Shown piece by piece: positions 1-64,000 of a DNA stretch of 64,000 nt. The translations under genes and the position numbers were made by a program. The notes beneath the pieces are model-generated. The model worked only from the letters and a program-made list of their open reading frames with translations, did no database searches and was not told the origin of the DNA. The stretch lies in NCBI RefSeq assembly GCF_038005985.1, contig NZ_JBBOUI010000001.1, positions 3,612,501-3,676,500 of the forward strand, written 5' to 3'. This stretch comes from Solibacillus sp. FSL R7-0682 (GTDB lineage: Bacteria; Bacillota; Bacilli; Bacillales_A; Planococcaceae). The first letter of the stretch is position 1; each line of letters starts with the position of its first letter.

Positions 1-10
1 TTCTCTATCA

Positions 11-835
11 TTATATTGCTAATATAAAAATTAATACGACCGCAAGTACAATTCGATAAATCGCAAACGGTGTTAGCTTTACCTTTGAAATAAGCTTTAA
101 GAAAAACTTAATAGATATTAGCGCAAACACAAAGGCACTAATAAAACCGACAATATAAAAGGATAAATGATCCGCATTAATTTGATCCCAGTTTTTAACA
201 AGTGACAATCCACTTGCCCCAGCCATAATTGGGACTGCCATTATAAACGTGAAGTCCGCTGCTGTTTTATGATCTAATCCAAGTAGTACCCCTCCTGAAA
301 TAGTCGAGCCTGATCGTGAAAAGCCTGGCCATAATGATAAACATTGAATAAGCCCTATCTTAAATGCCTTACTATACGAAATCGCATCTAACGACGTAAT
401 TGCAGGCTTTTTCGGTCCAAATCTATCAGCAATAATCATGAAAATCGCTCCGATAATAAGTCCCACGATTACAGTATTAATACTAAATAAGTTTTCATCA
501 ATAAAATCTTCGAATAATACGCCAAAAATACCTGCTGGCAATATCCCAATAAAAACATGCCCAAGATTAAAGTGCGATGACTTTTGCCCTTCCATTTTAT
601 AAAGCCCAATTAAGCTGAGCATGCGCTTCCACATGACCACTACTACCGCCAATATCGAACCAAGCTGAATAACAATTTTAAACGTATTCGCTGAGCCTGA
701 CCCTAAAAATTCCTTTGTTTGCAGCCACATATCATCGACAATGATCATATGACCCGTTGATGAAACTGGTGCAAACTCTGTCATTCCTTCCACAAATCCT
801 AAAATAAGTGCTTTTAACAGTTCAATCCATTCCAT
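11..835 (-). CDS. uppP: Undecaprenyl-diphosphatase UppP (BacA)
   Basis: Integral membrane phosphatase that converts undecaprenyl diphosphate to the monophosphate, recycling the lipid carrier of cell-wall synthesis; the family also gives bacitracin tolerance. The 274-residue protein has the usual family length. The first signature, EGMTEFAPVSSTGH, lies at about residues 16-29 and the second, PGFSRSGST, at about 170-180; both carry the family's catalytic Glu, Ser and Arg residues. A Shine-Dalgarno sequence (AGGAGA) precedes the ATG. It lies 20 bp after the metallophosphoesterase gene on the same strand, so the two are probably cotranscribed. Confidence 0.96.
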   Translation of the reverse strand: MEWIELLKALILGFVEGMTEFAPVSSTGHMIIVDDMWLQTKEFLGSGSANTFKIVIQLGSILAVVVVMWKRMLSLIGLYKMEGQKSSHFNLGHVFIGILPAGIFGVLFEDFIDENLFSINTVIVGLIIGAIFMIIADRFGPKKPAITSLDAISYSKAFKIGLIQCLSLWPGFSRSGSTISGGVLLGLDHKTAADFTFIMAVPIMAGASGLSLVKNWDQINADHLSFYIVGFISAFVFALISIKFFLKLISKVKLTPFAIYRIVLAVVLIFILAI

Positions 836-855
836 TGTTGTCTCCTAACGCGAAC

Positions 856-1926
856 CTACTTCGCAAATTGAATATCTATTACCCATAATTCTGAGCGACT
901 TCCTATACGAGTCGGAGGTCCCCAAAAGCCGAAACCACTTGATACAAGTGCGTGCATATCATTTTTTCCACGTTGTCCGTAATCAAGCTCAAAAATACGC
1001 TCTGTTATAAGATGATTCGGCCACATTTGCCCTTTATGGGTATGTCCTGAAACGTGGAAATCTACACCTAAATTCGCTGGCTCATCTAAGTCATTCGGTG
1101 TATGGTTCATTACAAACCAAGGTAAAGCATTATCTTCAGGCTTTAGCTTACTCAACGGCAAGCGATTTTTATTAGTTAAATCCTCACGTCCTGTCAAATA
1201 AAAACGTTCTCCAACTAAAATGGTTTCATCCATTAAAATTTGTACGTTTGCCTTTTCCATAGCTTCTCTAAATTGTTCCATTTCGTTACCATAATACTCG
1301 TGATTGCCCGGCACCCCATACACACCATATGTTGCCTGAAGTTGCTGCATAACATCGCCCATCCCTTTATTAATAAAACGTTTTGGGCTATCATCGACAA
1401 TATCTCCCGGCAATAACACAAGGTCCGGATTTTTTTCATTAGAAAGCTGTACAAACTTTTCTAAATGCCCTTTTCCAGAAAGAACACCAAGATGGAAATC
1501 CGAAGCCATGACGACGCGCATATCCTCACCAGGTTTGTCGATTTCAATTGTAGCATTTCTGATAACCGGGGAATATGCAAAATACGTACCAACAATAAGT
1601 AATACAATAAGTACACTAATAACCCCTGTTCCAACAAGCTTCGTCGTAAGGGGGGTAAACGCGATAAGTAAATTCGCGATAACACATAAAATTAGACCAT
1701 ACTGCAAAAAGAACATCCAATAACTTCCGACTATGCTGAATGGTGTTAACAGTGGATGCAGCTTGCCAATAAAGTAGCCAAACGAAATAGCATATAGCCC
1801 AATCCAATAAGCAATTGGCCAACGAAATTGTTGGATTGCTAAAAGCCAAGTACGTAAATTCCAGCCGAGGTAAAACGTAATCCCACCATAGATGGCAAGG
1901 ATAAATATGCCCATTAAAATCCGCAT
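856..1926 (-). CDS. Membrane-anchored metallophosphoesterase (YkuE/YaeI-like)
   Basis: Calcineurin-like phosphoesterase with an N-terminal membrane domain of about four hydrophobic segments. Metal-binding motifs appear in order in the C-terminal half: DFHLG, GDIVDD, GNHEYY, NHTPND and SGHTHKGQ. Family members act on nucleotide, lipid or wall phosphates; the substrate here cannot be read from the sequence. The start is placed at the ATG at 1926 (MRILMGIF) because GAGGAG lies just upstream; an upstream in-frame ATG at 1959 lacks such a site. It precedes uppP by 20 bp, which suggests a link to undecaprenyl phosphate metabolism, but that is inference. Confidence 0.88.
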   Translation of the reverse strand: MRILMGIFILAIYGGITFYLGWNLRTWLLAIQQFRWPIAYWIGLYAISFGYFIGKLHPLLTPFSIVGSYWMFFLQYGLILCVIANLLIAFTPLTTKLVGTGVISVLIVLLIVGTYFAYSPVIRNATIEIDKPGEDMRVVMASDFHLGVLSGKGHLEKFVQLSNEKNPDLVLLPGDIVDDSPKRFINKGMGDVMQQLQATYGVYGVPGNHEYYGNEMEQFREAMEKANVQILMDETILVGERFYLTGREDLTNKNRLPLSKLKPEDNALPWFVMNHTPNDLDEPANLGVDFHVSGHTHKGQMWPNHLITERIFELDYGQRGKNDMHALVSSGFGFWGPPTRIGSRSELWVIDIQFAK

Positions 1927-2007
1927 TTTATAAAGCTCCTCACATATATGTATTGTCATTTTTTTGTTATCTGCTATTTTACTATACTTGCTTCTTTTAT
2001 AGATACA

Positions 2008-2046
2008 AAAAAGCTACAGCAAGATATTCATCCTGCCGTAGCTTTT
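2008..2046 (-). terminator. Rho-independent terminator after the histidine kinase
   Basis: AAAAGCTAC and GTAGCTTTT form a stem with an extended apical part. The stem lies just past the stop codon of the kinase at 2081. The A/T-rich arms could terminate in either direction. Confidence 0.7.
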
Positions 2047-2080
2047 CATATTTAGCGGAACACTACTATTAATCTTAGCT

Positions 2081-4270
2081 TCACTTATCTGCTCGCACAG
2101 TAACGGTTACTTTAAATAAGTCCCCATCTACCGCGACATCCATTGAGCCTCCATGTAAATCCACAATTGATTGCGAAATTGCCAGACCTAAGCCTGAGCC
2201 TTCTGTATGACGCGACGTATCTGCACGCTTGAAGCGCTCGATTAATTCGCTCGCATCCTCATGCAACTCATATTTTGCCACATTTTTCACCGTCAGCTCT
2301 GCATTCCCGGCATTCATTTTTAAATTCACATAAACTCGCGTACCTTCAAGTGAATATTTTCTCGCGTTGACAATTAAATTATCAATGACACGCCACCATT
2401 TTTGACCATCCACATAAGCAAAAATCGGTTGTTCTGAAATATTAACCCTTAAATCTAAATGAGCCGCTGCATAATCTTCTTCGTGTTCTCCAACAGCCTG
2501 CTTAAGTAGCTGTGCTAAGTCAATACGCTGCTTCGATATTTCAATATTGCCACTCGCCATTTTTGATACTTCAAATAAATCTTCAATTAATGTTTTTAAA
2601 CGACTCGATTTTGCATCTAAAATCGCAATATATTTCTTACGCTCTTCCTCAGAAATGTCTGGATTTTTTAATAAATCCGTATACGTTATAATTGAAGTTA
2701 ACGGTGTACGTAAATCGTGACTTACATTCGTAATCAGCTCTGTTTTCAAACGTTCACTCTTGGCCTGCTCTTGAATACTCGTGCGAACACCCTCTCGTAA
2801 ACCATTTAAATTTTCCGCGTGCTTAGCAAGTGGGGATTTACCCTTAACCTTCAAATCATTCGTTAAGCGCCCATACGCCATATCCTCTGTATGTCTCATA
2901 ATGCGGTTCAAATAACCAATTCGACGCATGAAAATAAAGAGTGTTGGCATAAAGAATAGTACAAATAGCATCACATAAAGTAGGAAAGCCTCACCAGAAG
3001 CCGATAGCGTAACAACCGCTAACCCAAAGCCCCCTAAATACACAACAAGAAGTAAAATGAGTGATTGAAGCCCCATTGAACGGTTTTCAAACATTGCAAT
3101 ACTTGCATTGACTAATTTCGAAAGGAATGTCTCCTGCCAGAGCTTGTCAAGGTCTGCTTGTAAACGAATACGCTCCCAAACCCACACAACGAAATAAACC
3201 GAAACAATAAATAGCCCATATCCAATAAATAAAACAAGGATATCGCCAAAAATATTCACATGGGAGTCAAGGAATAAATAAGGAAGTAGTTGCATGGAAC
3301 CTATAATACTTTCGATAAACAGCATCGCAATATACGCTACAAGAACTGTTACGGCAATTGCCACATCAATTGGTAATCTTTCCATGAATTGACGTAATTG
3401 TGAATCGATTAAAAAAGGCTTTTTAGAAGGCTCTAGCTTGGACATTAATAAAACAAAGCTTAAAATCCCCAACAATAAGATTAAATAATATATATATTTC
3501 GTAATTTCAAAGACTAATGAGTTTTCTCCATAATCTGTTTTTGCGAGAAGTGACTTAGGAATGGTAAACATTCCGGAATAATCTGCTAAGTCTTTTTCAA
3601 TTGTATAGGTTTTATCTAAATACCCAATGTGCTCGTATTCATATAAGTTGATGTGATGGGTAACGACTGGAAGATCTCCTGCTTCAAATTTATCTTTATA
3701 AACAGATGATTTACTTACATCTCCTTTAGAAAAAGATTCACCCGTTTTCTCATTTTGAAATTGGTATGCATAATTTTTATAACCATTTAAAAATTCTTTT
3801 TTATTGCGATTTTGCTCCTCTAAAACTTCTTTTACAACCTTTTGCTTCATCGTTACAATTTTCGACTTCACATACTCATCATCTTCAAAATTCTTTTTAA
3901 TATCTTCAATTTTGGCATCTCGCTCTTGTTCAAGCGCTTGCTTTACATCTGCATCTTGTGCCGCATCCAAATCGCCTGCATATTGATCCTTTATATTTTG
4001 AATTTGCTCAGCAAGTGAGCCATAATACGTACGGTAATGTTCGACTTCATCGTCGTTTACTATTAAGACTTCCTTTAAATCTTCCTCTGTTAAGGGATTC
4101 AATACATAACGGGAAAGTTCCGATGTAAAGCTCTCTGATTCAGAATCAAACGAGTTCGTTTCATAATATGATTTCCCAAAGTAGCGACCACCTTGTGAAA
4201 AAACGACTAGAACTGCCATTGTCACAATAAACATAAGTACTAACTGGAGGTGCAATTTAGATTTTTTCAT
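2081..4270 (-). CDS. Multi-TM sensor histidine kinase
   Basis: A 729-residue sensor kinase. An N-terminal transmembrane helix (about residues 10-27) is followed by a long charged extracytoplasmic region rich in Lys/Glu (about 30-250), then several transmembrane helices (about 255-445). A HisKA box with SHDLRTPLTS lies near residue 515, and an ATPase domain has an N box (DNLIVNARKYS) and a G box (GSGLGLAIS, from residue 691). Such kinases phosphorylate a partner regulator, here the OmpR-family regulator encoded just upstream, with a 41-residue membrane peptide between them. An AAAGGAGGAAT ribosome site precedes the ATG. The signal is unknown; the extracytoplasmic region matches nothing I recognise. 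Confidence 0.9.
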   Translation of the reverse strand: MKKSKLHLQLVLMFIVTMAVLVVFSQGGRYFGKSYYETNSFDSESESFTSELSRYVLNPLTEEDLKEVLIVNDDEVEHYRTYYGSLAEQIQNIKDQYAGDLDAAQDADVKQALEQERDAKIEDIKKNFEDDEYVKSKIVTMKQKVVKEVLEEQNRNKKEFLNGYKNYAYQFQNEKTGESFSKGDVSKSSVYKDKFEAGDLPVVTHHINLYEYEHIGYLDKTYTIEKDLADYSGMFTIPKSLLAKTDYGENSLVFEITKYIYYLILLLGILSFVLLMSKLEPSKKPFLIDSQLRQFMERLPIDVAIAVTVLVAYIAMLFIESIIGSMQLLPYLFLDSHVNIFGDILVLFIGYGLFIVSVYFVVWVWERIRLQADLDKLWQETFLSKLVNASIAMFENRSMGLQSLILLLVVYLGGFGLAVVTLSASGEAFLLYVMLFVLFFMPTLFIFMRRIGYLNRIMRHTEDMAYGRLTNDLKVKGKSPLAKHAENLNGLREGVRTSIQEQAKSERLKTELITNVSHDLRTPLTSIITYTDLLKNPDISEEERKKYIAILDAKSSRLKTLIEDLFEVSKMASGNIEISKQRIDLAQLLKQAVGEHEEDYAAAHLDLRVNISEQPIFAYVDGQKWWRVIDNLIVNARKYSLEGTRVYVNLKMNAGNAELTVKNVAKYELHEDASELIERFKRADTSRHTEGSGLGLAISQSIVDLHGGSMDVAVDGDLFKVTVTVRADK

Positions 4271-4283
4271 TCCGATTCCTCCT

Positions 4284-4409
4284 TTAAGTTAAGAACAACA
4301 GAAACTGCTTCATTACCGGCACAAAGCGTCCTGTTATATAGTCATAAAAATACGTTCCGAGAAAATACAATCCGATCAATGCACTAACGCTTCCTAACCA
4401 CGTCAACAT
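4284..4409 (-). CDS. 41-residue membrane microprotein between regulator and kinase
   Basis: This small ORF begins one base past the stop codon of the response regulator and ends 13 bases before the kinase start. The peptide starts MLTWLGSVSALIGLYFLGTY and is hydrophobic for about its first 21 residues, consistent with one membrane helix, and then has a short K/R-containing tail. The ribosome site is weak (GAAAAATAAA), so translational coupling to the regulator is likely. It may tune the kinase in the membrane, but no function can be assigned from the sequence. Confidence 0.55.
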   Translation of the reverse strand: MLTWLGSVSALIGLYFLGTYFYDYITGRFVPVMKQFLLFLT

Positions 4410-4410
4410 T

Positions 4411-5097
4411 TTATTTTTCAATTTTATATCCTAACCCCCACACAACCTTTAAGTAGCGTGGATTTTTTGGATCAGCTTCAATTTTTTCTCGGATTTTTCG
4501 AATGTGTACGGCGACGATATTTTCTGCATTATAGGCCTGCTCATTCCAGACAATTTCGTAAATTTCACTAATAGAAAATACACGGCCAGCATTTTTTAGT
4601 AAAAGCTCGGTAATTTTGTACTCGGTTGGCGTTAATTTCACCGGCTCCCCATCAACACGAACTTCCCGTGCAGCTACATCTAATTCAAGTCCTGCCACGA
4701 TGTTACTTTGCTCCCCGTAATTCCCTAAATCAACGTAACGACGAAGCTGGGATTTCACACGGGCCATCAGCTCAAGGGGGTGAAATGGCTTTGTAATATA
4801 ATCATCTGCCCCTACTGATAAACCATGAATTTTATCTGTTTGCTCCGCCTTTGCACTAAGCATAATAATCGGAATATTTCGCTCTGCACGTATTTTAAAC
4901 GTCGTTGTTATACCGTCCATATTCGGCATCATAATATCTAAAATCATACAATGTACTTCATTTTCTTCGAGCAGCGCTAAAGCCTCTAGTCCATCCGCTG
5001 CCTTCAACACCTGATAGCCTTCGTTTTTCAAATAAATTTCAATCCCATCACGAATGTCCTGATCGTCATCCGTCACAAGCACCGTCAGCTGATTCAT
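4411..5097 (-). CDS. OmpR/PhoB-family response regulator
   Basis: DNA-binding regulator of 228 residues, partner of the downstream kinase. The receiver domain has the acidic pocket DDDQD (about residues 10-14), the phosphoacceptor Asp in ILDIMMPNMDG (about 54), a Ser at the switch position and Lys in ITKPF. The C-terminal winged helix (about 130-225) ends in the family's RYLKVVWGLGYKIE motif. It resembles the VanR group, but that alone does not identify its target genes. GAGGTGAG precedes the ATG. The 240 bp upstream hold no other gene and probably contain the promoter of this regulator-peptide-kinase operon. Confidence 0.93.
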   Translation of the reverse strand: MNQLTVLVTDDDQDIRDGIEIYLKNEGYQVLKAADGLEALALLEENEVHCMILDIMMPNMDGITTTFKIRAERNIPIIMLSAKAEQTDKIHGLSVGADDYITKPFHPLELMARVKSQLRRYVDLGNYGEQSNIVAGLELDVAAREVRVDGEPVKLTPTEYKITELLLKNAGRVFSISEIYEIVWNEQAYNAENIVAVHIRKIREKIEADPKNPRYLKVVWGLGYKIEK

Positions 5098-5324
5098 CTA
5101 CTCACCTCACCAACTTTTTCTTATAGCTTTATAATAGTTCAGACATCTTAACATCTACTTACTTAAATTCTGAAGAAATTCTTAAGATTTATTTTAAGTT
5201 TACTGTAACTTTCTAAAAAGGTAGGCTGCACATTTTATTATGCTCAATATCTTCCCAATGCCTGACATGAATTACGACTACACCCGTATGCGTTACAAGA
5301 TTTCTTTTTAAAGCCCTTAACTAT

Positions 5325-5352
5325 AAAAAGCTACTCCCTATGAAGTAGCTTT
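5325..5352 (-). terminator. Terminator overlapping the 3' end of the EamA gene
   Basis: AAAAGCTACT pairs with AGTAGCTTTT around an eight-base loop. The stem includes the last codons of the transporter gene on the minus strand. Confidence 0.65.
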
Positions 5353-6207
5353 TCTCCCTCCAAACGTTAGCACAACAATTCCACCAAGCAATAAGCTTAC
5401 CCCTAGCCATGACAACGGACTTAAATATTCTCCAACTAAAAACACTCCAAGAAGTGCCGCTGTTAAAGGCTCTGCTAAACTTAATGTCACCGCTGCGGAA
5501 GAACTGACTTTCTTCAATCCACTTAAAAATAGTAAATAGGCAATACTTGTCGCTGCAAGTGCCATAAAGAGCATTGCAGCAAAGTTTGCCCCTTCCTTCA
5601 ACCAACTAAAGCCTTCACCTACTGCAAAAGGTAATAGCATGACCGCACAAATCGTAAAGGTCATCGCCACGGCTGGCAACGTCTCTTCTCGCTGCATCAG
5701 CTGCTTACTAACATTCGTATACAGCGCAAACATAAAACCGGCTGCAAGCGCCAAGCATACTCCTATCGGATCAACAACTGCCTCACCGCGATTTGTAAAC
5801 AATAATATACATCCGACAATCGCTAACCCTGTCGCAATTCCCCACAATTTACTCGGGCGTATTTTCCAAAAAAGCCATTCGATAATGCCAGCAAAAACGG
5901 GAGAACTCCCAATTGTCACGACAGTACCAACTGCAACACCTGTATAGCGGACCGACGAAAAAAATAAGCTTTGGAACAAGGCAATCGCTAACGCAGCGAG
6001 AATCGTCCATTTCCATGACCAATGACGAAATGAAATTTTTCGCATACCGATAACTGCTAGTAATAATATCCCACCACCTATAGCCGAGCGAACACTAGCT
6101 ACAGCAAACGGTGAAACTCCTTCCGTTAAAAAGGTTTGTGTTGTACCTACCGTGCCCCATAGCATTGCAGCAAGTAACACAAAAACAAATGGTAATACAT
6201 TCATCAT
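5338..6207 (-). CDS. EamA/DMT-family transporter
   Basis: Hydrophobic protein of 289 residues with about ten membrane helices in two EamA repeats (about 5-135 and 150-283), the usual length for drug/metabolite exporters. The start of each repeat is Gly/Ala rich (AAMLWGTVGTTQTF and LALAAGFMFALYTN). Substrates of this family range from amino acids to purines and drugs and cannot be inferred here. The gene stands alone. Confidence 0.88.
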   Translation of the reverse strand: MMNVLPFVFVLLAAMLWGTVGTTQTFLTEGVSPFAVASVRSAIGGGILLLAVIGMRKISFRHWSWKWTILAALAIALFQSLFFSSVRYTGVAVGTVVTIGSSPVFAGIIEWLFWKIRPSKLWGIATGLAIVGCILLFTNRGEAVVDPIGVCLALAAGFMFALYTNVSKQLMQREETLPAVAMTFTICAVMLLPFAVGEGFSWLKEGANFAAMLFMALAATSIAYLLFLSGLKKVSSSAAVTLSLAEPLTAALLGVFLVGEYLSPLSWLGVSLLLGGIVVLTFGGRKATS

Positions 6208-6378
6208 AACACCTCAACTGTAAATTATCTCCATCCTATCATAGTACCAATGGCAAATCGAGATGAAGTTTTTATAAAAAATGATTATAATAGAAGAAAC
6301 ATTAAATTTTATTTACGCCTCGGCTATCCTACGTCCGGAATTATCAAACACCGAAAGAAGTAAAATGGAGGCATCAAT

Positions 6379-6609
6379 ATGTATAAATCAGTCGAACAAA
6401 CAGCTCGGGACATCGGTATGCCAGAACATCAGATTTTGCATTACATTTATGCTGGCCGAATTAAAGCCATCCATGATGGGGAGGACTTTTTAATTAACAG
6501 TGCCCAGTTTGACACGTATCACGAACAGCTTGAACGAATTAAAGAAGAAATTGAAATTTGGAAAAACACCCCAGTCCCTGAAGACATCGATGTAAAGGAC
6601 GAAGATTAG
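6379..6609 (+). CDS. Small HTH DNA-binding protein (excisionase/MerR-type helix)
   Basis: A 76-residue protein. The first 50 residues read like an excisionase-family helix-turn-helix: a helix (VEQTARDIGM), a recognition helix (EHQILHYIYAG) and a beta wing (RIKAIHDGEDFLIN). A Glu-rich helical tail follows. A GGAGG site precedes the ATG at 6379. There is no integrase or phage gene beside it, so it is more likely a stand-alone regulator than a true excisionase. Target unknown. Confidence 0.65.
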   Translation: MYKSVEQTARDIGMPEHQILHYIYAGRIKAIHDGEDFLINSAQFDTYHEQLERIKEEIEIWKNTPVPEDIDVKDED

Positions 6610-6635
6610 GGACAAATTATTATTAGGTAATATCA

Positions 6636-6673
6636 AAAAGGAATCCCCACAAAGGATATGTGGGGATTCCTTT
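6636..6673. terminator. Bidirectional terminator
   Basis: The arms AAAAGGAATCCCCAC and GTGGGGATTCCTTT form a long stem between two convergent genes, the small HTH gene and hom. It has T-runs in both directions. Confidence 0.85.
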
Positions 6674-6676
6674 AGT

Positions 6677-7663
6677 TTATATCGTTACCGTAAAACCCGC
6701 ACGTTTACCAATAATTTCTGCGTAGTCCTCTACCATGACACTTGCGGTTGGATACATACCCGCCCCTGGGCCAGTGATTGATAGTGTACCGATATAGTTC
6801 GTTTCCATGGCAACTGCGTTAAACACATCGTCTACTGGATATAATGGATGCTCTTTATCGACTAATAATGGGGCTACTTTTGCGTGAATTGTCCCATCTG
6901 AGCGCTTTTCTACCTCTGCTACATGACGATAGCGTAGTCCTTGTTCTGTTGCTTCTTTTACTTGCTTCGCCGAAATGGTATCAATACCGATCACTTCTAC
7001 ATCTGACCAGTTTGGCTGCTCACCAAATGCTAAGCTCGAAAGAATCATTAATTTTTTAAATGCATCCTGTCCTGATACATCGTTAAACGGATCCGCTTCT
7101 GCATAGCCTAAACGTTGTGCTTCGCCTAATGCATCTTCAAAACTCCAGCCCTCTGCACGCATTTTCGTTAATATATAATTTGTCGTACCATTTAAAATTC
7201 CTTGTACACGACTAACATCATTAACAAGTAAAATATTTTTCATCGTTTTAATAATCGGCACGCCACCTGCTACCGACGCTTCAAAGCCAACAAATACGCC
7301 GTTCGCCTTTGCTAAAGCTTCAAGCTCAGCTCCACGCTTCGCAAACATTACCTTATTCGCTGTAATAACATGACATTTATGCTCTACAGCTTGCTTTAAA
7401 TAGCTAAACGCAGGTTCCTCATTGACAATTGCTTCAAATACGACTTGTAGGCCTTGCTCAGCTAGCACCTCTTCAATGCTTTCTGTCATTAAATGCTTTG
7501 TGCCGAGTACACGCTCACGACTCGCATCAGTCACTAAAATCTTCGCGACCTCTAGCTCTACACCTAGCTTTTCGCGAAGCTCCTGCCTCTTCTCATTTAA
7601 AATATGGTAAATCCCTTGACCTACTGTGCCAAACCCTAAGATGGCTGCCTTAATTGTTGCCAT
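6677..7663 (-). CDS. hom: Homoserine dehydrogenase, short form without ACT domain
   Basis: Reduces aspartate semialdehyde to homoserine with NAD(P)H, the branch-point step toward methionine and threonine. The Rossmann motif GFGTVGQG is at about residues 9-16. The family signature region with GILNGTTNYILTKM follows at mid-protein, then the catalytic stretch YAEADPFNDVSGQDAFKK. The start is set at ATG 7663 because GGAGGAGAAAGG lies directly before it. The resulting 328 residues lack the C-terminal ACT domain found in the longer Bacillus enzyme, so threonine feedback through that domain is not expected. The O-acetylhomoserine sulfhydrylase at 8.6 kb uses a product of the same branch. Confidence 0.92.
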   Translation of the reverse strand: MATIKAAILGFGTVGQGIYHILNEKRQELREKLGVELEVAKILVTDASRERVLGTKHLMTESIEEVLAEQGLQVVFEAIVNEEPAFSYLKQAVEHKCHVITANKVMFAKRGAELEALAKANGVFVGFEASVAGGVPIIKTMKNILLVNDVSRVQGILNGTTNYILTKMRAEGWSFEDALGEAQRLGYAEADPFNDVSGQDAFKKLMILSSLAFGEQPNWSDVEVIGIDTISAKQVKEATEQGLRYRHVAEVEKRSDGTIHAKVAPLLVDKEHPLYPVDDVFNAVAMETNYIGTLSITGPGAGMYPTASVMVEDYAEIIGKRAGFTVTI

Positions 7664-8002
7664 GCCTTTCTCCTCCAAATTCATTACACATCTATATTTA
7701 CAAATAATTAGAATATTTTAACTTAAAGAAAATTCTATCCTATATAATACATGAAAACAAGAAAAATCTCTCCTAGATGGACATTTGTTTACTGTAAATG
7801 GTCAATACTCCTTTAAATCTTATTTTGAGCTAGCATTTTTAGTATTAAACCGATAAGCGTTTAATTTATTTAATTTACAATAAAATAAAATCAAAAACAC
7901 TAGTGATGGGGGATCACTAGTGTTTTGGGGAGTATAGTATTAAGGAAAAATTCAATTAGAAAGGGAACGACCGTTCTTAACTAACCGATTGTTAGTTTTC
8001 AC
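7664..8002. other. Intergenic region upstream of hom
   Basis: No gene is visible. The part next to hom is A/T-rich and should hold its promoter, but no clear riboswitch or T-box is recognisable. The part next to 8003 carries the terminator of the neighbouring gene and a nine-base-scale inverted repeat (AACTAACC...GTTAGTT, 7979-7997). Confidence 0.5.
7892..7927 (-). terminator. Terminator of the Panacea-like gene
   Basis: AAAACACTAGTGAT pairs with ATCACTAGTGTTTT around a short G-rich loop. On the minus strand it is followed by a T-rich tract, so it ends transcripts from the gene at 8003-8401. Confidence 0.75.
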
Positions 8003-8401
8003 TTATACAGCAACATCGGCAAGCTCATATGCACGAATACGGTACGCAGTTAGAATCTTTTTCATTAAAATTTCTTCTTTAGCAGAATAATTTGGCACTG
8101 CATACGGGCGTTGCACTAATTGAAATTCGCCATATTTTAAAAACCATTCTTTTGCTGGCTTTAAAAGATGTGCTGTTCCGTGCTCCTTATATTCTTCTGC
8201 TACTTCTTTTACTGTAAAGCCTGCAGATGCAAGATTATGAGTTGATTCTAAGAAAGCACAGTGTCCAAATACCTTCTGCCACATTAAATTAACATCTGCT
8301 AAAATTTGTTGGATTGCAGTTAGATTGACGAAGACTTTTGCATCGTTTAATTCATAAATAATATAAGCGGCTACGTTTTGTGCACTATATACTTTTCCCA
8401 T
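8003..8401 (-). CDS. Hypothetical protein, divergent Panacea/SocA-like
   Basis: Unknown protein of 132 residues. The start is taken at ATG 8401 (MGKVYSAQNVAAYIIYEL), preceded by AAGGAG; an upstream in-frame ATG at 8479 has no ribosome site. The N-terminus, the central helix and the stretch FTVKEVAEEYKEHG resemble Panacea-domain proteins (antitoxin SocA/GepA-like), which usually begin with a YSALDVAKYII-type motif. No toxin gene is beside it. The resemblance is by eye only, so the assignment is tentative. Confidence 0.5.
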   Translation of the reverse strand: MGKVYSAQNVAAYIIYELNDAKVFVNLTAIQQILADVNLMWQKVFGHCAFLESTHNLASAGFTVKEVAEEYKEHGTAHLLKPAKEWFLKYGEFQLVQRPYAVPNYSAKEEILMKKILTAYRIRAYELADVAV

Positions 8402-8575
8402 ATTGAACAACTCCTTTTCTTTTAAATATAAGTCATTATTTATTAATCCTATTTTATTACTTGGTTTAAACGTTGTCAATAAAACTTATAAAAATAGTAG
8501 GGATTAATTTTAAGAAAATTCGCTCCCTTACGAAATGATGCAAGGAGAACGATTTTCTACTATTATAATATATGA

Positions 8576-9880
8576 TTATACGTTTATTTCCGCTTCAACT
8601 GAGTTCGACACTTTTGCTAACGCTTGCTCTAAATCAGCAATAATATCCTCTACAGCTTCCAGACCAATCGATAAGCGAATGAGCTCTTCTGATACGCCTG
8701 CTACTTTTAGTTCCTCTGCTGATAATTGTTGGTGCGTTGTTGAAGCAGGATGAATAATTAATGACTTGGCATCCCCTACGTTTGCTACATGAGAGAATAA
8801 TTCCACGTTATCAATTACTTGGCGACCTGCCTCTCTTCCACCTTTAATACCAAATGTTAAAATGGAACCAAAGCCATTCTTCAAATACTTCTTCGCTAAA
8901 TCATGTGTTTCGAAATCTTCAAAGCCGTTGTAGTTTACATATTCCACGAATGGGTGGTTACGTAAATACTCTGCCACTTTTTGAGCATTTTCATTATGAC
9001 GGACAATACGCAAATGAAGCGTCTCTAGTCCTTGTAAGAAGTTAAATGCTGCATCCGCTGATAAGGTTGGTCCGAAATCACGTAATAGTTGAACACGAAG
9101 CTTTGTCGCAAATGCAGCGCTTGCAGTGTCAATACCGTAGCGAATCCCATGATAAGATGCATCTGGCTCTGTATAACCTGGGTGACGTCCTCCAGTCCAA
9201 TCAAATTTCCCCGCATCGACAACAATCCCACCAATGGTCGTGCCGTGACCGCCAATCCACTTCGTTGCGGAATGAATGACTACGTCTGCACCAAATTCAA
9301 TCGGATTGCCTCCATATGGGGAAGCAAATGTACTATCGATTAGTAGTGGTAAGCCATTTTCATGTGCAATATTTGCCACTGCTTCTATATCTAATACTTT
9401 TAAGCTCGGGTTACCAATAATTTCAGCATAAACTGCTTTCGTTTTATCGGTAATCGCCGCACTGAAGTTTTCCGGATCAGATTCATCAACAAATTTCACT
9501 GTAATACCGTAGCGAGGCAATGTTGTCGCGAATAAATTGTACGTACCACCGTACAATGAACCAGCCGCGACAATTTCATCACCTGCACCAGCTACATTTA
9601 AAATCGAAAACGCAACTGCTGCTGCACCAGATGAAAGTCCTACGGCAGCTGTACCTCCTTCAAGTAATGCCACACGTTCCTCGAAAGCTGCTACGGTTGG
9701 ATTCATAATACGAGAGTAAATATTCCCCGGCTCTTCTAATGCAAATAATCGCTGCGCATGGGCCGTATCTTTAAAAGCATAGGCAGTCGTACGATAAATC
9801 GGAACCGCAATGGCACCTGTTACCGGATCTGGCTTTTGACCTCCATGTAGTAATAACGTTTCTGGTTGTAAGTTTGTCAT
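8576..9880 (-). CDS. metY: O-acetylhomoserine sulfhydrylase (PLP enzyme)
   Basis: Cys/Met-metabolism PLP enzyme of 434 residues that makes homocysteine from O-acetylhomoserine and sulfide. Visible motifs include the N-terminal substrate segment GGQKPDPVTGAIAVPIYRTT, the Tyr/Arg pair YSRIMNPT, and the PLP-lysine region VIHSATKWIGGHG near residue 207. The start is ATG 9880, right after AGGAGGT; the upstream ATG at 9982 lies inside the leader terminator region. A SAM-I riboswitch and terminator precede it, so it should be expressed when methionine is scarce. The insertion-containing length is typical of MetY rather than of cystathionine gamma-synthases. Confidence 0.93.
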   Translation of the reverse strand: MTNLQPETLLLHGGQKPDPVTGAIAVPIYRTTAYAFKDTAHAQRLFALEEPGNIYSRIMNPTVAAFEERVALLEGGTAAVGLSSGAAAVAFSILNVAGAGDEIVAAGSLYGGTYNLFATTLPRYGITVKFVDESDPENFSAAITDKTKAVYAEIIGNPSLKVLDIEAVANIAHENGLPLLIDSTFASPYGGNPIEFGADVVIHSATKWIGGHGTTIGGIVVDAGKFDWTGGRHPGYTEPDASYHGIRYGIDTASAAFATKLRVQLLRDFGPTLSADAAFNFLQGLETLHLRIVRHNENAQKVAEYLRNHPFVEYVNYNGFEDFETHDLAKKYLKNGFGSILTFGIKGGREAGRQVIDNVELFSHVANVGDAKSLIIHPASTTHQQLSAEELKVAGVSEELIRLSIGLEAVEDIIADLEQALAKVSNSVEAEINV

Positions 9881-9943
9881 TGCTATTAACCTCCTAAAAT
9901 GTTTTCGATGGTGAAATCGGTGTATTTGAGAAGGTTTTTTAAA

Positions 9944-10120
9944 TGTAAAAAACCCCTCTTCCACTAAGAAGAGGGGTTGCAAATGAGCAAGTTCGCCTCC
10001 TCTTATCTTTCAAAATGCAAAAAAGCATTTTGTAGGAAGTAGCACCTTAGTCAGTTCATCACTCACTGGTTGCCGGACATCATAGGGCCTATTCCCTCCG
10101 TCACTCTTGATAAGAGTATG
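9944..10120 (-). ncRNA. SAM-I (S-box) riboswitch with terminator
   Basis: On the minus strand the leader shows S-box landmarks in order: CTCTTATCAAGAGTG with GGAGGGA, then GGCCC, GTCCGGCAACC, AGGTGCTAC-TTCC, and the closing P1 strand GATAAGAGG. A strong intrinsic terminator follows (AACCCCTCTT paired with AAGAGGGGTT, 9951-9978, then a T-run). SAM binding is expected to favour termination before metY. The aptamer spans about 10000-10118. Confidence 0.95.
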
Positions 10121-10146
10121 TGATTTATGTTCCATCGATGAATCAA

Positions 10147-10176
10147 AGTATAAAACAGACCAAAATCATCCGTCAA
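10147..10176 (-). promoter_or_regulatory. Sigma-A promoter of the metY leader
   Basis: On the minus strand TTGACG (10176-10171) and TATACT (10152-10147) are 18 bp apart, about 30 bp before the riboswitch. Confidence 0.75.
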
Positions 10177-10398
10177 CCTAAAAATGAAAATTTTCTGAAT
10201 TATTTTTTTATGACTAATTCTCCATTTTAATTTTTTCGCTATCAATTTCATAAATATTCTATTTTACATATTAAAATTGCTATTTTTAAATTAAGTAGAA
10301 AATACCGAATTATTTGTTTTGATATAACAAAATTCACCAAATATTAACAACCCCAAAAATACCAAATGCTATAATTAAATTAACAAATAACTTAATTT

Positions 10399-10430
10399 AT
10401 CTGCATTTCATTTCCTATATAATTGCAGAT
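10399..10430. promoter_or_regulatory. Inverted repeat upstream of the anion symporter
   Basis: ATCTGCA (10399-10405) and TGCAGAT (10424-10430) form a 7-bp inverted repeat with an 18-bp spacer, in the long A/T-rich region before the symporter gene. It may be an operator; no regulator is adjacent. Confidence 0.3.
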
Positions 10431-10524
10431 ATTGTTTGAAGAAATTTGTTAAATTTTTATTCCAAGAAAATATTTACGCTCTCATTTACTATTTTCTAAA
10501 CTTTAAATTAAAGGAGGAATTTTT

Positions 10525-12051
10525 ATGGGAACAGATGTAGCTCAAAATAATCAAAAGCAGGATTCAACATCAGGAACAGAAGCAAAAAAGCAAAAGCGTA
10601 ACTTAAAGCCACTATGGATCGTGTTAGCCTTCGTTGCACTTATTACAATCGTACTTTTACCGAACAATGGAGACCTTCCAGTTGTAGGTCAACGCGCACT
10701 TGCAATTTTAGCGTTTGCTGTTATTTTATGGGTAACAGAAGCCGTAACTTATCCTGTTAGTTCTGCCATGATATTAGCCTTAATTGCTGTTCTTTTAGGT
10801 TTAGCTCCAAGTATGGAAGACCCTTCTGTGCAAATGGGGACAAGTAACGCTTTAAAATTAGCGTTAGGTGGATTTAGTAGCTCCGCCGTTGCATTAGTAG
10901 GAGCAGCATTATTCCTTGCCGCTGCTATGCAAATAACCAATCTACATAAACGTATTGCACTCTGGGTTTTATCGATGGTAGGTACAAAAACAAATGCACT
11001 TGTATTCGGTGCCATTTTAGTAGCCATCGTATTAGCCTTCGTTGTTCCAAGCGCAACAGCTCGTGCAGGTGCCGTAGTGCCAATCCTCCTCGGCGTTGTA
11101 GCCGCATTTGGTTTGTCAAATCAAAGTAAATTAGCTGCCCTATTAGTTATTACTGCAACACAAGCCGTATCGGTTTGGAATGTAGGGATTAAAACAGCCG
11201 CTGCGCAAAACTTAGTAGCATTAGGTTTTATTAATTCAGAGTTTGGTGTTGATATTTCATGGGGCGAATGGTTTTTATATGCTGCACCATTTTCAATTAT
11301 TATGTCATTCGTTCTCTACTTTGTCATGATTAAATTAATCAAACCCGAAACGGACAATCTTGTTAGTGGTAAAGATATTATTCGTAAGCAATTAGCAGAG
11401 CTTGGTCCATTAAAACGTAAAGAAATCACACTAATTATTACAACTCTTTTACTATTAGTTTTCTGGGCAACAGAAGGAAAAATGCACCCATTTGATACGA
11501 CAACGATTACGCTTTTAGCGATCGCCTTCCTATTAACACCAAAAGTTGGTGTATTCACTTGGAAGGAGGCTTCTAGTCGAATTGACTGGGGTACATTAAT
11601 CGTATTTGCTGTAGGTATTTCATTAGGAACGACATTGTTAAATACGAAAGGTGCCGCCTGGTTATCTGATACAGTATTCGGTTCACTCGGCTTAGATTCA
11701 ATGCCAATTTTAGCTACAATTGCATTAGTAACAGTATTTAACATTGTTATCCACCTTGGTTTTGCATCCGCAACAAGTCTTGCATCAGCGTTAATCCCAG
11801 TATTTATCGCACTTGCGTTAAGCTTACCAATGCCAGTGGAAAATCAAATCGGATTCGTACTTATTCAACAATTCGTCATTTGCTTCGGTTTCTTATTACC
11901 AGTAAGTGCACCGCAAAATATGCTTGCTTACGGTACCGGTGCATTCACAACAAAAGATTTCATAAAATCAGGTATTCCATTAACAATCGTGGGCTATATA
12001 TTAATTCTCATTTTAGCATCCACATACTGGCAATGGATCGGTTTATTATAA
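10525..12051 (+). CDS. DASS-family (SLC13) Na+/dicarboxylate or anion symporter
   Basis: Membrane transporter of 508 residues in the divalent-anion:Na+ symporter family. About 12 hydrophobic segments follow a charged N-terminal tail of roughly 30 residues (many Gln, Lys and Ser). Family features include VTEAVTYPVSSAMI near residue 72, a GGFSSSAVALVGAALFLAAAM stretch and the C-terminal VSAPQNMLAYGTGAF motif, which normally helps bind sodium and the carboxylate. The likely substrate is a dicarboxylate such as succinate or malate, but sulfate or citrate cannot be excluded. AAAGGAGGAAT precedes the ATG. The 265 bp upstream carry only an inverted repeat. Confidence 0.88.
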   Translation: MGTDVAQNNQKQDSTSGTEAKKQKRNLKPLWIVLAFVALITIVLLPNNGDLPVVGQRALAILAFAVILWVTEAVTYPVSSAMILALIAVLLGLAPSMEDPSVQMGTSNALKLALGGFSSSAVALVGAALFLAAAMQITNLHKRIALWVLSMVGTKTNALVFGAILVAIVLAFVVPSATARAGAVVPILLGVVAAFGLSNQSKLAALLVITATQAVSVWNVGIKTAAAQNLVALGFINSEFGVDISWGEWFLYAAPFSIIMSFVLYFVMIKLIKPETDNLVSGKDIIRKQLAELGPLKRKEITLIITTLLLLVFWATEGKMHPFDTTTITLLAIAFLLTPKVGVFTWKEASSRIDWGTLIVFAVGISLGTTLLNTKGAAWLSDTVFGSLGLDSMPILATIALVTVFNIVIHLGFASATSLASALIPVFIALALSLPMPVENQIGFVLIQQFVICFGFLLPVSAPQNMLAYGTGAFTTKDFIKSGIPLTIVGYILILILASTYWQWIGLL

Positions 12052-12077
12052 TCGACAAAATAGCAAAAGATTGTCTA

Positions 12078-12113
12078 AAATAAGCTTAAAGGAATTTTCC
12101 TTTAAGCTTATTT
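12078..12113 (+). terminator. Terminator after the symporter gene
   Basis: A perfect stem: AAATAAGCTTAAAGGAA pairs with TTCCTTTAAGCTTATTT around a two-base loop. It lies between the symporter and the nitroreductase genes. Confidence 0.8.
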
Positions 12114-12136
12114 ACTACATAGGGGGAGAAAATCAC

Positions 12137-12871
12137 ATGGAAACTAGAGAATTATTACGTAGCCATTCATCTGTTCGTAAATATACAGGTGACATCATTT
12201 CAAAGGATACCGTTATTGATTTAATTGAAACAGCACAAATGGCGGCAAGCTCTCATTTCGTGCAAGCATATAGTGTTATTTGGGTAACAGACGAGGAGAA
12301 AAAAGCGAAGCTTGGTGAGCTATCAAAAAATGATTTCCAGTTTAAAACGGCTGGCGCTTCCTTTCTATTTTGTGTAGACTTCAAACGTTTGCAAGTAGCT
12401 GGCCAAAAGCATGGCGTTGACATTGTAGCAGATTCTGCTGAAAACGTACTAGTTGGGGTTGCGGACGTTTCATTATTTGCACAAAACTTTGTAATTGCTG
12501 CTGAAGCAAAGGGTTACGGTATTTGCTATATTGGTGGTGCACGTACAAATCCTGCTGAAATTAGCGAACTATTCAACTTACCAAAATACGTATTCCCATT
12601 ATTTGCAATGACAATCGGAACACCAACAAAACGCAACGAAACGAAGCCGCGCTTACCGGTAGCTGCAGTGTTACACGAAAATAGCTATGATGTAGAGAAA
12701 TATGACACATTATTAAGCGAATATGATGCGACAATGGAAAGCTACTACGCAAGCCGCTCATCGAATCAAAAAATGGCTACATGGACAAAGCAAATGGCCG
12801 ATTTCTTAATCGATCAAAAGCGCCCATTCATTAAAGATTTCTTAGCAACAAAAGGATATACGTGGAAATAA
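12137..12871 (+). CDS. NfsA-type NADPH-dependent flavin oxidoreductase / nitroreductase
   Basis: FMN enzyme of 244 residues, close to the length of NfsA and NfrA. The N-terminus ELLRSHSSVRKY binds FMN phosphate, AQMAASSHFVQAYSV is the second FMN segment, and GYGICYIGGARTNPAEISEL is the usual glycine-rich region. Such enzymes reduce quinones, nitro compounds, flavins or chromate. The start at ATG 12137 follows AGGGGGAG; an earlier ATG at 12071 lies in the terminator hairpin. Confidence 0.88.
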   Translation: METRELLRSHSSVRKYTGDIISKDTVIDLIETAQMAASSHFVQAYSVIWVTDEEKKAKLGELSKNDFQFKTAGASFLFCVDFKRLQVAGQKHGVDIVADSAENVLVGVADVSLFAQNFVIAAEAKGYGICYIGGARTNPAEISELFNLPKYVFPLFAMTIGTPTKRNETKPRLPVAAVLHENSYDVEKYDTLLSEYDATMESYYASRSSNQKMATWTKQMADFLIDQKRPFIKDFLATKGYTWK

Positions 12872-12922
12872 AGTAACCCTTCCACTATTGAGCTATAGAT
12901 GCAATTAGATTATATTTAATAA

Positions 12923-12957
12923 GAATGTCACTCATATAAGGAGTGGCATTTTTTTCG
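12923..12957 (+). terminator. Terminator after the nitroreductase gene
   Basis: AATGTCACTC pairs with GAGTGGCATT, followed by a T-run. Confidence 0.75.
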
Positions 12958-12981
12958 TTCAATAAATAAAAAAATGCTTAA

Positions 12982-13434
12982 TCAATCGTTGGACCTCCAT
13001 TCGTATTGAATGTCTGGTAAATTTTCTTCGTTTTCATGTCCTTTACCAACGATTTTAAAGCCGTTTTTTTCGTAAAAGAGTTGTGCCTTCTTATTTACTT
13101 CAAATGTGTACAATGTTAATTTCCCACTTGATTGTGCTTTTGCTTTATTTAGCAATGTTCGACCAATACCGATTCCTTGATAATTTATATGAATATATAA
13201 TTGGTTTATTTCCCTATCATTATATGCAATCATTCCAACAACTTCTTCATCAATTATTGCTATATCTATATCAAACTGTTCACGTAATATATTATTTAAA
13301 AAATAAACATGATTATCAAAGTCATGAATTTCTTTTTGGCCAATAGCCTGTTGCTTACTAGCTCGCCACATATTCACCGTTTGCTCCGCGTATTTGGAGT
13401 TATACCGAGTAATTCGAATTTTAGATTGATTCAT
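12982..13434 (-). CDS. GNAT-family N-acetyltransferase
   Basis: Acetyl-CoA-dependent transferase of 150 residues. The beta-4/alpha-3 acetyl-CoA site is LYIHINYQGIGIGRTLLNKAK (Q/R-x-x-G-x-G/A type) at about residues 90-110, and the C-terminal FYEKNGFKIVGKG is the usual second signature. AGAGGAG precedes the ATG. Substrate unknown. Confidence 0.87.
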   Translation of the reverse strand: MNQSKIRITRYNSKYAEQTVNMWRASKQQAIGQKEIHDFDNHVYFLNNILREQFDIDIAIIDEEVVGMIAYNDREINQLYIHINYQGIGIGRTLLNKAKAQSSGKLTLYTFEVNKKAQLFYEKNGFKIVGKGHENEENLPDIQYEWRSND

Positions 13435-13636
13435 GCTATACTCCTCTGATCTATTCGGATCTCTTATTTTATATTAGCTGTCTAGTGTTGAAACACCATC
13501 TGATTTAACTAGTACTTTTTATATAAGATACACAACATTTTACATACACACTTCAAATGAAATCCCCTTTTATACCTAAGATTTTTATAGTTGAATTTGA
13601 TAAAATTAACTTATAGTACATGATGGGGGTAAGTAA

Positions 13637-14059
13637 ATGGCTACTAATTTTGTCACAAAATCTTTAGAACGCCAGCATTTGAAATCAGCGCGCAAATATT
13701 CACTTCAAATTATCGATATTAATATGGCATTATCAGAAATCCACCATCAAATTGCTCCTCATATCGACAAAGAAAAGTACGAAGCAGCTACTGCTTTCGT
13801 CAACCAATATGTCTCGTATACGGATATTTGGCAAATTAAATTTGTTTGTAATTTTGAAAATCCGGAAGTCGTGTTAATGCAATTATTCCATTTGATATAC
13901 ATACTTGAATATGAACCAAAGGATCGATTCGTAATAGAGCGTAAAAATATTGAAGAGCAGCGTCAAAAGTTCCGTGAGATTACATTATATTCTGATGAGC
14001 ACATCGTTAAACGTCACAGAAAAATGCTGAAATTTATCGAAGATTATTCAGCGAAATAA
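13637..14059 (+). CDS. Hypothetical 140-residue protein
   Basis: No family recognised. The protein is charged and mostly helical by composition, with many Glu, Lys and His residues and no signal peptide or membrane helix. GGGGGTAAG precedes the ATG. A bidirectional terminator separates it from the convergent gene that follows. Confidence 0.65.
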   Translation: MATNFVTKSLERQHLKSARKYSLQIIDINMALSEIHHQIAPHIDKEKYEAATAFVNQYVSYTDIWQIKFVCNFENPEVVLMQLFHLIYILEYEPKDRFVIERKNIEEQRQKFREITLYSDEHIVKRHRKMLKFIEDYSAK

Positions 14060-14136
14060 GGTTTGATTGACCATATCTATACGTCGAAATTGATTAAAAT
14101 AGATTCAACTATCCAGTATGAATAGGATAATATATC

Positions 14137-14182
14137 AAAAAGCTAGGCTAAAAGTTTTCGTAACTTTTAGCCTAGCTCCTTT
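14137..14182. terminator. Bidirectional terminator
   Basis: AAAAAGCTAGGCTAAAAGTT pairs with AACTTTTAGCCTAGCT, between two convergent genes. Confidence 0.85.
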
Positions 14183-14190
14183 TCTATAGC

Positions 14191-15879
14191 TTATTGTAAC
14201 CCTTGAATAACCATCGCTTTAACAGGCTGGAACTGCTCACCTGTTTTGGCATAGGTAATGACTGCTCGATCCCCTTCTTGCAAGTAAATCGCAAGTGGTA
14301 CAGTCTCTGAGCTCACGATGAAGTTTTCACCTGTAGCCGTTAAGAACGAAACGATTGTAAAGTCGCCTACACGTTCTTTATACACACGCACTACCTCAAC
14401 TCCGGCCTTAGCCTCTTCCGCACTCGAAATTCCATCTACTGTACTGCCACCTCTACTTAATGCAGTCTTATAAAGCTTTAACGCTTCATTTGGTGTTGTT
14501 GCATATGCTGAAATTTCAGGATTTGCTGCAGAAACGATGAAGTAATTTTGTAGGAAGCCATTTGCATCCAATACTGCAGATAACCAGCTCGCCTCTCCAT
14601 AGAAATTATAAAGAATCGGCATTTCACCTTGCCATTCTTTTTCCACGAATTTCTTCTCTATGATTTGTAGTGCCCCTTGAGAATCCATGTAGGATTCCTC
14701 TAAATTGCCTGAGTAATACGTTGCCTCGCCTGTACGAGCATTCGTTAAAGCATAGCCTAGCATCGAGTCCACGCCTTCCTTTGGACTTGTAAAATCAGTA
14801 AAGTAATACATTTGCCCATCTTCCATAAAGATTGGGCTAACATTGGCCTCTGTACCTTCATCACTCGGTAACTTCACATCTTTTTTACCGACCATACTAT
14901 TCCAATAGCCATGTACATAGTTACCATAGTAGCTGTTTTGTAGACTAACTGTTTCAGGAGATACTGCTCCGTCAATAAATTCTGGCACATCTGCAAGTGC
15001 AATTTTTTCTGTTTCTCCGTTACTTGCATCCACTAATACAATACCCTTTACATCAAAGCCGTTACGTGCCGAAATAAATTCACCATAAGAGCGAATATAA
15101 AACGGCTTCCCATCCTCATCGATTTCTAACTGCGGATCCCCATAAAAAATTAATGTTGGATGCTGCAAACGAATATGACGCTCTAAGTTTTTATTTAAAA
15201 ACGCAGATGGAATATAGCTCATCTCTGATTGCACGAACTTTGGATTATCACTTGAATCCGTCGCACTCATCGTAAAGTAGCCAGGTGTTGTCTTCCCATT
15301 AAACCATTTAAAGAATCCTGAAAACTCTACTGGTGCAATGTATACGTATTCCCCATTAACCTTTTGAATTTGTAAGTTCCCGAGCTCATAATAGCTCGTA
15401 TTTGGCACCTGACCGAATGCCTTTTTCATTTTATTTTTTACAAATTGAGGTGGTACACTTGCTGGAGTTTTCGTTTCATCGAATGGAGAAATTTCGATAT
15501 CCTCTTTCATTTCTGATGAATTATATTTTTGTTCAGCATTTAACAATGGTGCACTTAATAAATAAGCGACACCTAGAATCCCTACTAATACTAGAATTGA
15601 TTTTATTTTTTGCTCAAAACCTACTGCAAAAATCGCTCCAACTAATGCAATGACCGGTAATACATATAACAAAATTGTCCAATTTAAATCAATTTTTGAT
15701 AAATAAACCGTTACAAATAACGAAATTACACTTACAATAAATACAAAACTTGTTAGTAACGTCCATTGTTTTATCGTTAATTCACGATTTTTAACTTTTC
15801 GAGTTATTGGCACCATTAATAGTGTAATGATAAGTGAACCGATAACGGTAATTAATAAAAGTTGTCCCATAACACTCAT
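14191..15879 (-). CDS. Large membrane-anchored protein of unknown function
   Basis: A 562-residue protein. Four hydrophobic segments fill about residues 5-115 and a long hydrophilic domain follows (about 120-562). The tail is rich in aromatic residues and contains repeating YSGNLEESYMD / TGEATYY-type strands, reminiscent of beta-sheet extracytoplasmic domains, but I do not recognise a family. The tail probably faces outward if the helix count is even, which is not certain. It is transcribed divergently from the lysoplasmalogenase gene. Confidence 0.7.
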   Translation of the reverse strand: MSVMGQLLLITVIGSLIITLLMVPITRKVKNRELTIKQWTLLTSFVFIVSVISLFVTVYLSKIDLNWTILLYVLPVIALVGAIFAVGFEQKIKSILVLVGILGVAYLLSAPLLNAEQKYNSSEMKEDIEISPFDETKTPASVPPQFVKNKMKKAFGQVPNTSYYELGNLQIQKVNGEYVYIAPVEFSGFFKWFNGKTTPGYFTMSATDSSDNPKFVQSEMSYIPSAFLNKNLERHIRLQHPTLIFYGDPQLEIDEDGKPFYIRSYGEFISARNGFDVKGIVLVDASNGETEKIALADVPEFIDGAVSPETVSLQNSYYGNYVHGYWNSMVGKKDVKLPSDEGTEANVSPIFMEDGQMYYFTDFTSPKEGVDSMLGYALTNARTGEATYYSGNLEESYMDSQGALQIIEKKFVEKEWQGEMPILYNFYGEASWLSAVLDANGFLQNYFIVSAANPEISAYATTPNEALKLYKTALSRGGSTVDGISSAEEAKAGVEVVRVYKERVGDFTIVSFLTATGENFIVSSETVPLAIYLQEGDRAVITYAKTGEQFQPVKAMVIQGLQ

Positions 15880-15958
15880 CCTTTCCTTGTACTATTTACG
15901 AATAAGCGATTTAAAAGTTTCATAAACAATAGAAAATATTATTTATAGGGGGCTATTT

Positions 15959-16639
15959 ATGACACGTAAAGTATTCACACTGTTATTTTTAGGATTCGGG
16001 ATTTACTATGTTTTCTTTTTCCAGACAATTGATTCCTCAGTAAAAATGGTTTTTAAATTAATACCGATGATATTATTAATTGCCTTAGCATTTACAACAA
16101 GAGTGCAATTAAAGGCTCCTTATTACTGGCTTATTTCAATCGGGCTTATTTTTTGTGCCATTGGCGATTATACGCTGCAATGGTTCATTGTTGGTCTGTG
16201 CTTTTTCTTAACTGGACACATCTTTTATATTTTCGCCTTTCGATCGACACAAGAAGCGAAAACCCCACTTTCCGTTAAAATCCTATTAGGTCTGTATGGA
16301 GCCTTTATGGTGTATTGGATTGCCGGAAATGTATTTCAAAAAGGAGATACTGTGTTAGCTATCGCCGTAATTGCTTATATTTTAGTGATTTTAACAATGG
16401 GTTGGACATCCTTCCGTACAGGATGCAAATATGCAATCATTGGTGCTTGCCTATTCATCATTTCGGATTCAATTTTAGCAACAAACCGATTTATGTTTGA
16501 CGTACCATATGCCCATGAGCTTATTATGTTTACTTATTACGGCGCACAATTTTTCTTAATGCTTAGCATCTCTCAATACTTTAATACTCGTAATAGCGTG
16601 GAATTTCAACCAACGGAGGGAGCTCTCAATCCCAATTGA
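15959..16639 (+). CDS. Lysoplasmalogenase (YhhN/TMEM86 family)
   Basis: Polytopic membrane protein of 226 residues with about eight helices. The family's conserved features are visible: SIGLIFCAIGDYTL near residue 60, the GHIFYIFAF segment, and FIISDSILATNRF near residue 170, which holds the second Asp of the hydrolase site. The family cleaves the vinyl-ether bond of lysoplasmalogens, although many bacteria with YhhN lack such lipids. GGGGG precedes the ATG. Confidence 0.82.
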   Translation: MTRKVFTLLFLGFGIYYVFFFQTIDSSVKMVFKLIPMILLIALAFTTRVQLKAPYYWLISIGLIFCAIGDYTLQWFIVGLCFFLTGHIFYIFAFRSTQEAKTPLSVKILLGLYGAFMVYWIAGNVFQKGDTVLAIAVIAYILVILTMGWTSFRTGCKYAIIGACLFIISDSILATNRFMFDVPYAHELIMFTYYGAQFFLMLSISQYFNTRNSVEFQPTEGALNPN

Positions 16640-16738
16640 TTGTTAGCTTTCAACAAACAGCTTTTATAGGCGGTTAACATCCCACTTACTCAATTAAGTG
16701 ATACAATAGAAGCAACTTATTTTTAGGAGGCTTTCATA

Positions 16739-17965
16739 ATGAAAGAAAAAGTAATCGAACGCCTAGTTCGCTACGTAAAAATCGATACACAATCAGATTT
16801 CAATTCAACAACAACACCTTCAACGATGAAGCAATTTGATTTACTAAACGTATTAAAAGACGAGCTTGCAAATATCGGCTTAACAGACATCACGTTAGAT
16901 GAAAATGGATACCTTTTCGCAACATTAGAGTCAAATACAGATAAGGACGTACCAACAATTGGATTCTTAGCACATGTTGATACAACTACAGATTACACAG
17001 GTACAAATGTAAACCCACAACGAATCGACAACTATGACGGCGAAGCCATTACTTTACTTAACGGCTTGGTCATGTCACCAGATTACTTCCCAAATTTAAA
17101 AAACTATGTTGGACAAACGTTAATTACAACGGATGGCAACACACTTTTAGGTGCTGATGATAAAGCAGGTATCGCAGAAATTATGACAGCGATGGAGTTC
17201 TTAGTGAACAACCCTGACATTAAACACGGTAAAATTCGAGTTGCATTTACGCCTGATGAAGAAATCGGGCGTGGTCCACACAAATTCGATGTAGAAAAAT
17301 TCGGTGCAGATTACGCTTACACAATGGATGGCGGCCCACTTGGTGAATTACAATATCAAAGCTTTAATGCTGCTGGAGTAAAAGTAACAACTCGTGGTAC
17401 GAATATACACCCTGGATCTGCAAAAGATAAGATGGTAAATTCGATTACAATGGCAATCGCTTTCCAAAATGAAATGCCAAAGGATGCTGTACCAGAAAAC
17501 ACAGAAGGCTATGAAGGCTTCATTCACTTAATGCACATGAACGGAGGCATTGAAGAAACAACAATGTCATACATTATCCGTGACCATGACCGCGCGAAAT
17601 TCGAAGAGAAAAAAGCACATATGGAAAAAGTCGGTAAAGACATGCAGGGACTATACGGTGAAGAAGCAATCACTGTAGTAATTAAAGACCAATACTACAA
17701 CATGGGTGAAAAAATCGAACCAGTTATGGAAATCGTCGATATTGTTAAAGAGGCATTCACGAAATTCGATATTACACCAATCGTCGAACCAATCCGTGGT
17801 GGTACAGACGGCTCTCAACTTTCTTACATGGGCTTACCGACACCAAATATCTTCGCAGGTGGCGAAAACATGCACGGCAAATATGAATTCGTATCAGCTG
17901 AAACAATGGAAAAGGCAACAGAGGTCATCATCGAAATTGTACAGCTATTTGAAGCACGTAACTAA
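16739..17965 (+). CDS. pepT: Peptidase T (tripeptide aminopeptidase)
   Basis: M20B zinc aminopeptidase of 408 residues that removes the N-terminal residue of tripeptides in the cytoplasm. The dinuclear zinc site is visible: LAHVDT (His about 79), GADDKAGI (Asp about 141), TPDEEIGRG (the Glu pair near 175), MDGGPLGE (Asp about 197) and [11 protein letters not shown] (His near 380). The length is standard. AGGAGG precedes the ATG. Confidence 0.97.
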
Positions 17966-18053
17966 AAATTTTTCTAATGGGGTGATTTCATTCACTCCAT
18001 TTTTTTGTATAATTAATATCAGAAAATTTCTTAAATTAAACTGGAGGTGCGAA

Positions 18054-19016
18054 ATGAAGGAAATATGTATTGGCATTATAGCTGCACTATTTTTCGCAGT
18101 TACATTCGTATTGAACCATTCAATGGAGTTAGAGGGTGGTAGTTGGCTTTGGAGTTCCTCTCTTCGTTACTTCTTTATGATGCCTTTTTTAATTGCCATT
18201 GTTGCAATACGAGGGAAAAATGGTTTCCGTATTATGGCTAGCGAAATGAAGGCTAAACCGAGTGCATGGCTCATTTGGAGTTTCGTCGGCTTCGTTCTCT
18301 TCTACGCTCCGCTTACATTCGCTGCAGCATTCGGTCCTGGATGGCTCGTTTCTGGCACATGGCAATTTACCATTGTTGCCGGTGTCCTAGTAGCACCGTT
18401 ATTCATCACAATGGTTGCTGACAAACCAGTTCGAGCGCAAATACCGCTTATTTCACTTGGCATTTCAAGTATCATTTTAATTGGGATATTAATGATTCAA
18501 ATACCGCAAGCGCAATCAGTTTCAACGAAAAGCTTATTACTAGGTATTGTCCCTGTAGTAGTTGCAGCCTTTGCTTATCCATTAGGAAATCGTAAAATGA
18601 TGGAACTCTGTGGTGGTCGCGTCGATCCTTTTCAACGTGTATTGGGGATGACGATCGCCTCTTTACCTGCCTGGATTATGTTAGCCATTTATGCCCTCTT
18701 TACAGTTGGTTTACCTTCAAGTAGCCAAGTATTTCAGTCTTTACTTGTAGCTGTGTCTTCAGGTGTAATCGCAACAGTGCTCTTTTTCATCGCTACGGAC
18801 AGGGTACGCCACGATCAAGGCAAGCTCGCAGCAGTCGAAGCTACCCAATCAACCGAAGTATTATTTGCTATGGCTGGTGAAATGATTTTATTAAGCCTTC
18901 CACTGCCCCAACCAATCGCACTAATGGGACTTGGTGTTATTATTCTCGGTATGCTCCTACATAGCTATCACACAATGCTTCTAGGAAAAAAACAACTTAA
19001 GGTCCCTGCTCAATAA
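18054..19016 (+). CDS. DMT-superfamily multidrug resistance efflux transporter
   Basis: Membrane protein of 320 residues with about ten helices, in the EmrE-like multidrug resistance efflux group (10-TM form). The segments GSWLWSSSLRYFFMMPFL and FGPGWLVSGTWQFTIVAG are typical of that group. The start is ATG 18054, preceded by GGAGGTG; an open frame runs further upstream inside pepT but is a shadow of it. Substrate unknown. Confidence 0.82.
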   Translation: MKEICIGIIAALFFAVTFVLNHSMELEGGSWLWSSSLRYFFMMPFLIAIVAIRGKNGFRIMASEMKAKPSAWLIWSFVGFVLFYAPLTFAAAFGPGWLVSGTWQFTIVAGVLVAPLFITMVADKPVRAQIPLISLGISSIILIGILMIQIPQAQSVSTKSLLLGIVPVVVAAFAYPLGNRKMMELCGGRVDPFQRVLGMTIASLPAWIMLAIYALFTVGLPSSSQVFQSLLVAVSSGVIATVLFFIATDRVRHDQGKLAAVEATQSTEVLFAMAGEMILLSLPLPQPIALMGLGVIILGMLLHSYHTMLLGKKQLKVPAQ

Positions 19017-19182
19017 CTTATGAGCGAGGACATTCTCTTTCACCCAAAGTTGGCCATTAATTTAATCATCACAAAAAATTCAAATTAAGTGTAACTATGG
19101 CAGTAAATTGAATTTCATTATTTATTTCACAAACAATACAGGGTATCATTATTCTTGAATACACTTTTAATGAGGGAATGCG

Positions 19183-19872
19183 ATGAACCAGAACCTACTA
19201 ATTATCGATGACGATTTAGAGTGGGCTAGCAAACTAAAAGCTTTTTTAGAACAACATAATTTTGATGTTTTTATTGCATCATCTGCCGAAGAAGGTAAAT
19301 TAAAATACGATACAGAATACCCCTGTATGATTATTTTAGAATTAGCTTTACCTAAAATGAGTGGGGAGGATTTTTGTAAATGGGTGAGAAAACAACAAGC
19401 GCCCGATGTTTCCATAATTGTAGTCAGTATAAAACAATTAGTGACAGATAAAATTAATGCACTTACTCTTGGCGCAGACGATTATTTAACAAAGCCCGTA
19501 GAGTTTGAAGAACTATTAGCCCATATCCAAGCTGTGCTAAGAAGAACCGGTTTGTTTTGTCAAAAAATCATCTATGAAGGATTATGTATTAAACCTAGAA
19601 AAGCTGAAGTACTATTAAACGGTCGAGTAATTCATCTTACGAAACATGAATTTATGCTCCTTTATTTTTTTATGGATCATCCAAATCAAATTATTGTACG
19701 AGAAGATTTACTTCAACATCTCTATCCTAATTTAGAAAAGGATATTTTAGATCGAACGATTGATGCGCATATTAAAAAACTTCGACTAAAAATAGAAGAT
19801 AATCCAAAAAAACCGACACGTATCGTTACTGTGAGAGGCATCGGTTATAAATTCGTTCATCGACCAAATTAA
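19183..19872 (+). CDS. Orphan OmpR-family regulator with atypical receiver (D to E)
   Basis: A 229-residue OmpR/PhoB-type protein. The receiver keeps the acidic pair DDD (residues 9-11) and the Lys in LTKPV (about 103), but the phosphoacceptor position reads IILELALPKMSG, with Glu53 where family members have Asp. The codon is GAA (around 19337), so this is not a reading problem. Glu in this position often mimics phosphorylation. The winged helix (about 135-226) ends in TRIVTVRGIGYKF. No kinase gene adjoins it. It is convergent with the diheme cytochrome gene. Confidence 0.9.
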   Translation: MNQNLLIIDDDLEWASKLKAFLEQHNFDVFIASSAEEGKLKYDTEYPCMIILELALPKMSGEDFCKWVRKQQAPDVSIIVVSIKQLVTDKINALTLGADDYLTKPVEFEELLAHIQAVLRRTGLFCQKIIYEGLCIKPRKAEVLLNGRVIHLTKHEFMLLYFFMDHPNQIIVREDLLQHLYPNLEKDILDRTIDAHIKKLRLKIEDNPKKPTRIVTVRGIGYKFVHRPN

Positions 19873-19922
19873 AAGGGAATGTTTAGAATCTTGCTACTAA
19901 ACATTCCTCTTTATTGTTATTA

Positions 19923-20882
19923 TTAAAAATCTGCTAAAACTTCATCCCAATTAATCGTACCATCTTTAGCTTGCTCTCTTCGCTCTTTCGTCATAATATC
20001 AGACGGTTTCCCACCCTTTGGCCAGTCTTTATCATGATTTTTCCACTCAGGACGATCTTGAGTCAAAATAAAGGCCGCTAAATCAGATGCTTCTTGATCC
20101 GTTAAAGTTAACTCCTGTCCAATCGGCATGTACGCTTGAATAAATCCAGCCATCTTTGACATACGAGCTAAACCCGCTCCATCATTAAATGATGTTTCCC
20201 CCCATAGAGCTGGACCCGTATTCGCCCCAATACCCGAGCCATCTGCTGCATGACAAGAAATACAAGATTTATCGAATAACACTTCACCATTTTTTACATC
20301 TGGTGTTGGAATTTGTTCCATATCTACTGATTTTGCCCATGGTCTAGGTTCCCCAATCGTTGCTCCTTCAGATATATATTTAAAATAAGCAACCATTGCT
20401 TCAAGCTCTTCAGAATTTGATTCAAATTTTTCTCCATTCATACTTCGAACCATACAGCCATTAATTCTTTCCTCGATTGTCACAATATCGCCTGCGCGTG
20501 CAATATATTTTGGATAATCTGCCATAACTCCTACTAGTGAAGCAACATTTTCAGTTAATCCTGCCCCAGCATGACAACTTGTACAAGATAAGTTCGCTCC
20601 AACTTTATCTTCTGCATAAATATGTGTTTCATTTACTAAATTAAAACCATAAATAATGTCATCTAACATTTTGTGATCCTCAGGAATATTTTCCATACTA
20701 ATGTTTAAAAATTGTTGCTCCTCTTTTTCCGTTGAAATCGATTGAACTAGTTTGGAATCATCATGTTCTTCAGGTGAATTTTTTTCTGCAATGAAGGTTG
20801 AACTTACCCAAAGTCCGATACTTATTGATAATAAAATTGCTAATGAAGAAATAACAACTGTTTTAAATTCCATTATTCTCAC
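19923..20882 (-). CDS. TsdA-like diheme c-type cytochrome (thiosulfate dehydrogenase family)
   Basis: Membrane-anchored or secreted cytochrome of 319 residues with one N-terminal hydrophobic helix (about 8-30). Two heme-c motifs are present: CTSCH (about 103-107) and CISCH (about 205-209). TsdA enzymes form tetrathionate from thiosulfate and use a Cys as axial ligand of heme 1; here INGCMVRSMNGE places a Cys 39 residues after the first heme His, as expected for that family. Met residues in MAGFIQAYMPIG could ligate heme 2. The neighbours handle persulfide and sulfite. The direction of the reaction and the electron acceptor are unknown. Confidence 0.78.
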   Translation of the reverse strand: MRIMEFKTVVISSLAILLSISIGLWVSSTFIAEKNSPEEHDDSKLVQSISTEKEEQQFLNISMENIPEDHKMLDDIIYGFNLVNETHIYAEDKVGANLSCTSCHAGAGLTENVASLVGVMADYPKYIARAGDIVTIEERINGCMVRSMNGEKFESNSEELEAMVAYFKYISEGATIGEPRPWAKSVDMEQIPTPDVKNGEVLFDKSCISCHAADGSGIGANTGPALWGETSFNDGAGLARMSKMAGFIQAYMPIGQELTLTDQEASDLAAFILTQDRPEWKNHDKDWPKGGKPSDIMTKERREQAKDGTINWDEVLADF

Positions 20883-21038
20883 TCCTTTTTTACTATTTTA
20901 TGGAGTTATGATAGTTAAATCATTGAAAATAATGGAATGTCAATTACATGCCATGTCTGTTTGGCAGATTAAATAATAAAACTATATTTTCGTTAAATTT
21001 TCATATTCAAGTATTATAATTAAATAATGAGCTTTTTA

Positions 21039-21719
21039 TTAGTCACAACCATTAATATCACAACTTGCACCGGTTTCCCCTTGCATTTGTAGCTTTGGTT
21101 GTTTTTCTATATAACTTGCTGCTTGCTGTAACGTTTCTTTAAATACATGCAATGGCTCAGCACCTTTAATTCCATAACGATTTTCAAAAACAAAAAATGG
21201 CACACTTGTTACAGGTATTTGTTGAATGTCGTAGCGATCACGTGCCAACTCTTCTTGATACGCTTCAGGTGATGATAGTACTTGTTTTGCTTCAGCAACA
21301 GGTAAACCAACATGATTCACAACAGACAGTAGCTGTTCTGAATCATTTACATTTAAACCTTGCTGGAAGTAACGGTGCATTACTTCTTCAATAAATTCAC
21401 CATCACGTTTATACTTCTTCGCCCATTTTGCTAGACGATGCGCATTTTCAGTGTTTCCAACAAGTACTTTATCTAAATTGTAAGTCAAACCTACTTCCTT
21501 GGCATGATCAAGAATAGCTTGAAACATATCTGAACTTCCTACACCCTCTTGAATTAATGGAACAGCGATCTCTTTACTTGTATCCGCATCTAATTCATAT
21601 GCTTTATATTCAATTTCCACATCCTGCTCCATACCAAGTTCTTTTATCGCCAGTTCAAGACGTTTTTTACCAATGTAACAAAATGGACATGCAAAGTCAG
21701 AAAAAATTTCAATTTTCAT
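21039..21719 (-). CDS. DsbA-family oxidoreductase, FrnE-like
   Basis: Thioredoxin-fold protein of 226 residues with the active site DFACPFCYIGKKR near residue 11 and the cis-proline region IPVTSVPFFVFE. It has no signal peptide, so it acts in the cytoplasm; FrnE proteins work in disulfide exchange and oxidative stress. The start is ATG 21719, after GAGGTG. Two Cys residues end the protein (CDINGCD). It closes the sulfur island, downstream of the TauE/SafE gene. Confidence 0.87.
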   Translation of the reverse strand: MKIEIFSDFACPFCYIGKKRLELAIKELGMEQDVEIEYKAYELDADTSKEIAVPLIQEGVGSSDMFQAILDHAKEVGLTYNLDKVLVGNTENAHRLAKWAKKYKRDGEFIEEVMHRYFQQGLNVNDSEQLLSVVNHVGLPVAEAKQVLSSPEAYQEELARDRYDIQQIPVTSVPFFVFENRYGIKGAEPLHVFKETLQQAASYIEKQPKLQMQGETGASCDINGCD

Positions 21720-21793
21720 TTTTAACACCTCATAGTGATTTTTATACAAATTTTTAAAATTTGTTGAATAATTGGGATTAAATGCTCCTGTTA

Positions 21794-22576
21794 TTATAAA
21801 ATATCAGCCCAAATTTTAATTGCGGTTGCGCCAATCATAATCGCTAAAAGCCACTGTAGTATTTTAACATTCATTTTTTGACCTACTTTTGCGCCAAGTG
21901 GAGCTGCAATGATACTTGCGATGATCATAAGAAATGCCGGCCAATATTCAATCTGACCAGTGATGATTTTACCGACACTACCACCAATTGACGAAATAAA
22001 AGTAATCGCTAAACTTGTTGCAATCGTCACACGTGTTGGAATTTTTAATACTGTTAACATAATTGGGACAAGTAAAAAGCCACCTGCTGCCCCAACAATT
22101 CCTGACCCAATACCAACGATTAAGGCTAACGAACTTGCTAACACTTTATTAAATGTAATTGTTTTTGTATCTTCAACTGTTTTTCGTGGAATAAACATCA
22201 TTACTGCAGCAATGACAGCTAGAACTCCATATACGATGTTAACTGCAGATTCTGACAGAAATCCAGAACCATAACTACCGATAAAACTACCAAGTAAAAT
22301 GGCACCACCCATATAGACAATAAGATCTTTATTAAGTAAACCACTTTTACGATATGCCCATACCCCAGCAATTGACGCAAAAAATACTTGGATGGCACTA
22401 ATACCCGATACTTCATGGGCAGTAAACGCCGCTAAACCAAATAACGGTGGAATGTATAAAAGCATCGGGTATTTAATAATGGATCCCCCAACGCCTAGCA
22501 TGCCAGAGACGAATGAACCAATGAATCCAAGTGCGAAAATAACAGCTATATATGTGAACGATAAATCGATTTCCAT
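21794..22576 (-). CDS. TauE/SafE-family sulfite (anion) exporter
   Basis: Membrane protein of 260 residues with seven to eight helices. Its two repeats each begin with a G-x-x-x-G-x-x-G-x-G-G type stretch ([18 protein letters not shown] and [13 protein letters not shown]). Members export sulfite or other sulfonated or sulfur anions. Its position beside tusA and the persulfide dioxygenase, whose product is sulfite, makes sulfite export the best guess. Confidence 0.85.
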
Positions 22577-22638
22577 TTGTTTTCCCTCTTTCTGAAAAGT
22601 AAAGCGAGTAGAACAATGCTCTACTCGCTATTACACTG

Positions 22639-22866
22639 TTATGCTTTTTGAATGTAGAAGAAATACACACCAGCTTCTTCTTTTTGTTCCAAAATTGTGT
22701 GTCCGCCTGCTGCAGCCCATGCTGTAAAGTCGTTTAAAGCACCTTTATCTGTAACTTGAACTTCTAATATTTCACCAGAGTTAATTGTATCGATTGTTTT
22801 TTTCGTACGTACGATTGGCATTGGACAAGCTAAGCCTTTTGCGTCTAAAGTTTTTGTAATATTCAT
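22639..22866 (-). CDS. TusA-family sulfurtransferase
   Basis: A 75-residue TusA/SirA-type carrier. The catalytic Cys lies in LDAKGLACPMPIVRTKK (Cys about 15). It passes persulfide sulfur between proteins. It sits 62 bp before the TauE/SafE gene and is closely similar to the N-terminal half of the TusA-rhodanese fusion at 24738-25298. Confidence 0.92.
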   Translation of the reverse strand: MNITKTLDAKGLACPMPIVRTKKTIDTINSGEILEVQVTDKGALNDFTAWAAAGGHTILEQKEEAGVYFFYIQKA

Positions 22867-22989
22867 GTTGAATTCCTCTTCTCGTAAGTTTTGTTTTTTG
22901 TAAGCGATCTTTTATTGTAGGCGTGCAAGACGCCCGTCACAAAAGCGTTGCCATTTGCAAATGACCCTATTTAGCTTTTGTATTTTTAA

Positions 22990-23020
22990 GTTGCTTGCCT
23001 CTTGAGCAGGAGGCAAGCAT
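22990..23020 (-). terminator. Terminator after the persulfide dioxygenase gene
   Basis: CTTGCCTC pairs with GAGGCAAG around a short loop, 70 bp past the stop codon of the dioxygenase gene. Confidence 0.6.
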
Positions 23021-23091
23021 TGAATTTAGCTCGACACGGTGTCAGGCATAAAGCATGACTTAATGGATTTGTATCTACTGGTCCTTTTCTA

Positions 23092-24219
23092 TTAGCGTAC
23101 TGCGCAACGATTTGGTCCAATCTCCATTTCCGTTTGTTCTTCATCATTTGGTGTTACTTTACCCATATTTACAATACGAATTTCTTGATATGCATTTGGT
23201 TGTGGTGGAAGACCATCTGTTACCATCTTACGGAATACTTCTTCATCCTCAACATTTAATCCGTGGTTTTCAGCGAATAAATCACCTAAACGTTTTGCAA
23301 CAGTACCGTCCTCGTTTAATTCTTCAATAATCATGAAGTGCGCAGGTAGTACAATTAAATCCTCTGCTAATGTGCGGTAACGGCGGTATAATGTTTCGCG
23401 TAAGTCACCTACCCAGTCTTCTGCAAGACCTGCTAAGTCAGGGCGACCAATTGAATCGATGAATAAAATATCACCTGTTAAAAGATACTTGCCATCAATT
23501 ACAAATGATGTTGAGCCAATTGTGTGTCCTGGTGAGTACAGTGCGCCTACTTCGATTTTTGATGAACCAAGTTGTACTGTTAATCCATCTGTTAATGGTG
23601 CATAGTCAAACACAACTTCTTCTGCATCTTTTGGTGGTAAATAATACGTTGCACCCGTTGCTGCTGCGATATGACGACCACCAGAAATGTGGTCAGCATG
23701 TAAGTGTGTATCAAACACGTGCTTAATTTTTACGCCCTTTTCTTCTGCAAATTTTGTGAATACATCTGTGAAGCGAACTGCGTCAATAATTGCTGCTTCA
23801 CCATCATTAATTGCCATGTAAGAAAGACAGCCTTTACCTAAGCGTACAAATTGGTATAATTCACCACCACCATTTAGATCGCCTACTTTAATTGGCTCAA
23901 GATACATTGACCATGATTTCATACCACCTTCAAGGTAGGCAACTTTATGACCTGCATCAGCTAGCATTTCTGCCACCATGATAGATGAACCTTCCTTCGC
24001 ACAAACAACTAATACTTCTTTATCTGTAGGGATTTTTGGTAAGATTTCTTCCACACCTTCTAATAATTCAAAGTATGGGATGTTTAAATATTCAAATTTA
24101 TGACCATCGATTTTCCAATCTTCAAAGGCATCTGCATTACGTACATCTAAAATAAATAATTCTTTGTTATCAATTACTTTGCGTGCAACTTGTGCAGCAG
24201 TCCATGCTGTTACTGTCAT
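23092..24219 (-). CDS. Rhodanese-persulfide dioxygenase fusion (CstB/ETHE1-like)
   Basis: A 375-residue two-domain enzyme. The N-terminal rhodanese domain (about 5-112) keeps a catalytic Cys in VVCAKEGSS. The C-terminal metallo-beta-lactamase domain (about 120-360) has [20 protein letters not shown] and LTGDILFID, the Fe(II) site of ETHE1-type persulfide dioxygenases, which oxidise glutathione or low-molecular-weight persulfides to sulfite. The order rhodanese then dioxygenase is the reverse of classic fusions with a C-terminal rhodanese. A CstR-type palindrome lies directly before the start and contains its G-rich ribosome site. Confidence 0.88.
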
Positions 24220-24226
24220 TTACTTT

Positions 24227-24242
24227 TACCCCCATAGGTATA
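24227..24242. promoter_or_regulatory. CstR-type operator before the persulfide dioxygenase
   Basis: TACCCCCATAGGTATA matches the palindrome found before cstR, the DsrE operon and trxA. On the minus strand its GGGGGTA half is the only Shine-Dalgarno-like sequence, nine bases before the ATG, so repressor binding and ribosome access share one sequence. Confidence 0.75.
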
Positions 24243-24340
24243 ATTTTAATTAAATTTTTTTGGAACAGGTAGCATAAGCTAGGCTAGCTACCAGAACCAT
24301 TGGATAAGAATTTAAATATATGAATAGCGACTGCTAATCA

Positions 24341-24736
24341 TTAGAAAGTTAATGTTGGTGCTGCATCTTTCGCGTATTCTAAGAATGTCACAGCCCCACC
24401 TACTTCAATACCATCTACAAAATCTTCCTTCGTTAAGCCCATTACATCCATCGTCATTTGGCAAGCGATGAATGTCACACCTAACTCCTGTGCCATCTCT
24501 ACTAATTGTGGAATTGCAGGTACTTGTGCTTTGGCAAAGCCTTCTGCAAAGTGCTCTTTTCCTGCTGGCATTTCAAGGGCATTCATACCTTGTTTATGAA
24601 TTAAGTTTAAACCTTCAAATGTAAAGAAGATCGCTACTTCCTTTTCTGAAGCTGCTGCTGCAGTTGCGATATTGAATACTTTATAGGCATCAAAAAGCCC
24701 ACCATTTGCTGCGATAATTGCTACTTTATTTGACAT
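24341..24736 (-). CDS. DsrE/DsrF-like sulfur-transfer protein
   Basis: A 131-residue DsrE-family protein that begins VAIIAANGGLFDAYKVFNIA. The conserved Cys is in FIACQMTMDVMGL (near residue 91). Family members receive or hold persulfide sulfur. Its start is one base after the stop of the upstream TusA-rhodanese gene region, which implies one transcript. It is a paralogue of the DsrE protein at 25993-26469, which shows the same CxMTMD motif. Confidence 0.88.
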   Translation of the reverse strand: MSNKVAIIAANGGLFDAYKVFNIATAAAASEKEVAIFFTFEGLNLIHKQGMNALEMPAGKEHFAEGFAKAQVPAIPQLVEMAQELGVTFIACQMTMDVMGLTKEDFVDGIEVGGAVTFLEYAKDAAPTLTF

Positions 24737-24737
24737 T

Positions 24738-25298
24738 TTATTGTACCTCTTTCTTTAATTCGCCTGTGTAGCCTGTCATACCAGGTAAGACGTTATAGAT
24801 ATTTGTGAAACCTGCTTCAGCTAATTGCTGTGCAGCTAAATCTGAGCGTGTACCTGTTCTGCAAATGACATAAATAGTTTGTGCTTTATCTAATTCATTT
24901 ATACGATGAGTTAATTCACCCATTGGAATAGATTTTGCACCTGGTATATGACCAAAAGCATACTCTGCTGCTTCACGCACATCTAAAATTAAGCCTTCGC
25001 CGTTAACAGCATCTTCGTTTGAAATGGTATGCTCAAATGACTTTTCCGCTGCATCGCTTGTTTCTGGATTACATTTACGTATATAGTGATAGAACACACC
25101 ATTTTCTTCATTTGTTCCAATATATTGATGACCAACTGTTTTAGACCACGCAGCTAAATCGGCTACAGAACCTTTATCCGTTGCTTGGATTTCCAATACT
25201 TGCCCTTCAGCAACATCGTTCATCGCCTTTTTTGTTTTGACAATCGGCATTGGGCAGGCTAAGCCCTTTGCGTCTAATTGTACGTCTGATTTAATCAT
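24738..25298 (-). CDS. TusA-rhodanese fusion protein
   Basis: A 186-residue fusion. The TusA domain (about 1-75) has LDAKGLACPMPIVKTKK and the rhodanese domain (about 95-180) has the active site VICRTGTRSD. The pairing resembles CstA of Staphylococcus, which also carries a DsrE domain; here DsrE is a separate gene immediately after. The start is ATG 25298, preceded by GGAGGT. It likely moves persulfide sulfur from small thiols to carriers in the cytoplasm. Confidence 0.9.
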   Translation of the reverse strand: MIKSDVQLDAKGLACPMPIVKTKKAMNDVAEGQVLEIQATDKGSVADLAAWSKTVGHQYIGTNEENGVFYHYIRKCNPETSDAAEKSFEHTISNEDAVNGEGLILDVREAAEYAFGHIPGAKSIPMGELTHRINELDKAQTIYVICRTGTRSDLAAQQLAEAGFTNIYNVLPGMTGYTGELKKEVQ

Positions 25299-25331
25299 TT
25301 GAAACCTCCACAAAGGTATATTTTTTAAAAC

Positions 25332-25628
25332 TTATTTTACTTCGCCTGTCCACTCTAGCATTCCGCCCACCATATTTTTCACATCAAAGCCCTGTGCTTC
25401 TAAGAATGCTGTAGCCTGACCACTACGACCACCAGAACGGCAAACCATAATGTATGGCGTTTTTTTATCTAGTTCATGCATACGGAATTCCAGTAAGCCG
25501 AGTGGAATATGAATGATGTTAGGAATGTGTCCTTCTTCTACTTCTGCTACTTCACGTACATCTATTAAATGTAAAGCTTCACCAGCTTCTAACTTTTGCT
25601 GTACTTCTGCAGGTAAAATTGTTTTCAT
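25332..25628 (-). CDS. Single-domain rhodanese
   Basis: A 98-residue sulfurtransferase that has the complete fold: LIDVREVAEVEEGHIPN near the start and the active-site loop MVCRSGGRSGQA with the catalytic Cys about residue 64. It has no signal or membrane segment. It is in the DsrE-led operon, 12 bp after the membrane-anchored rhodanese gene. Confidence 0.92.
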   Translation of the reverse strand: MKTILPAEVQQKLEAGEALHLIDVREVAEVEEGHIPNIIHIPLGLLEFRMHELDKKTPYIMVCRSGGRSGQATAFLEAQGFDVKNMVGGMLEWTGEVK

Positions 25629-25640
25629 GTTTAATTCCTC

Positions 25641-25982
25641 CTAATAAGCGCTCATGCCACCACGGACATTCGTTACTTTTGTATACCCTAATTTTTTTAA
25701 TTGATTACACGCTTGCTTCGAGCGCATACCACTTTGACAAATGACCACGATTTCTTTATCTTTTGGTAGCTTCGAAAAGTCGGATCCAAGTGGAATATTT
25801 TTAAATTGTTTTACATTACGTGCTTTATATTCACCTGGTGTACGTACATCGATAAAAACTTTATCTTTATCATTAATAATTGTTTTAAGCTGTGCTGTTG
25901 ATATATTATTTACACCTTTTGTTGGTAACATACGCCAAGCAAAAAATGCAACGATTACGGCAATTATTATTGCTGTTTCCAT
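25641..25982 (-). CDS. Membrane-anchored rhodanese
   Basis: A 113-residue rhodanese. The first 17 residues are hydrophobic (TAIIIAVIVAFFAWRML), probably anchoring it to the membrane. The sulfurtransferase domain has VFIDVRTPGEYKARNV and the active loop VICQSGMRSKQA. It is ten bases from the DsrE gene before it, in one operon. Confidence 0.9.
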   Translation of the reverse strand: METAIIIAVIVAFFAWRMLPTKGVNNISTAQLKTIINDKDKVFIDVRTPGEYKARNVKQFKNIPLGSDFSKLPKDKEIVVICQSGMRSKQACNQLKKLGYTKVTNVRGGMSAY

Positions 25983-25992
25983 AGGTCACCTC

Positions 25993-26469
25993 TTAAATAA
26001 ATAAGTTTACGTTGCCTTCTTCTGCATCTGCTAAATATGCAGCAACCCCAGCATACTGAATGCCATCCAATAATTCTTCTTTTTGAAGTCCAAGTAAATC
26101 CATCGTCATCGTACATGTCACAAGTTTAATATCCTGCTCCTGCGCCATTTCGATTAACTGTGTTAATGTTAAAGCATTATGTTTCTCCATAACATGCTTA
26201 ATCATTTTTGGACCCATACCTAGCATTTGCATTTTTGATAACCCTAGCTTTTCAGCGCCTTGTGGCATCATTTTAGCGAACATTTTTTCTAAGAAGCCTT
26301 TTTTTACTGTTACCGGCTCTTGCTTTCGTAATGCATTAATGCCCCAAAATGTGTGGAAAATTGTTACTTCATGATCATATGCTGCTGCACCATTTGCAAT
26401 AATATACGCTGCCATTGCCTTGTCATAATCTCCACTAAATAAAACAATTGTTGTTCTTTTCTTTTCCAT
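25993..26469 (-). CDS. DsrE/DsrF-like protein (DrsE-type), first gene of sulfur operon
   Basis: A 158-residue DsrE-family protein that starts TTIVLFSGDYDKAMAAYIIA. The conserved Cys is in LVTCTMTMDLLGL (near residue 118). Compared with the 131-residue paralogue it has an internal Met/Lys-rich insertion (GFLEKMFAKMMPQGAEKLG), typical of the longer DsrE2-like proteins. AAGGGG precedes the ATG and a CstR operator lies 12 bp upstream. It leads the DsrE-rhodanese-rhodanese-TusA/rhodanese-DsrE operon. Confidence 0.88.
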   Translation of the reverse strand: MEKKRTTIVLFSGDYDKAMAAYIIANGAAAYDHEVTIFHTFWGINALRKQEPVTVKKGFLEKMFAKMMPQGAEKLGLSKMQMLGMGPKMIKHVMEKHNALTLTQLIEMAQEQDIKLVTCTMTMDLLGLQKEELLDGIQYAGVAAYLADAEEGNVNLFI

Positions 26470-26480
26470 ATTATCCCCTT

Positions 26481-26494
26481 ACCCCTATAGGTAT
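26481..26494. promoter_or_regulatory. CstR-type operator before the DsrE operon
   Basis: ACCCCTATAGGTAT lies 12 bp before the first gene of the operon, between it and the repressor gene. It matches the sites near 24.2, 26.9 and 28.1 kb. Confidence 0.78.
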
Positions 26495-26519
26495 TTTTTA
26501 TTTCAAAAATAAAAAGTCT

Positions 26520-26783
26520 TTACCGACTCTTCACTAATAGATCTACTGCTTGCATTACTATAGCATTTTTATCAAATGATGATTCGGCATCTTCTTTTGC
26601 TAAACATCCAACCAAATTATCTGTGACAATAACGCCAATTGTACGGTCAACAGCCGAGCGAACAGCGCTTAACTGTGTAATCACTTCTTTACACTCTTTT
26701 TCTTCATCCATCATGCGTAAAATACCTCTAAGTTGACCTTCAATCTTCTTCATTCGAGCAGTAACCTTTGCATCATATTGCAT
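26520..26783 (-). CDS. cstR: CstR persulfide-sensing repressor (CsoR family)
   Basis: An 87-residue all-helical repressor. Cys31 (EKECKEV) and Cys60 (NLVGCLAK) match the persulfide-reactive pair of CstR, while the His of the copper-binding CsoR group is not present at the expected position (VIVTDN), so this is a sulfur rather than copper sensor. The start is ATG 26783, preceded by AGAGGGGTG; the longer in-frame ORF beginning 13 codons earlier lacks a ribosome site. Its own promoter carries the operator. The regulated genes are the sulfur operon, the dioxygenase and probably thioredoxin. Confidence 0.9.
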   Translation of the reverse strand: MQYDAKVTARMKKIEGQLRGILRMMDEEKECKEVITQLSAVRSAVDRTIGVIVTDNLVGCLAKEDAESSFDKNAIVMQAVDLLVKSR

Positions 26784-26887
26784 TATCTCACCCCTCTTGG
26801 TTAAATTCATCATCTGTTCCAATAATCCTACCGTTAGAGGTATATAATTCTTTTTGTTAGATAACTAGTATGTGTTATCTGATACCA

Positions 26888-26916
26888 ATATTACTACCCA
26901 TAGGGGTATATGTCAA
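26888..26916 (-). promoter_or_regulatory. Sigma-A promoter of cstR with operator in the spacer
   Basis: On the minus strand TTGACA (26916-26911) and TAATAT (26893-26888) are 17 bp apart. The spacer holds ATACCCCTATGGGTA (26896-26909), so a bound repressor would directly block polymerase. A more degenerate copy, TACCGTTAGAGGTATA, lies at 26829-26843. Confidence 0.85.
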
Positions 26917-26957
26917 CAATAAATTTTTTTTAAAAAAATAAATTCTCTATAGCCAAA

Positions 26958-26990
26958 AAAGCTGAGGCTTTTATACTTGTCAAAGCCTCT
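26958..26990 (-). terminator. Terminator after the methyltransferase gene
   Basis: GAGGCTTT pairs with AAAGCCTC around a loop, just past the stop codon of the gene at 27018. Confidence 0.6.
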
Positions 26991-27017
26991 AGTTGAATTA
27001 TAAGTTATCGCTCTTTC

Positions 27018-27611
27018 TTATTTTTTTATAATTAGTTGCAATACTTTACATACCCCTGTATGACCGATGCCTTCAATTCGTTCGACTTCGCCACTATAAA
27101 AGTGTAACCGCTCAAAATTATTTGCCCAATCTGCTAATTGTTGTTCATTATATAAATAGTCAAGTGAACGTGGACCACCTGTCTCATAATTTAATTGCCC
27201 ATCCTCATACACTTCAAGTAAAAATACCCCGCCAGACTTTATAGAAGCAATAATTTTATCTAAAACTTCGTATTGATGTTGCTTTGAAAAATGTCCAAAA
27301 ATCATAACTGCTCCATCAAATTGGTTAAGCTCTAGTTCATCTTCTATCAAATCGGTTAATTGTGTTTCTACGTGAACATCATTCGCAGCCGCTAGCTTTA
27401 GCGTCTTTTGTAAACCTTCTTTCGAATAGTCAAATGCTGTTACTTGTTTCCCTTTTTGTGCTAAAAAAACCGCATTACGTCCCTCACCTTCTGCATAGCA
27501 TGCGATACTTGTAACTTCTTTTAAAACACTTACTTGCTCTTTTAAAAAGCGATTTGGCTCGGTGCCATAAATGAACTTTTCTTCTTTAAACTTTTGATCC
27601 CATGGATTCAT
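27018..27611 (-). CDS. Class I SAM-dependent methyltransferase (TehB-like)
   Basis: A 197-residue methyltransferase. Motif I is ACYAEGEGRNAVFLAQKG (about 36-53), followed by VTAFDYSKEGLQKTLKLA. The closing aromatic strands end with GHTGVCKVLQLI. The fold and length suit small thiol or chalcogen methyltransferases such as TehB, which fits the sulfur-gene surroundings, but the substrate is unproven. It lies between cstR and trxA with its own terminator. Confidence 0.85.
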   Translation of the reverse strand: MNPWDQKFKEEKFIYGTEPNRFLKEQVSVLKEVTSIACYAEGEGRNAVFLAQKGKQVTAFDYSKEGLQKTLKLAAANDVHVETQLTDLIEDELELNQFDGAVMIFGHFSKQHQYEVLDKIIASIKSGGVFLLEVYEDGQLNYETGGPRSLDYLYNEQQLADWANNFERLHFYSGEVERIEGIGHTGVCKVLQLIIKK

Positions 27612-27642
27612 ATCGTAGCCCCCTTCTTTTTTGAGTTAGATA

Positions 27643-27680
27643 AGAAGAGCCATATACTTTTTTGTATACGGCTCTTTTTC
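27643..27680 (-). terminator. Terminator after trxA
   Basis: AAGAGCCATATAC pairs with GTATACGGCTCTT around a T-rich loop, followed by T residues. Confidence 0.8.
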
Positions 27681-27995
27681 TTATTTATATTGACGAATGA
27701 AATCGATTAAGGCTTCTTTTGGCATGAAGCCCGCTGTTTTCCCTTTTACTTCTCCGTCTACAAATACAAGTAATGACGGGATCGACATAATTTGATACTG
27801 TGCTGCTGTCACTTGGTTTTCATCTACATCAACCTTTACGATTTTCACTTCGTTTCCGATTTCTGCATCTACTTGCTCTAAAACAGGTGCAATCATTTTA
27901 CAAGGGCCACACCAAGCTGCCCAAAAGTCTACTAAAACGACGCCGTTCATAATTTCTTTTTCAAATGTTTGATCTGTTGCATGTACAATTGCCAT
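27681..27995 (-). CDS. trxA: Thioredoxin
   Basis: A 104-residue thioredoxin with the active site DFWAAWCGPCKMI (Cys about 29 and 32) and the cis-Pro loop IMSIPSLLVF. It reduces disulfides and, as known for thioredoxins, can release sulfide from protein persulfides. A sigma-A promoter carrying a CstR-type operator lies about 95 bp upstream, which is unusual for trxA and suggests that this copy belongs to the persulfide response. A general trxA may exist elsewhere on the chromosome. Confidence 0.94.
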   Translation of the reverse strand: MAIVHATDQTFEKEIMNGVVLVDFWAAWCGPCKMIAPVLEQVDAEIGNEVKIVKVDVDENQVTAAQYQIMSIPSLLVFVDGEVKGKTAGFMPKEALIDFIRQYK

Positions 27996-28083
27996 AATAA
28001 ATAACCTCCAAAAAATATTAATATTGTTCTACTTAATAACATAAAGTATGTTCACTTACTGGACCGATAATTCGGTTCTTTAT

Positions 28084-28112
28084 AGAATATACCCCTATAG
28101 GTATATTGTCAA
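28084..28112 (-). promoter_or_regulatory. trxA promoter with CstR-type operator
   Basis: On the minus strand TTGACA (28112-28107) and TATTCT (28089-28084) are 17 bp apart. ATACCCCTATAGGTAT (28089-28104) fills most of the spacer. The arrangement is the same as for cstR. Confidence 0.83.
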
Positions 28113-28206
28113 TCTATATGTTTTCTCGTAAAATTCGACCACTTGAAAAATGCTTAAAGCTGTTCAAAACAGTCTAGAATAGAAGGATTAGAAAATAAGA
28201 ACTATG

Positions 28207-28457
28207 TAAAAAAGCTGCCTTAAAACCAGATTTTAATCTGACTTTTCGGGCAGCTCCCAATAACGGGCCTTCCAAAAGGAAGAATAACTTAGAAGAAAAA
28301 TATAAAGGGTGAAAAAATTCTTTGTCTGACTTCCATCGTCAAACTTACATTCTAAATGAGGGGGTTTAGAACGCTATCCTGCGCTAACCAGCTCCTGGAG
28401 AAAAGATGGTTAGTTCAGTCTTATTTGTACTGAATTACAAATAAGTTCTTGCTATAT
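28207..28457 (-). ncRNA. Candidate Fur-regulated small RNA
   Basis: No ORF of substance lies here. Behind a sigma-A promoter with a perfect Fur box the minus strand shows a hairpin with a 10-bp stem (CTTATTTGTA / TACAAATAAG, 28420-28445), a CTAACCA / TGGTTAG hairpin (28384-28413) with TCTTTTCTCC in its loop, and a 7-bp stem (TTCTAAA / TTTAGAA, 28350-28371) presenting CCCCCTCA, a C-rich loop able to pair with ribosome sites. A weak hairpin near 28324-28344 with a following T-run gives a first possible end. A strong terminator (AGCTGCC / GGCAGCT, 28213-28255) gives a second. The layout recalls iron-sparing RNAs such as FsrA or IsrR. Alternatively part of it is the 3' UTR of the DUF4395 gene. 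Confidence 0.6.
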
Positions 28458-28462
28458 TTATA

Positions 28463-28491
28463 ATGATAATGATTATCAGTATCAATGTCAA
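28463..28491 (-). promoter_or_regulatory. Sigma-A promoter with perfect 7-1-7 Fur box
   Basis: On the minus strand TTGACA (28491-28486) and TATCAT (28468-28463) are 17 bp apart. TGATAATGATTATCA (28464-28478) is a perfect 7-1-7 palindrome equal to the Bacillus Fur consensus and overlaps the -10 box. Confidence 0.88.
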
Positions 28492-28509
28492 TAACTTTCA
28501 CTAATATTT

Positions 28510-28938
28510 TTAAGAATTTTTTAACGAACGTCGATACATAAACTGCTTCCACTGAAAATGAATAAAGCAACCAATACAGAAGCCTAGTATCGCAACAAAG
28601 GAAGCAACTGCCACCATAATCGTAAAGCTATACGCAAGTATCGGCCAGTTCATTATATAACCGATTAATCCGCCAGCTAAACAACTTGATGCAATCGTTG
28701 CATTAAATGTTTGTTGCTGAGAATCTTCAGGAATATATTCTTTCATCTCTTTTTTTAAAAATAATTTAGCAAATCGCATAATTGGATTAAACCCCGTGAA
28801 TATGCCTAGTAAATTAGCGATTAGAGGAATTGCTAAAATTAAGTAGTACCCTGTTAGCCACGTTAAAACAACAGAACTAAAAATCGTCCATTGATTCACA
28901 CGTACAAGTGGACGGGGAATCGAAATCGGTCTTGACAT
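28510..28938 (-). CDS. DUF4395 membrane protein
   Basis: A 142-residue protein with about four hydrophobic segments. The N-terminus SRPISIPRPLVRVNQWTI and the segment GFNPIMRFAKLFLKKEM are features of DUF4395, a family often found next to thioredoxin and rhodanese genes but of unknown function. AAAGGTTGG precedes the ATG. Its stop is only 18 bp before the -35 box of the small-RNA promoter, and no terminator separates them. Confidence 0.8.
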   Translation of the reverse strand: MSRPISIPRPLVRVNQWTIFSSVVLTWLTGYYLILAIPLIANLLGIFTGFNPIMRFAKLFLKKEMKEYIPEDSQQQTFNATIASSCLAGGLIGYIMNWPILAYSFTIMVAVASFVAILGFCIGCFIHFQWKQFMYRRSLKNS

Positions 28939-29052
28939 ACAAATACCAACCTTTCTTATATGTTTTGTTTATTTTAGCGTTTTTCACCTCGTTTGTGAAG
29001 AGAAATGTTATAGTAAAAGAAAATAATTATTTTTTAAGAAAAGGTGATAGTA

Positions 29053-29760
29053 ATGCCTGCACTTTCCTATGATCAAATTCGACAACTAAATTCCTACAGT
29101 ATTTTCACAGAAGAGCCGGATCGTCCGCTGTTTACACTTGCCAATTTGCATAAGGATTTTTATTTAACTGATTTCCGAAATTTAATGATGGGTGTTACGA
29201 ATGCCGCTACTGAGGCCGCAGCTATTTCGCATTTCGGCCGCCGTTACGGGATGTTTGTAGCAATGCAATTTTATATGCTTGCAACCTATGATGAGGTTTG
29301 GGATGGAAAGCCTGAAGATATTCGCTTTGCCATCATTAACGAATTTGGCATTCATACGCTTGGTATGTATATAAATGCAAATGACTTTCGTTATGTAGAG
29401 GATGAGGAGCGCGAGCGTGTTATGGCAGATCTATTATATAAAGCCTCCATCATTATTACACAGCTTCGCAAAACAACAACTATTTCTCCTCTTACTTTAT
29501 GGGAAAATATTTTTGGTTACATGCTTTGGCACTACCATACGTTGTTGGAAAATCCAGCGCTAGCAGATCGAGCCTTTGAGGATTTAGAAATGCTCGAGGA
29601 CAAAAATATATGGCGTTATTTCTCTGATAAATCGCTGTTTTTTAACTATACTGGTGGGAAAAATCCATCTCAGCTTATTAACAGCCCCGTTCGTAAAAGC
29701 TGCTGCTTCTCAAAAGACATCCCCGGATTAATGCCCTGCGGATTTTGTCCGATAAAGTGA
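29053..29760 (+). CDS. FhuF-like ferric (siderophore) reductase
   Basis: Cytoplasmic protein of 235 residues. The C-terminus reads RKSCCFSKDIPGLMPCGFCP, giving the CC-x10-C-x2-C cluster of FhuF-type proteins that bind a [2Fe-2S] centre and reduce ferric siderophores. Most of the rest is helical and aromatic rich. The start is ATG 29053, after AAAAGGTGA; GTG 29044 is in frame but lies in the ribosome site. The last codons and the stop overlap the first copy of a 78-bp repeat. A weak Fur-like A/T palindrome lies at about 29020-29035. Confidence 0.75.
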   Translation: MPALSYDQIRQLNSYSIFTEEPDRPLFTLANLHKDFYLTDFRNLMMGVTNAATEAAAISHFGRRYGMFVAMQFYMLATYDEVWDGKPEDIRFAIINEFGIHTLGMYINANDFRYVEDEERERVMADLLYKASIIITQLRKTTTISPLTLWENIFGYMLWHYHTLLENPALADRAFEDLEMLEDKNIWRYFSDKSLFFNYTGGKNPSQLINSPVRKSCCFSKDIPGLMPCGFCPIK

Positions 29761-29938
29761 AACTTCATTCAGTGGTGCTTTTTGCCACTGAGTGGTAGTC
29801 TTCACCAATCGGGCCTTTACGGGCAGTCAAGCTCTCATTTTTTACTGCCCGTTTATGCGGGATAAAGTGAAACTTCACTCAGTGGTGCCTTTTGCCACTG
29901 AGTGGTAGTCTTCACCAATCGGGCCTTTACGGGCAGTC
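29751..29938. repeat. Two 78-bp repeats, 110 bp apart, with hairpin potential
   Basis: Copies at 29751-29828 and 29861-29938 differ at two positions. Each contains a stem CAGTGG..CCACTG and the arm pair GGGCC / GGGCAG that pairs with the intervening ACTGCCCG. The first copy begins inside the last codons of the FhuF-like gene and supplies its stop. Confidence 0.9.
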
Positions 29939-29956
29939 GATGTTGGATAACATAAT

Positions 29957-29996
29957 AAAAAGCGATGCCGCATCACACAAGCAGCATCGCTTTTTA
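29957..29996. terminator. Terminator after the amidohydrolase gene
   Basis: AAAAAGCGATGC pairs with GCATCGCTTTTT. It can act in both directions. Confidence 0.8.
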
Positions 29997-31118
29997 TTAT
30001 TTACCCGCCATATTTTTTAATGTAGTCGCGACGACCTTTGAACCGTCGATTAATGCTCGATGATCAAATGTCATTTTCGGGTGATGTAAACCTGGCGCTA
30101 AATTCGCCCCTACGCCAATCATTGTCGCCTTTAGCTGAGGGTTTTTTATCGTGTAAAAATGGAAATCATCACTTCCCGGCGTAACAACAGGAGAAGCTAA
30201 TGCCTCCTCGCCAAGCGCTTCGACAATCGAACGATGTGCTACACTCGCCGCATCTATAGAGACTTCCGCGCCTGGTGTAACATCTACCCATGTCCAATTA
30301 ACATCGATTGAAAATAGCTGACCTATTTGCTTTAATCCTTTATCTATATAGCTCTGCACAAGGGCTAATACTTCATTTTTTTGTGCACGGACATCGATTG
30401 AGAAGCTCGCATTACCTGGGATAATATTAACGCTTCCCCCATCCGCCACGATCTTCGTCATTTTTGCTGAATACACTTCAGATGGATCAATATAAATATT
30501 TTTCAACATTTGCTGAATAGCAACGACAACGTCAATCGCATTATTTCCTTGATGTGGACGTGCACCGTGAGCATCAACACCTGTAATTGTACCACTTAAA
30601 AATGCTGCTGAGCCGTGGTAAATGGCTGGTGCCACCTTCCCAAGAGGCAACTCCTCAATCGGTCGTAAATGAACACCAAATAAGTACGTAACATCTTGCA
30701 TTACCCCTCGTTCAATCATTGCAAGTGCGCCCCCGCCTGTTTCTTCAGCAGGTTGGAAAATAAATCGAATACGTTTATTTAATGGCTCATTTTTTAACTG
30801 AGCAAGTGCACCTAACACCATCGACATATTCGCATCATGCCCGCATGAGTGATTCGCCTGCATAACACCGTCGACTTCTTGCCAAAGTGCATCAATGTCG
30901 GCACGAACCGCAATGACCTCGTCACCTTCACCTATTTCAGCTACAAGACCTGTAACATCCTCAAAACGTTTGTATCGTACCTGCATCGCATCTAAAATGT
31001 CGGCAATTTTCTGTGTTGTATTGTGTTCTTTCCAGCTTACCTCTGGATAACTATGAAAATAGTGAAACCATTCATAAATCATTTCTTCCGTCGACTTTAC
31101 CGCTAACATGTACTGCAC
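29997..31118 (-). CDS. M20-family amidohydrolase
   Basis: A 373-residue zinc hydrolase of the hippurate/IAA-amino acid hydrolase type. Metal-binding motifs: VRADIDALW, SCGHDANM, IFQPAEETGGGAL, and the dimerisation segment VDAHGARPHQGNNAID. The C-terminal GLHHPKMTFD carries the last His. It removes acyl groups from N-acyl amino acids; the substrate is unknown. The catalytic Glu pair (AEET) is present, so it should be active. Confidence 0.9.
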   Translation of the reverse strand: MQYMLAVKSTEEMIYEWFHYFHSYPEVSWKEHNTTQKIADILDAMQVRYKRFEDVTGLVAEIGEGDEVIAVRADIDALWQEVDGVMQANHSCGHDANMSMVLGALAQLKNEPLNKRIRFIFQPAEETGGGALAMIERGVMQDVTYLFGVHLRPIEELPLGKVAPAIYHGSAAFLSGTITGVDAHGARPHQGNNAIDVVVAIQQMLKNIYIDPSEVYSAKMTKIVADGGSVNIIPGNASFSIDVRAQKNEVLALVQSYIDKGLKQIGQLFSIDVNWTWVDVTPGAEVSIDAASVAHRSIVEALGEEALASPVVTPGSDDFHFYTIKNPQLKATMIGVGANLAPGLHHPKMTFDHRALIDGSKVVATTLKNMAGK

Positions 31119-31187
31119 CTCGAGTTTTATTTGATACTTTATTATACCTTACATAACAAGTTTTAATCATTATAGTTGCCTAAACAA

Positions 31188-31236
31188 AATAAAACGGCCT
31201 AAGCCCATCCTCGGGTACTTACGCCGTTTTCCACCA
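31188..31236 (-). terminator. Terminator after the 45-residue gene
   Basis: On the minus strand AAACGGCGTAAG and CTTAGGCCGTTT pair around a loop, and T residues follow. Confidence 0.65.
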
Positions 31237-31268
31237 TGTCATTTTCAACATATACAATTTAACACTCC

Positions 31269-31406
31269 TTATAAACTTGAAAAGAATCCAATCGGATACT
31301 GATTACGCAGTTCTTCTACTTCTTCTTCCATTTGTTCTGTCACATCTAAATCCATTTCTTCATCCAAAATATACGTTGCTAACATTGACTTTAAAATTGA
31401 TGTCAT
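31269..31406 (-). CDS. 45-residue acidic small protein
   Basis: A short ORF with AAAGGAGAG eight bases before its ATG. The peptide starts MTSILKSMLATYILDEEMDL, is strongly acidic in the middle (EQMEEEVEEL) and ends in a hydrophobic FFSSL. It has its own downstream terminator. No family recognised. Confidence 0.6.
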   Translation of the reverse strand: MTSILKSMLATYILDEEMDLDVTEQMEEEVEELRNQYPIGFFSSL

Positions 31407-31639
31407 ATCAATTTCACTCTCCTTTAATTTTCAGAATTTTTAATTACTACTATCATACGAGTGATTTTAATTTGAATCAATTGATATATCCTATTTATGC
31501 ATAATAAGTATAAAACCTATCTAATTTCAAGATGCATTAGAACCCTTTCATACGAATAGTAGCTATTCACTTACACAAATCAATTACCCCTTTTTGGACA
31601 CTTTAACTCCTGACTTAAGCATCTTTCTCATTACGAAAG

Positions 31640-31686
31640 AGAAATAAAAAAATCAGTACGTCACTTTCTCACGTACTGATCTATTT
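31640..31686 (-). terminator. Terminator of the TRAP operon
   Basis: ATCAGTACGT pairs with ACGTACTGAT around a short loop, directly after the TRAP permease stop codon. Confidence 0.8.
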
Positions 31687-33702
31687 TTAAGAAGTAGCTA
31701 TTTTCGAATCACTGGCTTTATTTTTTGACATCATTTGTAGCACCCACATTACACCAAATACAACTAATCCAATTGTATCTGAAATCGATTCTGGGTAAAT
31801 CATCGCAATACCAGCTGCGATTAAAATAATACGTTCAATCCAGTTAATCGGACGGTACCAATAACCAATTACGCCGGCGCCAATCGCGATCATACCTAGT
31901 ATTGCCGTAAAGACAACCCAACTGACTTGCCATAACGTTACGTCAATCATAAGTAATGCTGGCGAGAAAACAATCATATACGGAATAATAAACGCTGCAA
32001 TCGCCAACTTTGCTGAGTGTACACCCGTTCGAATCGGGTCCCCTCCTGAAATGGCCGCAGCAGAAAAGGCGGCAAGCGCAACTGGCGGCGTGATATCCGC
32101 AATAATGCCGAAATAGAATACGAAGAAGTGAGCTGATAATAACACAACAATTGGTGCTGCACTCATCGGTACATCTGGCGCAAGTAGTGTAATAATCGCT
32201 GGCGCTGCAATTGTAGACGTAATAACGTAGTTTGCAGTAGTTGGTGCCCCCATCCCTAAAATAAGAGATGCGATCATTACGAAGAATAGAGTAATAATAA
32301 TGCTACCACCAGCAAGCTTTACTAAACTGTTTGCTAGTGATAAACCTAATCCAGTTTTTACAACAACTCCGACGATAATACCCGCACAAGCAGTAGCGAC
32401 AGCAACCGCTAACGCTGTACGTGCTCCATCAACCATTGCATCGATAATTTCTTTTAAGCCAAAGCGTACATCTGGGTTAATAAATCCAACGACGATACAA
32501 GCTAATATTCCGTATAATGCCGAGTGAATTACCGGTACACCAAACATCATAATAATGATAATTAACGCAATCGGAATTAATAAATAAATCTTTTTAAAAA
32601 TGTATTTACGATCAGGCATTTCTTCATCCTTTAAACCACGTAAGCCTAATCGCTTCGCTTCAAAGTGTGTCATAATCCAAATCCCTGCAAAATATAGCAA
32701 CGCTGGAATAGCTGCTGCTTTAGCAATATCCCAATACGTGACACCACGACCTATAAATTCAACCATTAAGAAGGCTGCAGCTCCCATAATTGGTGGCATT
32801 AACTGACCACCCGTCGACGAAGATGCTTCAACTGCACCTGCAAAGTTTTTCTCATAGCCAAGACGCTTCATCAGAGGAATTGTATAAGACCCTGATGTTA
32901 CAACATTTGCAACTGAGCTTCCAGAAATCGTCCCTTGTAATGCCGAAGAGAAAATTGCTACTTTCGCAGGACCTCCAACTAATTTACCAGCCACTGAAAT
33001 CGCTAAATCGTTAAAGTATTCCCCTACACCTGTCTTAACTAAAAATGCCCCAAATAATAAGAAGGCGAAAATATACGTGGCTGAAACGGCTAGTGGCGTA
33101 CCTAAAATACCATCCGTTGAGAAAAACATCAAATTAACAATAGCGTCCACACTTTGACCACGATGCATTAAAAAATCCGGTAAATACGGTCCGAAAAAGG
33201 CATATAGTAAAAATAAGGAGGCAATAATTGTAATCGGTAGACCTACCGCTCGACGCGCTGCCTCTAAAACTAATATGATAGCAAATAATCCAACATAAAA
33301 ATCTAACGTCTCTAAGCTTCCTAAACTTTTAACGAGACGATCATAGTGAATTACCCAATAACTTCCGACAAAAATCGCGATAAGTGCTAAAGCATAATCG
33401 TAAATCGGTATTTTCTTTTTGGACAGTTTTCGACTTGCAGGGAATAATAAGAACACAAAGGTTAACGCAAACCCTAAGTGAACAGTACGCTGAATTTGTG
33501 CCGGAAATTGTCCATAAATAGCCGTATACAATTGAAATAATGCAAATGCTAATAACCCAAAATAAACGACGTATTTCATTATGCTCTGCGGACTACGTTG
33601 ATTCGATTCAATATCAAATTTTTCAAGTAGCTTTTGCTGTTCTTCTACCGAAAGACTTTCATGTAACTCTTCAGAGCTTGTTGCTCCCATTTTTTCACTC
33701 AT
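31687..33702 (-). CDS. TRAP transporter fused 4TM/12TM permease (TAXI type)
   Basis: A 671-residue permease with the small DctQ-like and large DctM-like parts in one chain, as is common in TAXI-TRAP systems. An N-terminal soluble stretch (about 1-40) is followed by some 16-18 helices. Signature stretches include GGQLMPPIMGAAAFLMVEF, GMGAPTTANYVITS and DITPPVALAAFSAAAIS. It uses an ion gradient to import a small organic acid delivered by the solute-binding protein at 34.3-35.3 kb. Its start overlaps the stop of the DUF1850 gene by eight bases, indicating translational coupling. Confidence 0.93.
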   Translation of the reverse strand: MSEKMGATSSEELHESLSVEEQQKLLEKFDIESNQRSPQSIMKYVVYFGLLAFALFQLYTAIYGQFPAQIQRTVHLGFALTFVFLLFPASRKLSKKKIPIYDYALALIAIFVGSYWVIHYDRLVKSLGSLETLDFYVGLFAIILVLEAARRAVGLPITIIASLFLLYAFFGPYLPDFLMHRGQSVDAIVNLMFFSTDGILGTPLAVSATYIFAFLLFGAFLVKTGVGEYFNDLAISVAGKLVGGPAKVAIFSSALQGTISGSSVANVVTSGSYTIPLMKRLGYEKNFAGAVEASSSTGGQLMPPIMGAAAFLMVEFIGRGVTYWDIAKAAAIPALLYFAGIWIMTHFEAKRLGLRGLKDEEMPDRKYIFKKIYLLIPIALIIIIMMFGVPVIHSALYGILACIVVGFINPDVRFGLKEIIDAMVDGARTALAVAVATACAGIIVGVVVKTGLGLSLANSLVKLAGGSIIITLFFVMIASLILGMGAPTTANYVITSTIAAPAIITLLAPDVPMSAAPIVVLLSAHFFVFYFGIIADITPPVALAAFSAAAISGGDPIRTGVHSAKLAIAAFIIPYMIVFSPALLMIDVTLWQVSWVVFTAILGMIAIGAGVIGYWYRPINWIERIILIAAGIAMIYPESISDTIGLVVFGVMWVLQMMSKNKASDSKIATS

Positions 33703-34201
33703 ATAATTGGACTCCTTTCATTTTTTGGTAGAATGATAGATTTTGAACTTGCACGACATAGGATTTCCCACGTGTTAGCTGCTCCTTTAACGAAATGATT
33801 TCACCTTTATAAAATACATTCAGCTTATAATCAACATCACCAATATGTAGCGTAAATTCCTTAATTTTTGCATCCTCATAACGTAATGTATAGACGCCAT
33901 TTTCATATTGTAAAGTCTGCCCTTGTTCAGCATAGCTTGGCATTCCAATCGCTACATCTGAATATTCCATCGATAACAATTGCAATTCATTAGTAGATAA
34001 AACCTTGTAGCTTTCAATAACATCTGTTAAATGGATTGAATGCGTAAAAATAAGTTGAAACTCATCTTCACCCTTTAACGGAACAAAATAACGGGATGGT
34101 TGCTCGGTTCGTGTTTCAGTAAATGTTATACTTTGTTGAAAAGGCGTAAAGTATAATACAATACCCACTAATATAGGAAAAAAAAAACAACCTTTTTTCA
34201 T
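33695..34201 (-). CDS. DUF1850 protein of the TAXI-TRAP operon
   Basis: A 168-residue secreted or membrane-anchored protein: the N-terminus KKGCFFFPILVGIVLYF is hydrophobic. The rest resembles DUF1850 (FTHSIHLTDVIESYKV and EMEYSDVAIG type strands), a family almost always encoded between TAXI binding proteins and TRAP permeases. Its role is unknown. The start is ATG 34201, after AGGTGATG; the in-frame ATG at 34243 lies in the terminator stem upstream. Confidence 0.85.
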   Translation of the reverse strand: MKKGCFFFPILVGIVLYFTPFQQSITFTETRTEQPSRYFVPLKGEDEFQLIFTHSIHLTDVIESYKVLSTNELQLLSMEYSDVAIGMPSYAEQGQTLQYENGVYTLRYEDAKIKEFTLHIGDVDYKLNVFYKGEIISLKEQLTRGKSYVVQVQNLSFYQKMKGVQLYE

Positions 34202-34247
34202 TACATCACCTAATTTGAAAGATCCAATAATCCTTTCTATCAAAAAA

Positions 34248-34277
34248 GACCTCTGAAGCGAATTGCAACAGAGGCCC
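34248..34277 (-). terminator. Terminator between the TAXI binding-protein gene and the permease genes
   Basis: GGCCTCTG pairs with CAGAGGTC, followed by TTTTTT on the minus strand. It should lower permease transcripts relative to the binding protein. Confidence 0.8.
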
Positions 34278-34289
34278 TTGCTTTAGTTA

Positions 34290-35300
34290 CTACTTCACTT
34301 CATCAAAGTATCGTTGTGCACCTGGGTGTACCTCAATACCGATTCCGTCTAAGCCAGTCTCAGCTTTAATAAATGAACCTTTTGCATGACCGATTTTATC
34401 TGTGTTGTCGTAAATTGCTTTTGTCATGGCATAAACTAAGTCATCTGGAAGATCTTTCTTAACCGCTAACATCGCACCTACAGATACAGCTGGTACATCT
34501 GCTTCTAAGCCGTATGTACCTGAAGGAATGTTATCCACTGCATAGTATGGATATTTCTCGATTAGTTCTTTTGCTTTATCTGCTTCAACTGGCACGATAT
34601 AAACACCATTTGTTGCATTTAATGCCTCTACTGCACCAGTTGGGTAACCAGCCGTAATAAACGCTGCATCAATTTGACCAGATTGAATACCGTCTGTTGA
34701 TTCACCAAAGTCTAAGTTTTGTGCTTTTATATCATCCATTGTTAAACCGTGGATTTCTAATAATTGCTCAGCATTTGCGTAAGTACCAGAACCTGGTGCA
34801 CCTACTGAAACCTTTTTACCTTTTAAATCGGCAAACGATTTAATACCTGAGTCCGCTAATGTTACTAATTGAACTGTTTCAGGATATAACGCACCTAATG
34901 CGACAACAGAATCGATTGCTTTCCCGTCAAACATCATCGTTCCATTTGTTGCGTAGTAAGCAATATCCGTTTGTACGAATGCCACTTCTCCATTACCCTC
35001 TGCTAACGCTGTCATATTAGCAGCTGAAGCCTGTGACACCTCAGCAGTCGTTTTAACTCCTGTTTCAGATGTGATTAAATCTGCAAATGTACCACCTAAT
35101 GGATAGTAAGTACCTTGTGTCCCACCTGTTAACACACTCATTAACTTAACATTGCCAAAGTCTAACGCTGAATTAGTATCAGAACCATTTGTTGATTCTT
35201 CATCAGTTGATGCCGTCTCGTCGTCGGTACCACATGCAGCTAGAACTAAGATCAATACACTTATTAGCATCAAGAAAAGCCTATTTTTTGATTTGAACAT
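34290..35300 (-). CDS. TAXI-family TRAP solute-binding lipoprotein
   Basis: A 336-residue extracytoplasmic binding protein. A lipoprotein signal (hydrophobic h-region then LAAC, lipidated Cys about 23) is followed by a Thr/Ser/Asp linker. The TAXI motif GGTQGTYYPLGG is near residue 60 and the second domain begins VSVGAPGSGTYANAEQLLE. Ligands of this family are often glutamate or other carboxylates; not determinable here. It opens the operon with the DUF1850 and permease genes. Confidence 0.93.
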   Translation of the reverse strand: MFKSKNRLFLMLISVLILVLAACGTDDETASTDEESTNGSDTNSALDFGNVKLMSVLTGGTQGTYYPLGGTFADLITSETGVKTTAEVSQASAANMTALAEGNGEVAFVQTDIAYYATNGTMMFDGKAIDSVVALGALYPETVQLVTLADSGIKSFADLKGKKVSVGAPGSGTYANAEQLLEIHGLTMDDIKAQNLDFGESTDGIQSGQIDAAFITAGYPTGAVEALNATNGVYIVPVEADKAKELIEKYPYYAVDNIPSGTYGLEADVPAVSVGAMLAVKKDLPDDLVYAMTKAIYDNTDKIGHAKGSFIKAETGLDGIGIEVHPGAQRYFDEVK

Positions 35301-35597
35301 GAATAAATCCCCCTCACCGTTAGGTATGGGTTTATTTTACATACATCAATATTTAAAAGTCAAATAATATTGAAAATTAAGTAAAATATAATAGTTTTTT
35401 ATATTCTATTTTACGCTTAAATAATCTGTAAAAATACAATTTATTCTATATGTAATTTATTTGAAATAATAATATCCGAAGGTATTAATTGATTTTGTGG
35501 AATAAATAAAGCAAATTATATTATTTTGTTGATGGTGAACTAAAAGTGGAATTTAGTATATGAATATAAAAAAACTGTACTCAATATTGAGCACAGT
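35301..35597. other. A/T-rich intergenic region
   Basis: No gene is visible between the binding-protein gene and the SodC-like gene. The stretch is very A/T-rich. The likely TAXI promoter is here but no clear -35/-10 pair stands out. The stem AAACTGTACTC / GAGCACAGTTT at about 35572-35599 is a terminator shared with the SodC-like gene's 3' end. Confidence 0.5.
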
Positions 35598-36140
35598 TTA
35601 TTCGATTACCCCACATGCAATGCGCGCACCAGAGTTACCTGCAGGATCTGTTTTATAATCATCTGCCTTTTCATGTATGACAAGGGAACTTCCATCCTCA
35701 TCAAAAAGTGAGTTTTTCTCTCCTTTTTTCAATGTGAAGTCAGCCGTTACAAAATTCAACTCTACTTGTCCATTATCATCCACCGTAATATTCGGTAAAT
35801 CACCAACATGAGGACCTAAAGGATTTTCAACACCGTGTTTCTTATTAGTTGGATTAAAATGGGCTCCTGCTGAAGTGAAATCTGGTGGATCACATTTTCC
35901 TACCTCATGAATATGAATTCCATGTACACCCGGTGTTAAATTGTTCACTACGGCAGCAAGCTCAACACCCTTTTCGGTTTCTTGGAATGTGACCTCCCCT
36001 ATAAGCTCTTTATTTGTGTTATACATTAGTGCTTTCGCAGCTAACGTCTCTGGGGCACTTACAGGCAAGGATTCTTTTTGAAACCAATTGCAGCCACTTA
36101 ATAAAAGAACACTCGTCATTATAACAATTATCTTTCGCAT
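35598..36140 (-). CDS. Cu/Zn superoxide dismutase-like lipoprotein (YojM/SodC-like)
   Basis: A 180-residue extracytoplasmic protein. A lipoprotein signal ends in LLLSGC (Cys about 17). The SodC fold has HGIHIHEVGKCDPPDF (His about 80-82 plus the Cys), GAHFNPTNKKHG, and the C-terminal NSGARIACGVI with the disulfide partner Cys and active-site Arg. The copper and zinc ligands look mostly present (HIHE, HFN, KKHG, HEK), so activity is possible; in B. subtilis YojM a copper ligand is missing. The start is ATG 36140, after AAGGAGGG. Confidence 0.85.
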   Translation of the reverse strand: MRKIIVIMTSVLLLSGCNWFQKESLPVSAPETLAAKALMYNTNKELIGEVTFQETEKGVELAAVVNNLTPGVHGIHIHEVGKCDPPDFTSAGAHFNPTNKKHGVENPLGPHVGDLPNITVDDNGQVELNFVTADFTLKKGEKNSLFDEDGSSLVIHEKADDYKTDPAGNSGARIACGVIE

Positions 36141-36239
36141 AAATTCCCTCCTTAACGAAAGTATTTCCAAAGAGCAAAGGAATTTATACGTCCATTAAAA
36201 AACCGCTCAGTCTATACTAAGCGGTTGATTAAAATCCGT

Positions 36240-37016
36240 TTAATTTAAAATTTTGACTGTCACAGTACGACGTCCCCACTCATTGGCAGCTTTATCACTT
36301 GGGATAAAGACATCAATTTTATTGCCTTTAATGGACCCTCCTGTATCTGCAGCAATGGCTTCTCCGTAGCCTTCAACCCATACCTTTGAGCCTAGTGGGA
36401 TGACATTAGGATCTACAGATATAATTTTCAAATCAGGATTTTCACGTAAATTCGTGCCATCCGTTGTAACACCAGAGCAACCCGAACAATATGCTGTATA
36501 AGCTGTTGCTTCTACCGTTATCTTTTTTGCCACATTACTTGTAGCTTGTGTTGTAGGAGCTGACGTTGGCGTGGTATTTGCTGAATTCGTTGCTTGTTGC
36601 GTTGTAGTTGTTTGCTCTTTTTTTTCGGTTGCAACAATGACTTCCTTTGATGGTCCTGAAACTAATAACGTTTCACCTGCATAAATTAAGTCAGTATTTA
36701 TACCATTCCAAGCCTGCAATTGCTTCACTGTTACATTGTGAGCTGCTGCGATTGTAGATAATGTATCGCCTGGCTCAATAATATAAAATTTCCCGTTCGA
36801 GCTTACTTCTAACATATCGTCTGCAAAAATTAAATCACTTGTTAAATGGTTGATTTCTTTTAATGATTCTACTGTTGTATCAAACTTCTTACTTATCTTA
36901 TATAGTGTATCACCAGGTTGAATTGTATATTTTTCCGCTGAAGCATTTGTTGCAACAAAACCTGTTGCTGTAATTGATAAAGCAGCCGTTAAAGCTATTA
37001 TTTTATTATTCTTCAT
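36240..37016 (-). CDS. LysM-3D domain cell-wall protein (YocH-like)
   Basis: A 258-residue secreted protein. After a signal peptide (cleavage about NASA-E) come two LysM repeats (YTIQPGDTLYKISKKF and FYIIEPGDTLSTIAAAH), a Thr/Gln/Ala-rich linker, and a C-terminal 3D domain with ATAYTAYCSGCSG, SVDPNVIPLGSKVWVEGYG, AADTGGSIKGNKIDVF. The three Asp residues of the 3D fold, which binds or cuts peptidoglycan, are present. A long leader precedes it. A terminator (AACCGCTCAG / CTAAGCGGTT) lies at 36197-36229 beyond its stop. Confidence 0.9.
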   Translation of the reverse strand: MKNNKIIALTAALSITATGFVATNASAEKYTIQPGDTLYKISKKFDTTVESLKEINHLTSDLIFADDMLEVSSNGKFYIIEPGDTLSTIAAAHNVTVKQLQAWNGINTDLIYAGETLLVSGPSKEVIVATEKKEQTTTTQQATNSANTTPTSAPTTQATSNVAKKITVEATAYTAYCSGCSGVTTDGTNLRENPDLKIISVDPNVIPLGSKVWVEGYGEAIAADTGGSIKGNKIDVFIPSDKAANEWGRRTVTVKILN

Positions 37017-37310
37017 ATCCGTTTTCCTCCGATTGTTTCTATAATTAATTCCGGTTCAGCGGAATTTGGTCTTCGGCTTTATACTTAGTTCCACAAATGG
37101 TGGATTAGTCAGCCATTATCGCACGATGCGTCGCTTTTAAGCAGCCTTCCTCTTTAAGAGCACTATTTCTGAATTGCGTGCTAGCCGTATATCAATCTTT
37201 TAGCTATGCCCTCACTTTACCTGAGTCATATTGCAGGAAGGTGACGTACTTATGTATGCTTCATTACAAGAATATTGCAAAAATATTGGATAGAAATAAC
37301 ATAAATTGAA
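37017..37310 (-). promoter_or_regulatory. Long structured leader of the LysM-3D gene, class unidentified
   Basis: The minus strand holds several adjacent stems within 230 bases: AATTCCG / CGGAATT next to the ribosome site (37047-37067), CCACCATTTGTGG, CGCATCGTGCG, CTCTTAAAGAG, and TAGC / GCTA pairs further out. The ribosome site GGAGG follows. YocH-type genes in other Bacilli are often under c-di-AMP (ydaO) riboswitches, but I do not find the core GGGGGACC and GGGTGAATC blocks, so this is either a different class or a divergent one. Confidence 0.5.
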
Positions 37311-37463
37311 TTGTAATTATCAAAATTTCATAATTTATAGTGTAAATACAGTAAATTTACATAATATAAATGGGAAATAGTTTTCGTAAGTATTACAAGA
37401 CAATCTCAATCGATATCGAATTGTAACCTCAATGGCCGATATAGAAGGAAAGGAGGGATAATT

Positions 37464-37652
37464 ATGGAAATTAATGCAATGATGTCAGCGCAACTTGCAT
37501 CTCTTCAACAAACTTTGCAAATGAGTATTTTAGACAAAGCAATGAATACTGGCGCAGCAGGTGTTGTCCAAATGATGGAAGACTTACCTCAGCAGCAAGC
37601 AGCTCCAGCAGCACATCCTTACAAAGGACAGACAATCGACGTACAAGTTTAA
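37464..37652 (+). CDS. YjfB-family putative motility protein
   Basis: A 62-residue protein matching the small YjfB family: I-x-A-M-M-S-A-Q-L-type start (MEINAMMSAQLASLQQTLQM), a helix around LDKAMNTGAAGVVQMMED and a disordered Gln/Ala/Pro linker. Function unknown; linked to motility by co-occurrence in other Bacillales. AAAGGAGGG precedes the ATG. Confidence 0.85.
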   Translation: MEINAMMSAQLASLQQTLQMSILDKAMNTGAAGVVQMMEDLPQQQAAPAAHPYKGQTIDVQV

Positions 37653-37660
37653 AAGAAATC

Positions 37661-37702
37661 ACGAGTTGCCCTTCGCACTTAACGCAACTCGTGTTTTCTT
37701 TA
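37661..37702 (+). terminator. Terminator of the YjfB-like gene
   Basis: ACGAGTTGC pairs with GCAACTCGT, followed by a T-run. Confidence 0.85.
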
Positions 37703-37810
37703 ATATGAAGTTACTGTTAAACTTCCGTTAAGAACTGTTAAAAAGTCATTTTTCGGGTATAACAAATAGTAGAATGAAAATATGGTGGATAATTAAAGGA
37801 GTGATTTTTT

Positions 37811-38443
37811 ATCGGCATTCATACATTTTTTACAAGCTTAAATGATTTAGAACGAATTATTCGTTGCCCTGGTCGCTTTAAGTTTGAGGAGCACAATGTT
37901 GCTGCCCATTCATGGAAAGTGTCCCAATATGCGATGTTTTTTGCAACTCTTGAAGAACGTGCTGGCAGTACGATTGATTGGAAATCATTATATGAAAAAA
38001 CGATTAACCATGACTTTGCAGAAGTATTTATCGGAGACATTAAGACTCCAGTCAAACATGCAAGTGTAGAATTAAAGCAAATGCTTGCGCATGTCGAAGA
38101 AAAAATGATGGAAAAATTTATACGTGAAGAAATACCATCTGATCTGCAACAAATTTTTCTTGAACGGATGAAGGAAGGAAAGGACGGAACGATTGAAGGC
38201 CGACTCTTGGAATTCGCCGACAAACTCGATCAATTTTATGAGTCTTTTGCCGAATTAAAGCGTGGGAACACCGACAGTGAATTCGTGCATATGTATGAGA
38301 CGGCACTTAGTAAATTGCTTCATATTAATTTACCCGTAAGCGTCGACTATTTCCGCCACGAAATATTAGCAGATGTCGTTACTGAAAAAACCGTGATTAA
38401 TATTGCCGAATTAACAACAAATGTACTATCGCAACATAACTGA
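37811..38443 (+). CDS. HD-domain nucleotidase, YfbR-like, apparent ATC start
   Basis: Phosphohydrolase of about 210 residues. Homologues begin Met-Gly-Ile-His; here the codon in that place is ATC (37811), nine bases after GGAG (37798-37801), with the frame open from it: ATC GGC ATT CAT. No ATG/GTG/TTG starts this end in frame; a GTG at 37919 would lose the first His and part of the fold. The HD residues are visible (EEHNVAAHSWKV with His about 33, NHDFAEVFIGD about 63-73). The family dephosphorylates deoxynucleoside monophosphates. Either a non-standard start, a lost start (pseudogene), or a sequencing change explains it. Confidence 0.7.
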   Translation: MGIHTFFTSLNDLERIIRCPGRFKFEEHNVAAHSWKVSQYAMFFATLEERAGSTIDWKSLYEKTINHDFAEVFIGDIKTPVKHASVELKQMLAHVEEKMMEKFIREEIPSDLQQIFLERMKEGKDGTIEGRLLEFADKLDQFYESFAELKRGNTDSEFVHMYETALSKLLHINLPVSVDYFRHEILADVVTEKTVINIAELTTNVLSQHN

Positions 38444-38450
38444 TGATAAC

Positions 38451-38484
38451 AGGAAGACTTCCCACCATTACGGAAGGCTTTTTT
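38451..38484 (+). terminator. Terminator of the HD-nucleotidase gene
   Basis: GGAAGACTTCCC is arranged with GGAAGGCTT and a T-run; the stem is moderate. Confidence 0.5.
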
Positions 38485-38498
38485 ATTTTGTCTTTTTT

Positions 38499-38523
38499 TG
38501 TAACGAAAAACTTTTTCAAGGTA
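38499..38523 (+). promoter_or_regulatory. ECF-type promoter of cassette 1
   Basis: TGTAACGAAA (38499-38508) and CAAGGTA (38517-38523) are separated by 8 bases. The same pair with the same spacing precedes the second ECF cassette at 51.7 kb, so it is probably the self-recognised -35/-10 of these sigma factors. Confidence 0.65.
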
Positions 38524-38559
38524 CTATACATATAGAATAACTAAAATGGTGGTGATCGA

Positions 38560-39045
38560 TTGGAACAGTTAGCGCAAATTTATCGAGAAATACAGCCAAA
38601 ATTATTTGCGTTCTTTTATATTAAAACATCTAATTCGACCACCGCCGAAGACTTAACTCAGGATGTCTTTTTCGAGGCAGCGAAATCGATTCACACATAT
38701 AGAGGCGATTCTTCGCTCGCTACTTGGCTCTTTAGCATTGCCAACCATTTATTAAAAAAGTATTATCGTTCAAAAAAGTATGAAAAATCATTGCTTGAAA
38801 AGCTTGGCGAGAAACCTTCAAGCGTTTTCCATTCTACCGAGCAGCTCGTTGAATGGAAGCTCGAGGCTAAAAAACTTCTTGAAAAAATTCAACTACTTGA
38901 ACCACCGGTAAAGGACATTATGTTACTACGCCTTTTAGGTGAACTTCAGTTTAGTGAAATCGGCCAGCTCATTGGAAAAAGCGAAAATTACGTTCGTGTC
39001 ACATTTCATCGCCAAAAAATGAAGTTACAGCGGGAGGAGGAATGA
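38560..39045 (+). CDS. ECF sigma factor, cassette 1
   Basis: A 161-residue sigma-70-family protein with region 2 (DLTQDVFFEAAKSIHTYRGDSSLATWLFSIANHLLKKYYR, about 30-70) and region 4 (LLRLLGELQFSEIGQLIGKSENYVRVTFHRQKMKL, about 122-156). It lacks region 3, as ECF factors do. It starts at TTG 38560 behind GGTGGTG. The anti-sigma gene follows 4 bp later, and the third gene overlaps that one, giving a sigma/anti-sigma/YfjL-like operon that is paralogous to 49902-51630. Confidence 0.92.
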   Translation: MEQLAQIYREIQPKLFAFFYIKTSNSTTAEDLTQDVFFEAAKSIHTYRGDSSLATWLFSIANHLLKKYYRSKKYEKSLLEKLGEKPSSVFHSTEQLVEWKLEAKKLLEKIQLLEPPVKDIMLLRLLGELQFSEIGQLIGKSENYVRVTFHRQKMKLQREEE

Positions 39046-39049
39046 CAAG

Positions 39050-39637
39050 GTGAAAGAGTGTAAAATTGTAGAGGATTTATTACCTTTATTTGAGGAAAAT
39101 TTAGTACAAGACGAAACAAAGAAATGGATAGAGGCACATATAGCAAGCTGTGAAAAATGTAATCGGCTTACAAATATTGAGCTAGAAGTATTTCCCTCCA
39201 TACCCAAACATAAGTCAGCTGACGCAATGATGCGTTCTGCACAAGTGAAGCTAACAATTTATCAGCTATTATTTGTGTTACTATCATTTATTTTCGCAAT
39301 TAACACATCTATGCTAAATGAAAGCTTTGCCTTTATTTTATCGTATTTTATATTAGGCGCTGTTGCGTACTATTTTTACCGAAGCGTATGGCTTACAATA
39401 TTACTCGCTTTTATTCCTATATTTATTTGGACCATTTACGAAACAATTTATTCCTATCACTCCGTTTCAGCTTGGTATATCGAACAAATGCAGTATTTTA
39501 ACTCGACAATCGAAATGCTTTTCAATACCCTTTTAGGTGGGATTTTCACTGGTATTCTTCATACAGTTTTTGCGGTTTTAGGCTTGATTGTCGTTGCCTT
39601 ATTATTAAAGGCATTTAGAAAGGAGCAGCACCTATGA
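39050..39637 (+). CDS. Zinc-finger anti-sigma factor, cassette 1
   Basis: A 195-residue membrane anti-sigma protein. The N-terminal zf-HC2 module MKECKIVEDLLPLFEENLV...HIASCEKC holds the Zn ligands (Cys4, His32, Cys36, Cys39 approximately). Four hydrophobic helices fill about 65-190. It starts at GTG 39050, with GGGAGGAGG upstream. It would hold the preceding sigma factor at the membrane until a signal arrives. Confidence 0.88.
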   Translation: MKECKIVEDLLPLFEENLVQDETKKWIEAHIASCEKCNRLTNIELEVFPSIPKHKSADAMMRSAQVKLTIYQLLFVLLSFIFAINTSMLNESFAFILSYFILGAVAYYFYRSVWLTILLAFIPIFIWTIYETIYSYHSVSAWYIEQMQYFNSTIEMLFNTLLGGIFTGILHTVFAVLGLIVVALLLKAFRKEQHL

Positions 39638-40365
39638 AAAAATGGCTATATATCGTGCCAGCAGCACTCATCCTTGTTGTTGTCTTATTTTTTTACGTAA
39701 GTTTTAATGGCAATTTTATTTCGAAAATGATTGCAAAAAATTCTGCGCAGGATTATTTAAAAATTCAATATCCTGAAGGCAACTACACACTACAAGACGG
39801 TCATTACAATTTTAAAAATGGCACATATGCCTTTGACTTAATGTATTACAGTGAGGAGCATGCGCAAAATTGGGCGTACACATTGGAAGTTGGAAATGGA
39901 CTTTTTCCAACAAGTGTAGAATACGTGACATTACACGCAGATTCTACCGATACTGAAACGACTGAACTATGGAATAAAGAAGGCTCTGATTATGTAAATA
40001 AACTATTAAAAGGTTTACCGATTTCGGTAAGTGCGAGCTATACTATTAGTGTACCAATTGGTTTCACGAAAGAAACGCCAACGTGGCAACCAGAAGTCCC
40101 TGTACCAATCGCACCATTTCTCTATATTGATACCGCTTATTACAATGGGGAAACGAAGGAACAATTTTTACAGCTCACAAAGGAAATTCAACAGCGATTA
40201 AATAAGGAATCACTGAATTACAGTAACGTAACGATTGTGATGAATGAGAAATTTAATAATAGTGACGGGAAAAAGGTTGGTTATGCTCCAATATATTATG
40301 AAACGAAGTACTATGTGACGTTTGGGCGGAAGACTGAAATTACGATTAAAACGATTTTGGAGTAG
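39634..40365 (+). CDS. YfjL-like membrane protein, cassette 1
   Basis: A 243-residue protein with one N-terminal helix (KKWLYIVPAALILVVVLFFYVSF) and an extracytoplasmic domain. It overlaps the anti-sigma gene by four bases. Its third part contains QLTKEIQQRLNKESLNYSNVTIVM, close to the QQSQEIQKQLNSESINYILAEIEY of the protein at 49902-50588. It resembles YfjL-like proteins; role unknown, perhaps signal sensing for the anti-sigma factor. Confidence 0.75.
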   Translation: MKKWLYIVPAALILVVVLFFYVSFNGNFISKMIAKNSAQDYLKIQYPEGNYTLQDGHYNFKNGTYAFDLMYYSEEHAQNWAYTLEVGNGLFPTSVEYVTLHADSTDTETTELWNKEGSDYVNKLLKGLPISVSASYTISVPIGFTKETPTWQPEVPVPIAPFLYIDTAYYNGETKEQFLQLTKEIQQRLNKESLNYSNVTIVMNEKFNNSDGKKVGYAPIYYETKYYVTFGRKTEITIKTILE

Positions 40366-40474
40366 CATATAATTTGACTTTTTTCTTCAAACAAGCTTTA
40401 TTGCATAAGAAAAACAGATAATATATTATAACAATAAGGCTACGTTGTACGTACGAATATTAAGTTTTAACCTT

Positions 40475-40690
40475 TATACTTATACAGGGAGTTTTACATC
40501 GAAGTTGGAATGGCGTGCCCGAGCTCTTTTGACCTTGGGATAGACAGGAATACTTTTGCGAACACCCACTTTGAGGAGTGGTGGTTTAAAACTTTCTATA
40601 ATAACTACGGCAATGTGGCTGCTTACATAAAGCGCATACCAGCAATGGTTTATGGGCACCCTCACTAGAAATGGTGAGGGTGTTTTTTTT
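40475..40690 (+). ncRNA. Structured RNA gene, apparent integration target
   Basis: No coding frame explains this stretch. It starts near a -10-like TATACT (40475-40480), has a hairpin ACCCACT / AGTGGTGGT (40564-40583), a possible closing stem GTGCCC / GGGCAC, and ends in a strong intrinsic terminator (CACCCTCAC / GTGAGGGTG, then eight T, to 40690). Its last 120 bp recur at 57215-57334. An element would integrate at such a gene's 3' end and rebuild it. The RNA class is not recognised; its 200-nt size and long-range pairing leave 6S RNA as one possibility. Confidence 0.45.
40570..40689 (+). repeat. attL-like 120-bp direct repeat, left copy
   Basis: Identical over 120 bp to 57215-57334, in the same orientation. 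The flanking bases differ immediately outside. The direct repeat GGTGTTAAATTGGTGTTAAAATT lies just inside it (about 40708-40730). Confidence 0.9.
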
Positions 40691-40755
40691 ATACTTAAAT
40701 CGATGTTGGTGTTAAATTGGTGTTAAAATTTTTTACACTTAGTGCTAAATTTTAT

Positions 40756-40899
40756 CTATAAGGTAAAATCAAATTCATTTAAAGCTGCAACAATATCTTC
40801 TTTTTTATCCTTTTCCCTCACCGGATTTTCTTCATTTAATAAATCATTTAATCCTAAATCTTCGAGCGTCAAGTCCCCTAACGAATCGTCTTCGCTTCC
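40756..40899 (-). pseudogene. C-terminal gene fragment without start
   Basis: An open stretch of 47 codons runs from a stop (40900-40902) to a stop at 40756. It encodes GSEDDSLGDLTLEDLGLNDL... and ends in EFDFTL. It has no start codon or ribosome site. The acidic tail looks like the end of a larger protein that was cut when the element decayed. The parent family is not recognised. Confidence 0.35.
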
Positions 40900-40986
40900 T
40901 TATTAAAGAAATGCGCCCTATTGTTGAATAATGAAAATGCACCAAATGCGGTATTCAGGGGCATATTACCTTAAATACCTGTTACT

Positions 40987-41415
40987 TTAATTGCAAACAT
41001 CTTCAAGGAAAGTAAGTGTCTTTTCAAATAATTTTGGTTGAATCTCTAAATAAGTAAGGTTATTAGGGAGATTATCGAATAATTTCACTTCATCAATTTC
41101 TGATATTGGCAATCGGCCCATTTCCTTTACCTTCGAAAAGTATAACCTTCCAAAAATCATACTAACAGAATCATCCATTGAATAGTCGCAAATTGGAACT
41201 AAATCAACTTTTTCACATCCTGTCTCTTCAAATAACTCTCTTTTAGCGGTTTCAATAATTAGTTCTCCAGGTTCTCTATGTCCACCGGGAATTTCCCAGG
41301 ATTTTCGATCTTTATATCTTACATATATCCACTGATCCTTATAAATAGCACTTATAACTACAAATTTTAAATCCTCTTCATTTACTGAACCTATATCATA
41401 AAATTGAACTTTCAT
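40987..41415 (-). CDS. Nudix hydrolase
   Basis: A 142-residue protein with the complete Nudix box GHREPGELIIETAKRELFEETG at about residues 45-66 (G-x5-E-x7-R-E-x-x-E-E-x-G). It hydrolyses a nucleoside diphosphate linked to another group; the substrate is unknown. GGTGAA sits before the ATG. It is the first intact gene inside the element. Confidence 0.88.
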   Translation of the reverse strand: MKVQFYDIGSVNEEDLKFVVISAIYKDQWIYVRYKDRKSWEIPGGHREPGELIIETAKRELFEETGCEKVDLVPICDYSMDDSVSMIFGRLYFSKVKEMGRLPISEIDEVKLFDNLPNNLTYLEIQPKLFEKTLTFLEDVCN

Positions 41416-41772
41416 TTTTATTCACCTCACATTCGAGTTACTACTACATTAAATAAATTCTTTATTCTAAGGATTTATCCTTTAAATTTTGCAGCATTCT
41501 GTTCCCTTAATCAGCTGTATTGTCCGTAATTTAAATTACAAACCTTATCAAACCTTCTATTGGTAACATTTATAAAAGAATCAATCTGGCCCTATAACGG
41601 AACAACGCTATCTTCTTATTGAAGAATCGCGCCCAGATTGTGGAATAACAAATGCCATGACAAGGTTATGGATCAGCAATACTCCCAAACGACGGTTTGG
41701 GAATGTAATACTTCAATTAACGCAGCAGGTTAAGTTGCGAGGGAGAACTCCATTCTCCCCCTTCTTATTCAA
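41416..41772. other. Intergenic region with palindromic repeats
   Basis: No gene. It holds a decayed copy of the TTCCACAATCGCGCCCGATTGTGGAA repeat (about 41609-41652) and the hairpin CTCCCAAAC / GTTTGGGA (41683-41700), and it ends with the terminator region of the VanZ gene. Confidence 0.5.
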
Positions 41773-43203
41773 CTAACGAAGCAAGTTAGTTAAAGATTTC
41801 ATCATTGCAGGTATTTGAATATTAATGAAGTAATCTTCATTATTTAGATGAACTTCAAAATTATATACTGGTTGATAATAACCTTTTGTATCATAAACAT
41901 ATGAAATATCGACCCCAGTTATATTTAAACTATCACCTTTACTTAAAGCTGGGTAAATTTCAAAATTCCCATTTATTATCTCTTCATATGCTTTTTTAGG
42001 GGAAATAATATCGACATTCTTTATAAAATTATTTTCGTTTATTGAGTAAAAGATTGTACTTGGTATCTTCGTTTTAGATGGTGTAATCATGACAAGACCC
42101 ATCGAAAAATCTTGATTATAATTTTTGATTGATTCAGGTGTTATTACATCCCAACGTAATTCTTTACCCTGAAGAGAATAATTAACATCATCCGGCAACA
42201 ATTTACTTGTTTTCATCCATTTTTCGAATAATTCTTTTTGTGTTTTCTCAAATGCTGGTGAAATTTCTAGCTCTTCAGAAGCGAAATTTGTAAGCGTCCA
42301 TGTTCCAGCTGTTAAGACATAATTCAATTGGTATATATTGTATGATTCGTCCTCGAATTTAAAAATTCGATTGCGACTCTCTGTGTATATTTTTCCTTTT
42401 TGAGTTAATCCATATTCATTACTCAAAATAGTAGCTATTTTCTTCCCATTCTCTAAATCATTTGCACTTATGTTTTGGTAAATTGCTGCACTTGACGGTT
42501 CATCCGAAAAATTTAATTTTGATTCAACTGTTACATGTTCCATATCTTGTCTTTCAGCAGGAAGAATCGGCATGTTCCCAAATTCTTTAATCGAATAGAA
42601 AGTAAACGGTATTAATAAAATGATACTAAAAATCGTAGGGAGTGCTATTGCTTTAATCAATGATTTCAATTTTCTTTGTTGAACAAAATCTCTAATACCA
42701 ATAATTAAATAGAACCCAATAATACCTCCTAATGTGTTATGAAATATATCATCTAATTCAAAAATACCTTTTTGCGTTACAAATTGAATACATTCAATCA
42801 AAAGTGTAACTCCTAATGATACTATTAGTGCTGGGGTAAAACTGTTAAATTTTTTATTGTAAAATGGTAATAAAATTCCTAACGGAACAAACATTATAAT
42901 ATTAAAAATAATTAGTTGAAATTCTGTCAAAGACCAATTATTCCAAGCATTAATATAACCGCTATACAGATTAAGATTGGTCATACTTTCATAATTGGCG
43001 CCTCGGCTCAATGTTGTTATACCTAACACAATAGTAAACCAGCAAATCAACAATAAAAGCGTGATAAAAGAATATATTTTTTGTTTGTGTAAATGACCTC
43101 TTTTTTTCTGATAAATTAAGAATGAAAAGCCAATTATTCCAAAAATACAACACGCTGTTATAATCCAAGGAAAAAGACCCCTTATTATACTTGTTACGTC
43201 CAT
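41773..43203 (-). CDS. VanZ-family protein with long C-terminal domain
   Basis: A 476-residue membrane protein. The VanZ-like domain (about 10-190) has the typical LNLYSGYINAWNNWSLTEFQLIIFNIIMFVPLGILLPF and GIFELDDIFHNTLGGIIGFYLI stretches. A long extracytoplasmic tail (about 215-476) follows and is unlike known domains. The start is ATG 43203 after AAGGGG; the ATG at 43260 lacks a ribosome site. VanZ proteins confer low-level teicoplanin resistance in some settings. A second VanZ protein lies at 46208-47212. Confidence 0.8.
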   Translation of the reverse strand: MDVTSIIRGLFPWIITACCIFGIIGFSFLIYQKKRGHLHKQKIYSFITLLLLICWFTIVLGITTLSRGANYESMTNLNLYSGYINAWNNWSLTEFQLIIFNIIMFVPLGILLPFYNKKFNSFTPALIVSLGVTLLIECIQFVTQKGIFELDDIFHNTLGGIIGFYLIIGIRDFVQQRKLKSLIKAIALPTIFSIILLIPFTFYSIKEFGNMPILPAERQDMEHVTVESKLNFSDEPSSAAIYQNISANDLENGKKIATILSNEYGLTQKGKIYTESRNRIFKFEDESYNIYQLNYVLTAGTWTLTNFASEELEISPAFEKTQKELFEKWMKTSKLLPDDVNYSLQGKELRWDVITPESIKNYNQDFSMGLVMITPSKTKIPSTIFYSINENNFIKNVDIISPKKAYEEIINGNFEIYPALSKGDSLNITGVDISYVYDTKGYYQPVYNFEVHLNNEDYFINIQIPAMMKSLTNLLR

Positions 43204-43289
43204 TGATGCATTCCCCTTATAAGGTGTAAACAAATTATTATATATAACTGTATTTCGCAAGCTAAATTAGGTTCTTACACATAGTCAGT

Positions 43290-44025
43290 GAATGCTTACA
43301 TACATCACTACCCGGGTATAGGATCTGAAAAAGACGTGTACCGTATTCTCACATGCTTTTTTATTTCCATTCACGATCCAAATCCGCTTGTTGTCCTAAA
43401 TGCCAAGAACTCAGCACGCGTCGACATAGTAGCACGAAACGAAAAATTCGCGACTTACCTATTTCAGGAAAAAAAGTCTTTCTGCATCTGCGCTTGCAGA
43501 AATGGTTTTGCTTGAATGCTATGTGTAGCACGATTATTTTTACGGAAATAACTGCTGCACCAGCCTATCAGCGTAATAAAAGAAATCGAAAAAAGGTTAT
43601 AAAGGGAGTTACTCCACTGTTAGAAAAACTGTAGAGCAACTAAAATTAAAAAAGGATACACTGGTTTCTACTACGAAAAAAGTTGGAAATAAAAGAATAA
43701 TACTTTGTTTTGGCGTTTCTATGAACAGTTAACTGAAAAAGAACATCAAGTTTTACAATCTACTTTAATTGCTTATCAGGGTACACAACCTGTCTATGCA
43801 TTCGTTCAGCTATTTAGAGCAGCCTTTTCAGAAATCGATCTTCAAACGTTTCTACAACTTACTTAGAGCGTCTTTACCGTGCTTTTCGACATTTACCTGG
43901 TGAGAGATGCTTAAATTTAAGTTCTAAACGATACGGTAATCACAATAATCCACGCCAACTTGACCGTTTTTACTATCGGATTTCAGCCAATAACGTCGCA
44001 CATGCGCTGATGTAATCTCTAGCTT
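43290..44025 (+). pseudogene. ISL3-family transposase remnant
   Basis: In the frame of 43353-43634 the text reads CCPKCQELSTRRHSSTKRKIRDLPISGKKVFLHLRLQKWFCLNAMCSTIIFTE, the zinc ribbon and start of ISL3 transposases. Later stretches in other frames continue with transposase-like coding (ERYGGYR/QLFRAAFSEIDLQTF region). Frameshifts and stops break the gene and about two thirds is gone. The element is inactive. Confidence 0.75.
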
Positions 44026-44046
44026 TTCCCTTTCCATTATTCTAAT

Positions 44047-45045
44047 CTACTTTAACCCCTCTACGAATTCATTCAGATTTTCGCTCATTTCCTTATAATG
44101 AGTCCAATGTAAATAATGCTGACCTTCTAGAACTACTAATTTATTATTTTTTATATTTTGTAATTGCGTATTATAAAAATCTATTTTTGACTTCCCCTCT
44201 ACATATTGCTCTTTTGGAGTAAAAATCATCACTGGTAAGTCAGAAGGGAATGTCATATTTGTTGTTAAATCAAAGTTATTCTTTATCTCGTTCGTCTCTT
44301 TAACTACAGCTTTATTTATGTATTTCGCAGCAACTATAGATTTTGCCATTTTTAAGTTTACCTCTGTATATGTGCCCTTTTCAGATAATGGCAGAATATT
44401 ATCTGGCGTTACATATGCCAATAATCGAGCAATACCTATTGGTGCCATATATTCCGTATATTTAGGCATAGTAGGAAAAACGTCATCACCAAAATATTCC
44501 GACATCTGTGGTAAGGTTGGATCTATTCCTATGATGGCTTTAACTTCCTCGGAATAGTTATTCGCATAATACAAACTATATATACCGGAAATTGAGTGAG
44601 GCATCAATATATATGGACCTTTTATGTTCGACTTTTTTAGTGCAGCCCTTGTTTCCTCTACTATGTTCTCAACTGTTCGTTCTTTGTCTGTTAGATCACT
44701 CCAACCATATCCGAAGGGTTCTACGACTACTACTTTATTAGTCTTTGACAATTCATTTATCAATGGCTCAAAATCCAGTGCTGGTGCTGGGGTTGCAAGA
44801 CCGCTTAATAAAACAATTGTATTGTCTCCTTGGCCCTTTGTATAAATGTGCATATTTTTGCCATTTACTTCGACTAATTCCCCTATTGCTGGATATTTTC
44901 TTTGTTCATACACAGCCATTATATTGCTGTAAATGACCCAAATAATAACCACTGCTACTGTAGCTAATAAAATAGTCTTGATAACCTTCCAAAATCTAAA
45001 CTTCTTTTTAACTTTAATTACTTTCACAACTCCCATTGACATCAT
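44047..45045 (-). CDS. Alpha/beta hydrolase, membrane anchored
   Basis: A 332-residue hydrolase with an N-terminal helix (about 18-38, ILLATVAVVIIWVIYSNIMA) and an alpha/beta fold. HG-type oxyanion region LLSGLATPAPALDF, the nucleophile motif PHSISGIYS (Ser in H-S-I-S-G) and a C-terminal His in GQHYLHWTHY are visible. Substrate unknown. AAGGAAAT precedes the ATG pair. Confidence 0.82.
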   Translation of the reverse strand: MMSMGVVKVIKVKKKFRFWKVIKTILLATVAVVIIWVIYSNIMAVYEQRKYPAIGELVEVNGKNMHIYTKGQGDNTIVLLSGLATPAPALDFEPLINELSKTNKVVVVEPFGYGWSDLTDKERTVENIVEETRAALKKSNIKGPYILMPHSISGIYSLYYANNYSEEVKAIIGIDPTLPQMSEYFGDDVFPTMPKYTEYMAPIGIARLLAYVTPDNILPLSEKGTYTEVNLKMAKSIVAAKYINKAVVKETNEIKNNFDLTTNMTFPSDLPVMIFTPKEQYVEGKSKIDFYNTQLQNIKNNKLVVLEGQHYLHWTHYKEMSENLNEFVEGLK

Positions 45046-45157
45046 TTATTTCCTTGATACAGAGGAAATGCTTGCTGTATCAAGGTTTTCTTTTGAGGTG
45101 TTTTTGTTCTCCGTTTATAAATTAAGGTACTTACAAAAGTAGTGAATTCACACTCAA

Positions 45158-45541
45158 CTAATCCGTGTACGCAATAGCGCTAATTTCAATTAATTGCTCA
45201 GGAGAAGCCAAGTGGTTTACACCGATCAGGCTGCCGGCTGGGCGATGCTGTCCCATATATTCTTTAAAAATTTGGATAGCTGGCCCTGTATCCTCTTGTG
45301 CATTCGTTAAATAAATTTCCAAATAGGCAAGGTTCGATCTTGTAATATTAAACCCTTCTAATACACGGTCTAGATTTGCCAGTGTTTGTCGAGTTTGCGC
45401 TTCAATATCTCCTTCACCGACAAAGACTCCTTCCGAATCATGAGAAAACTGCCCGGAAATATAGACTGTTCCATCTACGCTGAACCCCTGGGAAATGCCG
45501 TGATCCCAAAGATCGTGGTTGACTGTTTTAATTTTTTTCAT
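45158..45541 (-). CDS. RidA-family protein
   Basis: A 127-residue RidA/YjgF-type protein that starts KKIKTVNHDLWDHGISQGFSVDG. The family trimer-interface and active-site text is visible: VYISGQFSHDSEG, QTRQTLANLDRVLE, YLTN and RPAGSLIGVNHLASPEQLIEISAIA. RidA deaminates reactive enamines. The start ATG 45541 follows AAAGGA by nine bases; the earlier ATGs have no ribosome site. It is divergent from an HxlR regulator. Confidence 0.87.
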   Translation of the reverse strand: MKKIKTVNHDLWDHGISQGFSVDGTVYISGQFSHDSEGVFVGEGDIEAQTRQTLANLDRVLEGFNITRSNLAYLEIYLTNAQEDTGPAIQIFKEYMGQHRPAGSLIGVNHLASPEQLIEISAIAYTD

Positions 45542-45596
45542 TTTTACCATTCCTTTACTTGAGAATAGGTTAAATATAAAATAGTCATAAATAAAA

Positions 45597-45628
45597 AAAT
45601 AGTACGCACTTTTTTGATAGGTACTATT
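45597..45628. promoter_or_regulatory. Operator candidate between ridA-like and hxlR-like genes
   Basis: AATAGTAC (45598-45605) and GTACTATT (45621-45628) form an 8-bp inverted repeat with a 15-bp spacer, midway between the divergent genes. HxlR-type dimers bind such sites. Confidence 0.6.
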
Positions 45629-45648
45629 AGAAAGGATAGTGTAAAAAG

Positions 45649-45987
45649 ATGGGGATGTCTGACTATGTAGAGAAGGGCAACGTTCGAGAGACACCTTTTG
45701 GCTATACATTATCAATTATTGGTGGTAAGTGGAAAATGCTAATTATTTATATTTTGGCAGAAAACGAAACAGTCCGCTTTAATGAATTGCAAAGAAAATT
45801 GGGGACCATTACCTTCAAAATATTAAGTTCACAGCTTAAAGAGTTGGAAGCAGACGGCATGATTGTACGAAAAGAATATCCGCAAGTCCCACCTAAAGTA
45901 GAGTACAGTCTTACACAAAAAGCACAATCCCTATTACCGGCTTTGGAACAGTTATGTGAATGGGGTTTAAAAAATCAAAAAAATTAG
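45649..45987 (+). CDS. HxlR-family transcriptional regulator
   Basis: A 112-residue winged-helix protein of the HxlR/YodB group: TPFGYTLSIIGGKWKMLIIYIL, FNELQRKLGTITFKILSSQLKELEADGMIVRKEY and YSLTQKAQSLLPAL. It has no Cys, so thiol sensing as in YodB is unlikely. It probably controls the divergent RidA gene. Confidence 0.9.
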   Translation: MGMSDYVEKGNVRETPFGYTLSIIGGKWKMLIIYILAENETVRFNELQRKLGTITFKILSSQLKELEADGMIVRKEYPQVPPKVEYSLTQKAQSLLPALEQLCEWGLKNQKN

Positions 45988-46207
45988 TTAAACTTTTTAT
46001 GCGTTTCATCATATAGATTTTAAAATTGAGAACGAATTTCATTACTAGAAATTCTTTCTCTTATTTACTGTTAAGTATCATGCCAACGATTTTTTATGCA
46101 AGGCAAGGAATCCATAAGGTTTGCTGGAGAGTGGAAGACCTATTGAAACTTCATACTTAAAATGGTAAGATGCAATCTTTTACATCAAAGAAAAGAAAGG
46201 ACATTTT

Positions 46208-47212
46208 ATGAAACAAGTAAATTTACGTAAAATCACAATTGTGCTGTTAACATTATATACAGCTTTGATCCTCTATTTCTTATATCTAGGTTTTAATAGA
46301 GGTCTACTGGGGACAGACTCTAGCTTACGATACAATCTAATACCTGAAGGAATCCCATTGCATTATCCAATAGGAAAAGGCTTTCAAATCTGGTTTTTTG
46401 AGTACGGGAATTTTTTAGCGTTTATCCCTTTTGGCGTGATTATTCCACTCCTGTTTCGTTGTAGTTTTAAACGCTTTATCGTCGTTTTTATAGTATCAAT
46501 AACAATTCTTGAAACGATTCAAATGCTTACACATTTAGGAGCTTTTGATATAAATGATATTATTATAAATTCATTGGGTGCTGCAGTAGGGTTTGCAGCA
46601 CAGCGAATCGTCACTCATAACCGAGATAATCTAAAAGGAGTTATCAAAATCGTATTACTTTCCATGGTGCTTGCCCTTGGAACAATAATAATTGTTGGCG
46701 GTATTAATCAATATTTAGAAAAAGGCGAAGGGAAAATTATTGCCCTGAATGACCTGGTACAAGAAGATGAGTCTATCCAATGGGATGAAAACTTGTCCAC
46801 TTTTACAATTGGCCAAAACGAAGTAGCCCCACAACTAAATTTAATTGATAGAGAGCATACAAAAACCAATGAATTCGTGTATCTATTAGATAGCAAATAT
46901 AAATATATGACAGGTTATGTTGCAATACCTGACGATGTTTTGAACGCTACAAGCACAAAGAGTATTGAAATAGAGTTCATCAGCGATGGAGAAGTAATTT
47001 ATTCGGTAGGGTTAACCACTACAAGGGGAAAAAATGGCATAGAGTCGTTTGAAGTCCCTCTTAATGAAGTGAATAATTTAACAATAAAAATAAATAGTGA
47101 CAGTGCAGATTCAATAACTCATGCCGTAATATGGGACATGACACTTACAGAAGAGAACGTTGGTCAAAAGGTTATTAACAGTATAAAAGAAAAGATAAAA
47201 TCACTATTCTAA
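46208..47212 (+). CDS. VanZ-family protein with extracytoplasmic domain
   Basis: A 334-residue membrane protein. The VanZ domain (about 8-150) has YFLYLGFNRGLLGTDSSLRYNLIPEG and HLGAFDINDIIINSLGAAVGF. One more helix (about 145-165) leads to a beta-rich outside domain. It is a distant paralogue of the VanZ protein at 41773-43203, with no matching tail. AAAGGA precedes the ATG. Confidence 0.8.
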   Translation: MKQVNLRKITIVLLTLYTALILYFLYLGFNRGLLGTDSSLRYNLIPEGIPLHYPIGKGFQIWFFEYGNFLAFIPFGVIIPLLFRCSFKRFIVVFIVSITILETIQMLTHLGAFDINDIIINSLGAAVGFAAQRIVTHNRDNLKGVIKIVLLSMVLALGTIIIVGGINQYLEKGEGKIIALNDLVQEDESIQWDENLSTFTIGQNEVAPQLNLIDREHTKTNEFVYLLDSKYKYMTGYVAIPDDVLNATSTKSIEIEFISDGEVIYSVGLTTTRGKNGIESFEVPLNEVNNLTIKINSDSADSITHAVIWDMTLTEENVGQKVINSIKEKIKSLF

Positions 47213-47288
47213 AAAATCTCATCATATAAAAAAATAGACTTGATTCCAGAGAATTAGGAATTGAGCCTTTAATTGTGGCGGTGACCAT

Positions 47289-47390
47289 TTATGTATGAAC
47301 CGCTGCTAATTTATCTTCTGCGCTCATTTTCCCCATAGAAAAACCGCACCTCCTTGTTAGTATGTCTAACAAATGAGGTGCAGTTCAATG
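47289..47390 (-). pseudogene. IS3-family remnant: transposase start and left end
   Basis: The minus strand starts with TGAACTGCACCTCATTTG, like an IS end, then AAGGAGGTG before ATG 47336. Its reading frame gives MGKMSAEDKLAAVHT then stop, the start of an IS3-type orfA transposase. The stem GCACCTC / GAGGTGC (47346-47381) is part of the end. The remainder is missing. Confidence 0.55.
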
Positions 47391-47477
47391 CCACATAGAG
47401 AACGTTCAATCCAGCAGTTAAGACTACTACAAAGTGTTAGCTGTTTTTTATTTAATTAGATTCCCTTTGCACCAGAG

Positions 47478-47870
47478 TTAACACCCACAGCTATCAGACA
47501 TGTTAACCTCTTGAGAGGAATCTGAAACAGGAAAGTTCATTTCTTTCCACGCTGCAATACCCCCCGTTAGCTCTTTTACCATATATCCACGTTCTAATAA
47601 AAACTTTGCTACCTTGGCAGCGGTGTTACACCAGACATCCCAACAGTAAACAATAATTTCCTTGTCTTTTGGTATTTCATTTAAACGAGCTTGCAGTTCT
47701 TGTTCGGGTATGACATTAGCATCCTTAATTTTTAAACTTCTTACATGAAGTGGGCCGTTTCTTACATCCAGCAAAAAATATTTATCTGGATCTATTTGTG
47801 TCAATCTCAAATAATCCATAGGGCTAATAGTTGCTTCCAAACGGGCATTAAAATAATCAAGTGCATTCAT
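47478..47870 (-). CDS. Rhodanese-domain protein with C-terminal Cys pair
   Basis: A 130-residue rhodanese-like protein. The domain has LLDVRNGPLHVRSLKIKDANVIPE and the active loop VYCWDVWCNTAAKVA (catalytic Cys at about 85, then CNT). It ends in MSDSCGC. It follows the MarR gene by 20 bp in the same direction, so the MarR protein probably controls it. It is separate from the CstR regulon. Confidence 0.85.
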   Translation of the reverse strand: MNALDYFNARLEATISPMDYLRLTQIDPDKYFLLDVRNGPLHVRSLKIKDANVIPEQELQARLNEIPKDKEIIVYCWDVWCNTAAKVAKFLLERGYMVKELTGGIAAWKEMNFPVSDSSQEVNMSDSCGC

Positions 47871-47889
47871 AATTGTGTTACCTCCAGTT

Positions 47890-48309
47890 TTAAAGTGTAG
47901 TCCAAATTTTAATGAGAAAATCCTTTAGCAATTGTCTTTCTTGATTATTTAAAGGGGCTAAAACTTCTAATTCAATATCGTTTAAAAATTCCCAACGCGA
48001 ATCCAATAAATCCTTTCCTTTTGATGTAATCATAAGGCTGTAGGACCTTCTATCATTAGGATTCCTTGTCCTCTCTACAAAGCCTAAAGTTTCTAAATGA
48101 TCAATGTGACTTACCATTGTTGTCCGATCAATTTGTAGATTTTCAGAAATATCTTTTTGTGATGAGTAAGGGTTTCCGTTAATAAATAAAAGAACTCCAT
48201 ATTGTCTAGCATTAATGTGATATGGGACAAGCCCCTCGGCGAATTTAGTTTCCATTCGCTGAAGAACCTTTCCGAGTAAAAAACCATAAGATTGATTCCA
48301 TTTTTCCAT
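47890..48309 (-). CDS. MarR-family regulator
   Basis: A 139-residue MarR-type winged-helix protein (NARQYGVLLFINGNPYSSQKDISENLQIDRTTMVSHIDHLETLGFVERTRNPNDRRSYSLMIT). It has no Cys in the N-terminal helix, so it is not of the OhrR sensing type. It heads an operon with the rhodanese gene. The 17-bp perfect palindrome at 48349-48365 is its likely operator. Confidence 0.9.
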   Translation of the reverse strand: MEKWNQSYGFLLGKVLQRMETKFAEGLVPYHINARQYGVLLFINGNPYSSQKDISENLQIDRTTMVSHIDHLETLGFVERTRNPNDRRSYSLMITSKGKDLLDSRWEFLNDIELEVLAPLNNQERQLLKDFLIKIWTTL

Positions 48310-48348
48310 TTAAATTATTCACCCCTAAAAATAATCACCTAAATATAT

Positions 48349-48365
48349 AATCAGTTTAACTGATT
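48349..48365. promoter_or_regulatory. MarR operator candidate
   Basis: AATCAGTTTAACTGATT is a perfect 8-1-8 palindrome, 40 bp before the marR-like start. Confidence 0.7.
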
Positions 48366-48557
48366 AATTTTTAAATTTCAAGTTGTTTGTTTTTATATTT
48401 AATTTTCAATGAAATAATGTACCTTTTAACTTTATAAAGCATACAAAATAAACTTAACGTTCCCAAATCAAAGTTTGGGCGTATAGGGGTCCCGTCAGAA
48501 AAATGCGGATTTACAACGTTAAGGAAAAACGCAAACAAAACAAGAGCATGCACAACG

Positions 48558-49127
48558 TTAACTGTTGAGCTGCTCTTGTTTTAAATAGCGATAAATTGTA
48601 GCACGACTAATCCCTGTCATTTCAATAATTTCACTCACACTATACTGTTCAGATTTATATAAATTGATGGCTTTTTTCAGCTCACGTCCATTTACTTTCG
48701 GACGCCCACCTTGACGCCCTCTTGCTCTAGCGCTGATTAGCCCTTCCTTCGTTCGCTGGACAATTAAATCACGTTCAAACTGGCTGAATGCTTGGAAAAC
48801 CGTCATCATTAATTTCCCTTGTGGTGTCGAAGTATCAAAGTTTTCTTTAACGCTCAGTAGTTTAATTTCTCGTTCTTCGAAATACGCAACTAATTCAATT
48901 AAATCCTTCGTACTTCTCCCTAATCGAGAAAAGCTTTCTACGATTACCATGTCTCCTGGTCGCAATTTATCCTTTAGCCGATTTAATTCCGGACGATCTG
49001 TTTTCGTTCCAGATAATTTCTCCGTTAAAATCTCGTGGCAATTGTACTGCTTCAACAAATCTAGCTGTCGATTCAATTCCTGCTGTCGTGTACTCACTCG
49101 TGCATAGCCATAAGTATAAGAAGCCAT
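48558..49127 (-). CDS. Serine recombinase (Tn3-type resolvase)
   Basis: A 189-residue resolvase. The catalytic domain has YGYARVSTRQQELNRQ with Ser about 12, SFSRLGRSTKDLIELV and FERDLIVQRTKEGLISARARGRQGGRP. A helix-turn-helix (NLYKSEQYSVSEIIEMTGISRATIYRYL) ends the protein. It resolves cointegrates or inverts DNA at a nearby res site, perhaps in 49128-49320. It is the only gene of the mini-element. Confidence 0.92.
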   Translation of the reverse strand: MASYTYGYARVSTRQQELNRQLDLLKQYNCHEILTEKLSGTKTDRPELNRLKDKLRPGDMVIVESFSRLGRSTKDLIELVAYFEEREIKLLSVKENFDTSTPQGKLMMTVFQAFSQFERDLIVQRTKEGLISARARGRQGGRPKVNGRELKKAINLYKSEQYSVSEIIEMTGISRATIYRYLKQEQLNS

Positions 49128-49326
49128 TGTTTCCCCCCTTGATATACAAATCTATATCACAAAGGGAGCTTTTTGAAACATAGATTTTGAGCAAAGTTTT
49201 GAAACAGTATTTGGCAAGTAATACGGGTTAAAATTACTGAAATGAAAACCGTCTCAAAAACAATCGTTTATAAGACGCTTGTTTCTTATCGTTGTTGTAT
49301 CAAGTGTTTTGTGCGGTTTCTCATAG
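49128..49326. promoter_or_regulatory. Possible resolvase res site region
   Basis: Upstream of the resolvase gene this stretch holds paired elements such as CAAATCTATATCACAAA, AAAACCGTCTCAAAAACAA and GGTTTCTCAT, in the usual position for a res site, but the three subsites cannot be defined by eye. Confidence 0.25.
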
Positions 49327-49364
49327 CTTAACGTTGTAAATCCGCATTTTTATGACGCTACCCC

Positions 49365-49433
49365 ATTATGCGGAGCAAGAGTATGCAGAAGGTGAATTTG
49401 AAATCGCACAACCAGAAGAGGCTTCTTAACGAG
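49365..49433 (+). pseudogene. Short C-terminal coding fragment
   Basis: Reading EQEYAEGEFEIAQPEEAS then stop, directly after the mini-element's right repeat. It looks like the end of a gene cut by the insertion or by an earlier deletion. Parent gene not identified. Confidence 0.3.
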
Positions 49434-49901
49434 GAAACCACCTTATATGTAAGGTATTTTATTGTTGTACTAAGATTTGGCCATTTTAATTCGAAGTAGA
49501 TGGTCTCGGCTGTAATACAATCAATAATGAAATAGGAATAATCCACTTATTATCATTAAAAGATTGTTTCATCTATTCTCCTCTGATTTATTATCGATAG
49601 TAGTCAAGGTATATAATACTGTTGATTTGAAAGAAAGTTTGATCAGTTTGATCAAAAATACCTCATAAACCGGTATTTTATGATAAATAAGAAGAACCTA
49701 TTTTGAAAAAAAGATTGATCAAAATGGGCTCTTTCTTTGTGAAGTATTGTTCAATTTTTATAAAAAAGTTTGATCATTTCCTATCTAAATTGTTCCACAA
49801 TCGCGCCCGATTGTGGAATATATGCTTTTTTAGCAATTAAATTAGATTTCAAAAGTATTAAACTAGGTCAAATTCAATACACAATCTATTTTGATAAAGT
49901 A
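49430..49901. other. Intergenic region with TTGATCA repeats and palindrome
   Basis: No supported gene. It contains repeated TTTGATCA units (49638-49656 as a double unit, 49715-49724, 49769-49776) and the palindrome TTCCACAATCG / CGATTGTGGAA (49793-49819), a repeat with decayed copies near 40.92 and 41.63 kb. Confidence 0.5.
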
Positions 49902-50588
49902 TTAATTAACATCTTTTATTGTTAATTCTTGTTCCGGTGTAAATCTAATGTAGTAATCATAAATTTCTTCACCATTCATGACGCTTTTATACTCTATTTC
50001 TGCTAAAATATAATTGATGGATTCACTATTCAATTGCTTCTGTATTTCCTGGCTCTGTTGCAACATTTGTTCTTTCGCTAAATTGCCTTTTTCAATTTCC
50101 AGCATAATGTGAATCGGCCTTGGTGTTTTCAACTGCGGCGTCCATTCCTCGTCAATTTGGTTGTATACTTCCACATTTGTATCAACTGAATCGACTTGCT
50201 GCACTTTTTTCTGAAGGAGCGTTAGAATATACTGCTCTGCCTCCGCGTTTAGCTTTTCGGATGCCGCTTTGTCTATCTTGGATTCATGGATTGTATCACT
50301 AAAAACTTCATACGGTTCGAAAGCGGAGACATAGAAGGTATAAGTGGTTTCAACTGCAGTCGGGTCCTTTTTTACCACTTTAAACTCATAAGTGCCATCG
50401 GACCATCCATATCCTACAGACCGCTTGATTTTGTAGTCCATGTCCGGATAAGTTTGTTCTAAAAAATTTTCCAGGCTCTCCTTTGCTTTGTTCTTGTCGA
50501 TTGTATTTCCGCTGATTTGCATGTAAGCGAATACTACGGCTGCAATTAATAAAATTGCAATCACACTGTATGTTCTTTTCTTTTTCAT
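49902..50588 (-). CDS. YfjL-like membrane protein, cassette 2
   Basis: A 228-residue protein with one N-terminal helix and an extracytoplasmic domain, paralogous to the protein at 39634-40365 (shared QEIQKQLNSESINYILAEIEY-like text and the tail ELTIKDV). It is three bases from the anti-sigma gene. Role unknown. Confidence 0.75.
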   Translation of the reverse strand: MKKKRTYSVIAILLIAAVVFAYMQISGNTIDKNKAKESLENFLEQTYPDMDYKIKRSVGYGWSDGTYEFKVVKKDPTAVETTYTFYVSAFEPYEVFSDTIHESKIDKAASEKLNAEAEQYILTLLQKKVQQVDSVDTNVEVYNQIDEEWTPQLKTPRPIHIMLEIEKGNLAKEQMLQQSQEIQKQLNSESINYILAEIEYKSVMNGEEIYDYYIRFTPEQELTIKDVN

Positions 50589-50590
50589 AT

Positions 50591-51139
50591 TTAATTTTCC
50601 TCTCTTGCTTTAAGTATACAAAAGCCAATAATGATTCCAATAAAAGTAAACAGCAGGTGGATAACTAAGGACATCAGTGCTGTTAGAAGAGCTTCCGAAA
50701 AACTTTCAGCATAGAATTCGCCGAACCAATCTGTCATATATGACAGGCAATTCCATATGAAATTCGGTATTCCTGCAAGCAGGATGGCAACGAGCGCCGA
50801 TCGGTAAAATAGATACGTAACCGCACCCAAAAGGGCATAGGTCAGGATAAAGCCGCTATTGTCTTTCATAATGGTCGTGCCGATAGCCAATATCAAAGCA
50901 ATGGATACAAAGAAAATCTGTATAGTCGCCAATTTCAACGTAATATTTCGAATCATTTTGTTAGAAACACCGCTTACGTTTACTTCCGTGGGAAGAGGAA
51001 TTTGTGATTGTTCTGCGATTTGGCGGCATTTTTGGCAACTTTTCAAGTGTTCCTCGATAAATTGTTTTGTCTCTAGCTGCAACAAGTCTTCTTCGTATAA
51101 AGGCAAAAGGTCTTGCACAACCGCACATTCTTTTTTCAT
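50591..51139 (-). CDS. Zinc-finger anti-sigma factor, cassette 2
   Basis: A 182-residue membrane anti-sigma factor. The zf-HC2 module MKKECAVVQDLLPLYEEDLL...HLKSCQKCRQ is present, then four hydrophobic helices. Its start overlaps the sigma gene's stop by four bases. It is a clear paralogue of the protein at 39050-39637. Confidence 0.88.
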   Translation of the reverse strand: MKKECAVVQDLLPLYEEDLLQLETKQFIEEHLKSCQKCRQIAEQSQIPLPTEVNVSGVSNKMIRNITLKLATIQIFFVSIALILAIGTTIMKDNSGFILTYALLGAVTYLFYRSALVAILLAGIPNFIWNCLSYMTDWFGEFYAESFSEALLTALMSLVIHLLFTFIGIIIGFCILKAREEN

Positions 51140-51630
51140 AAAGTCTCCTCCATTAATTTTTGAATCTTTAATTTCAACCGATGAAATGTCACGCGCGTAT
51201 AATTCTCTGATTTGCCGATCAAAATGGCGATTTCTGCAAAACTCAGTTCTCCGTATATGCGTAGCAATATGATTTCCCTAGAGGCATCATCCAATTTCGA
51301 AATATGATGTAAGAGTATTTTTGTGTCTTCATTAATTTCTGCCACCTCTTCCAGTGAATGGATTTCGTTATCTGGAAGAGCTGCAAGTTTTTGCATTAAG
51401 CTTTGCTGATACTTATTTTTTCGGTAATACTTTTTTAATAAATTATTCGCAATAGAGAACACCCAAGTCGACAAGGTAGAATGTCCATTAAATGATGCGA
51501 TGTTTTTACATGCCTCATAAAAGGTATCGTGGCAAAGGTCTTGAGCTGTTGCCTGATTCCCTGTCTTAGCATAAAAAAACGTATAGATTTTCGGATGAAT
51601 TTTTTCGTATTCTTCTTCAAGCTTCTTCAT
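51136..51630 (-). CDS. ECF sigma factor, cassette 2
   Basis: A 164-residue ECF sigma factor with region 2 (DLCHDTFYEACKNIASFNGHSTLSTWVFSIANNLLKKYYR) and region 4 (LLRIYGELSFAEIAILIGKSENYTRVTFHRLKLKI). It is about half identical by eye to the sigma factor at 38560-39045. The same promoter signature lies 35 bp before its start, so the two cassettes may respond to each other. Confidence 0.92.
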   Translation of the reverse strand: MKKLEEEYEKIHPKIYTFFYAKTGNQATAQDLCHDTFYEACKNIASFNGHSTLSTWVFSIANNLLKKYYRKNKYQQSLMQKLAALPDNEIHSLEEVAEINEDTKILLHHISKLDDASREIILLRIYGELSFAEIAILIGKSENYTRVTFHRLKLKIQKLMEETL

Positions 51631-51664
51631 AACGCCCTCTCTCTCTTGCTGTTCTTAATATTAA

Positions 51665-51689
51665 TACCTTGGTTATCTGTTTCGTTACA
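51665..51689 (-). promoter_or_regulatory. ECF-type promoter of cassette 2
   Basis: On the minus strand TGTAACGAAA (51689-51680) and CAAGGTA (51671-51665) are 8 bases apart, exactly as in cassette 1. Confidence 0.65.
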
Positions 51690-51832
51690 TTTTTTTGAAA
51701 AATATTTATCTATTACTTATGTCAAAATTGTTCTAATATTTCGCTGTATATTCAAGTATGACTAGTTGCCAACCTATACTATTTAAAATATCGTTAATAA
51801 AAATATTTAATTGGATTGTCTTATCCAATAAA

Positions 51833-51868
51833 TAAGGAAGGTGCCCAAATGGACACCTTCCTTATTGA
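51833..51868. terminator. Terminator hairpin
   Basis: AAGGAAGGTG pairs with CACCTTCCTT around a short loop, between the sigma gene and the acetyltransferase gene. Confidence 0.7.
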
Positions 51869-51939
51869 AATTACAATTCATCTGACAAGTAGATTTCTAA
51901 AAATGCATTAGTAAATGGAATTGCCAAAACAAATAGCGA

Positions 51940-52509
51940 TTATTGTTCTTTTTTCCCAGCATTCAAATATTCATCTTTTAAAATCGAATAGTACGCGCTA
52001 TCTGCTAATACACCTTTGATCATTTCGCTTTTACGAAGGGTCCCTTCACGTTGCATACCTAAGCGAAGCAATACTTTAGCAGAAGCACTATTAATAACAT
52101 CATGTGCTGCATGTACACGCTCCAACCCTAATTCTTTGAAAGCTAAATCTAGTATTAGTTTTCCAGCTTCAGTCATATAGCCATTGCCCCAATACTTTCT
52201 ATTTAATGTAAAACCAAGATCCCCACTTTTATTCCAGTCATCCACTCTAAACTCAATAGCACCTATCATTTTATTGCTATCTTTTAAGACAATTGCATAT
52301 TTACCGATAGGCTCTTTGACAAAATAATTTGCAATCATACTTTGAGTTTGTTCCAAATCTTTATGTGGACTGTATAAAAAACGCGTGGTTTCTTCATCAG
52401 ATGTATAGTCAAACATATCTTCAGCATCATTAAACGAAACTGGCCGTAATAAGATACGTTCCCCTTCTATTTGACTGTTTTTAACTAATAAAAGATTAAA
52501 ATTACTCAT
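51940..52509 (-). CDS. RimJ/RimL-type GNAT acetyltransferase
   Basis: A 189-residue acetyltransferase: GERILLRPVSFNDAEDMFDY, GDLGFTLNRKYWGNGYMTEAGKLILDLAF (acetyl-CoA site NRKYWGNGYMTEA) and LRLGMQREGTLRKSEMI. The start is ATG 52509, preceded by TTGGAGAGAG. Substrate unknown. Confidence 0.88.
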   Translation of the reverse strand: MSNFNLLLVKNSQIEGERILLRPVSFNDAEDMFDYTSDEETTRFLYSPHKDLEQTQSMIANYFVKEPIGKYAIVLKDSNKMIGAIEFRVDDWNKSGDLGFTLNRKYWGNGYMTEAGKLILDLAFKELGLERVHAAHDVINSASAKVLLRLGMQREGTLRKSEMIKGVLADSAYYSILKDEYLNAGKKEQ

Positions 52510-52791
52510 GACTCTCTCCAATTCATATAACAATTTATTCTTAACTTACCAATTTATCCTAACATAATTTATTTTTCCTGAACAGTTTTGCAAATCTGAA
52601 TCTTTAGATTGATACCCCAAAACATTTGAAATTATCTCTATCCTCAACTCAAATTCAAAATCACAATTTCTCCTGATAAAATCAGGTCCCTTTACATCCA
52701 TCTCCACTTAGTAGGTTTTGCACGTGAAAACCGATAATGATAAAAATGAAAGCACGGAATTTGGTGCCTTCATTATTTATATATGAATATA

Positions 52792-53646
52792 TTATAGAGA
52801 AACTGATTCAGTAGATTTCAAAAACTGAATTAGTTCAGCATTGAACTCTTCGGCATGTGTCGCATTAAATCCATGTGGTCCGCCTTTAATGACCACAAGC
52901 TGACTGTTCGGGATGCGTTCATGTGCTTTTTTCCCACTGACTTCTAATGGCACGATTGCATCTGAATCACCGTGAATAATCAGTGTTGGTACATTGAACT
53001 TATCTAAATCAGCACGGAAATCGGTTTTACTAAATGCAGCGATACAGTCAAGTGTACCCTTTGGTGAAGCAAATGCTGCAATGTCACGATTATATAGTCG
53101 GAATGCTTCACTCACTAAATCCGTTCTGTCCCCTGAAGCAAAGAAGTTCGTTGTGAAGTTATCTAAGAAGGCAATTCTATCTGCCTTTACTCCATCTTGT
53201 AAAACTTTAATTGTTGCATCATCAAATCCGCCTTTTGGATTATCCGCCGTTTTGTAAAGGTACGGAGGTACAGCCCCTGCCAATACAGCTCTTGATACAC
53301 GTTCTATTCCGTAAGTACCAATGTAACGAGAAACTTCACCGCCACCCATTGAAAATCCAACTAATGTGACATCACGAAGGTCTAGATGCTCCAAAATTTT
53401 GTGTAAGTCTGCCGCAAATGTATCGTATTCATATCCATTCCATGGCTGTGAAGATTGCCCGAATCCACGACGATCATACGTAATGACGCGGTATCCAACC
53501 TCTACCAATGCAGGTACTTGTTTTTCCCAAGATCTTCCGCTAAGTGGCCAACCATGAATTAACACGACCGGTTTTCCAGTTCCTACATCCTCAATGTGAA
53601 GCTCGATTGGTGTACCATTTTCAAATCCTACAGTAAGTTTACTCAT
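52792..53646 (-). CDS. Alpha/beta hydrolase, chloroperoxidase-like
   Basis: A 284-residue hydrolase of the non-heme haloperoxidase/esterase group. Visible: HGWPLSGRSWEKQVP (oxyanion region), the nucleophile motif VGFSMGGGEVSRYIG, HGDSDAIVPLE and the catalytic His in GGPHGFNATH. The start is ATG 53646 behind GGAGG. It is divergent from an OhrR-type regulator, with an OhrR-type operator in its promoter, so it may help handle organic peroxides or their products. Confidence 0.88.
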   Translation of the reverse strand: MSKLTVGFENGTPIELHIEDVGTGKPVVLIHGWPLSGRSWEKQVPALVEVGYRVITYDRRGFGQSSQPWNGYEYDTFAADLHKILEHLDLRDVTLVGFSMGGGEVSRYIGTYGIERVSRAVLAGAVPPYLYKTADNPKGGFDDATIKVLQDGVKADRIAFLDNFTTNFFASGDRTDLVSEAFRLYNRDIAAFASPKGTLDCIAAFSKTDFRADLDKFNVPTLIIHGDSDAIVPLEVSGKKAHERIPNSQLVVIKGGPHGFNATHAEEFNAELIQFLKSTESVSL

Positions 53647-53716
53647 TATAAATTCCTCCAATTATTATATTTAAGTTTTGCCAAATTGTATTGTGCAAAA
53701 CTTATTTTATGAATTC

Positions 53717-53757
53717 ATCTTACTCTCCTGTAAATATGTTGTCAACAATTAAATTGT
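53717..53757 (-). promoter_or_regulatory. Promoter with OhrR-type operator
   Basis: On the minus strand TTGACA (53745-53740) and TAAGAT (53722-53717) are 17 bp apart. ACAATTAAATTGT (53745-53757), the core of the B. subtilis ohrA operator, abuts the -35 box. A second half-like site ACAATT...GTATTGT lies at about 53683-53696. Confidence 0.75.
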
Positions 53758-53833
53758 GCAAAATTCTTTTTTATTTTTTGATGGTATGTTAAATTTATAA
53801 TGAGAGAAATACTAACCAATAGAGGTGTAACAA

Positions 53834-54283
53834 ATGGATACGAATTCACAAAATTTAAACTTAGAAGATCATTTATGCTTCTCCTTGTACGCTTGTTCGA
53901 GGGCTATCTTACGGCTTTATCGCCCTTATCTAGATGAACTTCAGCTTACTTATCCTCAGTATTTAGTTTTAGTTACGTTATGGGAAAAGCCACAAAGAAC
54001 AATTAAAGAGCTGGGGGAAATACTTAATCTGGATACAGGTACACTTACTCCATTACTCAAACGTATGGAAGCTGCTGGTCTCATCGAGCGTCGACGTGAC
54101 ACTGTCGATGAACGCGTCATGAATATTCATATTACGCAAGCTGGCCAAGCACTCCAGGAAAAGGCATCTTGTGTTCCTCAATCTCTATTCGGTGCTACTG
54201 GCATGAGTAAAAAGGAACTGGATGAAATAAACGAAACAATCATGCGCCTATTACATCAGCTGAATGGAGAAGGTAAGAAATAG
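53834..54283 (+). CDS. OhrR-type MarR regulator
   Basis: A 149-residue MarR protein. The reactive N-terminal Cys (LEDHLCFSLYACSR, Cys16) and the winged helix DTGTLTPLLKRMEAAGLIERRRDTVDERV are those of OhrR, which releases DNA when its Cys is oxidised by organic peroxides. It starts after AGAGGTG. Next to it is a hydrolase rather than the usual ohrA. Confidence 0.88.
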   Translation: MDTNSQNLNLEDHLCFSLYACSRAILRLYRPYLDELQLTYPQYLVLVTLWEKPQRTIKELGEILNLDTGTLTPLLKRMEAAGLIERRRDTVDERVMNIHITQAGQALQEKASCVPQSLFGATGMSKKELDEINETIMRLLHQLNGEGKK

Positions 54284-54316
54284 ATGCATATAAAAAAATC
54301 CACTTTATACCTAAGA

Positions 54317-54564
54317 GGGGTAGTACCGTCAAAACGCACATTTTGTACGTTAAGGCAAAAAACCTTAATATATAAGGGTTTAATAAATCAATAACCAAAA
54401 AGGGATTATGTTATATTTTTTGGCAGTTTGATTGTAGTATATATTTTGGTTATGAAATTAAGCTATATTCATCATAATTTCACCAGATATCGAGACTATT
54501 TCATAAACGTTCATTTTTGGTTATTGCTTAGCGTATAATATCCGCGTTTTGTCGGCTGAACCCC
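54317..54564. mobile_element. MITE with Tn3-like terminal inverted repeats
   Basis: GGGGTAGTACCGTCAAAACG... (54317-54354) and, as its reverse complement, GGGGTTCAGCCGACAAAACG... (54527-54564) agree at roughly three quarters of 38 positions. Only 170 bases of A/T-rich sequence lie between. The ends resemble those of the resolvase mini-element at 48.5 kb. Confidence 0.6.
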
Positions 54565-54593
54565 GTCTAAGTTTACAAAGGAGAAAGTTGATT

Positions 54594-55178
54594 ATGTTAA
54601 AAAATATTAAATTGATTTTGCCTATTATGTTTTTATCAATAGGGTTGTTTGGTTGCCAACAAAACAATAACGAGAAGGTTGATAATGAACCGTCTAATAC
54701 CCAAATCTTAGAAACAAAAGCTGAGGTCATCGAAGAAGACTTTGTATATCGACTTGTGACAGAAAATGCAGAATACAGTAGGAATGAACCTATAAAATTT
54801 TATGCGGAATTAGAATATACAGGCGATAAAGAAGAAATTGAAATTTTTCATTCAGCTTCGCCATTCTCTTTTCCAATGATTGAGACTACGAGAAATTATG
54901 AGATTGGATACCGTATGGAAGAACCGTTATTAAGCACGAAACTAATTAAAGGGGAACCACTCCGTGAAGAATATAGGGGAAGTGGCGGGTATGGTTCACA
55001 GGACAAAAAAGAATATATAGGGTTTATGAAACAAATTATGAATCAGGAATTTCCAGAGGGACATTATGTTGTAAATGGCATTGCAGACTTTGGTGTTATA
55101 GCTAACGAGGAAACGGGGGAAATGAAAAAATATAAAATAAAAGCACAGGTTGAATTTAGTGTCAACGATAGTAATTAA
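54594..55178 (+). CDS. Lipoprotein of unknown function
   Basis: A 194-residue lipoprotein. The signal MLKNIKLILPIMFLSIGLF is followed by GC (Cys about 21). The rest is acidic with a beta-rich C-terminal half. The start is ATG 54594, after AAAGGAG. No family is recognised, though the AEYSRNEPIKFYAELEYTG stretch resembles extracellular Ig-like intracellular-proteinase-inhibitor domains. It lies 30 bp past the MITE. Confidence 0.65.
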   Translation: MLKNIKLILPIMFLSIGLFGCQQNNNEKVDNEPSNTQILETKAEVIEEDFVYRLVTENAEYSRNEPIKFYAELEYTGDKEEIEIFHSASPFSFPMIETTRNYEIGYRMEEPLLSTKLIKGEPLREEYRGSGGYGSQDKKEYIGFMKQIMNQEFPEGHYVVNGIADFGVIANEETGEMKKYKIKAQVEFSVNDSN

Positions 55179-55239
55179 AAAATAATTTTTTTACTAACGG
55201 GGGCTTTAGTTGAACAAACATTTCAAATATCGTTCCCAA

Positions 55240-55262
55240 ACATCGCTTTGGGGATGTTTTTA
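55240..55262 (+). terminator. Terminator of the lipoprotein gene
   Basis: CGTTCCCAAA pairs imperfectly with TTTGGGGA, followed by a short T-run. Confidence 0.4.
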
Positions 55263-55329
55263 TTCAACTAATGGTAGCAATTTTGATATATTATAATTGT
55301 AAATTAGATTGTTTGAGGGTGATTAAGTA

Positions 55330-55359
55330 ATGAAGAGGACAGTGAAGCTTGCCTCTTAA
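55330..55359 (+). CDS. Leader peptide of cat, nine residues
   Basis: ATG AAG AGG ... TCT TAA encodes MKRTVKLAS, with GAGGGTG upstream. In staphylococcal and Bacillus cat genes, ribosome stalling on such leaders opens a hairpin that hides the cat ribosome site. The leader's end codons overlap the hairpin's left arm here. Confidence 0.8.
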   Translation: MKRTVKLAS

Positions 55360-55383
55360 ATTTTCTAAAAAAATTTAGGAGGC
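55351..55383 (+). promoter_or_regulatory. Translational attenuator hairpin of cat
   Basis: GCCTCTTAAATTT (55351-55363) pairs with AAATTTAGGAGGC (55371-55383) over 13 pairs, one of them G-U. The right arm contains the AGGAGG ribosome site of cat, so it is closed unless a ribosome stalls on the leader. Confidence 0.85.
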
Positions 55384-55393
55384 ATATAAGAAT

Positions 55394-56056
55394 ATGGAAT
55401 TTAATATTATTGACTTAAATACTTGGGAAAGAAAGCCTTATTTTGAACATTTTTTAAATCATACTAGATGTACGTTCAGTATGACTGCAAATATAGATAT
55501 TACAAAGCTATTAGAGAGAACTCGTGTAGAGGATATTAAATTCTATCCTACTTTTATCTATATGGTTATGAAGGTTGTTAATTCTCACGTTGAATTTCGA
55601 ACTTGTTTTGACGAAGAGGGAAGACTTGGTTATTGGGAACAGATGAATCCTAGCTATACTATATTTCATAATGATGATAAAACGTTTTCTGATTTATGGA
55701 CAGATTTTAATTTGGATTTTAATTCATTCCACAAAAGTTACCAAGAAGATATGAAACAATATGGTGAAGTGAAAGAGTTAAGTCCGAAAAAACAGGCACC
55801 TCAAAACTTAGTCCCTATTTCCTGTATTCCGTGGACTAGCTTCACAGGGTTTAACTTAAATATCTTTAATGATGGTACTTACTTGTTACCAATCATTACA
55901 GGTGGTAAGTATTTTAATCAAGAAGATAAAGTATTGTTACCTATTTCACTACAAGTTCATCATTCCGTTTGCGATGGATACCACGCTAGCCATTTCTTTA
56001 AAGAAATGCAACAATTGGCTGACAACTGCAATGAATGGCTAAACGTACATTTTTAA
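55394..56056 (+). CDS. cat: Chloramphenicol O-acetyltransferase
   Basis: A 220-residue type A enzyme that inactivates chloramphenicol with acetyl-CoA. The catalytic motif is LQVHHSVCDGYHASHFF, with its His near residue 190, and the SFTGFNLNIFNDGTYLLPIITGG region is typical. An inducible leader/attenuator precedes it. It is inside the direct-repeat-bounded element, so it is likely horizontally acquired. Confidence 0.95.
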   Translation: MEFNIIDLNTWERKPYFEHFLNHTRCTFSMTANIDITKLLERTRVEDIKFYPTFIYMVMKVVNSHVEFRTCFDEEGRLGYWEQMNPSYTIFHNDDKTFSDLWTDFNLDFNSFHKSYQEDMKQYGEVKELSPKKQAPQNLVPISCIPWTSFTGFNLNIFNDGTYLLPIITGGKYFNQEDKVLLPISLQVHHSVCDGYHASHFFKEMQQLADNCNEWLNVHF

Positions 56057-56162
56057 TTAATAGAACGTATTATAAAGTATACAAAACCAACCTAATAAAC
56101 GTTCCCAAATGAATTTTTGGAACACATAAAAAGCCCACTACCAATAGGTAATGGGCTTAAGT

Positions 56163-56640
56163 CTATTTTTTATTTTGAGCTTTATAAATCATCGTAATCA
56201 CTTCTTCGCGTGTAGCTGGCCGTTTTAGATAGGTACCATCTGATACACCATTTTCCTTCGCCCACTCCACAGCATCCTCAGCCCATGTTGTTGGTGCTGC
56301 ATCTTTTTCGTATGTTTCTTTTGCCACAATTTCAGCCTCCTTCGTTTCATCTTTTACAATTAACTGCACCTTTAATTTACTGTTAGATGGTACAATCACT
56401 TGCCCCTCTAATTTGTAACCTGCAGGAGCTTTCCAGTTTGCTTTTACTTCAAAATGAGGACGGTCAACGTTCTTTGACCAAACACCGCCCCATGTAATGC
56501 CTAATTTACGAGCAATAGCACCGACTTTATTTAACGTTGTAATATCATACAGTGATCTCGGGGGCTACATGCAATATCCCATGCCAAACGACCACTGTGA
56601 TTACTGACAAGCGTCCAAGTTACAATTTGCCCTGATCTTG
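56163..56640 (-). pseudogene. Phage endolysin (M15-type peptidase) remnant
   Basis: The minus strand encodes LYDITTLNKVGAIARKLGITWGGVWSKNVDRPHF, typical of M15 L-alanyl-D-glutamate endopeptidases, then a C-terminal stretch ending in DGTYLKRPATREEVITMIYKAQNKK, a wall-binding or SLH-like repeat. Upstream, GQIVTWTLVSNHSGRLAWDIACSPR continues in another frame, so a frameshift lies near 56563. The N-terminus is cut where integrase sequence begins (about 56640). It is a prophage relic. Confidence 0.7.
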
Positions 56641-57066
56641 TACGTCCTTGTGCATACAGATACTTTTGCCGTTCTGGGCTACGATATGATGGATGAATTA
56701 AGGTTATATCGAAAAAAATGGGTTAAAGATAAGTTATCCATCGGAGAACAATGGGAGGAAACAGAATACGAATGGGTATTTTGCAAAGACAATGGACAAC
56801 ATTTATATCCTTCAAGCCCGACTAACAAATGGAGTAAATTATTAAAGAAAAATCAATTTCGTTATATTCGTTTGCATGATTTGCGCCATACTTCTGCTAG
56901 TTTGTTAATAGCTCAAGGTGTACATGCAAAAATTATCTCCGAAAGATTGGGACATTCCGATATTTCAGTAACTATGAATACTTACGGACATGCTTTTAAA
57001 TCAGCCGATCGAGCAGCAGCTGATAAATTAGAAAGTATATTCAAAAACAAAAGAACCACAAACTAA
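56638..57066 (+). pseudogene. Truncated tyrosine integrase (C-terminal)
   Basis: A 142-residue C-terminal part of a phage-type integrase. The catalytic HDLRHT box, the LGHSDISVT box and the nucleophile Tyr in MNTYGHAF are present. The first catalytic Arg and the arm-binding N-terminus are missing, and the first 15 codons are not integrase-like. It is fused to the endolysin relic by deletion. It is likely non-functional. Confidence 0.85.
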
Positions 57067-57074
57067 TTTGGTGT

Positions 57075-57100
57075 TATTGGTGTTAAATTGGTGTTAAAAT
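57075..57100 (+). repeat. Internal integrase-arm-like repeats, right end
   Basis: GGTGTTAAATTGGTGTTAAAATT recurs at 40708-40730, each just inside its flanking 120-bp repeat. Such sites are where tyrosine integrases bind near both element ends. Confidence 0.7.
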
Positions 57101-57214
57101 TCTCAATAAATAACGATAACTCTTTGAAAAATGGTGTTAAACATAGAATGCAAAAACCTGTTATATTAGTATTTAAAACAATTCCTAATAAAAGAAATAA
57201 ACCACTACTTCACA

Positions 57215-57334
57215 TTTGAGGAGTGGTGGTTTAAAACTTTCTATAATAACTACGGCAATGTGGCTGCTTACATAAAGCGCATACCAGCAATGGTTTATGG
57301 GCACCCTCACTAGAAATGGTGAGGGTGTTTTTTT
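57215..57334 (+). repeat. attR-like 120-bp direct repeat, right copy
   Basis: Identical to 40570-40689, including the terminator hairpin CACCCTCAC / GTGAGGGTG. The preceding 148 bases hold only the integrase-arm-like repeat. Confidence 0.9.
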
Positions 57335-57397
57335 GATAAACGGCATTGGAGTTAATCTATTGCTTAAAAAATTCACATAATAAAAAGCCACTCCTAG

Positions 57398-57619
57398 TTA
57401 AGTGGCATCATCAAGAATATAGGCATATTTTTCAATATGTTCATCCGCTTCGATTGGAATTCCAAATGCTGTAATAACTCCATTGGAATTTTCAACGTGG
57501 TCAAGTTTGTCGGTCATATCTACGAAAACTTTGGAATTCATTTTAATTTTAATTACTTGCTTGCCCTGAGATTGAAGATATTCCATCCCTTTGTGAATCT
57601 CCTCTAATAAAATTTCCAG
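57398..57619 (-). CDS. 73-residue hypothetical protein, possible CTG start
   Basis: ATG 57586 would give 62 residues, but the frame continues 11 codons upstream (LEILLEEIHKG) to CTG 57617-57619, seven bases behind a strong AGGAGG. The extended version forms one continuous N-terminal helix. The ATG has a GAGGAG 12 bases away, so both are possible. The protein (KVFVDMTDKLDHVENSNGVITAFGIPIEAD) is unrecognised. Confidence 0.55.
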   Translation of the reverse strand: MEILLEEIHKGMEYLQSQGKQVIKIKMNSKVFVDMTDKLDHVENSNGVITAFGIPIEADEHIEKYAYILDDAT

Positions 57620-57839
57620 AACGCTTCCTCCTAACGGTTTTGATTACTTATCATTTATAGGATGGCTCTAACTCCGAAAAATATATCAAAACAACCTTAT
57701 ATCAGCAAATAACTTTACAGTTCGCCATATTGTCACATGCTGCCCTCTATATGTTAGCGCATTTACTTTCCATCCACTTTAAACTATGACACAATTTACT
57801 TAGTTACCTTTATCTTGACGCATTAACGGAGGGATTTTA

Positions 57840-58790
57840 TTGAAGAAAGTACTTTGTATTGGCGAACTTTTAATCGATTTTTATACGACAGAAATACAGC
57901 AGTCCATCATACAATCAAATTATTTTGAAAAGCAAGCTGGAGGTGCACCTGCAAATGTTTCAGCAGCAATCGCAAAACTTGGAGGAATCGCATATTTTTG
58001 CGGGAAAGTAGGAGCTGACGCATTTGGTCATTTTTTAAAACAAACGATACTGGCTGCCGGGGTACATACAGATCACCTTATATTCGATGCAAACGCCCCG
58101 ACTACTTTAGCCTTCGTATCGAGACAGCCGGATGGAGAGCGAGATTTTATTTTCAACCGAGGTGCTGATGAAAGGCTAAGTATTGAAGATTTAAATTTAC
58201 AGCAATTGTTTACAATGGATATCATTCATTTTGGCTCTGCTACCGCGCTTTTAAGTAATCCTTTTTGTAAAACCTATGAACAGTTGCTGCAAACATACCG
58301 CATCCAAAACCGCTTTATTTCATTTGACCCAAATTATCGCTCGAATTTATGGAAGGGTAACGTAGAAGAGTTCACTCACAAATGTAAGCCATTTTTACAA
58401 GCAGCACACTTTATTAAAATGAGTGAAGAGGAATTATTTTTATTTGCACAAACGTCTTTTTTAGAGGATGCAATCGAGTGGTTACAGCAGTTTGACGATA
58501 AAATCTTTGCAATTACAAGAGGTGCGAACGGTACCATTTTTGTAAAAGATGGCCATGTTACTCATATTGCTACCCCTTCTATACGATCTATTGATGCAAC
58601 AGGAGCTGGGGATGCCTTTGTTGGAGCAGTTCTTTATCAACTAAGCTTGTTGGATGAAGCTTCGGACATTTCCTTTGACGAGTGGAAAAACATCATTCAA
58701 TTTGCCAATCAAGTTGGCGCCAAGGTATGTGAAAAAGTAGGCGCAATAGAAGCACTTCCTACATTAGATGAGGTTTGCTCCGCTTTCTAA
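57840..58790 (+). CDS. PfkB-family carbohydrate kinase (fructokinase-like)
   Basis: A 316-residue sugar kinase. The substrate region GGAPANVSAAIAKLGG and the ATP/anion-hole motif DATGAGDAFVGAVLY are both present, and the catalytic Asp is in the latter. Fructose is the likely substrate from the ScrK resemblance. The start is TTG 57840 (LKKVLCIGEL) after GGAGGG. Confidence 0.9.
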   Translation: MKKVLCIGELLIDFYTTEIQQSIIQSNYFEKQAGGAPANVSAAIAKLGGIAYFCGKVGADAFGHFLKQTILAAGVHTDHLIFDANAPTTLAFVSRQPDGERDFIFNRGADERLSIEDLNLQQLFTMDIIHFGSATALLSNPFCKTYEQLLQTYRIQNRFISFDPNYRSNLWKGNVEEFTHKCKPFLQAAHFIKMSEEELFLFAQTSFLEDAIEWLQQFDDKIFAITRGANGTIFVKDGHVTHIATPSIRSIDATGAGDAFVGAVLYQLSLLDEASDISFDEWKNIIQFANQVGAKVCEKVGAIEALPTLDEVCSAF

Positions 58791-58815
58791 TACGAAACAA
58801 AGGGCATACAAGAAT

Positions 58816-58852
58816 AAAACACAATTTTTCGTATAGGAAAAATTGTGTTTTT
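58816..58852 (+). terminator. Terminator of the sugar kinase gene
   Basis: AAAACACAATTTTTC pairs with GAAAAATTGTGTTTT, followed by T residues. Confidence 0.85.
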
Positions 58853-58950
58853 TAATGCATCTCAATTTAATCAACTCGAATTCACTTTTTCTACATAGAC
58901 AATACTATGCTCCTTTATTTTATGAAAAAACACCTTTCAGTTCCCTTTAA

Positions 58951-59334
58951 TTAATCAATCGATGTACAAATTTCAATATAATGCCCATCCGGATCGGCTA
59001 CGTAGGCTACAATTTGTCCCCATGGCTTTTCGGTTGGCTCTTTAACAACCTTCACACCTTGGGCACGCATCATATCAATTGTTTCTGCAACATTGTCGAC
59101 AACAAAACCGATTTCAAATGTTTGAGTTGAAGTCGTTAATGATGGAACCTCAAGACCAATTTCATCACGAATCGATTGTCTCGTATTAATCGAAAGCGTA
59201 GTCACCCCTGTATCGAATTCCACGTATGTCCCTTGCTGCATTTTCATCGTCAATCCTAAAATCTCTCCATAAAAACGAATGGCCTTGTTCAAATCCTCAA
59301 CATATAAAATAATATATTTCATTGCAAACTTCAT
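58951..59334 (-). CDS. VOC-family (glyoxalase-like) protein
   Basis: A 127-residue VOC protein with paired beta-alpha-beta modules: YIILYVEDLNKAIRFYGEILGL and TFEIGFVVDNVAETIDMMRAQGV, ending in WGQIVAYVADPDGHYIEICTS. A metal-binding Glu remains in the last strand (YIEIC) and a Glu in the first half (YVEFD). The substrate is unknown. Confidence 0.85.
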   Translation of the reverse strand: MKFAMKYIILYVEDLNKAIRFYGEILGLTMKMQQGTYVEFDTGVTTLSINTRQSIRDEIGLEVPSLTTSTQTFEIGFVVDNVAETIDMMRAQGVKVVKEPTEKPWGQIVAYVADPDGHYIEICTSID

Positions 59335-59397
59335 ATATTTCAGCCTCCCCTACCATAATTAAAAACAGTTTAGCATTCCGAAATCTTCCAGTAAATA

Positions 59398-59424
59398 AAA
59401 AAGAGCGGCCATAGCCCCTCTTTT
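59398..59424 (-). terminator. Terminator of the two-component operon
   Basis: AAAGAG...CTCTTT stem with an inner GGC..GCC pair, directly after the kinase stop. Confidence 0.6.
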
Positions 59425-60795
59425 TTAAATCGTTAATAATACACTTACTTCTGTCCCTATACCTAATTCACTTTGAATCAGGAATTCTCCATCATGGCGC
59501 GCTACAATTTCTGTCACAATTGCTAATCCAAGTCCACTACTTTGACTTGAACGTGACGGGTCAACACGATAAAAGCGTTCCTTTACCTTTTCTAGTGCAT
59601 CAGCTGGAATTCCAATTCCTTCATCCTCAATTGTGACAATGACCTGATTATCAACACGCTTACAAGAAACGACTATTTTCCCCTTATCCTCACTGTACCG
59701 TATCGCATTCGTCAATAAATTGTCCCACACCTGTTCCAATAAGTGCTGGTCGGCAGTGATGCAAATGGGTTCTAGCTCATACACTAACTCCATTTGTTTA
59801 TCATCCAGCATCCAGCGCTTTGAAAATAACAACTCTTTTAATTGCTGATCAAGTGCAAACATCTTTTTCTCAATCGGTAAAGTTTTCTGATCCAAGGAGC
59901 TTAATAATAACAGTTGCTTCGTAAGTGCTGACAGTCTCTTCGTTTCTTGCTCAATAATTTCTAAATATTGCACCCGTTCTTCTTCTGTATTTTCCGCATC
60001 CTTTAACACGTTCGCATAGCCTTGAATGTTTAGGAGGGGCGACTGAAAATCATGAGATACATTATTGATAAAATCTTTTTTTAGCTGGTCATTTTCTGCT
60101 AGGCGTTTCGCCATTTTTTTAAACTGACTTGCTAACTGACCGAGTTCATCATGACGATCGATTTGCAAATCGATGTCATAATCCTCCTGTGCAATTTGCT
60201 CTGTTGCTCGTTGTAATTGCTTCAATGGTTGCACAAGCCCACGCGCTATGAATAGCATTGCGCCTAAAATAATGACCGCTGTTATAAAAATAAATCCAAT
60301 AATTAAAAAGTGCATTTCAGAAAACAACATCGCATTATCCGGCCTAATAAATAGAGCGTATTGTTCATTATGAAACGTAAATGGCACACCAATTGTATTT
60401 TGCACATCATTTGCAAAATGGTTCATAAAGACGAAACGTTCCTTATAATCCATAATGCCGTGATAGACGTTGTCTGTACCGACAATGGATGTCATATCTG
60501 CATTTAGAGTCATCTTTTTAAAGGCCGTACCAAAGCTCGTTGTTTCATTTTTTTCATTTATAACGACGACCTGGTAGCCGAGTTTTGCTACTGATTGTAA
60601 ATAGCCTGTATAATCGCCTTCATGCATATAGGCAAGATTATTTGTAACTTCCTTTGCAATCTCCAAATTCCCTTCATCCGCATCAGGTCGAATTTGCATA
60701 TTATAAATTTGACCTAGTAAAAGCATTGAAATCGCCACACTCGCTGCGATGACAAGGAGTGTTACGATAATATATTGTTTATATAACGTCTTCAT
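59425..60795 (-). CDS. Sensor histidine kinase of the MMPL locus
   Basis: A 456-residue kinase. Two membrane helices (about 8-28 and 165-187) flank an extracytoplasmic sensor domain, then HAMP (about 190-240), a dimerisation box with the phospho-His in NNVSHDFQSPLLNIQGY, and an ATPase domain with DNLLTNAIRYS and SSGLGLAIV. It overlaps the response regulator by four bases. It is adjacent to an MMPL transporter gene which it may control. Confidence 0.92.
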   Translation of the reverse strand: MKTLYKQYIIVTLLVIAASVAISMLLLGQIYNMQIRPDADEGNLEIAKEVTNNLAYMHEGDYTGYLQSVAKLGYQVVVINEKNETTSFGTAFKKMTLNADMTSIVGTDNVYHGIMDYKERFVFMNHFANDVQNTIGVPFTFHNEQYALFIRPDNAMLFSEMHFLIIGFIFITAVIILGAMLFIARGLVQPLKQLQRATEQIAQEDYDIDLQIDRHDELGQLASQFKKMAKRLAENDQLKKDFINNVSHDFQSPLLNIQGYANVLKDAENTEEERVQYLEIIEQETKRLSALTKQLLLLSSLDQKTLPIEKKMFALDQQLKELLFSKRWMLDDKQMELVYELEPICITADQHLLEQVWDNLLTNAIRYSEDKGKIVVSCKRVDNQVIVTIEDEGIGIPADALEKVKERFYRVDPSRSSQSSGLGLAIVTEIVARHDGEFLIQSELGIGTEVSVLLTI

Positions 60796-61460
60796 TTTAA
60801 TTCCTCAATTTTATAGCCAATTCCGCGTACGGTTTGAATTTTCACGTTGGCTTCCACCTCTTCTAATCGAGTACGCAAACGTTTTATATGAGTCGTCAAT
60901 GTAAAGTCATCACCATCATAGTCATAGCCCCACACCTGTTCCATGAGCTGATCGCGTGAAAATACGATATCTGGCCGGCTACATAAAATACTCAAAAGCT
61001 CAAATTCCTTTAATGGTAAAAGCAGTACTTGTTCACCAACTTTCACCTCAAAGGTTTGCCGGTCAATGAGCATATTCGCCACCTTCGTTTGTACCCGCTC
61101 TAGCTTTTGAAAACGGCGCAAAATTGCTCGAATACGGAATAATAATTCTTTAGGTTCAAATGGCTTCACCATATAATCATCCGCTCCAGCTAAAAAGCCC
61201 TTTTCTTTATCTTCTAGTGTTGTCTTCGCTGTCAGCATTAGTACAGGGATTTCCTCCTCTGTCAACCGTCTCGTCAGTGTAATGCCATCCATTTTTGGCA
61301 TCATCACATCGACAATTGCCAAATCGAGGGGTTCTTTATCTAATAGAGTAAGTGCCTCTAATCCATTACTCGCAAAATATGCTTCATAGCCTTCCTTTTT
61401 TAGATGAATGCCGATTAATTTTCGAATAAATGGATCATCATCTACAACTAAAATGCGCAT
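60792..61460 (-). CDS. OmpR-family response regulator of the MMPL locus
   Basis: A 222-residue regulator: receiver with VVDDDPF, AIVDVMMPKMDG (phosphoacceptor Asp about 52) and MVKPFEP, and a winged helix ending in IQTVRGIGYKIE. The start ATG 61460 lies after GGCGGTGAG; a GTG at 61469 overlaps the ribosome site and is less likely. Kinase overlap shows they form one operon. Confidence 0.92.
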   Translation of the reverse strand: MRILVVDDDPFIRKLIGIHLKKEGYEAYFASNGLEALTLLDKEPLDLAIVDVMMPKMDGITLTRRLTEEEIPVLMLTAKTTLEDKEKGFLAGADDYMVKPFEPKELLFRIRAILRRFQKLERVQTKVANMLIDRQTFEVKVGEQVLLLPLKEFELLSILCSRPDIVFSRDQLMEQVWGYDYDGDDFTLTTHIKRLRTRLEEVEANVKIQTVRGIGYKIEELK

Positions 61461-61485
61461 CCATCTCACCGCCTTTTTTATAATG

Positions 61486-61515
61486 AAAGGGAGACCGATT
61501 GCTCAGTCTCCCTTA
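61486..61515 (-). terminator. Terminator after the MMPL gene
   Basis: GGGAGACCGA pairs with TCAGTCTCCC, then T residues, between the MMPL stop and the regulator gene. Confidence 0.75.
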
Positions 61516-61524
61516 ATGTAATCA

Positions 61525-63627
61525 TTACTTCTTATCTTTTTCAAATAATAAGATAAGCATTGGTAATAGCATACCACGCACTAAGAATGTATCAATTAAA
61601 ATCCCAACTGATACCATGAAGCCGAATACGAATAGATCTGCTATTGGCATTGTCATTAATGCAGCAAAAGTTGCGGCTAAAATAACACCTGCAGAAGAAA
61701 TGACACCACCCGTGTTACGAATTGCGATTTCTAATGCTTCTTTTACCGTATGTGTTTTACGTTCCTCTAAGAAACGTGATACTAAAATAATATTATAGTC
61801 GATACCAAGCGCTACTAAGAAAATGAAGGCATACACTGGTACTCGTGTACTAATTGCCTCATAGCCGAAGAACAGATCCACTAGGAATAAGCCTAGTCCT
61901 AATGCAGATAAATAAGATACTAAAATGGTTGCCATCATGTAAATTGGCATTTTCCATGAACGTGTTAAAACAAATAATAGTACTAAAATTAACAATGTTT
62001 CAAGTAAAACAATTTTATAAATATCCGCATTATTGACATTACGTTCATCCACTAATTTGGCTGTTGTGCCTGCAAAATGAATTTCTCCATCAATATTTGC
62101 TAGCTTTAAAGTGTCTGCCCCATTGTCACGCATCTCTTCTAACTTTTCAATTGCTTCTGATGAATATGGGTTTAAATCAAAGGCCATCGATAGTTTTAGC
62201 TTCGTCGCATCCTCCGACACAGCAGAAGTACGGACAGAAGCAATTAACTCATCTGATAATAATGCATCTGATAATGCTGTTATTTGCTCTTCTGTTAGCT
62301 TTTCATTACTTTCTACTAAAATCGACGTTGGTGCAAGTTCCCCTTTATCGAACTTTGTTTCAACGATTTCATAACCTACACGAGATGGTAAATCCTCTGG
62401 GAATGATTTGACTGTATCAAATTCATACTCTAAGTTTAGTACGTTTAGAGACGTAATTAACATGAACGCTAATACAAGGCCACCCGATAGGAACGGCTTG
62501 TTGACAACAAATTTTGCAATTGGCCCCCAAATGCCGTGCTTCACTTCTTTTGTTTCACCGAATTTCGGTACTTTTGGCCAGAATGCTTTACGACCAAATA
62601 AGGCAAATAGTGCTGGCACTAATGTTACTGAGCCAAGCATTATTATGAATACAGCTGCACCGAAAATTGGTGCAAAGTTTTGGTAATCACGGAAATCCGC
62701 AAAGAATAAAACGAGCATTGCTGCTAATACTGTACCACCAGCGAAGAATACCGGCTCGCCTGTTGCACGCATTGCATATTTCATCGCTTCGTATTTATTT
62801 TCATAGTGATTTAACTCTTCACGGTAGCGTGAGAATACAAAGAGTGAATAGTCAATAACCGCAGCGAATAATAAAATACTCATAATCGACGTTGTTGAGT
62901 TATTGATTTCTAAACCTGCTGCACCCATTAATGCAATCGTTTGGTTCGCTACTTGATAGACAATTACCGTTGCCAGTAACGGGATAAACGCTAAAAGAGG
63001 TGAACGGTAAATGATAATTAATAAAATTAAAATGATGAAGATTGTTGCGAATAATAATTGGAAATCGGCTTGCTCGAATAATTTTATCGTATCCCCGGCA
63101 ATACCTGCTGGGCCAGTAATATAGAAGGCCGTATCGCCTGTTGCTTCAGCTGCTTCGTTTCCGATTTCAGAAGCATGATCGTTAATCTCTTCGTAAGCTT
63201 TGTTCCCTAAGCCTTGCTCTAATACCATCGGAATAATCATCGTCGTCTTATCTTCTGATGTAAAGCCAGCTAATGCTTGCGGTGGTAATGCAGAAATATC
63301 TACAATTTGGTCAATTCCCTCGATATTTTCATCGATGATTGCACCTAAAATTGCTTTTACACTATCGACATTTACTTCCCCATTTTCATTATGGAATACA
63401 AGTATCCCTGGTGTTCCTTGATCATTTGGGAAAAATTCACTTAATTTATTTTCTGCAATTATCGATTGTGCATCATCTGGTAGTGATTGGAAATTCGACA
63501 CTTTATAATCACCAAGCTTTGGACCAGCACTTAGGCCAATCATTAACACAAGCCAAATGATTAACGTAATCCACGCGCCACGTTTTGTTGATACCCAATC
63601 CGTAATTGGATTTAAAAACTTGTTCAT
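61525..63627 (-). CDS. MMPL/RND-family transporter
   Basis: A 700-residue transporter with two MMPL repeats: N-terminal helix plus extracytoplasmic loop and helices (about 1-370), then a second loop and helices (about 380-695). Typical text: INNSTTSIMSILLFAAVIDYSLFVFSRYREEL and SRVPVYAFIFLVALGIDYNIILVSRFLEERK, both containing the D-Y-x-L/I motif of the proton relay. Members export lipids, drugs or siderophores. The regulator/kinase pair beside it probably controls it. Confidence 0.92.
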   Translation of the reverse strand: MNKFLNPITDWVSTKRGAWITLIIWLVLMIGLSAGPKLGDYKVSNFQSLPDDAQSIIAENKLSEFFPNDQGTPGILVFHNENGEVNVDSVKAILGAIIDENIEGIDQIVDISALPPQALAGFTSEDKTTMIIPMVLEQGLGNKAYEEINDHASEIGNEAAEATGDTAFYITGPAGIAGDTIKLFEQADFQLLFATIFIILILLIIIYRSPLLAFIPLLATVIVYQVANQTIALMGAAGLEINNSTTSIMSILLFAAVIDYSLFVFSRYREELNHYENKYEAMKYAMRATGEPVFFAGGTVLAAMLVLFFADFRDYQNFAPIFGAAVFIIMLGSVTLVPALFALFGRKAFWPKVPKFGETKEVKHGIWGPIAKFVVNKPFLSGGLVLAFMLITSLNVLNLEYEFDTVKSFPEDLPSRVGYEIVETKFDKGELAPTSILVESNEKLTEEQITALSDALLSDELIASVRTSAVSEDATKLKLSMAFDLNPYSSEAIEKLEEMRDNGADTLKLANIDGEIHFAGTTAKLVDERNVNNADIYKIVLLETLLILVLLFVLTRSWKMPIYMMATILVSYLSALGLGLFLVDLFFGYEAISTRVPVYAFIFLVALGIDYNIILVSRFLEERKTHTVKEALEIAIRNTGGVISSAGVILAATFAALMTMPIADLFVFGFMVSVGILIDTFLVRGMLLPMLILLFEKDKK

Positions 63628-63704
63628 ATTGTTCCTCCTTTTTTACTCTACATCGTGCATTATAGAAGTTTAATATGAACTTTAAATAAACTTTCACATA
63701 AGAA

Positions 63705-63741
63705 AAATCGCCCTTTAAAACGTTACAGTTTTAAAAGACGA
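63705..63741 (-). terminator. Terminator of the acyl-CoA synthetase gene
   Basis: AATCG plus CTTTTAAAAC pairs with GTTTTAAAAG plus CGATT, just past the synthetase stop codon on the minus strand. Confidence 0.75.
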
Positions 63742-63747
63742 TTGACA

Positions 63748-64000
63748 TCAATCCATATGAACTTGTGCTTTCGCATATTGTGCTAATAGCTTTTTATCAA
63801 TTTTACCGACAACCGTCTTCGGAAGTTCTGATAGGAAATAAAACTGCTTCGGTACTTTATAATTGGCTAGGCGGTCTTTACAAATTTGTCGTAATTTTTG
63901 TTCAAGTATTACCGAAGGCTGCTTTGACACAATAAAGGCAGCAATACATTCTCCCCATTTTTCATCTGCAACGCCGATGACGGAAACTTCCTCCACTCCA
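63748..64000 (-). CDS. Acyl-CoA synthetase, C-terminal part only
   Basis: The last 84 codons of an AMP-forming synthetase. The text HPGVEEVSVIGVADEKWGECIAAFIV, ANYKVPKQFYFLSELPKTVVGKIDKKLL is the C-terminal AMP_binding_C domain, with the catalytic Lys in KTVVGKIDK. The N-terminal part lies outside the window. Whether it is a long-chain or another acid ligase cannot be told from this piece. Confidence 0.88.
   Translation of the reverse strand, partial: GVEEVSVIGVADEKWGECIAAFIVSKQPSVILEQKLRQICKDRLANYKVPKQFYFLSELPKTVVGKIDKKLLAQYAKAQVHMD

Follow-up and report, generated by a model that had tools for sequence, protein, structure and literature searches.

The minus strand of the window, by which we mean the whole 64,000-nucleotide stretch of Solibacillus DNA analyzed here, carries the gene of a structured small RNA (sRNA) that belongs to a previously unnamed RNA family in the Solibacillus/Lysinibacillus family (Caryophanaceae). 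That a real structured RNA lies behind a Fur box at this locus is near certain, and judging from its sequence the RNA is likely an iron-sparing regulator. Our main reading, to which we assign a probability of roughly 0.78, is that it is a Fur-repressed, trans-acting, iron-sparing sRNA of a new family, in which the loop of the third hairpin (P3) would pair with the Shine-Dalgarno sequences (SDs) of mRNAs for Fe-S enzymes. With enough iron, Fur would sit on the box over the -10 element and block transcription; under iron scarcity the RNA would be made and would end at its own terminator. The P3 loop, ACCCCC(C)UCA, would then pair with the G-rich SDs (GAGGGGG) in mRNAs that encode dispensable iron-sulfur enzymes and so keep ribosomes from binding; a second contact may come from the apex of P2. 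The features concerned are listed in Table 1.

Table 1 Coordinates and properties of the sRNA gene, its neighbors and a predicted target gene in the window.
Feature	Position	Strand	Remarks
-35 box TTGACA	28486..28491	minus	aligned in 15/16 genus members; the row of L009 ends short of the -35 box
-10 box TATCAT	28463..28468	minus	17 nt after TTGACA
Fur box TGATAATCATTATCA	28464..28478	minus	perfect 7-1-7; over five of the six -10 bases
sRNA transcript, ~245-249 nt	28208..28456	minus	start placed by promoter spacing, end by the terminator
Hairpin P1	28420..28445	minus	10/10 pairs with a double change in alignment A5
Hairpin P2	28379..28418	minus	carries CUUUUCUCC (28405-28397) at its apex
Hairpin P3	28347..28374	minus	CCCCCUCA loop at 28364-28357; predicted pairing site for SDs
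Hairpin P4	28324..28344	minus	form found in Solibacillus; other genera lack it or have a different one
Unpaired U-rich linker with CACCC	28291..28319	minus	conserved within Solibacillus, with a similar stretch in g34 and g35
Intrinsic terminator AGCTGCC...GGCAGCT-TTTTT	28208..28255	minus	stem 28255-28249/28219-28213, then T28212-28208
DUF4395 gene, upstream neighbor	28510..28938	minus	PF14340, 105 bits
FhuF-like gene	29044..29760	plus	TIGR03951, 44.7 bits, below the 63.85 cut-off; no Pfam match
TAXI-family TRAP solute-binding gene, predicted target	34290..35315	minus	SD GAGGGGG at 35315-35309

An earlier reading of the DNA, made from the sequence only, had described a sigma-A promoter (TTGACA-17-TATCAT) with a perfect 7-1-7 Fur palindrome over its -10 box, and both are present on the minus strand. 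With 11/12 matches, the promoter (28491-28463) ranks top of 23 promoter-like sites in positions 27000-30000; the same region yielded 9.5 ± 3.2 such sites after shuffling. Each RNA here has one Fur box, which was kept with no or one mismatch in 16/16 Solibacillus members. Outside the genus, upstream DNA was read for 56 distinct matches, and 54 of these had, at the same offset, a Fur box with at most three mismatches; the two misses were a promoterless third copy (L182) and a false hit (L314). Among random 75-nt segments of the fetched loci, about 2% contain a Fur box at three or fewer mismatches. Since the covariance models described below were built without promoter sequence, the Fur box provides an independent check on their matches. 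Fur binding and iron-dependent expression are what we infer from this promoter layout.

The RNA itself folds with a calculated energy of -78.5 kcal/mol, compared with -52.7 ± 4.75 kcal/mol for shuffled sequences (z -5.4), and 0/200 shuffles were as good. The hairpins and terminator proposed earlier were recovered as four hairpins (P1-P4) and a terminator between 28445 and 28208. Both proposed loops were found as well, one as the loop of P3 and the other at the apex of P2, where a weak inner stem (CUUUU/AGGAG) closes it in part and leaves CUCC as the fully open loop. A simple terminator scan misses the terminator because it takes loops of 3-8 only, and the loop here is long and itself folded. 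The other 15 Solibacillus copies have a terminator to which that of the window copy bears no relation, as though a replacement had occurred. In Lysinibacillus the RNA would be shorter, roughly 170 nt as judged by eye.

The stems of P1 and P3 vary freely, in contrast to the steady UUUCUCC of P2 and the steady C-run of P3. All accepted sequences that were read have UUUCUCC, and nearly all have the C-run, which forms the loop of a 10-bp hairpin; altered forms of the run occur in genus g27 (CCCCCCAU) and in L183 (CCCCCCUU). The apex of P1, AAU(A/U)CAGU, is common to Solibacillus, Lysinibacillus and near genera and absent from the distant genera g5, g6, g10, g27, g28 and g33, and hence is not invariant. 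The CACCC linker could constitute a further contact.

Paired positions change together across the family. In alignment A4 (MAFFT, 34 sequences), 95 cells showed double changes versus 35.3 ± 5.8 after shuffling (0/500 shuffles), and 85.5% of the cells pair, compared with at most 49% when slid. Alignment A5, which was fitted to the model and hence leans towards it, gave 211 double-change cells versus 66.3 ± 7.5 after shuffling (0/500), with double changes at 26 of its 34 pairs. In the genus-only alignment A3 covariation was slight, with 10 double-change cells.

A DNA search of 41 genomes detected the RNA in its own genome and in 15/15 other Solibacillus genomes (E 1e-71 to 3e-35). Out-of-genus DNA matches of 29-46 nt, one of them at the fsrA promoter of G037, were excluded from the RNA count because they covered only the promoter end of the query (positions 6-55) with Fur-box-like sequence. 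Covariance model R1, built from 16 genus sequences with the promoter left out, gave matches in 59/200 family genomes and 9/19 genera. Model R2 (34 sequences, P1-P3 only) extended this to 76/261 family genomes and 11/19 genera at E<=0.001, including genera g10 and g27, which were outside its training set; the other 185 of the 261 genomes gave no match with R2. Model R3 (41 sequences) added genera g28 and g5 with weaker matches (E 0.0018-0.086) that were backed by Fur boxes. Six genera had no accepted match in any search, and outside the RNA's own family no match was obtained among 398 class genomes, own family included, under strict filters at E<=0.001 and later, with R3, at E<=0.1. A pattern scan of an 84,980-species collection returned 28 stretches, all from Lysinibacillus, Solibacillus, Metasolibacillus or 'Bacillus ndiopicus'.

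Two candidates were set aside. L314 (R3, E 0.017) was dropped, having no Fur box, and L182, a third copy in G161, is without promoter, Fur box and intact P1 and keeps P2, P3 and a terminator-like end; it is possibly a remnant or a 3'-end-derived RNA. Tandem pairs of sRNA copies were observed at L103, L110 and L181 (genus g32), with a Fur box before each copy scored. Rfam assigned no family to the locus at gathering score, and the seven weak matches at E<=10 were all far below their cut-offs. Elsewhere in the window lie a 6S RNA (40434-40625, plus strand; RF00013, 69.5 bits) and a SAM riboswitch (10000-10116, minus strand; RF00162, 83.7 bits).

GAGGGGG is the motif to which the P3 loop is complementary, and in the RNA's own genome it occurs 3-10 nt before an ATG 49 times, versus 16 times for a reversed control. 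Ten of the 49 sites correspond to a 15-mer, GAGGGGGGCTTCATG, that lies antisense to 23S rRNA, as checked for two copies, and was for that reason dropped from the target-site counts, as it was from the G146 and G100 lists. Of the 39 remaining sites, 25 precede an open frame of at least 40 codons. When the C-rich loop was matched against SDs, as the earlier reading had suggested, predicted duplexes of 7-11 bp were obtained; at the level of sequence, the CCCCCUCA loop has the complementarity to target ribosome-binding sites that is expected of the C-rich region of an FsrA-like RNA. The predicted pairing comprises 11 bp (-19.9 kcal/mol) at gltB, encoding the large subunit of glutamate synthase, 10 bp (-18.8 kcal/mol) at the TAXI-TRAP gene (frame 34290-35300) and 7 bp (-16.7 kcal/mol) at qcrA, encoding the Rieske protein. 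The 11- and 10-bp pairings use the P3 loop and its flanks and could form only if P3 opened its uppermost A-U pairs. Ranked by a simple duplex energy without accessibility and with a crude gene list, the TAXI-TRAP gene came first of 65 window genes (mean -7.7, sd 3.2 kcal/mol). One TAXI gene of G100 (L304) likewise has a GAGGGGG SD.

In the Lysinibacillus genome G146, 37 gene-like GAGGGGG sites were found, including those of qcrA, preT, preA, lutB, bioB and cysH, with preT named from its neighbor preA and from glutamate-synthase-type matches. Protein families were scanned for 23/25 sites in the RNA's own genome and 33/37 in G146, the others being assigned by BLAST or not scanned; of the 46 sites in G100, L304 alone was family-scanned, and the others were read by eye or BLAST-matched. 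The enzymes encoded by gltB, qcrA, preT, preA, lutB, bioB and cysH carry Fe-S clusters. Fe-S enzymes account for 2/25 of the genes with a GAGGGGG SD in the RNA's own genome and 6/37 in G146, most of the genes not encoding iron proteins, so the enrichment of iron proteins is modest and no proof; moreover, gltB and lutB do not recur in all three genomes compared. In Solibacillus (L086) as well as in Lysinibacillus G146 (L227), a DUF4256 gene is preceded by a GAGGGGG SD, and by this complementarity it is a candidate target. No partner was identified for CUUUUCUCC.

The leader of qcrA was compared across genera. The gene was found in 89/94 genomes, and 52 leaders were read, 50 from that set together with L215 and L257. 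The SD was GAGGGGGG in 42/42 leaders from RNA-bearing genera, a split made by genus in which several of the genomes gave no RNA match themselves, and in 7/10 leaders from genera where the RNA was not found. Among the latter, it was kept in g2, g4 and g8 and not kept in g3, g9 and g29. Counted by genus, the SD was kept in 13/13 versus 3/6 (p 0.02, phylogeny ignored), which is suggestive of co-selection of the qcrA SD with the RNA and is not proof. A hairpin that may present the SD in the qcrA leader is only weakly supported by folding.

The sequence-only reading took the RNA for the counterpart of FsrA and IsrR. There are likenesses to FsrA: the FsrA locus L121 has a Fur-box promoter of the same layout, both RNAs have C-rich stretches with CCCCUC, and the predicted targets here overlap the published FsrA list at gltAB, qcrA and lutABC. 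That list comprises gltAB, dctP, qcrA and lutABC in PMC8464778, and gltAB and lutABC are named also in PMC12871923. An iron-sparing role is supported mainly by this overlap, at gltB, qcrA and lutB. The FsrA target dctP, a dicarboxylate transporter, and the TAXI-TRAP gene are only loosely comparable. According to PMC8464778, FsrA-gltAB is the only FsrA pairing confirmed in vivo, and the C-rich regions are not involved in it. In contrast to these likenesses, FsrA is given a length of 84 nt there, compared with ~245 nt from promoter to terminator here, and no sequence or structure homology was detectable between the two RNAs. In the new RNA, by contrast, the C-rich stretch is the loop of a hairpin, and a fhuF-like gene is a regular neighbor, whereas no FhuF-like ORF was seen by eye among the six largest ORFs at L121.

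A covariance search with the FsrA model, which had been proposed as a check, came out negative. RF02273 gave no match in the RNA's own genome, with the B. subtilis positive control detected, and 0/200 family genomes were over the cut-off; two weak FsrA-model matches (L061 and L062) had no Fur boxes and were rejected. In the class sample of 398 genomes FsrA and the new RNA occurred in different genera, and R3 scored at most 10.6 bits (E ~1) on four FsrA loci. RF02273 detected FsrA in one genus of 146 (5/398 class genomes, strict filters), which is narrower than stated in PMC12871923, where FsrA homologues are said to occur in Bacilli, Staphylococci and Listeria. The RNA, noncoding and with a Fur box and a C-rich loop, is thus a likely counterpart of FsrA and IsrR in function, as the earlier reading had it, but it is no homologue of FsrA and forms a family apart.

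As to IsrR, PMC9410917 describes a Fur-repressed RNA, conserved in all screened Staphylococcus genomes, with several hairpins carrying C-rich loops; the new RNA is likewise genus-wide, with several hairpins and a C-rich loop, and is predicted to be Fur-repressed. IsrR acts by blocking the SDs of mRNAs for Fe-S enzymes, gltB2 among them (PMC9410917), and the same role is proposed here. The two differ in the number of elements: IsrR, as described in PMC9410917, has two Fur boxes, compared with one here, and three C-rich regions, compared with one C-run and CUUUUCUCC here. R3 gave no match outside the RNA's own family in the 398 class genomes under strict filters. The new RNA would work like FsrA and IsrR, yet we file it under neither.

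No Rfam match at the locus was obtained for RyhB/PrrF or RoxS/RsaE. PrrF is Fur-repressed. RyhB and PrrF are iron-sparing sRNAs of Gram-negative bacteria that lower Fe-S enzyme mRNAs, but in PMC9410917 they are Hfq-dependent and without a C-rich SD-binding motif. RoxS and RsaE resemble the new RNA in that C-rich regions are decisive in target binding in Bacilli, but are under ResD/Rex and not Fur, as given in PMC8464778. Text searches of the literature, in which subscription journals were mostly outside coverage, returned no paper joining Lysinibacillus with FsrA, none on a Planococcaceae sRNA with Fur, and nothing relevant on Lysinibacillus or Solibacillus sRNAs or on noncoding RNA-seq of L. 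sphaericus.

The greater invariance of the P2 apex raises the question whether the RNA, although Fur-regulated, mainly binds a protein or another RNA through CUUUUCUCC, with the C-rich loop secondary. Such a function would fit the retention of UUUCUCC in g27 and L183, both of which have a changed C-run, but we consider it unlikely, since elsewhere the C-rich loop is kept and can pair with the SDs of published FsrA-target genes. The shared Fur box layout, the C-rich motif and the overlapping predicted targets would also be expected if the RNA descended from FsrA or IsrR, by divergence or by extension within its lineage, and truly belonged to that family. We regard this as highly unlikely, on the side of FsrA in view of the failure of RF02273 in 200 family genomes, the separation of FsrA and the new RNA by genus in the class sample, the low R3 scores on four FsrA loci and the differing neighbors.

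We rate slightly lower the chance that the transcript is a cis-acting leader or the 3' UTR of a neighboring gene instead of a free sRNA. In the window, the DUF4395 stop codon lies ~18 nt before the -35 box and a thioredoxin gene follows on the same strand, an arrangement compatible with a cis-acting element. However, the RNA has its own promoter and terminator, and the downstream gene varies between loci, often lying on the opposite strand (11 loci read). DUF4395 was found at 31/53 loci and not found at 22/53, where the Fur-box promoter is kept, so DUF4395 read-through, which would have undone the earlier claim, cannot be the general source. Together with the variable neighbors, this indicates that the RNA is an independent unit. 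The FhuF-like neighbor noted earlier is conserved, adjoining 49 of the 53 long-flank loci (11 genera). The other four loci (L100, L101, L102 and L109; genus g30, Lysinibacillus) are second copies with no fhuF-like gene in the fetched flanks, which also speaks against a cis-acting element; their Fur boxes are intact, and each of these genomes holds another sRNA copy. Least probable of all is that the RNA encodes a small protein, as a plain mRNA or with a dual function. Short in-frame stretches do occur in the 172-nt cores of the 16 copies from Solibacillus, the longest being of 14-34 codons with several running off the core end, but no reading frame is conserved among the cores in position or sequence, in agreement with the absence of a coding frame noted earlier. 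In addition, the conserved change is pair-preserving, and the core indels are not multiples of three and hence speak against a coding sequence.

The reading of a Fur-repressed, trans-acting iron-sparing sRNA would make this RNA a candidate for the post-transcriptional half of the Fur response in Lysinibacillus, Solibacillus and their relatives. Iron-sparing sRNAs are known from few lineages, those named in PMC9410917 being RyhB, PrrF, FsrA, IsrR and MrsI. A covariation-backed family in 11-13 genera that has no detected FsrA homology, and whose predicted targets appear among those listed for FsrA, would be a clear example of regulatory convergence. More tentatively, and at somewhat less than even odds, we propose that the Bacilli have here invented an iron-sparing sRNA independently, which converged on the core of the FsrA regulon (glutamate synthase, the Rieske protein QcrA and LutB). 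Its pairing, possibly loop to loop, would have held the qcrA SD at GAGGGGGG in at least 13 genera, with UUUCUCC at the P2 apex serving as a docking site. The alignment is ready for an Rfam entry, and the pairing lends itself to direct testing through the conserved loops and the leader of qcrA.

The mRNAs of the nearby sulfur/heme island had also been suggested as possible targets, and support for this is weak. In its favor, the window genes at 14-28 kb (17/65) pair somewhat better with the loop (rank test p 0.036), but the best pairing in the window is that of the TAXI-TRAP gene (Table 1). Four of the best eight loop pairings belong to the 14-28 kb genes (p 0.12). One of these four is a metal-sensitive-repressor family gene (PF02583; 26520-26783, minus strand) with the SD GAGGGG, and the other three are a methyltransferase gene, a YhhN protein gene and an unnamed frame. 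The PF02583 gene lies upstream of rhodanese/DsrE-like genes, the latter named by eye.
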